35,305 bases of DNA from Myxococcales bacterium (GTDB taxonomy: Bacteria; Myxococcota_A; Polyangia; Polyangiales; Polyangiaceae): NCBI GenBank assembly GCA_013297655.1, contig JAAFHV010000075.1:1-35305 (forward strand). The letters run 5' to 3'. Positions 1 through 35,305 of this stretch are shown here, piece by piece. Below the pieces are notes generated by a model, which saw nothing but the letters and a program-made list of their open reading frames with translations, did not search any database and was not told the DNA's origin. Position numbers and translations under genes: made by a program. Every line of letters starts with the position of its first letter. Positions within the stretch are counted from its first letter, which is position 1.

Positions 1-1971
1 CTGAGAAGGGTAGCCAAGCTCGTACCGGTAGAAGAGGTAGAGGTTCGCGGGGTAAAAAAAGAGGCGGGGAAGACCACCCTCGGCCAGGCCGAGATTCGTG
101 ACGTTCCGGGCGCGTTCGGGGACGCGTTTCGCGCGATCGAGACCTTGCCCGGCGTCGTGCCGCTCGCGAGCGGACTGCCCTTTTTTTTCGTCCGCGGCGC
201 GCCCCCCGGCAACACGGGATACTACCTCGATGGCATTCGTGTGCCGCTGCTCTATCACTTGGCGCTCGGGCCCGCGATCGTGCACCCCGGCCTCGTCGAT
301 CACGTCGACTTCTACCCTGGCGCGCCGCCTTCGCGTTTCGGGAGGTTCGCGGGCGGCTTCGTGAGCGGCGAGATTCGCGAGCCAGCGAAGACGTTCCACG
401 GCGAGGGTAACATTCGCCTCTTCGATACGGGGTTGCTGGCGGAGGCGCCCTTCGCGAACGGGAAGGGCACGTTCCTCGCCGCCGGACGCGTGAGCTACAC
501 CGCGCTCCTCTTCTCCGCGATCGTGCCGGAGGTGAGCCTCAATTATTGGGATTATCAAACTCGGGTCGCCTACGATCTGACACCGAACGATCGCATCTCC
601 GTGTTCGCCTTCGGGAGTCATGATTACCTCGGCGAGATAGACGAGGACACGGGGCGCGAGCGCACGCTGTTCTCAACCCAGTTCCACCGCCTCGATCTGC
701 GCTACGACCGCAAAATCAAGGGTGGCCGGATGCGTTTCGCGATCACCGGCGGCGTCGATCAATCGAACCTCGGCGAAGACGCGATTTCGCGCGATCGTAT
801 GCTCGCTACCCGTTGGGAGCTCGAGAAGAAGCTCTCCGAAGATTTGCTCTTTCGGATGGGGGCAGACGGCACGTTCGACCACTACGATCTCGTGGACTCC
901 GAGTCGCGCTCGGCGAGCGCGGGCTTTCGTGATCTCTACCCGCCACGAAACGACTTCGCGCTCGGCGCGCGGACAGACGTGGTGTGGAAGGTGCACCCAC
1001 GGGTGGAGGTGGTGCCCGGCGTTCGTCTCGACGTCTTCGGCTCGGTGCTCACGGACGCGAGCTCGGTCTCGGCAGGGAAGGCGACGACGTTCGTCCCGGC
1101 GGTGGACCCGCGCCTCGCGGTGCGCACCAAGGTGAGCTCGACCGTGACCCATATTTCCACCCTCGGGCTCCAGCATCAAACTCCCGCCTTCGCGGTGCCG
1201 GTGCCGGGCCTCCAAGTGGGCAAGCTCTCCGACGGCCTCCAGTCGGCGCTCCACGCGAGCCAGGGAGTGGAGATGTCGCTCCCGTGGAAGCTCACGTTCC
1301 TCCCGACGATCTTCGTGGCCAATCAGTTCGGCCTGACCGACGCGATCTCCACCTGCGGCAACGACTTCGAGATCGACGACCCTCGCTGCGCGCGGCGCGT
1401 GAGCGGGCAAACCTACGGCCTCGAGGTGTCGCTCCGACGCGCCTTCTCGGAGCGCTTGACCGGGTTCGTCTCTTACACGCTCTCGCGGTCCACGCGCCTC
1501 ACGCGCCCGATCCGTTTTCGCACGCGCCGCGGGCTAAGCGACCTCGGCTCCTTGGACGCCACGTTGCGTATCCCGGGAGAGTTCGATCGAACGCACGTGT
1601 TGAACGTGGCCGCCTCGTACCAAATCGGCGCCGGCTGGCGCGCCGGGGCGAGGTTTTACTTTTATACCGGGAGGCCTTATTCGGAGGACATTTCGGGTAT
1701 CCCGATTCCACCGTACAACGCGTACCGATTCCCCGATTTTTACCGCTTCGATTTTCGTGTCGAGAAGCGCTGGACCGTCGGGAAGACAGGATACGTCTCG
1801 TTCGTCGCCGAGTGGCTCAACGCGACGCTACGGAAAGAGGCCTTTTCGGTACAATGCTCCCAGTTCGGAGACTCGAGCGATCTCGTCTCTTCGCTCCCCG
1901 GCTCGCGCTGCCAGCCGGACGAGGTCGGGCCGGTCACCATTCCGAGCCTCGGCGTCGAGGGTGGGTTTTAG
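1..1971 (+). CDS. TonB-dependent outer-membrane receptor, 5'-truncated
   Basis: The frame is open from base 1 to the TAG at 1969-1971, so the true start lies upstream of the window and about 656 residues are visible. The first ~130 residues look like a TonB-receptor plug: a 'VEEVEVRG' strand, then 'RAIETLPGVVP', 'FFVRGAPPGNTGYYLDGIRV' and 'HVDFYPG', the usual order in plugs of the carboxypeptidase-regulatory/TonB receptor group. The remainder is rich in alternating hydrophobic and aromatic strands, as in a 22-strand barrel, and the last residue is Phe, the usual C-terminal signal for BAM-dependent insertion. In this family the protein imports a ligand across the outer membrane using TonB energy. 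The substrate cannot be told from sequence. An internal ATG at 145 sits inside the plug and is not a credible start. Confidence 0.85.
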   Translation: MRRVAKLVPVEEVEVRGVKKEAGKTTLGQAEIRDVPGAFGDAFRAIETLPGVVPLASGLPFFFVRGAPPGNTGYYLDGIRVPLLYHLALGPAIVHPGLVDHVDFYPGAPPSRFGRFAGGFVSGEIREPAKTFHGEGNIRLFDTGLLAEAPFANGKGTFLAAGRVSYTALLFSAIVPEVSLNYWDYQTRVAYDLTPNDRISVFAFGSHDYLGEIDEDTGRERTLFSTQFHRLDLRYDRKIKGGRMRFAITGGVDQSNLGEDAISRDRMLATRWELEKKLSEDLLFRMGADGTFDHYDLVDSESRSASAGFRDLYPPRNDFALGARTDVVWKVHPRVEVVPGVRLDVFGSVLTDASSVSAGKATTFVPAVDPRLAVRTKVSSTVTHISTLGLQHQTPAFAVPVPGLQVGKLSDGLQSALHASQGVEMSLPWKLTFLPTIFVANQFGLTDAISTCGNDFEIDDPRCARRVSGQTYGLEVSLRRAFSERLTGFVSYTLSRSTRLTRPIRFRTRRGLSDLGSLDATLRIPGEFDRTHVLNVAASYQIGAGWRAGARFYFYTGRPYSEDISGIPIPPYNAYRFPDFYRFDFRVEKRWTVGKTGYVSFVAEWLNATLRKEAFSVQCSQFGDSSDLVSSLPGSRCQPDEVGPVTIPSLGVEGGF

Positions 1972-2145
1972 CCCGCCGCCCGCTGCCAGCACTCGGGAGG
2001 TTTTCCCCTGCGCCTGCCCGCTGGTCCCGATCTCTCCGACCGTGACCCCGTCGCGCGCGATTTGCCAGCGCTCGTTCGCGGTTCCGTCGGAGCGCGATCG
2101 GGGCAAACAGCGGGCCCTCACCTCGTTGGCCGAGCCCCCGCTACC

Positions 2146-3024
2146 TCACGCTCGTTTGCGCTTGGATGCTCCGCGGAAGGCGAGCTCCATGTGCTTCATG
2201 AAGGCGCGGACGCGGCTGGTCTGTCGGAGATCGGCGACAGTGAGGAGCCACACGTCGTGAGAATAGGCCTCTTGAATTTCACCGATCCGCACGAGGCGCG
2301 GATCGCGATCGCCGTCGAACGTGGCGAGGAAGTGCACCCCGACCCCGGTCGCGATCACCTCGCGGAGATCGGTCGTCGAGCCACCCACGCGCATCGCGAT
2401 CCGGGCCTTGGGCGCCTTCGCCGCGAGCCAATCGTCGAGCCACGTCATTTGGAGTCGTTCGTCCCAATGCACCCACGGAAAATCGCCGTACGACGCGCTC
2501 GCGCCGGCCGCTTCGACGAGGGCCCGCTGGCCATAGACCGCGAAGTCGACCCGCCCCACCTTGCGACCGACGAGGTGCTCCGGAGGTGAGGCCGTCAAGC
2601 GGAGCGCGATGTCGGCCTCGCGGCGGGTGAGCGAAGCGAGTGTGTCGGTGAAGCTCACCGTGAGCTCCACGCTCGGGTGGCGCGCCACGAACGACGCGAA
2701 CGCATCGCCGTAACCACGAAAGAGCATATCCATTGTCGTCACGCGCAGCTTGCCCTCGAGCTGTGCGTCACGCCCGAACACGCGGCTCTCGAGGGAGAGC
2801 ATCTCGCCCTCCACGCGCTCGGCCACCTCGGCGATGTCTTGCCCCGCGGCGGTAGGGACGAACGCATCGGGGGTTTTGTCGAACAGTCGCACGCCGAGAG
2901 ACTCTTCGATCGCGCGTACCCGCCTCCCGACCGTCGTGTGGGCCACCCCGAGGCGCGCTCCGGCGAGGCTGAGGCTCTGGTCGCGCGAGACAGCGAGAAC
3001 GTAGCGGAGGTCGTCCCAATCCAT
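2146..3024 (-). CDS. LysR-family transcriptional regulator
   Basis: The product is 292 aa, normal for LysR. Residues 1-60 form the winged helix-turn-helix ('MDWDDLRYVLAVSRDQSLSL', then 'LGVAHTTVGRRVRAIEESLG' and 'RLFDKTP'). Residues ~90-290 are the type-2 periplasmic-binding-like effector domain ('GKLRVTTMDMLF', 'ADIALRLT', 'GVGVHFLATF'). It would bind DNA as a tetramer and respond to a small ligand that is not identifiable here. The ATG at 3024 is the natural start because the family's N-terminus begins directly at the recognition domain. A 16-bp perfect-arm palindrome begins 3 bp upstream of the start codon (3027-3042), so autoregulation is plausible. The nearest divergent gene starts 307 bp away. 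The regulator converges on the TonB receptor gene, which is not an obvious target. Confidence 0.88.
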   Translation of the reverse strand: MDWDDLRYVLAVSRDQSLSLAGARLGVAHTTVGRRVRAIEESLGVRLFDKTPDAFVPTAAGQDIAEVAERVEGEMLSLESRVFGRDAQLEGKLRVTTMDMLFRGYGDAFASFVARHPSVELTVSFTDTLASLTRREADIALRLTASPPEHLVGRKVGRVDFAVYGQRALVEAAGASASYGDFPWVHWDERLQMTWLDDWLAAKAPKARIAMRVGGSTTDLREVIATGVGVHFLATFDGDRDPRLVRIGEIQEAYSHDVWLLTVADLRQTSRVRAFMKHMELAFRGASKRKRA

Positions 3025-3331
3025 GGTGTGCAGGTTTGCACAGGCGACGCGCGGAATCGATCGTTGCCTGAAATTTCTCGCGGCCTACTGTCCTCGAGAG
3101 CAAACGCGTCGGCCCGACCAACCGAGCGCCCGGCACTGCGGTCGTTCACGGCGTGCCGCCGCTCTTCGGTCTGACTCGACTGCTCTCGTGCCGCCATCGT
3201 CCCGTGTCGCGCGCCGTTCGTTCGCGCGCTTCTTCCGTATTGCCTCGTTTCGTCGCGCGCCCAAGTCGGCGGCCGGTTCGCGCCGGCGCTTCGTCGCGCT
3301 CGTCGTTCGCCTCTCTTCCAAGGATCCCCTC
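3025..3331. other. Divergent intergenic region, 307 bp
   Basis: Lies between the LysR gene (minus) and the secreted protein gene at 3332 (plus). Apart from the palindrome at 3027-3042 there is a weak sigma-70-like pair on the plus strand, TTGCCT at 3064 and TACTGT at 3086, spaced 16 bp. The frame upstream of 3332 stays open but its composition is Arg/Ser-rich and not protein-like, so I do not extend the downstream gene into it. No other feature seen. Confidence 0.5.
3027..3042. promoter_or_regulatory. Candidate operator palindrome next to the LysR gene start
   Basis: TGTGCA-GGTT-TGCACA: two perfect 6-bp arms around a 4-bp centre, ending 3 bp from the regulator's start codon. The position suits autorepression or an mRNA leader of almost no length. 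It does not show the classic LysR T-N11-A box at exact spacing, so binding by the LysR protein is inference. Confidence 0.35.
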
Positions 3332-4228
3332 ATGAAACGTCTCTCGTTCGTGACAGTCGTGTTCGTCGCTGCCTCGTTCTCGCCCATCGTGGCCTATGCC
3401 GAGGAGGGACAGAGCTCCCCTCCCTCGTCGCCCCCGAGTCCGCCCTCCGCGCCGCCTCCGGCGTCCCCGCCAGCGGCGGCGCCGAATCTGGCGACCGCGC
3501 CGCTGCCGGCCGTGCCCGAGGCCGGCGCCGCGACCCGAAACGAATCGGCCGAAGCGCTGACGGCATTTCGTGCGTGGGTCACGCCACGAGCGGAGCCGGA
3601 GCGCGCCTATCGCTGGATCGGAGCGGTGTCGGAGTTGGCAGTCGGGGGCACTCTGCTACCCGCCGGCGCGGTGCTCTATTCACGCGAAGGCTCGGCGGTG
3701 ACGGGGGCGCTCATTGGTTTGGGTGTAGGCGGTTTGGTCGGAGGCCTCCGGACGGTAGTGTTCGGGAGCGACATCGACGCCCACGATCGCGCGGAGAGCG
3801 CGATGGAGCACGAGCGAGCGCTCGGACACGACGACGCGGCGGTGCTCGCGGCGGGCGAGAACGAGCTCCATCGGGCCGCGGATTCGCAGAGGCTCGAGCG
3901 TTTGGTCGGCGGCGGCATCGGGGCGGGCCTCGGCGTGGCCGCGCTAGGGTGGGGCGCGGCCTTCGCGGCGGCCGATTTTACGAGCAGCTCGTTCACGCGC
4001 CGGCAGCAAGACGGAGTCTCGGTCGCGCTCCTGTTGGGCGGCGCGATATGCACCGTCACGAGCCTCCAGGCGCTCCTGTTGCCGTCTACGGCCGAGGTCT
4101 CTTGGCAAGGGTATAGCCAAACGAAGCGCGCGAAGTCGGTCGCCGCGTTCGCGCCGAGCGAGGTCGCGTTCCACGCCACTCCGCTCCCCGGCGGCGGCGC
4201 GAGCGCGGGGATCTCGGGGAAGTTCTGA
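3332..4228 (+). CDS. Secreted or envelope protein with proline-rich linker and glycine-rich membrane segments
   Basis: 298 aa. The ATG at 3332 is preceded by AAGGA at good spacing and opens a clear signal peptide (residues 1-23, ending 'AYA' before 'EEG'). Residues ~29-70 are a Pro/Ala/Ser-rich linker. Then come glycine/alanine-rich hydrophobic stretches ('VGGTLLPAGAVLYS', 'ALIGLGVGGLVGG', 'GGGIGAGLGVAALGWGAAF', 'VALLLGGAICTVTSLQALLL') separated by a charged, His/Glu-rich helix. The design resembles other Polyangia periplasmic or membrane proteins with no assigned role. I do not recognise a domain and propose no function. It stands alone, divergent from the LysR gene. Confidence 0.75.
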   Translation: MKRLSFVTVVFVAASFSPIVAYAEEGQSSPPSSPPSPPSAPPPASPPAAAPNLATAPLPAVPEAGAATRNESAEALTAFRAWVTPRAEPERAYRWIGAVSELAVGGTLLPAGAVLYSREGSAVTGALIGLGVGGLVGGLRTVVFGSDIDAHDRAESAMEHERALGHDDAAVLAAGENELHRAADSQRLERLVGGGIGAGLGVAALGWGAAFAAADFTSSSFTRRQQDGVSVALLLGGAICTVTSLQALLLPSTAEVSWQGYSQTKRAKSVAAFAPSEVAFHATPLPGGGASAGISGKF

Positions 4229-4341
4229 GTCGTCGAACTGCCAACGATCCTCGCTCGCGAAGGACGGGTCGCGTGGCGAGCGCGCGTTCGCCCTCGCGGA
4301 TTCATCATAATCGAGCTCGCGCTCAGCGCTCCGGAACGGGG

Positions 4342-4550
4342 ACGTCCACTTCGTTCGGGTCGAGCGGGGGCGGACGGGGGCGCGGGTGGCGCTGGCGCGG
4401 GCGGCAGCGGGGGCCCCAGCGTCGGCCTCTGGATCGTCTCCGGAAAGGCCGAGTCCATGAATGCCAAGTTCGAGGTCGGCGCGGGGAGGCGCGGGCGGCG
4501 GACCGCTCCCCGGCGTAGCGGGCCGGCGCGCCGACAGGCTCCCGAACTAA
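4342..4550 (+). pseudogene. Degenerate 3' end of a glycine-rich repeat protein, frameshifted
   Basis: This 347-bp gap (4229-4575) has no intact gene. From about 4370 one frame reads a Gly/Ala run followed by 'PSVGLWIVSGKAESMNAKF' and 'EVGAG'. After one extra base near 4487 another frame continues 'GAGGGPLPGV' and 'AGRRADRLPN', then TAA at 4548-4550. The join of 'EVGAG' to 'GAGGG' reads as one protein. Gly-Ala runs broken by 'GGPSVG.W'-type strands are common in the C-terminal halves of Polyangia DUF1565-like or parallel beta-helix proteins; that resemblance is from memory, not a search. Upstream the frame slips again at about 4370 ('GTGTSTSFGSSGGG'). I read it as a decayed gene tail; chance GC-rich sequence is the alternative. 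Confidence 0.35.
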
Positions 4551-4575
4551 CGAACGCCCGGGAGTTGTCGTCGTC

Positions 4576-5511
4576 TCAGTTCGCCGCGTCGAAGATCCTG
4601 CGGACGTAGGCCTTTACGTCGGCCGGGGGCTGATAGAAGCGGTACGTGGTGTGGCTCGCGAGCCCGTTCTTGCCATTCAAGAAGTCGGAGATTTGGGCGC
4701 GGAGGCTGCTCTTCATGCGCGCGCCGGCGAACACCACGTGAACGTGGCGTACCTCCGACGAGGGCCAGCCGTCTTGGCCCGGGTTGCGGAAGAACGCCGC
4801 GAACCCGAGGCTGTCGAGGCGCGCGATGAGCTTCTTCACCTGCGCGTCGCTGAGCCCCCGAACGCTGAGATCCGTCGCCGCAGAGTAGGCACGACCGCTC
4901 GCGACTCCGTCTTGTGCGTGGGTGCCCGCCGAGGCGGCGGCGTTGCCGATCGTCTGCGTGATACGCGCAGAGGTGATGCCCGCGCAGCGGAGGCGGTCCG
5001 ACGCGGTGGGGTGAAGTCCGAAGCGCAACGTCGCGTCGACGTGCGGACACGCGGGGGCGGGCGCGACAGGCACCTTGCACGAGTCGTCGCGACCCGGATT
5101 CACCGCGCAACCGGCCGGGCACTTGCGGACCACGGTCGCCTTGCCAGGGCCACTGCAGCGATAGAGCGTGCCTCTCGTGCCGCCGGAGACTTTGTCGCCC
5201 GCGCAATACTCGCCCGTCTTGGCGTCCGAGTCGCAGCTCGCTCCTGCGACGAGCCCCTGTGCAGTGGAGTCCACCTCTTCGCCGCCTTCCTCGATATCGA
5301 TGTCTTGGTCGAGCGAAGTGGCGAGTCCGTCGTCGAAGTTATCGGGCAGTCCGTCGGCGGGGTGATCGTCGCCTTGGTCGTTCTCTTCTTGCGCGACCGC
5401 GCCATCTTCGGCCGTCTCTACGGCGCAGCCGGGGAGCGCGCCGAACGAACCGACCGCGAGTCCGAGGAGGGCGAGGGGGAGCGCGAGCTTGCGGAGCGAT
5501 TCGGTTTTCAT
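4576..5511 (-). CDS. Lipoprotein with a peptidase M15-like (D-Ala-D-Ala carboxypeptidase type) C-terminal domain
   Basis: 311 aa from the ATG at 5511, chosen because it opens a lipoprotein signal ('LALPLALLGLAV', then lipobox 'ALPGC' with Cys29). An upstream ATG would add an Arg-rich non-signal leader. Residues ~32-75 are very acidic (Asp/Glu-rich), a low-complexity linker. A Cys-rich segment follows ('CDSDAKTGEYCAG', 'YRCSG', 'CPAGC'), suggesting a small disulfide-bonded module. The C-terminal ~150 residues carry 'THAQDG', 'GRAYSAATDLSV', 'WPSSEVRHVHVVFAG'. His, Asp and the final H-x-H are the kind of residues that bind zinc in M15/VanY-type peptidases. It would act on peptidoglycan peptides in the periplasm or outside the cell, by family analogy. 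No linked wall genes are present. Confidence 0.6.
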   Translation of the reverse strand: MKTESLRKLALPLALLGLAVGSFGALPGCAVETAEDGAVAQEENDQGDDHPADGLPDNFDDGLATSLDQDIDIEEGGEEVDSTAQGLVAGASCDSDAKTGEYCAGDKVSGGTRGTLYRCSGPGKATVVRKCPAGCAVNPGRDDSCKVPVAPAPACPHVDATLRFGLHPTASDRLRCAGITSARITQTIGNAAASAGTHAQDGVASGRAYSAATDLSVRGLSDAQVKKLIARLDSLGFAAFFRNPGQDGWPSSEVRHVHVVFAGARMKSSLRAQISDFLNGKNGLASHTTYRFYQPPADVKAYVRRIFDAAN

Positions 5512-5768
5512 GACAGACCCGTTTGCAGGATGAGGGCCAGCGCGCTCCTCGCTGCGACCCTGCGTTCGGTCGCGAATTTCCAGCGCGCGACGCAGCCGCC
5601 CGGCCGCGCATGGAGCGGCTCTGGGGCCGCAGAGACAGGGTAAGGTCATGTGGTCCCCGCCGGTTCGTAGCGTTTCGAAATGGGCGCGCCGCCTCTCCAC
5701 ACGGGCGAGGCGGCGCTTCGTAGCGAGCGCAAAGAGCGCCGCCATATCGGGCGTAAGAGGTAGTCGAA
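5512..5768. other. Intergenic region, 257 bp, containing a strong hairpin
   Basis: Between the M15-like lipoprotein gene and the decayed gene at 5769. Apart from the hairpin at 5686-5716 I see no coding signal: the open frame upstream of the lipoprotein is Arg-rich without a signal sequence. No clear promoter could be assigned. Confidence 0.4.
5686..5716 (-). terminator. Hairpin downstream of the decayed gene at 5769
   Basis: Perfect 10-bp stem GCGCCGCCTC / GAGGCGGCGC with an 11-nt loop, about 50 bp past the TGA at 5769-5771 in the minus direction. The minus-strand sequence after the stem (GCGCCCATTTCG) has only a short T run, so termination is likely but weak. Confidence 0.45.
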
Positions 5769-6211
5769 TCACTCGAGGATGATCGGCCTCCAGGATCGGG
5801 GCATCTCCTCGGTGCGGAGGAAGAGCTTCACCGGCCCACGGTTGGGGTGGTTCTTCGTCGCTTCGACGACGACCGGATACGACGACTGCGTTCCCCAGCG
5901 ATTGTCGGAGTGGGTGAGGTTGAGCTGAGCGCTCCCGAGGGTCGTCCTCGTTGGAGGGGATGGCTTCTGCGATCCCGTTGAGGCCGCCCCTCGGTCGGCA
6001 TGTCGCTCGTCGCGCTCCGGTCGGCTTCCACCGCGGCGACCAGCCGTGTCGCGATCGTGCTCGGCGAGATAGGCAATATCGTCTCGCCGCGCGGAGCGAT
6101 ATGCGCGAGCGCCCCGGCGGCCGCTGCGCTCGTGCTCGGCGCGTATCCGCACGAACGCAGGTGTTTTCCTAGGATTCGCGTGGTTCGGCGAGGGCGGCAC
6201 GAGCGCTGCAA
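5769..6211 (-). pseudogene. Frameshifted gene remnant of unknown family
   Basis: Three minus-strand frames in succession carry protein-like sequence with the strong GC3 bias of real genes here. Upstream: 'ALAHIAPRGETILPISPSTI' and on to 'ATRLVAAVEADRSATSDM'. Middle: 'GGLNGIAEAIPSNEDD'. Last: 'LGSAQLNLTHSDNRWGTQSS', 'YPVVVEATKNHPNRGPVKLF' and 'LRTEEMPRSWRPIILE', ending at the TGA at 5769-5771. No single frame spans the region, so at least two frameshifts separate the parts. I do not recognise the family. The plus strand shares the same third-codon positions over part of the region, so strand choice rests mainly on the last segment, which is convincing. The upstream limit (6211) is approximate. 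Confidence 0.4.
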
Positions 6212-6253
6212 GGTGCTCCGTCAGGCTCGACCATCGGGCCGCGGAGGTCTGCC

Positions 6254-6406
6254 ATGCTCACCATCATTCTCATCGTTCTTCTCGTTCTCGCGCTCGGTGG
6301 TGGCGGCTGGGGTCACTCGCGCTTCGGAGCGGCGGGTTGGTCGCCTGCGGGGCTCATCGTCCTCGTGCTCCTCGTCATGTGGTTCACCGGCAACCTCCGC
6401 TTCTGA
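6254..6406 (+). CDS. DUF3309-like small hydrophobic protein
   Basis: 50 aa: 'MLTIILIVLLVLALGGGGWG', then a short polar turn ('HSRFGAAGWS') and a second hydrophobic stretch 'PAGLIVLVLLVMWFTG', ending 'NLRF'. The two hydrophobic helices around a Gly/Trp/Ser-containing loop are the signature of DUF3309, a family of ~50-residue membrane proteins without known function. ATG at 6254, TGA at 6404-6406. Codon use is strongly GC3-biased, like the neighbours. It is short enough to be missed by length filters. It lies 49 bp upstream of the lipoprotein gene at 6456 in the same direction. Confidence 0.7.
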   Translation: MLTIILIVLLVLALGGGGWGHSRFGAAGWSPAGLIVLVLLVMWFTGNLRF

Positions 6407-6455
6407 GCGGTTCGCGCGCTCGCGTCGCGGTCGCTGGTATCGTCGCCGCGTGGAG

Positions 6456-7133
6456 ATGTCGCTACGCGGTGGGCCGAAGGTGGTCGTCTCGATCGTGTCG
6501 GCGCTCGCCCTCGGATGCCGCTCCACGCCTTCGGTCGCCACGAGCGTCACGGGGGACCTGACCGTCGACGTCTCGGGCTGCGCGTCGGTCGTCGCGATCT
6601 CGGACAGCGGCACCGCGTGTGCGCTCGCCGAAGATCGCAAGGTGCGCGTCCTCGTCGCTCTCGGTGAGGGCTCGCTGTCTGCGCACGCGGGCGCGAGCGT
6701 CGTACCTCTCGGCGAGCCGCGCTCCAACGCGATGGGTGTGCTCTACACGTTGTCGATTCCGCTCGAGGTTTCTGCGGTGATCCTTCGTCGCGAATCTCCG
6801 GGCACGGCCTCCGAAGCGACGGTGCGGTTCGCGCCATCGCCACGTCCGACGTGGTTCGCGGACGCCAACACGAAGCGGCAAAAGGGTGACCTCGACGGGC
6901 GCTCGCGCTCGCGACGCCAGGTCTCGCTTCGACTTCGGGCCGACGTGGTCGTAGCCCCCGCGACCGTCGTCGACGACACCGCCGCTGCGTCCTTGGCCCA
7001 TGCACTCTACACAGATGCCGACGCAGGGGCCGTCGGCGACCTCGATCTTCCGCGCCGTCTCCACCTCGCGCGCGTCGCCGCCCAGCGCGCCGGAAAGCCA
7101 TGGTGGAAAGCATTTCGCGCGTTTGCACGATGA
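6456..7133 (+). CDS. Putative lipoprotein of unknown function
   Basis: 225 aa. The ATG at 6456 gives an N-terminus 'MSLRGGPKVVVSIVSALALG' directly followed by Cys21, a fair lipobox (LALGC). The next part ('DLTVDVSGCASVV', 'CALAEDRKVRVLVALGE') resembles the N-termini of Polyangia lipoproteins encoded near sigma factors, where a short beta domain precedes a TPR or CHAT region. That resemblance is inference from memory. Here the protein stops after an Arg/Ala-rich tail instead of continuing into TPRs, so it may be a shortened relative. From ~residue 148 ('DGRSRSRRQ') the composition is less convincing, and a frameshift there cannot be excluded. It precedes the lipoprotein and sigma-factor genes on the same strand. 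Confidence 0.55.
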   Translation: MSLRGGPKVVVSIVSALALGCRSTPSVATSVTGDLTVDVSGCASVVAISDSGTACALAEDRKVRVLVALGEGSLSAHAGASVVPLGEPRSNAMGVLYTLSIPLEVSAVILRRESPGTASEATVRFAPSPRPTWFADANTKRQKGDLDGRSRSRRQVSLRLRADVVVAPATVVDDTAAASLAHALYTDADAGAVGDLDLPRRLHLARVAAQRAGKPWWKAFRAFAR

Positions 7134-7205
7134 CGAGACAGACTCGTTGAAAGGTCCTGCGTCAGAGCTTGTGTGCGCCGAGTCAGAGTGGCACTCTCCC
7201 GCGCC

Positions 7206-7418
7206 ATGCGTTGGACCTCCGCCCGTTCGCTCTTCGTTGTTTCGTCCTCGGCACTGCTCGGGCTCGGCGCGATGACGGCGTGTGCTTCGTCGCACGAGGG
7301 CGAAACGATCAGTGAATCCGAGAGCGCGCTGAAGCGGAAAGACATCGAACAAGACGAGCCGCGTGCGCCTCGCGGCGCAGGCACGGGTGGCGCGGATACG
7401 TCGGTGCCGCCGTCGTGA
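7206..7418 (+). CDS. Short lipoprotein, possibly the detached N-terminus of the next gene
   Basis: 70 aa. ATG at 7206 opens a type II signal peptide ('SLFVVSSSALLGLGAMTAC', Cys26). The rest is a polar, Gly/Pro-rich stalk ending 'GGADTSVPPS'. Its TGA overlaps the GTG start of the next frame. The stalk would join smoothly to the next frame's 'IQPLPPILVLQPTY' after a one-base shift, so the two may be one secreted protein split by a frameshift, in the genome or in the read. As it stands it would give a tiny membrane-anchored peptide. Confidence 0.5.
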   Translation: MRWTSARSLFVVSSSALLGLGAMTACASSHEGETISESESALKRKDIEQDEPRAPRGAGTGGADTSVPPS

Positions 7419-7954
7419 TTCAGCCGCTCCCGCCCATTCTCGTGCTCCAGCCCACGTATCGTGGTGATCCGAGGGAATTCACCCTTCGTCGCGCGATGGC
7501 GGGGGACACGTGCTCCGCCATTCCCAACACGGTCACCGAACCGAACGGCAACCGGTATGTGTACGATACCTATGGTCGTTACCGCATCTACGCGCTGCCC
7601 GCGTCCGCGCCGGTAGAGTTCCGCAACCGCACGTGCAAAATCACCTTCGAGAAGGCTTGCAGCGCCCCCGCGAACGCCTTCTCGAACCCGCGCGCGACGC
7701 TCGCCCTCGCTCCGGCCGATTCGCTCGTCGACGCCACCCTCCATTTTTATGGCGGCATCGGCCACTGCGACGTCTGCGGATACGCCTCGGGATCGCACAT
7801 CTGCGCGGTGCTGCCTTGGGACTACTTCACGTTCGAGATCGACTCCCAACAGTACACACACGAGGTCGCGCCGGACCTGACGGTGTTCGAATTCGAGCTC
7901 CCCACCTCGGTGCAGCCGCAAGACGTCCGCATTCGCCGCGGCGGTCCGTTCTGA
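7415..7954 (+). CDS. Cysteine-containing protein, probably extracytoplasmic, unknown function
   Basis: 179 aa from GTG 7415, overlapping the previous stop by GTGA. No signal peptide of its own, yet it holds seven Cys in spaced pairs ('DTCSA', 'RTCKITFEKACS', 'GHCDVCGY', 'SHICAV'), which in these bacteria usually marks a disulfide-bonded exported domain. That fits the idea that its export signal is encoded by the preceding 70-aa frame. Aromatic-rich strands ('GNRYVYDTYGRYRIYALP', 'TLHFYGGIGHCD', 'WDYFTFEID') suggest a beta domain. I do not recognise a family. Confidence 0.6.
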   Translation: MIQPLPPILVLQPTYRGDPREFTLRRAMAGDTCSAIPNTVTEPNGNRYVYDTYGRYRIYALPASAPVEFRNRTCKITFEKACSAPANAFSNPRATLALAPADSLVDATLHFYGGIGHCDVCGYASGSHICAVLPWDYFTFEIDSQQYTHEVAPDLTVFEFELPTSVQPQDVRIRRGGPF

Positions 7955-8013
7955 TCGTGACGAGCCCCGCGCGCCTCGTCGCCGAACGAAGGCATCAAAG
8001 AAGCCGGCGCAGC

Positions 8014-8682
8014 GTGAGCACGCCGGGCGACATGGAAGCCCTCGTCGGTCGCGCGATCGCGCGTGAGCCAGAAGCGGTGCGCGCCCTCGTTCGTGCCCTC
8101 GGCCCCGTCGTGCAAGGTCGCGTCGCGAAGGGCCTTTTTCGTCGTCGCGGGGGCTCTTCGCAAGGGCGCGACGTGGCGCAAGAGGTCGAAGATCTGTCAC
8201 AGGAGATCTTCCTCTCGCTCTTCGAGAACGACGCGCGCGCGCTTCGGGCGTGGGACCCGGCGCGTGGTCCGCTCGGTGGCCTTGTCGCGCTCATCGCGGA
8301 CCACCATGTTCATTCCGTGTTCCGCTCCGGCAAGCGCCGCCCCTGGTCGGCCGATCTCGACGTGCTCCCCGAGCCGGACGCTCCCGAGGCCGAGTCGCGA
8401 TCGCCCGAAGCGAAGGTCGCATCGGCGGAGGCGCTCGAGGTCCTCCTCGATCGACTGCGCGCCGAGCTCTCGCCCAAGGGCTTCGACGTGTTCGTACGCC
8501 TCTACGTGGAGGAACATTCCATCGAGGCGGTCGCGGCCGACCTCGCCATGACGGCAGACGCGCTTTATGCGTGGCGCAGCCGCCTCTCGAAGCTCGCGAA
8601 GAGGCTCGCGCGCGAGCTCGACGGAGCGCCGGTGTCGGATTCCGCGGCCGAGCGGCGTATATCCGAGAGAGAGGCACCGTGA
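8014..8682 (+). CDS. RNA polymerase sigma factor, sigma-70/ECF type
   Basis: 222 aa from GTG 8014 ('MSTPGDMEALVGRAI'); ATG 8032 is the alternative start. Region 2 shows as 'EVEDLSQEIFLSLFENDARA', then 'LRAWDPARGPLGGLVALIAD' and 'HHVHSVFRSGKRRPW': the DLxQE core-binding motif followed by the conserved Trp/Arg stretch. Region 4 is 'SPKGFDVFVRLYVEEHSIEA', then 'VAADLAMTADALYAWRSRLS', a helix-turn-helix for the -35 element. Spacing and length suit an ECF-like factor of the kind found in many copies in Polyangia. Its stop overlaps the start of the next gene (GTGA), which encodes a single-span membrane protein, so a sigma/anti-sigma pair is likely. Target promoters cannot be read from this window. 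Confidence 0.8.
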   Translation: MSTPGDMEALVGRAIAREPEAVRALVRALGPVVQGRVAKGLFRRRGGSSQGRDVAQEVEDLSQEIFLSLFENDARALRAWDPARGPLGGLVALIADHHVHSVFRSGKRRPWSADLDVLPEPDAPEAESRSPEAKVASAEALEVLLDRLRAELSPKGFDVFVRLYVEEHSIEAVAADLAMTADALYAWRSRLSKLAKRLARELDGAPVSDSAAERRISEREAP

Positions 8683-9446
8683 GCTCCCCTTCCTCCCACG
8701 ACGACGACGCGCTTCTCCGTGCACTCGGTGCGCACGAACGCGACGATCGCGCCGCGAGCGCCGAAGCTTCGAGCGACGCCTCCGGGGGGAGGGTGCCTGC
8801 GTTCGACGACGCGATGGCCGAGCGCATCGCCGCGAAGATCCTCGCCGCGCCGCCATCTGCGGCTGAGTCAGCGTCGGCGTCGGTGGCAGCGTCCGGGGGG
8901 CCCACCACGTCCGAGAGCGAGGCGCGATCCGGAGCGCCGCTCTCGCGTCCGCTCCCGCGCCGCTTCTTCTTCGTCATGGGCCCCATCGCCGCGGCGGCCG
9001 CGATCCTGCTCGTGCTCGCCATGAAGCCGGCCGACACGCTCCTCCCCGGCTACGAGATGTCGGTCGTCGCGGCGAAGACCACGCGCTCCGATCCGAACGC
9101 GCCCACCGCCGAGACCGTGCTCGATCCCGCAGGCGATTTCGAGCTCGTCGCGAGGCCGGCGGTGCCCTCTCCGCGGGTCACCGTCCGTGCGCTCCTCGTG
9201 CGCGAGGGCAAAGCCGCCCCGTGGAACGTGCCCACCGACGTTTCCCCCGATGGCGCCGTTCGGATTGTGGGCAAGAATGCGGAATTGTTCGGGAATCCGC
9301 GAGGGAGGGCGACGGTCGTGCTCCTCCTCGCGTCTGGCGCGCGGCAGCCCTCGATCGCCGAAGCGCGCAACATCGCAGAGGGGAAGCGGGCCCCCGATGC
9401 GGCGCTACGAGTCGTCCGCGCCGATCTTCGTTTCCTCGAGCCTTGA
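8679..9446 (+). CDS. Single-span membrane protein, putative anti-sigma partner
   Basis: 255 aa, GTG start at 8679 overlapping the sigma-factor stop, which implies translational coupling. Residues 1-~85 are cytoplasmic, acidic then Ala/Ser-rich ('AFDDAMAERIAAKILAAPPS'). A basic stop ('RPLPRRFFF') precedes one membrane helix ('MGPIAAAAAILLVLAM'). The C-terminal ~140 residues are a soluble domain, presumably periplasmic, rich in beta strands ('GYEMSVVAAKT', 'VTVRALLVREGKAAPWNVPT', 'RATVVLLLASG'). No zinc-binding HxxxCxxC motif is present in the N-terminal part, so it is not a ZAS-type anti-sigma. The assignment rests on gene order and topology. It converges on the gene at 9458 with 11 bp between stops. 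Confidence 0.6.
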   Translation: MSSPSSHDDDALLRALGAHERDDRAASAEASSDASGGRVPAFDDAMAERIAAKILAAPPSAAESASASVAASGGPTTSESEARSGAPLSRPLPRRFFFVMGPIAAAAAILLVLAMKPADTLLPGYEMSVVAAKTTRSDPNAPTAETVLDPAGDFELVARPAVPSPRVTVRALLVREGKAAPWNVPTDVSPDGAVRIVGKNAELFGNPRGRATVVLLLASGARQPSIAEARNIAEGKRAPDAALRVVRADLRFLEP

Positions 9447-9457
9447 GCGACGCGCTG

Positions 9458-10123
9458 TTACGCGAGCTCTTTGAGACGCGTGACCTGGAGCTCGCGGTTC
9501 GCGGCGACCGCCTCGAGCAGATCCGAGAGCGCCTTCTGATCGTGCACCGCGGGCAAGCGCTCGTATTGCCCGTTCCAGAGCTCCAGCATCACGCCGCGAT
9601 CGTCGAGGACGAGGCGGTCGATCTGAGCCCACGCCCAACGCTTGAGGCGCGGCATGCCGAACATGAGCACCTCGCGCGTCTCGATGCCCTCGTTCGTCAC
9701 GATCACCCCGCGCATCCACGAGCGCAGCACGGTGCCGAGCGCAGACACCATGATCAGGATCGAGAGCGGCTGCGCCCCGAGCGGACGGTTGCGATCGCCC
9801 TCGACGATCCACACGAAGAGCCGCGAGCTCGAGCTCCCGTTGTAGGCCGCGAGCACGATCCCCGCGACGACGAACGCGAACGCGAGATACACGAGCGAAG
9901 GCAGCCGCGCCTTCATCGGCGCGATGAACGTGCGCCGCAGCGGTTTGTCCGGCGCGAAGCTCATGTCGAAGCGAGCGACCGTGCCGTTCACCTCCGTGAT
10001 GGAGGGACGGTCTTCGTCGATCACGTCGGCCAAGTCCGGGAGGTTGCGCGCGCGCTCGCCTGCCGCGGCGGTGTCCTCGGAGGTCTTCGATTTGCCCTTG
10101 GTCTCTGCGCTCACGAGGTCCAT
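9458..10123 (-). CDS. Two-span membrane protein with a PH-like cytoplasmic domain
   Basis: 221 aa from ATG 10123; a GTG at 10153 would add ten residues and neither has a clear ribosome binding site. The N-terminal ~70 residues are charged and polar. Two membrane helices follow ('LPSLVYLAFAFVVAGIVLAA' and 'LSILIMVSALGTVLRSWM'). After them comes 'RGVIVTNEGIETREVLMFGM' and 'WAQIDRLVLDDRGVMLELWN', the strand pattern of bacterial PH-like domains in which a basic/aromatic loop and 'W..I' contact recur. The C-terminal helix is 'HDQKALSDLLEAVAANREL'. Role unknown; such proteins are usually membrane-associated adaptors. It sits 84 bp downstream of the GAF/enzyme-I-like gene on the same strand. Confidence 0.65.
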   Translation of the reverse strand: MDLVSAETKGKSKTSEDTAAAGERARNLPDLADVIDEDRPSITEVNGTVARFDMSFAPDKPLRRTFIAPMKARLPSLVYLAFAFVVAGIVLAAYNGSSSSRLFVWIVEGDRNRPLGAQPLSILIMVSALGTVLRSWMRGVIVTNEGIETREVLMFGMPRLKRWAWAQIDRLVLDDRGVMLELWNGQYERLPAVHDQKALSDLLEAVAANRELQVTRLKELA

Positions 10124-10206
10124 TCCGAGGAGAACACGAGAGCGTTTCTCCACTTTGGGTTTTTGCAGAAGGTAAAATACCCCTGTAATTTTCCTGATCT
10201 ACAGCT

Positions 10207-11550
10207 TCAGGCCTCGTGCTCGCTCGGCTCCGTCAAGTCGAGGTTTTTCCCCTCTACTTCGCGGCGGTGCTCGCGCATCGTGGCGATCTCGCCCTTCGTG
10301 GGGTTGATCACCAGGAGCCCGTGGTCGGCGTCGAGGAGCGCGATGTCGCCGTCGGAGGCCCAGCGAAAAAGCCCCTTCACGCCGACGATCGCGGGCACGT
10401 CGAGGAGCGCGAGGAGCGTCTTGGTCCGCGGACCGAACGCACGCTCCGAGAGCGCGACGCCGCAGGGTTGCGTGCGGGCGGACACGAGCAAGTCGAACAC
10501 GGTGAGCGCGTCGCCGACGAGGAGCGCCTTCGAAGGAAGCTCGGCGCGCTTGTCCGCCACCGCGAGCATCGAGACCGCGTCGCAAAGATCTTCCACGTCG
10601 CGCGCGCGCTCTTCGAGGAACGAGTCCCGCGTGAAGCTCGCCGCCGTGCGCGTGACCTCGCGCGCCACCCTCGCGAGCGCCTGCGGAATGCCCCCGTCGA
10701 TCGAGACGAGCTCGAGCGCCCGCTCGCGAAAACGCTGGTCCCCCAGGATCTCGAGGTAGGTCCCGAGGAAGCGCACGCCCTCTTCCAGCTCGCGCAGCCG
10801 CGCCTTCTCGGCGAGACCAAAGATGGCCTTCTCCGCGACATCGAACGCGCCCCGGAGCCTGCGCTGCTCGAGCTTCACTTCGTCGCGATCGAGTGGCTTC
10901 TCCGCGGGGCGCGCGGCAGGCCTTCGGAGCGCGGCGACCGCCCCGAGCGCGCGCCCACCGACGAACGGGAGCCCCGGCAAGGTGACCTTTCGTGTCCCTC
11001 CGCCGGCCTTACGATCGGCACGTTCGCGCCGCACGTCGAGCAGCTCGGCCTGAGAAATCCCCGCCGCCAAGAGGCCGCCCATCAGCGCGAGCACCCCGAT
11101 GTCGCTCTCCGAGAACGCGGTCTGCTTTCGCTGGAGCACGAGCGCTCCCAATGGCCCGCGCCGACCTCGCACCGGCACCGCGACGAACACCGGAAAACGC
11201 TCTTCCCCGAGGCCGTCGAAGTGCTTGTAGGATGCATGAGTCTGCGCGACGTCGGCCGAGATGGGCCGCATGTACTCGACCGAGCGCCCGGTGATGCCCT
11301 CGCCGACGGAGAGCCGAACTTGCCCGATTGCGCCCTGAAATCCGACGTTTCCGCGCATCACGAGCTCTGCGCCTTCGCCCTCGAGCACGTAGAGGGAGCA
11401 CACCTCGGCGTCGAAGATCTGGGCGATGCGGCGCGGGCCCTCGTCGAGCAACGTGCCGAGCGGCATGGGGCGGGCGGTGAACGCGACGAAGTCGAGGACC
11501 CCGTCGAGCCGTGCGTCTCCCCGCCCATGAACTTTCTCGGTCTTCGCCAT
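10207..11550 (-). CDS. GAF-domain protein fused to a degenerate PTS enzyme I (PtsP-like) region
   Basis: 447 aa, ATG at 11550. Residues ~15-175 are a GAF sensor domain ('LGTLLDEGPRRIAQIFDAEV', 'LYVLEGEGAELVMRGNVGF', 'VAVPVRGRRGPLGALVLQRK'). From ~205 to ~365 is the helical PEP-utiliser N-domain ('EQRRLRGAFDVAEKAI', 'FLGTYLEILGDQRFRERALE'). Residues ~340-425 are the mobile phosphohistidine domain: 'LLDVPAIVGVKGLFRWASDG' and 'DIALLDADHGLLVINPTKGE' align well with E. coli enzyme I. The active-site stretch (GGRTSHT in enzyme I) is here 'RAFGPRTKT', so the phosphorylated His aligns with Arg375. The C-terminal PEP-binding TIM barrel is absent. It therefore cannot act as a phosphotransferase in the usual way and is probably a regulatory relative of PtsP. 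No other PTS gene is visible. Confidence 0.75.
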   Translation of the reverse strand: MAKTEKVHGRGDARLDGVLDFVAFTARPMPLGTLLDEGPRRIAQIFDAEVCSLYVLEGEGAELVMRGNVGFQGAIGQVRLSVGEGITGRSVEYMRPISADVAQTHASYKHFDGLGEERFPVFVAVPVRGRRGPLGALVLQRKQTAFSESDIGVLALMGGLLAAGISQAELLDVRRERADRKAGGGTRKVTLPGLPFVGGRALGAVAALRRPAARPAEKPLDRDEVKLEQRRLRGAFDVAEKAIFGLAEKARLRELEEGVRFLGTYLEILGDQRFRERALELVSIDGGIPQALARVAREVTRTAASFTRDSFLEERARDVEDLCDAVSMLAVADKRAELPSKALLVGDALTVFDLLVSARTQPCGVALSERAFGPRTKTLLALLDVPAIVGVKGLFRWASDGDIALLDADHGLLVINPTKGEIATMREHRREVEGKNLDLTEPSEHEA

Positions 11551-11759
11551 CGTGCGTCATGTTCGCGCGAGCCGTCGCACACGTCCAGGTGAAGGGTGCT
11601 GCACGTGCCTCGTGGCGATGGGAAGCCGTGTTCGCACGCGTGCTCGGTAGCCTTCCGAAGCGCGCGCGGCAGCCGCTGATTTTGCGTCGACGCGGCGAAA
11701 TCCACTTCGCGCCGAGCCTGCCCTCTGCGGATCCGGCGGAGTAGTGCTAGGACGCCGCC

Positions 11760-12182
11760 ATGCACGACTTTCCCTCGCTCGAGTGGGCCGCGGCCTACAA
11801 GGACGCCATCAACGCGAACCCCGAGTACCGCCTCCACGGGAAAGACTGGACGCACGGCGTGGTCGCGTTCGTCGTCAAGGCCGACCCCGCCCTGCGCATC
11901 GAGAAGGACCTCGGCCTCTGGCTCGACGTACACGCCGGCGAGTGCCGCGAGGTGAAGATCATGACCGCGGAGGAGGTGCAAGCCGCCGCCTTCGTCATCG
12001 TCGCTCCCTACGCGATGTGGAAATCGATCATCAAGAAGGAGATCGATCCCATCAAGGCGATGATGCAAAACAAGGTGAAGCTCACCAAGGGCCACATGCC
12101 CACGATCGTGCGCTACGTGAACTCTTCGCGGCAGCTCGTGGAGTCCACCTCGCGGGTGCCCACCAAGTTCCGCGACGAGTAA
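11760..12182 (+). CDS. SCP2 sterol-carrier-like protein
   Basis: 140 aa, ATG at 11760. The layout matches bacterial SCP2-type lipid-binding proteins: an N-terminal helix ('LEWAAAYKDAINANPEYRLH'), 'WTHGVVAFVVKADPALRI' strands, 'LWLDVHAGECREVKIM', and a C-terminal amphipathic helix ending 'MPTIVRYVNSSRQLVE'. These proteins bind hydrophobic ligands such as fatty acyl chains in a tunnel; the ligand here is unknown. Conserved acidic and His residues sit at the start of the fold ('KDWTHGV'). It is divergent from the GAF protein gene (209 bp between starts) and 113 bp upstream of the receiver-domain gene. An acyl-CoA dehydrogenase lies ~1.1 kb downstream, which would fit lipid metabolism but proves nothing. 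Confidence 0.65.
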   Translation: MHDFPSLEWAAAYKDAINANPEYRLHGKDWTHGVVAFVVKADPALRIEKDLGLWLDVHAGECREVKIMTAEEVQAAAFVIVAPYAMWKSIIKKEIDPIKAMMQNKVKLTKGHMPTIVRYVNSSRQLVESTSRVPTKFRDE

Positions 12183-12295
12183 AGAGGCAAGATGCCGCGC
12201 CGTTCGGGCGAGTCGGGGCAGGCCGCGGGCGAAACGTGGCGTGCCCTCGCGACCGTCCTTGACCTGCGAGGCGAACAAAAACGAAGATACGTGGC

Positions 12296-13141
12296 ATGCC
12301 CACGTCGAATCCTCTCGTGCTCGTCGCCGACGACGAGCCCTCCATGTTGGAGCTGGTAGCGCGCCACCTGACGACCATGCGCGAGCCGCGTGTCGAGGTG
12401 ATTCAGGCGCGTGACGGCGAAGAAGCGTGGAAGCTCGCGCGAGAGCACCTGCCCGATCTCGTCGTCCTCGACGTGATGATGCCGGGCATGAGCGGCTGGG
12501 AAGTGTGCCGCAAGATCCGCGAGGACATCGCGCTCGCGCACACGGGCGTCGTCATGCTCACCGGCATCGGCGAGAACCTGAACCAGCTCACGAGCCCGCT
12601 CTACGGAGCCGACGCGTACATCGACAAGCCCTTCGAGTTCGACGAGCTCGACGGCAAGGTCCGCGACACGCTCTCGGCTCGCGCCTCGCAGCGCGAGGGT
12701 GTCTCGCGTCCGTCGCTGAACGGCACCACCGGCGGCGTGAAGCCCGCGCCCACCGAAGAAGAAGAGGCCCCCGCCTCGGAAGGCCCCCCGCGCCGCCGTC
12801 CGAAGGCCAAGGCTGCCGCGAAGAAGGCCGCGCCGAAGAAAGCCGCGCCGAAGAAGGCCGCGCCGAAGAAGGCCGCGCCGAAGAAAGCCGCGCCGAAGAA
12901 AGCCGCGCCGAAGAAAGCCGCGCCGAAGAAGGCCGCGCCGAAGAAGGCCGCGCCGAAGAAGGCCGCGCCGAAGAAAGCCGCGCCGAAGAAGGCCGCGCCG
13001 AAGAAAGCCGCGCCGAAGAAGGCCGCGCCGAAGAAAGCCGCGCCGAAGAAGGCCGCGCCGAAGAAGGCCGCGCCGAAGAAGGCCGCGCCGAAGAAGGCCG
13101 CGCCGAAAAAGGCTGCCAAGAAGGCCGGCAAGAAACGCTAA
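12296..13141 (+). CDS. Response-regulator receiver domain with a histone H1-like AAPKK-repeat tail
   Basis: 281 aa, ATG 12296. Residues ~6-125 are a complete receiver domain: acidic pair in 'VADDEPSM' (D12, D13), phosphoacceptor Asp59 in 'LVVLDVMMPGMSG', Thr in 'VVMLTGIGE', and the Lys of 'AYIDKPFEFDEL'. A ~40-residue linker is Pro/Glu-rich. From residue ~165 the protein becomes Lys/Ala/Pro only: 19 units of AAPKK followed by 'AAKKAGKKR'. Such tails occur in eukaryotic H1, in bacterial H1-like proteins and in some Myxococcota DNA-binding regulators, and they bind DNA or RNA without sequence specificity. There is no helix-turn-helix or enzymatic output. I infer that phosphorylation controls a nucleic-acid-binding or chromatin-like role. 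A cognate kinase is not adjacent. A strong terminator follows the stop. Confidence 0.8.
   Translation: MPTSNPLVLVADDEPSMLELVARHLTTMREPRVEVIQARDGEEAWKLAREHLPDLVVLDVMMPGMSGWEVCRKIREDIALAHTGVVMLTGIGENLNQLTSPLYGADAYIDKPFEFDELDGKVRDTLSARASQREGVSRPSLNGTTGGVKPAPTEEEEAPASEGPPRRRPKAKAAAKKAAPKKAAPKKAAPKKAAPKKAAPKKAAPKKAAPKKAAPKKAAPKKAAPKKAAPKKAAPKKAAPKKAAPKKAAPKKAAPKKAAPKKAAPKKAAPKKAAKKAGKKR
12826..13110 (+). repeat. 19 tandem 15-bp repeats encoding AAPKK
   Basis: Unit length is exactly 15 bp (RGCCGCGCCGAAGAA, with R = A or G) and there are 19 units in a row. The R (third base of a Lys codon, AAA or AAG) is the only variable base until the last unit, where GAAGAA becomes GAAAAA. Such near-perfect DNA identity implies recent expansion by slippage or unequal exchange. 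The unit number should vary between strains. Assembly of short reads could also have altered the count. Confidence 0.95.
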
Positions 13142-13166
13142 GCCGATCCCGCAGCGAAACCCCGAT

Positions 13167-13206
13167 CACCCCGCGCTCCGAGAGGTCCGCGGGGTGTCTC
13201 GTTTTT
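13167..13206 (+). terminator. Rho-independent terminator after the receiver-domain gene
   Basis: Perfect 9-bp stem CACCCCGCG / CGCGGGGTG with a 12-nt loop, followed by TCTCGTTTTT. Lies 26 bp past the stop codon. Confidence 0.85.
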
Positions 13207-13292
13207 GGGCGGGTCTTGCGTAGAGAAAAGTTTCGTGTACGAAAGATAATCGAGGCGCGGGGAGAGCTGCGTCGGAAAGAAGGAGCGTTTCC

Positions 13293-14462
13293 ATGGCGTC
13301 CCCGTACCGCGAAGAGCACGAGCAGTTCAGGAAGACCGTCCGCACGTTCGCCCAGAAGGAGCTCGCTCCGTTCGTGGACGAATGGGAAAAATCCGAGTGC
13401 TTCCCGAACGAGGTCTTCAAGCGCGCCGGTGAGCTCGGGCTCTTCAGTGCACACTACAAAGAAGAGCAAGGCGGCATCGGCGGCGACTACTGGTTCAGCG
13501 TGGCCAAGGGCGAAGAGCTGCCTCACTGCCGCTCCGCTGGCGTGTCGATGGGCCTCCTCGTCCAGGGCGACATGGCCACCCCCGTCATCGGCGACCTCGG
13601 CACCAAAGAGCAGATCGAAGAGTTCTTGAAGCCCGCGCTCAAGGGCGAAAAGATCGCCGCGCTGGGCGTCACCGAGCCGAACGCCGGCAGCGACGTGGCC
13701 GGCATTCAAACCTGGGCCCGCAAAGACGGCGACGACTACATCATCAACGGCGCGAAGACCTACATCACGAACGGCACCCGCTCCGACTTCGTGACGCTCC
13801 TCGTGAAGACCTCACCCGAGCAAGGCGCCCACGGCTGCAGCTTTTTTCTCGTGCCGTCGAGCACCAAGGGCTTCATCGTCGCCAAGAAGCTGAAGAAGGT
13901 CGGCAACTGGGCGAGCGACACGGCGGAGCTCGCGTTCGACGAGATGCGCGTGCCCAAGCGCTACCTCCTCGGCGAGGAGAACATGGGGTTCATGTACCTC
14001 ATGCAAAACTTCCAGACCGAGCGCCTCATCGCCGCCACGAGCTGCTGCGCGGGGCTTCAACTCGCGATCGACGAGGCGATCGCGTTCGGTCGTGATCGCA
14101 AAGCCTTCGGCAAGCCGATCATCAAGCGCGAGTACTGGCAGCACAAGTTCGTCGAGCTCCTCACCAAGCTCGAAGCGGGCCGCGCGCTCTCGTACAAAGC
14201 GGCCGAGGCCTACAACGACGACAAACACGTCAACAACGGCCAGGTCAGCATGGAGACGGTCAAGCTCATCAGTATGGCGAAGGTGTTCGTCGGCGAGCTC
14301 TCGTCCGAGATCATCGACCAGTGCATGCAGTTCCACGGTGGCGCCGGCTACATGGAGGAGTACCCCATCGCGCGCGCCTTCCGCGACCAGCGCCTTCTTC
14401 GTATCGGCGGCGGCACCACCGAGACGATGCGTTATTACCTCGCCAAGCTCATGGGCCTCTGA
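13293..14462 (+). CDS. Acyl-CoA dehydrogenase, FAD-dependent
   Basis: 389 aa, the usual length for the family; ATG 13293 preceded by GAAAGAAGGAG. All three domains are present: N-terminal helical ('EEHEQFRKTVRTFAQKELAP'), middle beta ('AALGVTEPNAGSDVAGIQT', 'WARKDGDDYIINGAKTYITN') and C-terminal helical with 'ERLIAATSCCAG', 'RKAFGKPI', 'CMQFHGGAGYMEEYPIAR' and 'RIGGGTTETMR'. It oxidises an acyl-CoA to the trans-2-enoyl-CoA and passes electrons to ETF. The position of the usual catalytic Glu in 'YEGT' is Gly here ('IGGGTTE'), as in long-chain and isovaleryl-type enzymes that use a Glu from the earlier helix; E243 of 'QTERL' is the candidate base. Chain-length specificity is not resolved. It is flanked by terminators, so it is its own transcription unit. 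Confidence 0.9.
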   Translation: MASPYREEHEQFRKTVRTFAQKELAPFVDEWEKSECFPNEVFKRAGELGLFSAHYKEEQGGIGGDYWFSVAKGEELPHCRSAGVSMGLLVQGDMATPVIGDLGTKEQIEEFLKPALKGEKIAALGVTEPNAGSDVAGIQTWARKDGDDYIINGAKTYITNGTRSDFVTLLVKTSPEQGAHGCSFFLVPSSTKGFIVAKKLKKVGNWASDTAELAFDEMRVPKRYLLGEENMGFMYLMQNFQTERLIAATSCCAGLQLAIDEAIAFGRDRKAFGKPIIKREYWQHKFVELLTKLEAGRALSYKAAEAYNDDKHVNNGQVSMETVKLISMAKVFVGELSSEIIDQCMQFHGGAGYMEEYPIARAFRDQRLLRIGGGTTETMRYYLAKLMGL

Positions 14463-14483
14463 GGCACGTACGCACCCACACGA

Positions 14484-14523
14484 GGCCCGCGGTTCCTTCG
14501 AGGATCGCGGGCCTTCGTCTTTT
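14484..14523 (+). terminator. Rho-independent terminator after the acyl-CoA dehydrogenase gene
   Basis: Perfect 8-bp stem GGCCCGCG / CGCGGGCC with an inner TCCT-TCG-AGGA hairpin, followed by TTCGTCTTTT. Lies 21 bp past the stop. Confidence 0.85.
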
Positions 14524-14637
14524 GCAGATGGTCGCGCGCTGCGCACGAGCGGCTCGAAACACGCGGCGAACGGCAGTCACGAAGAGCCGCGTCCAACCAT
14601 GCAGCCGCGCGGGCTCGGGCGCGCTACGCTCGAGAGA

Positions 14638-15324
14638 ATGAAGCGCCCTCCCTCGTCGATCTTCGACGTTCGCATCGCGACGCTTCCCCGGTTCGTGGCG
14701 ATGAGCGCGTTCGGGCTCGCCCTCGTCGTCGCGCGGGTGCTCACCACCCACAGCATCGGGTACACGTTCCTCGCGTGGAACCTCTTCCTCGCGTGGGTGC
14801 CCTTCGCGCTCGCGAAGGCGCTCGAGTCGCTGGTGAAGAAGAACGTGCATCGTGCAGCTATTTTGGCGACCGGGGTCGCGTGGCTGCTCTTCCTCCCGAA
14901 CGCGCCTTACCTCGTGACCGACGTGATGCACCTCCGCCACTCGCAAGGTGCGCCGCTCTGGTTCGACGCGGTCATGCTGATGACGTTCGGGTGGACCGGG
15001 ATCGTGCTCGGGGTGGAGTCGCTGTCGATGGTGGCGAAGCTCGTCGCCGATCGTGCGGGGGTGGCGCTCGCGCGGGTGTTCGTGGTGCTCGTCGCGCTCG
15101 CGACGGGATATGGCATTTACCTCGGCCGCTTCGTGCGGCTCAACTCGTGGGACGTGGCGCGCCACCCGGGCTGGGTCGCGCGCGAGATCGCGGCGCCAGT
15201 GGTGCACCCGATCGACACCATGCGCGCGTGGAACGTGACGCTCGTCGTGGCGGCGTTGTTCCTCCTTACGTACATGACGATGCGCAGGCCCGCGGAGCCG
15301 AAGGAAGACGGCAACGGCGCCTGA
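14638..15324 (+). CDS. DUF1361 multi-span membrane protein
   Basis: 228 aa from ATG 14638, preceded by CGAGAGA; ATG 14599 would add 13 residues. About seven hydrophobic segments, including 'FVAMSAFGLALVVARVL', 'FLAWNLFLAWVPFALAKAL', 'ILATGVAWLLFLPNAPYLVT', 'VMLMTFGWTGIVLGVESLSM', 'VFVVLVALATGYGIYLGRFV' and 'VTLVVAALFLLTYM'. The 'LAWNLFLAWVPF', 'FLPNAPYLVTD' and 'GYGIYLGRF.R.NSWD' motifs are diagnostic of DUF1361, a family of inner-membrane proteins with no established function. The downstream 65-aa gene starts 21 bp after the stop, so the two are probably co-transcribed. Confidence 0.8.
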   Translation: MKRPPSSIFDVRIATLPRFVAMSAFGLALVVARVLTTHSIGYTFLAWNLFLAWVPFALAKALESLVKKNVHRAAILATGVAWLLFLPNAPYLVTDVMHLRHSQGAPLWFDAVMLMTFGWTGIVLGVESLSMVAKLVADRAGVALARVFVVLVALATGYGIYLGRFVRLNSWDVARHPGWVAREIAAPVVHPIDTMRAWNVTLVVAALFLLTYMTMRRPAEPKEDGNGA

Positions 15325-15345
15325 AATCGTTATCCTCGGCGCACG

Positions 15346-15543
15346 ATGCCGAACGATCGTCACGCGGTGGCGCTGTTGGGACTTTGGCTCCTGCTCTCGG
15401 AGGCCACGAAGCTCGTCGGGGAGACCAAGCCGCTCCTCTTGTCGATTCACGGCCTCGGCGTGCTCGTGGCGATCGTGCTCCTCGCCACCGCGGCGAACGG
15501 TCGCCAAAAGCCGGGCTCCTCGAAGCCCGAGCGCGCCAAATAG
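15346..15543 (+). CDS. Small membrane protein, unknown
   Basis: 65 aa, ATG 15346. Two hydrophobic stretches ('HAVALLGLWLLLSEATKLVG' and 'HGLGVLVAIVLLATAANG') and a basic polar tail. Close behind the DUF1361 gene (21 bp) in the same direction. No family recognised. Confidence 0.5.
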   Translation: MPNDRHAVALLGLWLLLSEATKLVGETKPLLLSIHGLGVLVAIVLLATAANGRQKPGSSKPERAK

Positions 15544-15638
15544 CCCGCGCCGGCGTCGCGTTCTAGAGCGCCGATCGGGTTGAAGGACCGAGGATTTCGC
15601 GCGGTGAGCAAGCTGCGTCACCAAGGTGCGCGCGACGA

Positions 15639-15678
15639 CGACGACGCTACAGGCCCGCAAGTCCCTGACGAGGGACGG
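15639..15678 (+). repeat. CRISPR-like repeat, copy 1
   Basis: 40-bp element matching 15736-15775 at 38 of 40 positions. It contains the perfect hairpin GTCCCTGACGAGGGAC at 15661-15676 (6-bp arms, 4-nt loop). After the shared part this copy continues ATAGTC, unlike copy 2. Palindrome placement and length resemble a CRISPR repeat, but only two copies exist and the gap between them (57 bp) is long for a spacer. Confidence 0.6.
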
Positions 15679-15735
15679 ATAGTCTTCTATCTTAGGAGGA
15701 GCAACGACGAGCGGCGCAGCTCACCGCGCGAAAGC

Positions 15736-15775
15736 CGACGACGCTGCAGGTCCGCAAGTCCCTGACGAGGGACGG
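15736..15775 (+). repeat. CRISPR-like repeat, copy 2
   Basis: Second copy of the 40-bp element, hairpin at 15758-15773. It continues GGATTCAAC, reminiscent of the GGATTGAAAC ends of many CRISPR repeats. No cas gene is seen in this window and no further copy is recognisable, so an orphan or decayed array, or a non-CRISPR palindromic repeat, are both possible. Confidence 0.6.
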
Positions 15776-15821
15776 GATTCAACCTGTTCGGTGCTCTAGG
15801 TTCGCTCTCGGGACTCTTCCG

Positions 15822-16253
15822 TCACCGAGGTTGGTTACTGGCGAAGAGCGAGCGCGTCATGTCGTTCGAGAGCACCACGAAGGTGAGCACACCCAAGATG
15901 GTGCCGAGTGGCATGTTCGTGCAGAGCAGGCCCGCCATGATGTAGACGAACGTGAGGTTCTTCTTCGTGGCGAGGCAGCGGCCGGCGAAGATCGTGAGCG
16001 CAGCCATCGTGAGGCCCACGAGCACGCCGCCGATCCCAATCGCGAGGAACATCCACCCGAAGACATCGGGAGGCGGGTTCGCCTGTCCGTGGTTCATGTC
16101 GCCGTTCAAGAACGCTGCGCCGAGCACCGCGTAGATGACGAAGATGAACGCGACCGGCACGAACAGCCCGCCGAGCACGTAATACCCGATCGCGAGCTGA
16201 CCGAGGTGTTGCTCCCCGCGCGGAGAAGCGAACGGTGGCGGTGGCGGCGGCAT
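15822..16253 (-). CDS. Membrane protein with proline-rich N-terminus, conserved in Polyangia-type genomes
   Basis: 143 aa from ATG 16253. I chose this start because it gives the 'MPPPPPPFASPRGEQHLGQL' N-terminus typical of this type of small protein, and because an upstream ATG at 16439 would collide with the divergent terC-like gene at 16442. Three or four membrane segments: 'LAIGYYVLGGLFVPVAFIFV', 'FGWMFLAIGIGGVLVGLTMA', 'LTIFAGRCLA' and 'GLLCTNMPLGTILGVLTFVV'. The 'AGRCLATKKNLTFVYIMAGL' loop is the best conserved part as I remember the family. Function unknown. Confidence 0.7.
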   Translation of the reverse strand: MPPPPPPFASPRGEQHLGQLAIGYYVLGGLFVPVAFIFVIYAVLGAAFLNGDMNHGQANPPPDVFGWMFLAIGIGGVLVGLTMAALTIFAGRCLATKKNLTFVYIMAGLLCTNMPLGTILGVLTFVVLSNDMTRSLFASNQPR

Positions 16254-16344
16254 GGGGCGAAATGGCGTCACGCCCAAACGATATCCGAGGGTCGGCCCGT
16301 CCGCGAGCGCCGCAGATCGGTCCTCACGCTTGCCCGAACGCCAT

Positions 16345-16362
16345 GATTTCGCGCGCAAAATC
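16345..16362. promoter_or_regulatory. Candidate operator between divergent membrane-protein genes
   Basis: Imperfect 18-bp palindrome GATTTCGCGCGCAAAATC (8 of 9 pairs match) midway in the 188-bp gap between the starts at 16253 and 16442. I looked here for a yybP-ykoY manganese riboswitch, common before TerC-family genes, and saw none. Confidence 0.25.
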
Positions 16363-16441
16363 GCGAAGGTCGCGCGTTCCCCTCGCTCCAGGGTCGATCG
16401 CTGCACGGATTTTGCTTCGACGAAGCTAGGGTAAGCCACGC

Positions 16442-17266
16442 ATGGAATGGATCGTCCCCCTCGTCTCTCTGATCGCGATGGAGCTCGTGCTCGGCATCGA
16501 CAACATCGTGTTCTTGTCGATCTTGGTGTCGGCGCTCCCGGAGGAGAAACGGAAGCTCGCGCGGAACGTCGGCCTCGTGCTCGCGCTCGTGGCGCGCCTC
16601 GTCTTGCTCCTCGGCATTCGCTGGGTCATGGGGCTCTCCACCGCGCTCTTCCACTGGTCGTGGATCGGCTTCGTGCCGGACGCTTGGGTCCAGAACCATC
16701 ACGTCGACGCCGTCACCGGGCGTGACATCGTGCTCCTCCTCGGCGGCGCGTTCTTGATCGGAAAGACCACGATCGAGATTCACAAGAAGACCGTCGGCAA
16801 CGAGCACGAAGAGGTCGCCAAACAAGCCAAAGGCGCAAGCTTCGCGAGCGTGCTCGCTCAAATCATCGTCCTCGACTTGGTGTTCTCGCTCGACTCCGTC
16901 ATCTCCGCGATCGGCATGGTCCAAGAGGTGTGGATCATGTATGTTGCAACCATCGTCGCGGTCGTGTTCATGGCGGCGTTCTCGGGCAAGGTGTCGCGCT
17001 TCGTCGACGAGAACCCCACCTTCAAGATGCTCGCCCTCTCGTTCCTCGTGCTCGTCGGGGTGATGCTCTTCGCCGAGGGCATCGGCACCCACGTGAGCAA
17101 GGGTTACCTCTACGCGGCGATGGCGTTCGCGTTCCTCGTCGAGATTCTGAACATGCGTGTCCGGAAGAAGGAAGACAAGGCCGCGCGAGAGGCGAAAGGC
17201 GCGGTCGCGGGCGCACCGAACGCCGAAGAAAAGGCGGCCTCGTCGCCTCCCGCGTCTGCGAAGTAG
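16442..17266 (+). CDS. TerC/Alx-family integral membrane protein
   Basis: 274 aa, ATG 16442. It opens 'MEWIVPLVSLIAMELVLGID' and continues 'NIVFLSILVSALPEE', the signature first helix of TerC proteins with conserved Glu and Asp. A second copy of the motif, 'QIIVLDLVFSLDSVISAIG', carries the other conserved acidic residues. Seven or so membrane helices, with a cytoplasmic loop 'KKTVGNEHEEVAKQAKGASF' between the halves and a polar, Lys/Ala/Glu-rich tail. Members export or handle Mn2+ (Alx, MntP-independent) or act in tellurite-resistance loci. Family knowledge favours metal-ion transport, often for metallating secreted enzymes. No ter genes are nearby. The downstream gene at 17320 begins 53 bp later and may be co-transcribed. 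Confidence 0.85.
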   Translation: MEWIVPLVSLIAMELVLGIDNIVFLSILVSALPEEKRKLARNVGLVLALVARLVLLLGIRWVMGLSTALFHWSWIGFVPDAWVQNHHVDAVTGRDIVLLLGGAFLIGKTTIEIHKKTVGNEHEEVAKQAKGASFASVLAQIIVLDLVFSLDSVISAIGMVQEVWIMYVATIVAVVFMAAFSGKVSRFVDENPTFKMLALSFLVLVGVMLFAEGIGTHVSKGYLYAAMAFAFLVEILNMRVRKKEDKAAREAKGAVAGAPNAEEKAASSPPASAK

Positions 17267-17319
17267 CCGGTCACGATCACGAGCTGGTTCGGGGTACGCT
17301 GTCGAGACGAGGTCTCGCC

Positions 17320-19119
17320 ATGTCTTTGTTCCCGAAGTGCTCCTTTCACTACTACCTCGACAAGGGCGCGCGGCTCGTCCCCGGGCAGCGAAACGCGGGC
17401 CGGCTCGTGCTCGACGTGCCGGAGGCGATCACCCGCGCCGAGCACCTCGTCTTGGTGCTCAAGTCGCAAGCGTGGGCAGGATACGGCTCGGGCAAGAATC
17501 GCCGCGTCGTCCGCAACGAGCTGCTGCGCCTCCCGCTCCGGGTCGACATCCCGCACGGCGGAATGCCCGTCGGCAAGCACGAGTACCCGTTTCATTTCGA
17601 TCTTCCGGATTGGCTCCCCCCGGCGTTCGATGGGTACGACTGCGGCATCGTGCACGAGCTCGAGGCCACCCTCGACGTCGACTGGGCGATCGATCCAGTC
17701 TCGCGCGTGAACCCCCGCGTCGCGATGTTGCCTACTCACGGCCGCCGCCTCCCCAGCGTGGTCCGCTCTCCCAACGGCTTCCACGAAGCGATCGTGCTCG
17801 AGATCACGCTCGACTCCGCCGTCATCGCGGAGGACGAGCCGCTCTCGGGAAAAATAGCGCTCCGCGCGGGGGCAGACGCGCGCATGGACGCCGTGGTCCT
17901 CACGTTCTGCCGCATCACCACCGTCGCGATGGGGCACGGCGATCGTCGCAAGTCCGAGGTCGGGGTGGTGCGCCTCACCCCCGCGATGCTCCACTCCGGC
18001 GAGCCGATTCCATTCCTGTTTCCACCCGATGAAAATGGAGTGCCATCGTTCGGCGGGCCGCAGCTCGTGGTCGATCACGTGCTCCGTGTCTCGGTCGACG
18101 TTCCCTGGTCGTTCGACCCGGAGATGGAAGTCCCTTTCACGATTCTGCCGAAAGGCTCCTCGATCGAAGGGGAGGGGAGCGCCGTCGCCGTCGGTGGTGA
18201 GCGTCTTCGCCAAATGGCAGGTTATCTCGCGCAGCGCACGGGCCTCCAAGAGGGCACTCCGCCCGTGCTCGTGCGGGGAAAACAAGGCCCGGTCACGTTC
18301 CAGCTCTCCGATGCGCCGCGCGGGGGCGGGCTCGGGGTGGAGGCCGTGATTGCCTATCCCGCCATGGGGCTCGACATTCGCATGCGCCCGCTCGGCATGC
18401 TCGACGGCTTCCGGAGCGCTACCCTCGTGCCGCCGGAGCTTCGCGACAAGTTCCTCCTTCAATGCGAAATCGCGGAGCGGCGGTATTCGCGCCCGCCGCT
18501 GGTCGAGGCAGACTTTCATCGTGTCTTGCACGGGCTCGCGTTCGCCGACTCGATCCGCATGACGGACCACCACTTGGCTTTTCACGTCGCGCTCCCCGAC
18601 GATCCGGAGCGCCTCGTGAAGGCGGCCGAGTTCATCGCCGAGAAGGCCAAGACGATCGCGGCCCTGTATCCGTCGCTCCCGTTTCCCGCTGCCCTCGAGG
18701 GCTCGCGCGCCGCATGGGAGGCCGCCGCTCTCGAGCGCGATGGTTTCCTCGTCCCTACGGTGCCGCAGATCGTGGGCATGAAGATGCTCGTGCGGACCCT
18801 AGGCGGCGAAGAGCGCACCTTCTGGGTTCGCATCGGCACCGAGTGGGCGATCGTTCCTCATGGCTATGTGGAGGTCACCTGCCCGGAGGCCCCGATGCCC
18901 GCGCAGGCCGGGGAAATGCTCGCCGGGCGAATGCCTCACCCGCTCCTCGCGCCGCTGCACTCCACGTTCACCATGTCGCAAGAGGGGCACTCGGCGATAC
19001 GCCTCCACACGAAGGACCTCGTCCACGATCCGCGGGTGCTCTTCCCCGCGGTCGACGCGCTCGTCTCGTTCATGCTCGACGTGCGAGGCGAGCGAAGGGT
19101 GAACGCGGCGTACCGTTGA
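17320..19119 (+). CDS. Large Spo0M/arrestin-like protein with unknown C-terminal region
   Basis: 599 aa, ATG 17320. The first ~270 residues have the two-lobe beta-sandwich pattern of Spo0M/arrestin-like proteins: 'SFHYYLDKGARLVPGQRNAG' at the start, 'LRVDIPHGGMPVGKHEYPFH' and 'FDLPDWLPPAFDGYD' in the first lobe, 'ITLDSAVIAEDEPLSGKIAL' in the second, then 'VPFTILPKGS'. Family members are soluble cytoplasmic scaffolds. The last ~300 residues (from 'GPVTFQLSDAPRGGGLGVEA' on) look like a different domain, with repeated alpha/beta elements such as 'DDPERLVKAAEFIAEKAKTI' that recall DUF3137-like or lipid-binding modules only vaguely. I do not assign that part. No ligand or partner is evident. Confidence 0.65.
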   Translation: MSLFPKCSFHYYLDKGARLVPGQRNAGRLVLDVPEAITRAEHLVLVLKSQAWAGYGSGKNRRVVRNELLRLPLRVDIPHGGMPVGKHEYPFHFDLPDWLPPAFDGYDCGIVHELEATLDVDWAIDPVSRVNPRVAMLPTHGRRLPSVVRSPNGFHEAIVLEITLDSAVIAEDEPLSGKIALRAGADARMDAVVLTFCRITTVAMGHGDRRKSEVGVVRLTPAMLHSGEPIPFLFPPDENGVPSFGGPQLVVDHVLRVSVDVPWSFDPEMEVPFTILPKGSSIEGEGSAVAVGGERLRQMAGYLAQRTGLQEGTPPVLVRGKQGPVTFQLSDAPRGGGLGVEAVIAYPAMGLDIRMRPLGMLDGFRSATLVPPELRDKFLLQCEIAERRYSRPPLVEADFHRVLHGLAFADSIRMTDHHLAFHVALPDDPERLVKAAEFIAEKAKTIAALYPSLPFPAALEGSRAAWEAAALERDGFLVPTVPQIVGMKMLVRTLGGEERTFWVRIGTEWAIVPHGYVEVTCPEAPMPAQAGEMLAGRMPHPLLAPLHSTFTMSQEGHSAIRLHTKDLVHDPRVLFPAVDALVSFMLDVRGERRVNAAYR

Positions 19120-19321
19120 GCCCGGTCGCACAAAAGGTGCATGGTGCACGCATTGTGCGCCGCGCACGATGAGTGGCCCGTCTCGTTCGTCGCGCATCAC
19201 GCGAGGCCATCGACGCCTCCCCGGTACGCGCACCCGCGCGCGAGAGAAGGCAAGGGCCTTTCGTGGTGTCGTCGATGTCTAACGGACGAACAACGAGAGC
19301 CGAGCCTCCCTCGTCGCGGAG

Positions 19322-20077
19322 TCAGCGAGTCTTCTTGGGGGTGGCCTTCTTGGCCGGAGCGGCGGCCTTCTTGGGGACAGCCTTCTTGGTGGCGGGCTTC
19401 TTGGTGGCGGCCTTCTTGGCCGGAGGCGCGGCCTTCTTGGTCGCTTTGGGTTTTGCCTTCGTGCTCCTCGCCGCGCTCTTCGTAAACGCAGCCTTCTTCG
19501 CCCTCTGGCCTGGCGACGTCTTCGACTTCGGAGCTGGCGTTGCGGCCTTCTTCGGAGCGCTCTTCGTGGCCTTCTTTCCGTCGTCGGCCGTCACGACCAC
19601 GACGACGGGCTTCTCTTTCGCCGTGCTCCGCGGATGCGAGGCGGGCTGGGTCTTGATCGAGGTGATCTTGCGTCGTGCCAGGTGGAGGGCGAACGCGTCG
19701 ACACCGCGTCCGTCCCACACGAGGGTGAACCCCGCCCAGCCCTTCGCGATGAAGCTCACGAACGTCGGCCAGCCCGCCTCGAACGCCTCCATCACCTCAC
19801 GAATCTCGGCGGCGTACTCCTCCGGCAGCTCTTCGAGATTGACCTCCGGATGCCCGAACGCGATGCAAACGCGCTCGTCGTAGTCGATGAGGATCCCCGC
19901 CTCGGCGAAGGCCCAATCCATGAGCTCTTCGGTCGCCGCGTACACCTTCGGGAGCTCGCGTTTGAGCTTCTTCGCTCCCTCCTCCAAGCTGAGCGTGCAG
20001 CCGAGGGCGGCCCACTGATCCTCGAAGGCGCGGGCCTTTCCATCTTCGATCAGTACGAAATTCGCGCGGTGTCCCAT
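19322..20077 (-). CDS. Conserved N-terminal domain with a lysine/alanine/proline-rich H1-like tail
   Basis: 251 aa, ATG 20077. Residues 1-~135 form a soluble domain ('MGHRANFVLIEDGKARAFED', 'QWAALGCTLSLEEG', 'YDERVCIAFGHPEVNLEELP', 'WAGFTLVWDGRGVDAFALHL'). 'MGHRANFV.I..G' openings recur in bacterial proteins of unknown function, from memory. From ~150 the chain is almost only Lys, Ala, Pro, Thr and Ser, with units like KKAAPPAKKAATKK, ending 'KKATPKKTR'. The tail is less regular than that of the receiver-domain protein at 12296 but of the same kind, so it likely binds nucleic acid or polyanions. It is the second such tail in 8 kb. Converges on the arrestin-like gene with a 202-bp gap. Confidence 0.65.
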   Translation of the reverse strand: MGHRANFVLIEDGKARAFEDQWAALGCTLSLEEGAKKLKRELPKVYAATEELMDWAFAEAGILIDYDERVCIAFGHPEVNLEELPEEYAAEIREVMEAFEAGWPTFVSFIAKGWAGFTLVWDGRGVDAFALHLARRKITSIKTQPASHPRSTAKEKPVVVVVTADDGKKATKSAPKKAATPAPKSKTSPGQRAKKAAFTKSAARSTKAKPKATKKAAPPAKKAATKKPATKKAVPKKAAAPAKKATPKKTR

Positions 20078-20144
20078 GCACGAGAACTACCCGAGACACG
20101 CTCCCGGTGAATAGCCTCGTGCGTGGGAAAGGACACCCGCGCGA

Positions 20145-20786
20145 TCAGCGGGCAGCGCGGAGCTTCTCCTCGAGGCCCATCTCGAAGAACGCGCGAAGCT
20201 CGCCCCGCATCGGGACAACACGTGCATGTTCCACGTATCTTCGCTCGAGCTTCTCGGTGAAGCGCGCGGCGGTGTCGTTCGCGACGCGGTAGCGCTCGCC
20301 CTCGTCGGTGTCCTCGTCGTGCACGTAGGCAACGTCGGTGAAGAGGCGTCGGCGAAGCTTCTCGCTGGTTCGCGACGAGAAGCCGGGGAGGCCGTGGGCG
20401 AGCACGACGTACTTGTCGACCTCGGCTTGGATCTCGAGCTCGAGCTGGGTCGTCTCGCGTCGTCGCTCCGAGCGCGCGGCGAGGTAAACGAAGTGGCTCA
20501 CCCCCTCGATGATTTGGCAGAGCGGATCGAGGGAAGCATCATGGAGCGCCACCTCCGTCGCGCCGAGCTTCGGCATTCGGAGCTCGATTTCCAGGTCTTC
20601 TCCCGAGTCGCGAACGAAGAGGGTCTCGCGGTCCTCGCCTTCCGCGAGCGTCACGAAGTCGCCGACGTGAGGGAGAGCGTCGAGTCGATAGAGCCGCGTG
20701 AGCCCTTCTTTTACGCGCTCGGCGAGGGCAATTTCACGAACGAGGCCCGCGCCGTAGCCGTCGAGCCTTCGTGTCGCGCTCGTCAC
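20145..20786 (-). CDS. Conserved protein of unknown function, coupled to the upstream gene
   Basis: 213 aa. GTG start at 20786 overlaps the stop of the upstream gene (GTGA), so translation is probably coupled. No signal or membrane segment. Mixed alpha/beta with motifs such as 'RLYRLDALPHVGDFVTLAEG', 'LEIELRMPKLGATEVALHD', 'CQIIEGVSHFVYLAARSERR' and a charged C-terminal helix region ('YVEHARVVPMRGELRAFFEM'). 'GVSHFVYL..R......T.LELEIQAEVDKYV' resembles conserved deltaproteobacterial hypotheticals that always sit next to a partner like the upstream gene. I recognise the pair as a recurring arrangement but know no function. Confidence 0.65.
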   Translation of the reverse strand: MTSATRRLDGYGAGLVREIALAERVKEGLTRLYRLDALPHVGDFVTLAEGEDRETLFVRDSGEDLEIELRMPKLGATEVALHDASLDPLCQIIEGVSHFVYLAARSERRRETTQLELEIQAEVDKYVVLAHGLPGFSSRTSEKLRRRLFTDVAYVHDEDTDEGERYRVANDTAARFTEKLERRYVEHARVVPMRGELRAFFEMGLEEKLRAAR

Positions 20787-21382
20787 TGAAAGACCTTCTT
20801 GCCCTTCGGGGTGGAGAAGCCGTGCGCCGAGAGGGCGGAGGCGATGGTCTCGCTCTGCGTCTTTTGCCAGCGCTCGTAGAGCTTGAGGAGGCCCGTGACG
20901 CCCTCTGCGCCGCGCGCGAGGGTGAGGTTGGCGACCTCGGCCACGAGGGCGACGAACGCCTCGAACTTACGGGCGAGCTCGCCGAAAATGTCCGGACCGC
21001 CGTCGGTGCTGCCGCCGGTGAGCAAGCTCCCGGCCGACTCGTACGCGCGCGAGCCGATGTTGACGAGGTAGCTCTGGTCGACGCCGCGCCGCTCGAAGTG
21101 GTCGATGAAAAATCCACTCGAGTAGAGGGTGCCGTCTCCGAGGGCGCGAAGCTTCGCGAACCGCTCGCCGAGATCGTTGGTGTGGAGCGCTTCGTCGAGC
21201 AGGAACGCAAGCGGCCTGTCGAGGGTGGCTTCACGGTGGGCATCGGGCTTCGCGAACTCCGAGAGCACGCCGGCAAGGTAGGTCTTGGTGCCGGACGAGG
21301 CCTCGATCCGCCGCGCCTTCATCGCGTCTTCGAGGGCGTCGTGAAAGAAGCCGTCCAGGGATGCGGTCGCCAGGATTGTCAT
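20783..21382 (-). CDS. Conserved helical protein of unknown function, first gene of a pair
   Basis: 199 aa. The ATG at 21382 has a textbook AGGAGG seven bases upstream on the minus strand, which decides against the ATG 33 bp further up. Mostly helical: 'DGFFHDALEDAMKARR', 'TYLAGVLSEFAKP', 'LAFLLDEALHTNDLGERFAK', 'LRALGDGTLYSSGFFIDHFE', 'SYLVNIGSRAYESAGSLL', 'IFGELARKFEAFVALVAEVA'. The 'LGDGTLYSSGFF.D.F.RRGVD..Y..NIG..AY' stretch is the most conserved part as I remember this family from Myxococcota. No catalytic motif stands out. Divergent from groES, with 411 bp between starts. Confidence 0.65.
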   Translation of the reverse strand: MTILATASLDGFFHDALEDAMKARRIEASSGTKTYLAGVLSEFAKPDAHREATLDRPLAFLLDEALHTNDLGERFAKLRALGDGTLYSSGFFIDHFERRGVDQSYLVNIGSRAYESAGSLLTGGSTDGGPDIFGELARKFEAFVALVAEVANLTLARGAEGVTGLLKLYERWQKTQSETIASALSAHGFSTPKGKKVFQ

Positions 21383-21627
21383 GGGAGTCCTCCTCGTAGT
21401 CAGGCTCCGACGCACTGCGCGACGCCGGGCCTCTCAAAAAGCTACCCACGAGGATCGACCTGGGCAATTTTCTTTGCGATCTTCGAGGCTTGACGCACCA
21501 CTTTGGTGGCGCTCCATCCACGCGGCTGCCAACGTCGACCGGTCCACCCGTTCAGGTCGGTTCGCTCGAAAAATAGCGAATCATTTTCGCAACATGGAGA
21601 AATCGTCGTTTGGCACGCCGGCCTGCC

Positions 21628-21655
21628 TTGACGGTGGGCGCCCAGCGATTACGTT
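21628..21655 (+). promoter_or_regulatory. Predicted sigma-70-type promoter of groES-groEL
   Basis: TTGACG at 21628-21633, 16 bp, TACGTT at 21650-21655. Predicted start of transcription is near 21662, just in front of the CIRCE element, the expected layout for HrcA control. The -10 box matches only three of six consensus positions. Confidence 0.5.
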
Positions 21656-21665
21656 CGGCCCGCTG

Positions 21666-21692
21666 TCAGCACTCGTGCATCTCGAGTGCTAA
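21666..21692 (+). promoter_or_regulatory. CIRCE operator (HrcA-binding)
   Basis: TCAGCACTC, nine bases, GAGTGCTAA. Consensus CIRCE is TTAGCACTC-N9-GAGTGCTAA, so only one base differs and the spacing is exact. It lies ~100 bp upstream of the groES start, at the predicted transcript start. HrcA repressor binding here would make groESL heat-inducible. hrcA itself is not in the window. Confidence 0.92.
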
Positions 21693-21793
21693 CAATCGAC
21701 GGGGCAGGCCGCGGAACCGTTTCGCGCCAGTCTCGGAAGCACTTCGGAGGCCTCGGCCTCCTTCAGACCCGAACGCTCAGGAGTTACACGAAC

Positions 21794-22084
21794 ATGGCCA
21801 TTCGCCCCCTTCAGGACCGCATTCTCCTCAAGCGCGTAAAAGAAGAAGAGAAGACCAAGGGCGGGATCATCATCCCCGACACCGCCAAAGAGAAGCCCAT
21901 CGAGGGCGAGGTCGTTGCGGTCGGCAGCGGCAAGGTCCTCGACGACGGCACCGTTCGCCCGCTCGACGTGAAGGTCGGCGACCGTGTCCTCTTCGGCAAG
22001 TACTCCGGCACCGAAGTGAAGATCGAAGGCGAAGAGCGACTGATCGTCCGCGAAGACGACATCTTCGTCGTTCTGGAGAAGTAA
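21794..22084 (+). CDS. groES: Co-chaperonin GroES (Hsp10)
   Basis: 96 aa, the standard length. ATG 21794 follows AGGAG at 10 nt and gives the canonical start '[20 protein letters not shown]'. The mobile loop ('[20 protein letters not shown]') with its hydrophobic GGIIIP contact for GroEL is intact, as are '[11 protein letters not shown]', '[20 protein letters not shown]' and '[10 protein letters not shown]'. Seven subunits cap the GroEL ring so that substrate folds in the closed chamber. Transcription is from the CIRCE-controlled promoter. The following groEL gene is unusually far away (198 bp). Confidence 0.97.
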
Positions 22085-22101
22085 CTCGCGCCTTCGACGC
22101 C

Positions 22102-22161
22102 AGGACGACGTTCTCGTGCTCAGCGTACAGGAGTACGCCTCCGCGCGGAGAACGCCGTCCT
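22102..22161 (+). other. Compound hairpin in the groES-groEL spacer
   Basis: Outer arms 22102-22115 (AGGACGACGTTCTC) and 22148-22161 (GAGAACGCCGTCCT) pair at 13 of 14 positions; pairing continues weakly outward to 22096/22167. Inside lies a second perfect hairpin GCGTAC-AGGA-GTACGC at 22123-22138. It may protect or delimit the groES mRNA after processing, or pause the polymerase. Confidence 0.6.
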
Positions 22162-22194
22162 GACGCCGAATTCGCTTCGTTCCTTCCCCAGAAC

Positions 22195-22243
22195 GTTCGC
22201 GTCCGGGGGAGAAGAAGCGCGGGCTCGCGAACCAGATTTTTTT
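22195..22243 (+). terminator. Terminator-like element between groES and groEL
   Basis: Perfect stem GTTCGCG (22195-22201) / CGCGAAC (22226-22232) with a 24-nt loop, then CAGA and seven T residues (22237-22243). The long loop makes it weaker than a standard terminator, so partial read-through into groEL is expected. A further small hairpin GCCC-TACG-GGGC follows at 22246-22257. Confidence 0.5.
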
Positions 22244-22276
22244 GTGCCCTACGGGGCTTTGATTCAGCAGAGGTAA

Positions 22277-23911
<1,635 letters not shown>

Positions 23912-23945
23912 GATTCGCGTAGCTCCTTGAGCTGCATGAACCGAT

Positions 23946-23985
23946 GCGCCCCCTCGCGAGAAATCGCGGCGGGGCGCTTCGCTTT
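23946..23985 (+). terminator. Rho-independent terminator after groEL
   Basis: Outer stem GCGCCCC (23946-23952) / GGGGCGC (23971-23977), inner stem CGCGA-GAAA-TCGCG closed by a GNRA-type loop, then TTCGCTTTT. It ends the groESL unit 34 bp after the stop. Confidence 0.85.
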
Positions 23986-24000
23986 TGTGGTCGACCTTCG

Positions 24001-24049
24001 CCGCGCGAACACGTCGATGCGATCGGGATCGAAGCGAGGCGACGACACG
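24001..24049 (-). repeat. Inverted copy of a segment of the downstream Clp_N-ClpS gene
   Basis: The reverse complement of these 49 bp matches 24501-24549 at 47 of 49 positions, including 38 consecutive identical bases. Similarity continues more weakly past 24001 into 23991. On the minus strand it encodes RFDPDRIDVFAR, the same peptide as in the downstream gene. It lies in the gap between groEL and that gene. Confidence 0.9.
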
Positions 24050-24144
24050 TTTGGGTGTATGATGCACGTATGGGCTCGAGCCCGAGTCGTCCGCTCGTGG
24101 CGCGGCCGTTGGCGCCCGGCGTGGCGGCGTGCTGAAATACGGAA

Positions 24145-25173
24145 ATGTACTTGTCCGCGGCAGCGCAGGGCCTCGTCGAGAGCGCGATGGCGCTGGCTGC
24201 GGAGCGCGCCCACAAGACGCTACGGCTCGCGCACGTCCTCCTCGCGATCGTGGACGACAACGAGGGGATCGTCGCGATCGGCAAGGCGCAGCTCTCGCGG
24301 CGAAGGCTCCGCGACGCGCTCGTTTCGGAGCTCGGCTCGGCCTCCCCTTACCGGAGCGCGACGCCGGTCGATCCTGCCTCCGACGCGGTGCTCGCCGCGC
24401 TCGCGCGCTCGCTCTCTTTCGCGAAACGAATCGGCTTGGTCGAGACCTCGGCCTCCGACGTCCGCGAGTACGTGATCGGGAGCGAGGAGCTCGCGGCCCT
24501 CGTGTCGTCTGCTCGCTTCGATCCCGATCGCATCGACGTGTTCGCGCGGGGGGCAGAGGTCGCCGCGCGCAAGTATCGGAGCCCGTTCGTGCTCGTGGAG
24601 CACGCGCTCCTCCACGCGCTCGAGATGGACGAGGTCCGCGATCCCCTCGTGCGGGCCGGGTTCGATACCGAGGCGCTCGGGACGAAGCTCGCCGCCCACG
24701 CGGAGTGGTCGCACTCGGGGGCGATCGTCGCCGCCCCGAAGCTCCTCGAGTTCGCGGTGCTCAAGGCCAACGTCGCCGACGCCCCCACGCTCTCCCTCAC
24801 GCCGATCCTCGCCGATGTCCTGCGGAGGGGGGTCACGCGAAAGACGCTGAAAGCCGCTGGCATCGACGCTCACGAGGTGTTCCTCGGGCTCGTGCATGGT
24901 GCACCCGTTCACGTCGATCCCGAAGGCGCGGTGCGGCCCGAGCTCGTGTTCCACGACGACGACATGACGACGATGGAGCACGTCGTCGTCACGCTCCAAG
25001 AAGAGCTCGATCTCTCCACCGCGGACGCGATCGCAGCGATGCGCGTGGTTCACGAGGAAGGGCGATCGACGGTCTCGGTCGGATCACGTGACGCGCGCGC
25101 CGTCGCGAAGGCGATCCGCGCCCGCTCGAAGACCGACGGGATGCCCCTCCGCGTCGAGCTCGTCCCCTTGTAG
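24145..25173 (+). CDS. Clp N-domain-like repeats fused to a ClpS adaptor domain
   Basis: 342 aa, ATG 24145. Residues 264-342 are a complete ClpS domain: 'ELVFHDDDMTTMEHVVVTLQ', 'AIAAMRVVHEEGRSTVSVGS', 'ARAVAKAIRARSKTDGMPLR'. Against E. coli ClpS the N-degron pocket residues Asp35, Asp36, Thr38, Met40 and His66 are all kept; Asn34 is Asp. Residues 1-~240 resemble Clp_N repeats ('AMALAAERAHKTLRLAHVLL', 'FARGAEVAARKYRSPFVLVE', 'LADVLRRGVTRKTLKAAGID'), the domain to which ClpS normally binds on ClpA/ClpC. No AAA+ module is present. So adaptor and its docking-type domain lie in one chain without the unfoldase. A role in delivering N-degron substrates, or as a self-inhibited or decoy adaptor, is inference. 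It lies 233 bp behind groEL, with a terminator between them. Confidence 0.75.
   Translation: MYLSAAAQGLVESAMALAAERAHKTLRLAHVLLAIVDDNEGIVAIGKAQLSRRRLRDALVSELGSASPYRSATPVDPASDAVLAALARSLSFAKRIGLVETSASDVREYVIGSEELAALVSSARFDPDRIDVFARGAEVAARKYRSPFVLVEHALLHALEMDEVRDPLVRAGFDTEALGTKLAAHAEWSHSGAIVAAPKLLEFAVLKANVADAPTLSLTPILADVLRRGVTRKTLKAAGIDAHEVFLGLVHGAPVHVDPEGAVRPELVFHDDDMTTMEHVVVTLQEELDLSTADAIAAMRVVHEEGRSTVSVGSRDARAVAKAIRARSKTDGMPLRVELVPL
24501..24549 (+). repeat. In-gene partner of the inverted 49-bp duplication
   Basis: Lies inside the Clp_N-ClpS gene and encodes part of 'SSARFDPDRIDVFAR'. Pairs with 24001-24049 (47 of 49 bases, opposite orientation, 451 bp apart). Transcripts that include both could form a very long stem. 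Confidence 0.9.
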
Positions 25174-25176
25174 ATG

Positions 25177-25218
25177 TATGGTGCACATAGTGGTTGCGCT
25201 GGCGCTACGTGCATCATG
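25177..25218. terminator. Inverted repeat between convergent genes
   Basis: TATGGTGCACATAG (25177-25190) and CTACGTGCATCATG (25205-25218) pair at 11 of 14 positions around a 14-nt loop. It sits immediately after the ClpS-fusion stop and before the DUF3160 stop, so a bidirectional terminator is the simple reading. There is no T tract. Confidence 0.4.
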
Positions 25219-25227
25219 CATATGAAA

Positions 25228-28170
25228 TCATCGGGGCTCGGGCGGTTCGCGGCGCGCGTTTTCCTTGGGCTTCGGCACATCGAACGCACCGAGCGCGAAG
25301 TCATCGAGGTTCCGGTAGCGACGGCGCGGTGCGAGGTGCGGCTCGCGATCCTCGCCTTGCGCGTCGCGGTCGTCGCCCGTGTCGGCGTGATAAACGCTCG
25401 GGCCGAGCACGAGATCGTACGCCGGGATCTCACGGCCGTCCTCGCGGTGCGGCGCGACGCGGACGTGGAGCCCCGCGAACGGCGACGGCTCGCGTGATTC
25501 TCCCATGCCGAAGCCGAGGGCGACGACCATGGGGTCTCTTGCTGCGCCGGCGTCTGGCTTCACCTTCGGTTTTCCTTCGCGGACTGCGAACACCGCGCCC
25601 TCCGGTCCTATCGCGAGCTTCGTCTTCGGCGACGCGGCATCGCCGTGGTGATCGGTGAGGGTGATCTCGGCCTCCGTCGCCGCGCTCGCGCGCACGAAGA
25701 GGCGGAGCGAACCGTCGTCGCAGTGCTCGACCTTGCCTTCCACGGTCGGCTCGGGGGGCGCTGGCGCGGTGTAGCTCTTGGACCAATCGGCGAGGTGCGG
25801 CTTCTTCCACGCGTCGCCGTCGGTCCAGCGCGCGTTGGTGAGGCCGTCGCGCGCCTCGTATCCAGTCGCGACCGGACCCACCATCATGCGCGGCTCCCCT
25901 CCCGCGTCGACGACGAACACGCCGAGCCGCGCCGCCTCCGCGCCGAGCATGAACGCGTAGTGCGTATGCGCGTTCGTGGCCACCTCGCCGATGAAGTCGG
26001 AGCCTTTTTCAGCGAGGTTCGTGCGATCGGTGAAAAGATCGTAGTACCAACCCATGCGCTTCGGAGGGCCGTGCGAGTCGCCGCCGTAGCCGCCGTCGGG
26101 GGTGTACTCGGTCACCATCCCGAGGTAGCGCGCTTCGTCGCTCGTAAGCGCGCGGCCCTCGAGCTCGTGCTTCACGATCGTGATCAGGGCACGCAGCACG
26201 GCCGACGTCTTCGTGAAGTAGTCGCGGCTCGCTTCGTCGCGCCCGGACATCGCGCGACCACGCTCGGAGTACTTGAGCAGCGCCTCGTACGCGGGCAAGT
26301 GCGGCTCCACGTAGGCGTCGGGGATGTCGCACCCGTACGCGTCGTAGGCCGAGCCGCTCATCAGCACGAAGTTGTGACGAATCTGTCCATAGCCCACGAG
26401 CGCGCTGTCGAGACGAAGCGCGGCGTGGGCCTGCGTCTTCCAGAAGCTCGGGAGCCTTCCCTCCGCTGGCGTAGAGAGCGCGAGCACCGCGGTCATCCAC
26501 GCGTCGTAGAGCGAGCTTCCCGCGGCCGAGTCGGCGCGTAGCTTCGGAGCGAGACCGAGCGCCACGTCGTGGCCCTGTTTCCTCCCCGCTCCGCGTGCTG
26601 CCGCGTCGTGACCGAGGAGCGCGCCGAACACGTCGGCGTCGAGGTTCGCGGGGTACACCGCGCGCATCACGCTGCCGACCGGATCGAGATCGGGCGCCAC
26701 GCGCGCGCCGATCAGGGTCGCGATCGCGGGCAGCTTGCCCTCGTGATCGCCTGGAAAAACCGGCATCGGGTGAGTCACTGCATAGCGCACGTATTTCGCG
26801 CCGATCGCGGTCTTCAGCGCGTCCGGCGCGTTGGGGGCTTGGCTCGCGGGGAGGGCGAGCTTCTTGAACGACGCGATCGGCACGTCGTCGCGCACGCCGC
26901 CGAATGTAGAGTACACCTGCTCGAAGCGGTCGAGGTGCGGCCTCGCGTTCGCGCGATCGACGAGCTCCGCGACGAGCATTGCAACACGAGCTTCCCGCGG
27001 TGTCTCTGCTGGGGAGCACCCCCCGCTCACCGGGGTCGAGCTCTGGCACCCGCGCGTGACGAGGTTCCACTCGTGACGCGAGAGCCAGGTGAGGACTTGG
27101 AAGTAAGAGCCGAACGAGAGCGCGGGCTGCTTGCCGCCGGGGCTGTCGTCGGGGCGGTAGCCGGCGTAGTGGCCTGCGGGGGTGAACTTGGAAAAGTCGA
27201 TGTCGCGCTTTCGGCCATAGATCTCGACCGTCTCGATGCCTGCATTCTCCCCGTATTTGTTCATCTTGTGGGCGAGGTCGTCGGCGAGCGCGTCGTTCTT
27301 GGGGAACCGGCTCGTCGGGCTCGGGCGCTCCATGAGTCGCTCCGCGACGGTGAGGTAGAGGTCCACGTCCTCCGCCGCCTCCGAAGCAGGCACCGAACGA
27401 AGCGCGGCGCGGAGCCCGGTGACGAGGTCGACCGCGCGCTTCTTGAGGTCGGTGCGCTCGATGCCTTCGAGGAGCGCGTCCTCGGAGCGGAACACGGCGT
27501 GGAGGATCGAGTCGGCGGTGACGTAGAGCGGGAGCTGCTCTTGGAACACGTCGTGGTAGGCGGCGACGTAGCTGTGCACCGGCCTGCGCTCGAGCACCAC
27601 GAAGCCGTTCTTCGCGAGCAAAGCGCGCTCCGCTTCCGTGAAGTGAAGGTGCGCGTCTACCTTCGCCGCGTACTTGGGGGGCCTATTTTTGTCCCACGCC
27701 GTAGCAACGGGGGTCGGCGCCGGCGGCGGCATCGAGGTCATCGAGGAGGTCGGATCGAGCCGCGGCGCTGCGATGGCCCGTGTACCTTGCACGGTTTTCC
27801 TGGCCGCGTCGTCGATGTTGGATTGGGCGAGGAAGCACGTGTCGCCCTTTGTGGGCGGGAAGTCGTAGCGGTCCGCCATCCCGCACGGCTCGGGGGTGTT
27901 CGATTGGTAACCCTTGCAGAGGCCGTCGGGGCGTTCGAACGGCTTCGCTCCCCGGTTCGGCTCCGTCACAGTGGTGCCCATCGCGCAGATCGTGTCGTGG
28001 CTCGGGAGCTCGGCGCGCGCGGCCGACGACGAAGGAACCGCGCGCGTTCCCGCGTCCGCCGTCGTGGCGTTCGGCGCCTGCGCCGTGACCCCCGGCGTTG
28101 TTTCGTGGCAATGCAAAGCTCCACCGGCGAGGACGATGGAGACGAGCCCGAGCAGGAAACGACGGCGCAT
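25228..28170 (-). CDS. DUF3160-family secreted protein or lipoprotein
   Basis: 980 aa from ATG 28170, chosen because it opens a signal sequence ('MRRRFLLGLVSIVLAGGALH' then Cys21; His before the Cys is unusual for a lipobox). Residues ~30-160 are a low-complexity and Cys-containing linker ('CAMGT', 'GLCKGYQ', 'EPCGM', 'DTCFLAQ'). The DUF3160 core follows: 'LLAKNGFVVLERRPVHSYVA', 'AYHDVFQEQLPLYVTADSIL', 'HAVFRSEDALLEGIER', then 'SFGSYFQVLTWLSRHEWNLV', 'GYGQIRHNFVLMSGSAYDAY' and 'AHTHYAFMLGAEAARLGVFV'. The family is large, extracytoplasmic and of unknown function. The C-terminal ~150 residues are a beta-rich domain ('LRLFVRASAATEAEITLTDH'). It is divergent from the small gene at 28247 (76 bp). 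Confidence 0.85.
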   Translation of the reverse strand: MRRRFLLGLVSIVLAGGALHCHETTPGVTAQAPNATTADAGTRAVPSSSAARAELPSHDTICAMGTTVTEPNRGAKPFERPDGLCKGYQSNTPEPCGMADRYDFPPTKGDTCFLAQSNIDDAARKTVQGTRAIAAPRLDPTSSMTSMPPPAPTPVATAWDKNRPPKYAAKVDAHLHFTEAERALLAKNGFVVLERRPVHSYVAAYHDVFQEQLPLYVTADSILHAVFRSEDALLEGIERTDLKKRAVDLVTGLRAALRSVPASEAAEDVDLYLTVAERLMERPSPTSRFPKNDALADDLAHKMNKYGENAGIETVEIYGRKRDIDFSKFTPAGHYAGYRPDDSPGGKQPALSFGSYFQVLTWLSRHEWNLVTRGCQSSTPVSGGCSPAETPREARVAMLVAELVDRANARPHLDRFEQVYSTFGGVRDDVPIASFKKLALPASQAPNAPDALKTAIGAKYVRYAVTHPMPVFPGDHEGKLPAIATLIGARVAPDLDPVGSVMRAVYPANLDADVFGALLGHDAAARGAGRKQGHDVALGLAPKLRADSAAGSSLYDAWMTAVLALSTPAEGRLPSFWKTQAHAALRLDSALVGYGQIRHNFVLMSGSAYDAYGCDIPDAYVEPHLPAYEALLKYSERGRAMSGRDEASRDYFTKTSAVLRALITIVKHELEGRALTSDEARYLGMVTEYTPDGGYGGDSHGPPKRMGWYYDLFTDRTNLAEKGSDFIGEVATNAHTHYAFMLGAEAARLGVFVVDAGGEPRMMVGPVATGYEARDGLTNARWTDGDAWKKPHLADWSKSYTAPAPPEPTVEGKVEHCDDGSLRLFVRASAATEAEITLTDHHGDAASPKTKLAIGPEGAVFAVREGKPKVKPDAGAARDPMVVALGFGMGESREPSPFAGLHVRVAPHREDGREIPAYDLVLGPSVYHADTGDDRDAQGEDREPHLAPRRRYRNLDDFALGAFDVPKPKENARREPPEPR

Positions 28171-28246
28171 ACCCGGAGCGTCGCACGAGGGGCAGGAAGT
28201 GTGACAGCGCACGTGAAACCGGCGCACACGACGCTACGCTCGAGCG

Positions 28247-28612
28247 ATGGACGACCCGCGCGCCATCGTCGACGCGATCTTGCAACGTGTGCTCTCTGTG
28301 CACGGGCACCGCCAGATCTTCTTGTTCGGTCCCACTGGAGAGCCTTTTTGGGCTGCGCGCCTGCCGGTCACTGCGAAAGACCTCGTGCTCCTCGACATCG
28401 GAATGCGCCTCCTTCAGGAGGTCGAGCGCACGCGCGAAAGGCCATTCGTCGCCTACGAGCCGCGCCACGACCTCTTCACGACCGCCCTCGATGCGCGCGA
28501 AGATCTCTACGTCGTCGTCCTCCAAGACTCGCGGAGCGGTGCACCCGCCGAGGCCGTCGCAAGGCTAAAAGCCGCACTCTCCCGGCGCTGCGCACCGCGG
28601 TCTCTCGCCTGA
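28247..28612 (+). CDS. Small soluble protein, unknown, possibly Roadblock/LC7-like
   Basis: 121 aa, ATG 28247. Pattern helix-strand-strand-helix-strand: 'IVDAILQRVLSVHGHRQIFL', 'FGPTGEPFWAARLPV', 'LVLLDIGMRLLQEVERTRER', 'DLFTTALDAREDLYVVVLQD', then a helix. The order and the 'G..G......LD.R.DLYVVVL' part recall Roadblock/LC7 or profilin-like GTPase regulators common in Myxococcota, but the match is weak. No GTPase gene is adjacent. Confidence 0.5.
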   Translation: MDDPRAIVDAILQRVLSVHGHRQIFLFGPTGEPFWAARLPVTAKDLVLLDIGMRLLQEVERTRERPFVAYEPRHDLFTTALDAREDLYVVVLQDSRSGAPAEAVARLKAALSRRCAPRSLA

Positions 28613-28662
28613 CGCGAGCCTCGTGATGCTCGTCCGCTCGGATCACTGGATACAAAAGTCGA

Positions 28663-28684
28663 GCGAGGCAGAAGCTCTCGCCTC
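28663..28684. terminator. Weak hairpin between convergent genes
   Basis: GAGGC (28665-28669) and GCCTC (28680-28684) form a 5-bp stem with a 10-nt loop in the 121-bp gap between the convergent genes ending at 28612 and 28734. No T tract. The gap holds nothing else I can see. Confidence 0.3.
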
Positions 28685-28733
28685 TACCTCGCCCGGTTGC
28701 CTCCTCGAACTAAGCTAAGCGTTCAACCCGTTC

Positions 28734-29717
28734 TCACTGCTGCGCAGGCGCGGCGTGGATTCGGTGCTCGGGTCCCTTCTCGATCTTCGCGGCCAGCTTC
28801 TCGCGCTGCGCCGGGGTGAGCACCTCCGTGATCGCGGCGAGCTCTTGGAGCATGTGCTCGTGCATGCCCTTCATGCCCTTGCCCATCTCGGGCGCGTTCG
28901 CGGGCTTGGCGAGGAAGGCGCTCGCGTCGAAGGTCTCCTTCGTGAAGCTCTCCAGGCGAGCCTTGTGCTCTGCACGCATCGTCTCGAACTTGGTCTTCAT
29001 CGCTTCGCGGTCGGCCTCGGAGGGCGCGGCGGGGCGATTTGCCTGCATTTTGGTGCGAATCTGCTCTTTCTGAGCGTCGGTGAGGTCGAGGTCTTGGAGG
29101 AGGCCGAACGCGCCGTTCATGCCCTCGGGGCGGCCGTGACCTTCGCCGCCTTCGGGGCGCGGGCCACCGTGGTGACCGCCGCCGTGGCCCATGTGTCCGC
29201 CGGGGCCGCCGGGGCCCTTGTGGCTCTCGACCGCCGCGACGAGCTTCTGACGCTGCTCGGGGGTGAGGGTGGCGTGGAGAGTGGTGAGTGCCTTCTTGGC
29301 CGACTCGAGGTGCGCGTTCATCGCCGTCGCATCGGGGGCGCCGGGGCCGTCGACAGCGAGGGTCGTGACGTCGACTTTGCCAGCTCGGACCGCGGCGGCG
29401 AGCTTCGCGCTATGAGCTTTCATCTTCTCTTCGCCACCCTGCGCCGGTGCCGGGGGGCGGGCCGCGTCGAGGGCGCTGCGAATGGTGCTCTTCTGCGCGT
29501 CGGAGAGGCCGATGTCCTCGTGGAGCGCGACGACCAAGAGGTGCTCGGGTCCGAAGAACCCGTGGTGCATCGGGCGCGCTTCGTTCGGGGCCTGCGTCTG
29601 GGACTGCGCTTGGCTCGCCGAAGCGGGGTCGGTCGACGCGCCGTTGGCGCTGCAACCCGCCATCGTGAGGAGAAGGCCGAACATCGAGAGCGAGGTCGAG
29701 AGGCGGAACGATTTCAT
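28734..29717 (-). CDS. Tandem Spy/CpxP/ZraP-like periplasmic lipoprotein with His-rich linker
   Basis: 327 aa. ATG 29717 preceded by AAAGGAG; lipoprotein signal 'LSMFGLLLTMAGC' (Cys22). Four LTxxQ-type motifs: LSDAQ 71-75, LTPEQ 151-155, LTDAQ 212-216 and LTPAQ 300-304. Spy/CpxP/ZraP proteins have two per chain, so this is a tandem duplication. The halves are joined by a Gly/His/Pro linker at ~168-196 ('GGHMGHGGGHHGG') able to bind metal. His51-52 and a His near the C-terminus add to that. Family members are periplasmic chaperones induced by envelope stress; ZraP also binds zinc and restrains its sensor kinase. This gene is divergent from a sensor kinase/sigma-54 regulator pair and has a sigma-54-like promoter of its own, so it is probably their target and feedback partner. 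Confidence 0.82.
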   Translation of the reverse strand: MKSFRLSTSLSMFGLLLTMAGCSANGASTDPASASQAQSQTQAPNEARPMHHGFFGPEHLLVVALHEDIGLSDAQKSTIRSALDAARPPAPAQGGEEKMKAHSAKLAAAVRAGKVDVTTLAVDGPGAPDATAMNAHLESAKKALTTLHATLTPEQRQKLVAAVESHKGPGGPGGHMGHGGGHHGGPRPEGGEGHGRPEGMNGAFGLLQDLDLTDAQKEQIRTKMQANRPAAPSEADREAMKTKFETMRAEHKARLESFTKETFDASAFLAKPANAPEMGKGMKGMHEHMLQELAAITEVLTPAQREKLAAKIEKGPEHRIHAAPAQQ

Positions 29718-29761
29718 CGAAGGGCTCCTTTGGAAACGCAACGTCGGGAAGTCGAGGAAGG

Positions 29762-29781
29762 GGCCCCGTGTCGTCGGGGCC
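29762..29781 (-). other. Hairpin in the predicted leader of the Spy/CpxP-like gene
   Basis: GGCCCCG / CGGGGCC, perfect 7-bp stem, 6-nt loop, 45 bp upstream of the start codon and inside the leader predicted from the sigma-54 promoter. Might stabilise the mRNA or affect translation. Confidence 0.45.
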
Positions 29782-29823
29782 AAGGGCTCGGCGGTTACCG
29801 CATCGAGCACGAGGACACCTAAT

Positions 29824-29838
29824 GCAGCGGCCATGCCA
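29824..29838 (-). promoter_or_regulatory. Sigma-54-like promoter for the Spy/CpxP-like gene
   Basis: Minus strand TGGCATGGCCGCTGC: -24 TGGCA and -12 TGC with the obligatory 12-bp distance between the GG and GC doublets; two of eleven consensus positions differ from TGGCACG-N4-TTGC. Predicted transcript start near 29812, giving a ~95-nt leader. The enhancer-like palindrome at 29901-29917 is centred ~97 bp upstream. Confidence 0.6.
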
Positions 29839-29900
29839 CGCGAAAATCCCTGCCATTTGCCCTGCTCCGACGCGGGAAGATGCGAGGTCCGCAGCGATGG

Positions 29901-29917
29901 AGTGCGGATTCCGCACT
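29901..29917. promoter_or_regulatory. Enhancer palindrome for the sigma-54-dependent regulator
   Basis: AGTGCGGATTCCGCACT: perfect 8-bp arms around one base. Half sites TCCGCA at 29888 and TCCGCACT at 29930-29937 flank it. It lies between two divergent sigma-54-like promoters, ~97 bp from each predicted start, the usual distance for NtrC-type upstream activator sites. The regulator encoded at 31440 is the natural ligand (inference). Confidence 0.65.
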
Positions 29918-29979
29918 CGTGCACCGGTGTCCGCACTCGTCGCACCCTCCTCTTGCGGTGCGCGCGGAGACAACAGGCG

Positions 29980-29994
29980 TGGTACGCGATTTGC
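29980..29994 (+). promoter_or_regulatory. Sigma-54-like promoter for the sensor kinase operon
   Basis: TGGTACGCGATTTGC matches TGGCACG-N4-TTGC at 10 of 11 positions with exact GG-GC spacing. Predicted transcript start near 30006. The kinase start at 30010 would then be nearly leaderless; the ATG at 30112, with GGGGGAG in front, would have a ~106-nt leader. Confidence 0.6.
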
Positions 29995-30009
29995 GATGCG
30001 AGCCGCAGA

Positions 30010-31439
30010 ATGAGCACGTCGATCGAGGGCGCGGAGGCCCAAGCGTCCGCGGCGGCTGCGAAGCCGACCCCGAAACGACCCGCTTCATGGTCCGCGCGGG
30101 GGAGTCTCCCGATGGCGCTCCTCGCCGCGCTCGCGCTGGTGGCGACCGTCTTCGTCGCGCAGCGCACGCTCACCGAGGCGTCCGACGTGGTGGTGCGCGG
30201 CGAGGCCGACTCTCTCGCCGGCACCGTGCTCGCCGCCCTCACGGACAGCGAGTCCCCGCCGACGCAGGCCGACCTCGCGCGCGAGCTCGCGGAGCAAAAG
30301 GCAAAAGGCCTTCGTTACATCGCGCTCCTCGGACGTGACGGAAAGCCAACGCTGGAAGCAGGAGAGGCGCGCCTCGCGGGCAAGCCGATGGTGCCCGGCA
30401 CGCCGGTGATCGCAGACGATCGCGCCCGTGTCGTCGCGCCCATCATGCCGCGCCATCACCAACGGTTCGGCCGCCACCAACCCGACGGTTCGCGCATCTT
30501 GCCGGACGGTACGCGTATCTTGCCGGACGGTACGCGCATCGCTCCCGACGGAACACAGCACGCGCCTCCCTTCGACGGCCCGCGCGGGCCAGGCCTCGGT
30601 CTCGAACGAGGCCCATTTTTCCCTATGCTTCTCGTGATCGAGATCGAGCCGCCGGTGCTCGCGCGTCTTCGTGGTGGGCTCACCCGCATCTCGGTCGTCG
30701 CGGGGGTGGCCGGCGCGGTGCTCGTCGCGTTCGCGGTCGCGTGGTCACGAAGCGCGAAGCGGCTCGCGGAGGTGGAGGCCCAGGCCGCGCGCGAGCAGCG
30801 CCTCGTCGCGCTCGGCACGATGTCGTCGGTGATGGCGCACGAGCTGCGTAACCCGCTCGCGTCGTTGAAAGGTCACGCGCAGCTCCTCCTCGAAGATCTC
30901 GAGGACGGTAAAATGAAGACCAAAGCCGCGCGCGTGGTCGCCGAGGCCGAGCGCATCGAGGAGCTCACGACGAGCCTGCTCGACTTCGTACGCGACGGAC
31001 CGGTCGACGTGGAAGAGATCGCTCCGCACGACTTGATCGAGCGCGCGCTCCACGACTTGCCTCGAGATCGTGTGTCCGTGTCGCTCGATGGGGCGCCGAA
31101 GTCGGTGCGCCTCGACACCACCCGCGTCGCGCGCGCGCTCCACAATTTGGTGCAAAATGGGCTGCAGGCGAGCGACGAGGGCACGAAGGTGGATCTCGCC
31201 GTGTCGACGGAGCGCGACGATCTCGTCTTCAGGGTGCGCGATCGCGGCAAAGGGCTCCCCGAGGGAGCGGAGGCGCAAATCTTCGAGCCGTTCATGACCA
31301 CGCGCGTGCGCGGCGTAGGTTTGGGCTTGCCCGTCGCGCGCCGGATCGCGGAGCAACACGGTGGCTCGCTCAAGGGCGCGAACCACACCGGAGGGGGCGC
31401 CGAGTTCGTCCTTCGTCTCGCGCGCACGATGGAGAAAGC

Positions 31440-31443
<4 letters not shown>
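30010..31443 (+). CDS. Membrane sensor histidine kinase, ZraS-like
   Basis: 477 aa from ATG 30010; ATG 30112 (443 aa, GGGGGAG upstream, starting at the first membrane helix) is a serious alternative. Helix 1 '[17 protein letters not shown]' (~35-51), a periplasmic sensor region to ~226, helix 2 '[20 protein letters not shown]' (~227-246). The sensor region has a His-rich stretch '[11 protein letters not shown]' followed by four heptads 'PDGSRIL / PDGTRIL / PDGTRIA / PDGTQHA'. HisKA has the phosphoacceptor His277 in '[16 protein letters not shown]'. The ATPase shows an N box '[13 protein letters not shown]', 'DRGKGLP' and '[18 protein letters not shown]'. It would sense an envelope signal, possibly metal, and phosphorylate the regulator whose ATG overlaps its TGA. 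Confidence 0.88.
30481..30564 (+). repeat. Four 21-bp repeats in the kinase sensor region
   Basis: Unit is about CCGGACGGTACGCGTATCTTG; units 1-3 are nearly identical and the fourth is diverged. They encode the PDGxRIx heptads described for the kinase. The DNA similarity suggests recent expansion. Confidence 0.75.
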
Positions 31444-32783
<1,340 letters not shown>

Positions 32784-32834
32784 CGTCTTCGCCACGCGCT
32801 CCCCGCCGTGGAGCCCGAGGCAAAGACTTTCTCG

Positions 32835-33824
32835 CTACCGCCGCGGAATGCGGTGGGTCTCGTCGAGCACGCGGAGGGTCGCGAAGGTGGAGAGCCTGCC
32901 CGCGCGGGCCTCGAAGCCTCGTCGGTAGTCGACCGTTACGCGGAGCACGCTCGGCGCTGCGTCGTCCCCGGGCGAGCTCGCGATCGCGATCGTGAACGAA
33001 CGAGGCGCCTCGTCGAGGCGCGTGTCCGTGAGCGGGTCCGGGCCGCGAGCCGACCCGAAGGCGGCGCGATGCGCGTCCCAGTCGCGGTGGAGCGAGGCCT
33101 CCATCTCGCCTACGATTTTTCCTTCTGCGGACTCGACCCACGCGCGCACGAAGAGCTCCCGAAAGATGTCGCCCGTCGGCAGCTTGTGCCCCACCCCTCG
33201 CGCCGCGAGCGAGAACGTCACGTCCGTTGGGGCGCGCGCGACGTAGGTCAGCGCCAGCGATTTCGCGAGGAACGTGGCATCGCGCGACACCGCGAAGCGA
33301 TGGTCGCGGCCGCGGGGAGCGACGCTCTTCATGTGGCATTCGGCGCAAGGCACGTCACGCGAGGAGCTCGCGCGGTGCTCGGTCGCGGTGCTCTGGAGGA
33401 ACGTGCCGGACCCTTCCGAGGTGAGCTCGTGGCATGCCGCGCAGGCGCGTACGTCGTGCGGCGCCGAGGCCTTCGCCGCCGCGATCGACGCGCGTGATGC
33501 GCGCGCGTGGTCCTCGGCTCCAGGGTGACAGCTCTCGCAGTCGATCCCCCGCGAACCCCCTTCCTGCGCCCCGCGGTCTTTGGCGCGCGGGGCGTGGCAA
33601 TTCGCGCAAAAGGGAAGAGGCTCCTCGGCGTACGACGCTTGGAAATCCGGGCTCGAGAAGCTTGCGTGATGCATGGACTTCTCCCACCCGCGCCACTCTT
33701 CGACGTGGCAGCCTCCGCATGGTTCCTCGTTGCTCCGAGCGGGAGCCGGGCTCTCGGTCGCGGATCGGGCCGCGCAGCCCAAGAAAACCAACGCGACGGT
33801 CGAGCACAGCGCGGCGCGGACCAT
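32835..33824 (-). CDS. Five-heme c-type cytochrome lipoprotein
   Basis: 329 aa, ATG 33824. Signal 'VRAALCSTVALVFLGC' with Cys17 as probable lipid site. Five CxxCH heme-binding motifs: CGGCH 36-40, CANCH 73-77, CESCH 96-100, CAACH 128-132 and CAECH 160-164. Extra His at 'MHHASF' and elsewhere can be distal ligands. The layout resembles the cytochrome c554/multiheme family that moves electrons in the periplasm or at the outer membrane. The C-terminal half (~175-329) is heme-free and beta-rich ('VARAPTDVTFSLAARGVGHK' onward). One base separates it from the stop of the upstream gene, so they share a transcript. Electron partners are unknown. Confidence 0.85.
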   Translation of the reverse strand: MVRAALCSTVALVFLGCAARSATESPAPARSNEEPCGGCHVEEWRGWEKSMHHASFSSPDFQASYAEEPLPFCANCHAPRAKDRGAQEGGSRGIDCESCHPGAEDHARASRASIAAAKASAPHDVRACAACHELTSEGSGTFLQSTATEHRASSSRDVPCAECHMKSVAPRGRDHRFAVSRDATFLAKSLALTYVARAPTDVTFSLAARGVGHKLPTGDIFRELFVRAWVESAEGKIVGEMEASLHRDWDAHRAAFGSARGPDPLTDTRLDEAPRSFTIAIASSPGDDAAPSVLRVTVDYRRGFEARAGRLSTFATLRVLDETHRIPRR

Positions 33825-33825
33825 G

Positions 33826-35305
33826 TCAGAACGCGAAGGTGCCTTTGGCGACGTCGTAGGTGAAGGTCCGTGTCGGCGTCGGTTTCCCGCAGACGACCTC
33901 GGCGCGTAAATCGAGCGCGCGCGAGACCATCGTCGCGAGCGCCTTCGCCTTGCCGATCTCGAGCCCGAGCACGGCGAGGTTCGAAGTGCCTCGTCCCTCG
34001 AAATTCACGAACGTGAGCGACTCGCCGAGCTCGTTTTTGCCGCGGAGGCGCTGCCGCAAAACGGGATAATCTTTGGAGGGCTTTTTGCTGCTCTCGGCGA
34101 GCACCACGACGACAGGGGTCTTGCACGTGTCGTCGGCCGCGGGCGCCCAGGAGTGGAGCCCGATGCCCGTCCCCGCCCCGCGGGTGTCTTGGCAGCGGAG
34201 CACTTCGTTCGGCTTCTTCGTGCGGTATATCGCGCGAAAAGGCTCCGGATCTTTCCAGCCGTAGCCCTTCTCGACCCGCCGCACGTTTACCGTCACGTCG
34301 TCGGCCGATTGCACCACGAGCTGCTCGACGCGGAGGGGACCACGAAGCTCGTTCCCGAACGGCGGTGCGGGGAGCGGAACGTCCTCCCACGTCTTTCCCA
34401 TCTTCCGATAGAGCGCGTCGTTGCCATTGGCGCCTTTGCCGATCGCCAAGATCCAGGGCGCGCCCTTCTCGAAGCCGACGAGAGTGCCACTCTGAGGGAC
34501 GGGCTCTTCCGTGACAGTGCCGTCTTTCGTCTCGCGTAGGAGCACGTTCGAGGGCAGACCGACGACGAGCGTATCGTCTTCCGTGACGGCGAACGAGAAC
34601 CCGGGGACGAGGCGGGGGTTCACCTTCGCGGGCACGATCGCGTCGCCTTCGTAGGCGTACAGGCTGCCGTCCACGTCGAGGAAGGCGCGGTTCTTTCCCG
34701 CCACGAGCCGCATCGTGCGTTTGGAGGGGACGGGAAGTGGCAAGTCGGAGACCGCGCGGCTCGGCGACCAGCGAACGAGCTTTTTGCTCTCGCCTTCTTG
34801 CGATCCGACGACCTCGCCGTTCCCGAGCCGCGCGAACACGTTGCCGAAGGCGAGGGCGGCGAGATCGGACCCTGGGACCTTGGGCGACGATACCCACTTT
34901 CCGTCTGCGCCGATGACCCGGAAAGCGCGACTCTCTTTCTCCTCCCCCGCGCCGCTGCGGAGTCGGGAGAGCTCGGCGATGGCGTAACTGCCATCCCCGA
35001 GCGGCACGACTCGGCCGAGCTCGCGGTAGGGCACGTTTTGCACGGCGGCGTTCCCTGCGTCACCGAAGCGGGCGCCGCTCGCGAAGAGCAGCTTCCAGTC
35101 GCTCGCTCGGGCGCCACCGATCCAAACGTCGGTCGCGCTCACCATTCGACTCGAGACGTCGACCGTCGCAAACAGCCGATCGGGCAAACGCCCCGCGATG
35201 ACATTGGGCGAGCTGAATCCGAACGCCTTGCCGAGCCCCTCGTCTGCCTGCGGAACGAGGCCAGCGTCGCCGATGACTTGAGCCGTGGTGTTGCCTCCGC
35301 GCGAC
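33826..35305 (-). CDS. Unrecognised protein, probably beta-propeller-like, 5' end outside window
   Basis: The minus-strand frame is open from the right edge of the window to the TGA at 33826, so ~492 residues of the C-terminal part are visible and the start is missing. Repeating strand-turn units such as 'ELGRVVPLGDGSYAIAELSR', 'FGNVFARLGNGEVVGSQEGE', 'AGKNRAFLDVDGSLYAYEGD' and 'FAVTEDDTLVVGLPSNVLLR' suggest a repeat beta structure (propeller or similar). Late Cys residues ('VLRCQD', 'DDTCKTP', 'VVCGKPT') hint at export. I do not recognise a family. It is translationally close to the multiheme cytochrome (1 bp), so they may act together at the cell surface. Confidence 0.65.
   Translation of the reverse strand, partial: SRGGNTTAQVIGDAGLVPQADEGLGKAFGFSSPNVIAGRLPDRLFATVDVSSRMVSATDVWIGGARASDWKLLFASGARFGDAGNAAVQNVPYRELGRVVPLGDGSYAIAELSRLRSGAGEEKESRAFRVIGADGKWVSSPKVPGSDLAALAFGNVFARLGNGEVVGSQEGESKKLVRWSPSRAVSDLPLPVPSKRTMRLVAGKNRAFLDVDGSLYAYEGDAIVPAKVNPRLVPGFSFAVTEDDTLVVGLPSNVLLRETKDGTVTEEPVPQSGTLVGFEKGAPWILAIGKGANGNDALYRKMGKTWEDVPLPAPPFGNELRGPLRVEQLVVQSADDVTVNVRRVEKGYGWKDPEPFRAIYRTKKPNEVLRCQDTRGAGTGIGLHSWAPAADDTCKTPVVVVLAESSKKPSKDYPVLRQRLRGKNELGESLTFVNFEGRGTSNLAVLGLEIGKAKALATMVSRALDLRAEVVCGKPTPTRTFTYDVAKGTFAF

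Follow-up and report, generated by a model that had tools for sequence, protein, structure and literature searches.

A probable shared sigma-54 control region with a conserved, predicted operator in a ZraPSR-like two-component locus of a Myxococcales bacterium

Two divergent sigma-54 promoters placed at equal distances from a perfect palindrome raise the question of whether one regulator serves the genes on both sides, and whether the symmetry itself matters. We addressed this question in a stretch of 35,305 nucleotides (the window; contig JAAFHV010000075.1) from the 9.9-Mb draft genome of a Myxococcales bacterium. Here, a spacer of 292 bp separates a gene for an LTXXQ lipoprotein on the minus strand from an operon on the plus strand (30010-32783) encoding a kinase and an NtrC-type regulator; the nearest named loci of such regulators belong to a Myxococcales metagenome-assembled genome and to Myxococcus. 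The features of the spacer and their excess over chance, the recurrence of the palindrome in related loci, the clustering of its distances to promoters and the gene families involved were all observed directly. From them we infer binding, phosphorylation, activation, signal and autoregulation, and consider it likely that the spacer acts as a sigma-54 control region for both directions in a ZraPSR-like two-component system for envelope stress, with the regulator driving both promoters from the palindrome.

The gene on the left (28734..29717, minus strand), the predicted target of the left promoter, has its ATG preceded by a strong Shine-Dalgarno sequence (AAAGGAG), and its translation matches PF07813 in two stretches. 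With 53.3 bits against a gathering score of 24.3, the product belongs to the LTXXQ (Spy/CpxP) family, the only domain family detected; Metal_resist PF13801, the family of ZraP, gave no match. Similarity to Spy (3oeo) extends over residues 207-319 (phmmer, E 3.6e-6). The protein starts with a lipoprotein-like leader and carries a His/Gly-rich linker between its two LTXXQ domains. Its structure model, built on an alignment of three sequences, is helical with a mean pLDDT of 66.8, and at this low confidence no PDB structure matched it at E up to 0.001. Spy works as a dimer, and the lipoprotein, whose two LTXXQ domains are joined in a single chain, may correspond to a Spy dimer fused into one polypeptide. 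The source genome holds a second LTXXQ gene (L120, G000:C24:15485-15775), where the exact operator core is absent. The phmmer search with the lipoprotein also returned marginal ClpC N-domain matches, and a separate chain encoded at 24145-25173 (plus strand) combines a weak Clp N-terminal domain match with a C-terminal ClpS adaptor domain; a DUF3160 protein of 999 aa is encoded at 25228-28227 (minus strand).

The first gene of the operon (30010..31443, plus strand) encodes a sensor histidine kinase with HisKA and HATPase_c domains. An alternative ATG at 30112 has a good Shine-Dalgarno sequence, but this start would lose an N-terminal stretch that is covered, from residue 25-27, by the tblastn alignments of the related loci L027 and L107, and it is judged less likely than 30010. 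The predicted sensor region of the kinase, at about 30478-30556 (plus strand), contains near-perfect repeats (26 residues) with HHQRFGRH just before them. The second gene (31440..32783, plus strand) encodes the response regulator, a predicted sigma-54 activator whose Response_reg, Sigma54_activat and HTH_8 domains (PF00072, PF00158 and PF02954) place it in the NtrC family. Its loop reads GSFTGA, one residue off GAFTGA, the usual loop motif of NtrC-family activators. The genome contains 149 matches to the regulator, receiver-only and activator-only proteins included, and a single gene for sigma-54 was identified. A gene for a multihaem cytochrome c-like protein (Cytochrome_C554; 32835-33824, minus strand) lies convergent with that of the regulator. 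The lipoprotein and the kinase both have His-rich stretches, which do no more than hint at metal as the signal.

The two promoters were scored with a sigma-54 matrix derived from the 42 E. coli ChIP sites in Table 1 of PMC4591121. The left site, TGGCATGGCCGCTGCA (29838-29823, minus strand), is the best match in the window with a score of 16.8, and the right site, TGGTACGCGATTTGCG (29980-29995, plus strand), is the third best with 13.3, ranked over all positions on both strands; both have the GG-N10-GC arrangement. With position -12 assigned to the C of GC, the predicted starts fall at 29812 and 30006. Simulation of 2 Mb of sequence produced scores as high as that of the left site at a rate of 5e-7 per position on one strand and never on the other strand; for the right site, the rates on the two strands were 8.5e-6 and 3e-6. 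A plain consensus scan is less striking, with six matches in the window, two of them the divergent sites, against 3.2 expected, and 6 of 100 shuffles also reached six matches.

Between the promoters lies the perfect palindrome GAGTGCGGATTCCGCACTC (29900..29918), composed as GAGTGCGGA-T-TCCGCACTC and predicted to be the main operator. The initial annotation had proposed the two divergent GG-N10-GC sites, which the matrix ranks bear out, and a perfect palindrome of 17 bp between them, which is indeed perfect and so placed but extends to 19 bp with arms of 9 bp; its coordinates, with the centre at 29909 lying 97 bp from both 29812 and 30006, are correct. Palindromes of odd length with perfect 9-bp arms would turn up by chance in about 0.3% of stretches this long. 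Allowing up to two mismatches, the palindrome is found at a single place in the 9.9-Mb genome, with four more places at three mismatches, and its 13-bp core also occurs once, with about 0.4 occurrences expected from the composition of the window. A terminator or a repeat element was ruled out by the lack of an adjoining T run and by the single copy, and a wide regulon in the source genome is unsupported, with the exact core found only once there.

The palindrome is flanked by two weak putative operator copies. One is centred at 29887 (29878..29896), 22 bp to the left, with two core mismatches and a neighbourhood tail probability of 0.009; the other is centred at 29929 (29920..29938), 20 bp to the right, with three core mismatches, one good half site (TCCGCACTC) and a tail probability of 0.005. 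Second copies 22-24 bp away recur in related loci, in stronger form in L112, L072, L038 and L027 and more weakly in L107, and in L133 a distance of 23 bp separates two cores with one mismatch each. Hence, where the initial annotation had envisaged one dimer site for both operons, the shared region and its conserved operator stand, whereas the operator probably consists of one strong and two weak dimer sites and not of a single one.

Comparison of related loci offers a greater level of detail about this operator. We scanned the 1 kb upstream of the regulator gene, spanning the kinase start, for the core TGCGGA-N-TCCGCA. The 58 rows of the comparison comprised the window, 47 loci (L027-L072 and L074) from an 80-locus set and 10 loci of a second set; 54 were scored, leaving aside L035, L061 and L068, which are without a kinase ORF, and L054, where the upstream stretch is too short. 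The 54 include the paralogue-level regulators L115 and L116, and L114 apparently repeats L044. Near the kinase start, the core is exact in 14 of the 54 loci and present with at most one mismatch in 22, as compared with none of the 54 for a reversed-pattern control. The other 33 loci of the 80-locus set, with regulators about 39-48% identical, served as the comparison set; among the 28 with enough sequence, no core was exact and one had at most one mismatch. Seven of the 14 exact loci form one Myxococcus/Pyxidicoccus group, so that the independent support is below the raw count. All 19 bases of the palindrome are identical in L027, L031, L034 and L043, where the kinases are only 37-51% identical to that of the window. 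A held-out search gave 33 matches, six of them already in the earlier set; the remaining 27 loci comprised 11 duplicates and 16 new loci (three incomplete), and five of these 16 carry the core with at most one mismatch anywhere in the retrieved stretch. Across the phylum, two strict operator-plus-promoter patterns are rare (6 of 377 and 3 of 377 genomes).

The regulators of these loci share a DNA-binding segment, GIGxRTLYxK(L/I), found in all 22 operator-bearing loci and in 46 of the 58 rows overall; E. coli ZraR and two aligned paralogues from the same genome lack it. Since 24 further rows without the core, or unscored for it, also carry the segment, it marks the regulator group and does not discriminate operator use. 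The divergent gene varies among the loci whose upstream genes were classified: it is an LTXXQ gene, as in the window, in L027 and L107, both with an exact core; Myxococcus L028 has, in divergent position, genes for an outer-membrane efflux protein and an ABC ATPase; and the divergent reading frame of L074 is an alpha/beta hydrolase. In L050, an LTXXQ/Metal_resist gene stands between operator and kinase, on the same strand. L046, where an efflux gene is divergent, has no core within one mismatch. In the betaproteobacterium Niveibacterium, the core has one mismatch, and sigma-54 matches lie at 109 bp, scoring 15.8, and at 108 bp, scoring 7.0 and thus close to the 90% null level. Seven Myxococcus/Pyxidicoccus loci (L028, L029, L031, L032, L034, L037 and L043) have a second exact core about 1350 bp upstream of the regulator start (-1350), 267-294 bp from the first and nearer the kinase gene; it has no outward sigma-54 match above the 90% null level and might act as a roadblock or as another anchor for looping.

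The distances between operator centre and predicted start adopt a restricted range of values. The left distance is 96 bp in all seven Myxococcus/Pyxidicoccus loci; L038 shows 96 bp, L045 95 bp, L027 95 bp on the right (with a GG variant) and 151 bp on the left, and L107 106 bp on the left, with no good promoter on the right. When one value per clade and a promoter score of at least 10 are taken, four of the 13 values outside the window fall at 95-97 bp, a clustering with P of 3e-5 to 7e-4 against uniform spacing, under a null that ignores kinship between clades. Scores below 10 kept L070 (97 bp, 9.6), L033 (96 bp, 6.4) and the right side of L074 (108 bp, 7.0) out of this count, as well as the right-hand Myxococcus/Pyxidicoccus matches (110-134 bp, about 7) and L112 (scores below 6). 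Where a locus has two operator copies, one distance was used: 119 bp for the right side of L038 (95 bp from the second copy), 110 bp for L072 (86 bp from the other copy) and, in the held-out set, 108 bp for L133 (85 bp from the other copy). The held-out distances are 96 and 109 bp in L143, 95 bp in L157, 98 bp in L135, 108 or 85 bp in L133 and 112 bp in L150; two of the six values fall at 95-97 bp (P 0.015) and three at 95-98 bp (P 0.0015).

These distances bear directly on the symmetry. In the window, L027, L038 and L143, each side has a promoter with a score of 10 or more, and of these four only the window is exactly symmetric, so strict mirror symmetry as a conserved design is ruled out by L027 (151/95), L107 and the other two-sided loci. 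The earlier suggestion was that the symmetry is hard to obtain by chance; the promoters and the palindrome do exceed chance expectation, and the exact symmetry is not conserved. The equidistance is better explained by both promoters lying at the distance favoured by the regulator group (95-97 bp), as two promoters at that distance to one operator are necessarily equidistant.

The spacings further hint at helical phasing. A comb fitted to 15 values gave a best period of 11.3 bp, with P 0.0006 after scanning periods and 0.024 with the 96-bp cluster counted once; with the period fixed, the Rayleigh P is 0.006 for 10.5 bp and 0.28 for 10.0 bp, and the held-out loci gave P 0.02-0.05. Such periodicity, near 11 bp, is suggestive only. 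As a doubtful extension, we hypothesize that the regulator group, which would be one so far undescribed as such, in Myxococcota and Niveibacterium, keeps its operator on one helix face relative to the sigma-54 polymerase, on a comb of about 86, 96, 108, 119 and 131 bp. The two window promoters would then share the operator array at the same rung, and a single activator ring could alternate between them.

A competing explanation, quite unlikely in our estimate, holds that the left promoter is the sole sigma-54 target and that the kinase operon is read from elsewhere, the right-hand match being decayed or fortuitous. The right predicted start leaves a leader of only 4 nt to the ATG at 30010, which would suit this explanation, as would the fate of the doublets in relatives. 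The initial annotation had proposed conservation of the palindrome and of both GG/GC doublets as a check; the exact palindrome core is present in L027 and L107, with one-mismatch cores in L133, and the left doublets are kept in all three, but the right doublets are kept in none, with GC changed to GG in L027 and no match in L107 or L133. The right-hand Myxococcus/Pyxidicoccus matches, at about 7, also lie near the 90% null level of 6.9. On the other hand, the right site of the window is the third best in 35 kb and sits at the group-favoured distance; L143 and L038 have promoters of at least 10 on both sides, and L027 joins them when its GG variant is allowed; and, as tabulated in PMC4591121, E. 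coli zraS carries a sigma-54 site. Sigma-54 control of both sides is preferred, with autoregulation of the kinase operon less certain than control of the left gene because the right-hand doublets are not conserved.

It is very improbable that the palindrome serves as operator for a different DNA-binding protein, such as a repressor, instead of the neighbouring regulator. Of the 54 related loci, 32 have no core within one mismatch in the 1-kb region, but the core tracks the loci of this regulator (22 of 54, compared with 1 of the 28 loci of more distant regulators), lies at clustered distances from sigma-54 starts and has one copy in the genome, as would suit a regulator acting locally. Coincidence of motif matches and symmetry in GC-rich DNA can be practically dismissed: the weak plain consensus scan and a rough reckoning of about 1 in 100 for an exact midpoint given two promoters leave room for it, but the matrix ranks, the simulated rates, the recurrence of the core in other genera and the spacing clusters do not.

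Under the preferred reading, of regulator-driven control from the palindrome, the kinase would sense a periplasmic disturbance, possibly metal or misfolding, and phosphorylate the NtrC-type regulator of its own operon. Regulator dimers would then bind the palindrome at 29900-29918 and, more weakly, the copies 20-22 bp to either side. The bound regulator would assemble an AAA+ ring and, through DNA looping, drive sigma-54 polymerase at the two outward promoters. The left promoter would express the Spy-like lipoprotein gene, and the right promoter the kinase/regulator operon, amounting to positive autoregulation. Each promoter would sit at the favoured 95-97 bp from the operator, the symmetry as such not being required.

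This arrangement closely resembles that of ZraPSR (HydHG) of E. coli, in which a periplasmic protein gene is likewise divergent from a kinase/NtrC-type regulator operon and the zraP-zraS spacer has sigma-54 sites at both ends with an inverted repeat between them. The zraP and zraS sites of strain K-12 score 17.2 and 16.1, values that are not independent, as both sites are in the matrix taken from PMC4591121. In the E. coli spacer (L117), with starts at 3714 and 3906, the repeat copies are centred at 3790 and 3821, so that the centre of the pair lies 91.5 and 100.5 bp from the two starts. The repeat itself differs, with GAGTAAAAATGACTC copies in E. coli, as read here from the sequence, compared with TGCGGA-W-TCCGCA in the window. 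The kinase scores 144.7 bits, below the ZraS equivalog cut-off of 479, and the regulator 363.1, below the ZraR cut-off of 760; the AtoS and AtoC models outscore ZraS and ZraR on these proteins, also below their own cut-offs. ZraP matches Metal_resist PF13801, whereas the window protein is an LTXXQ protein with two domains. The window system would work like ZraPSR but, judged by curated scores and families, contains no ZraS, ZraR or ZraP member. The window protein has the LTXXQ family in common with E. coli Spy and CpxP, but falls below the NCBIfam cut-offs for both and differs in its lipoprotein-like leader, two domains and His/Gly-rich linker; Spy and CpxP are not known to be sigma-54 genes. 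In E. coli, PMC8249747 describes the zraP-zraSR spacer as the single main ZraR target in genomic SELEX, and PMC7657598 reports ChIP-exo peaks upstream of zraP and zraSR and links ZraR to envelope stress.

Two regulators of Myxococcus xanthus provide further comparisons. As presented in PMC11841059, NmpR resembles the window system in being NtrC-like, in having paired dyad sites upstream of sigma-54 promoters, with a favoured spacing between the paired sites, and in autoregulation, but differs in its consensus, GCGCA-N5-TGCGC, and its oxygen-related regulon. Nla28, according to PMC9765219 and PMC7910581, is an autoregulated NtrC-like protein whose half site, CT(C/G)CG(C/G)AG, can share TCCGCA with the operator described here, and differs in that a large regulon is predicted for it. 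Promoter and half-site strings for nla28, the former built from a published table and all compared as strings only, are absent from 132 loci at zero mismatches. Among the open-licence PMC papers searched, no description of the operator or of the favoured operator-promoter distance was found, and the letters TGCGGATTCCGCA turned up only in a paper that by its title concerns cancer.

The system is ordinary in kind, with a ZraPSR-like layout that is already known but a conserved DNA site of its own, at which one stress regulator very probably docks to turn on both a chaperone-like protein of the periplasm and its own operon. TGCGGA-W-TCCGCA would provide a specific, testable operator for a regulator group in genomes that are rich in NtrC-type activators whose targets are mostly unknown. 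It would be tied to envelope genes, namely the LTXXQ genes of the window, L027, L107 and L050 and those for the efflux protein and ABC ATPase of Myxococcus L028. The favoured operator-promoter distance across genera offers a data set on the helical-phase dependence of looping by NtrC-type activators and, if one ring does serve both promoters, that ring could couple the output of effector and regulator or set the two in competition.
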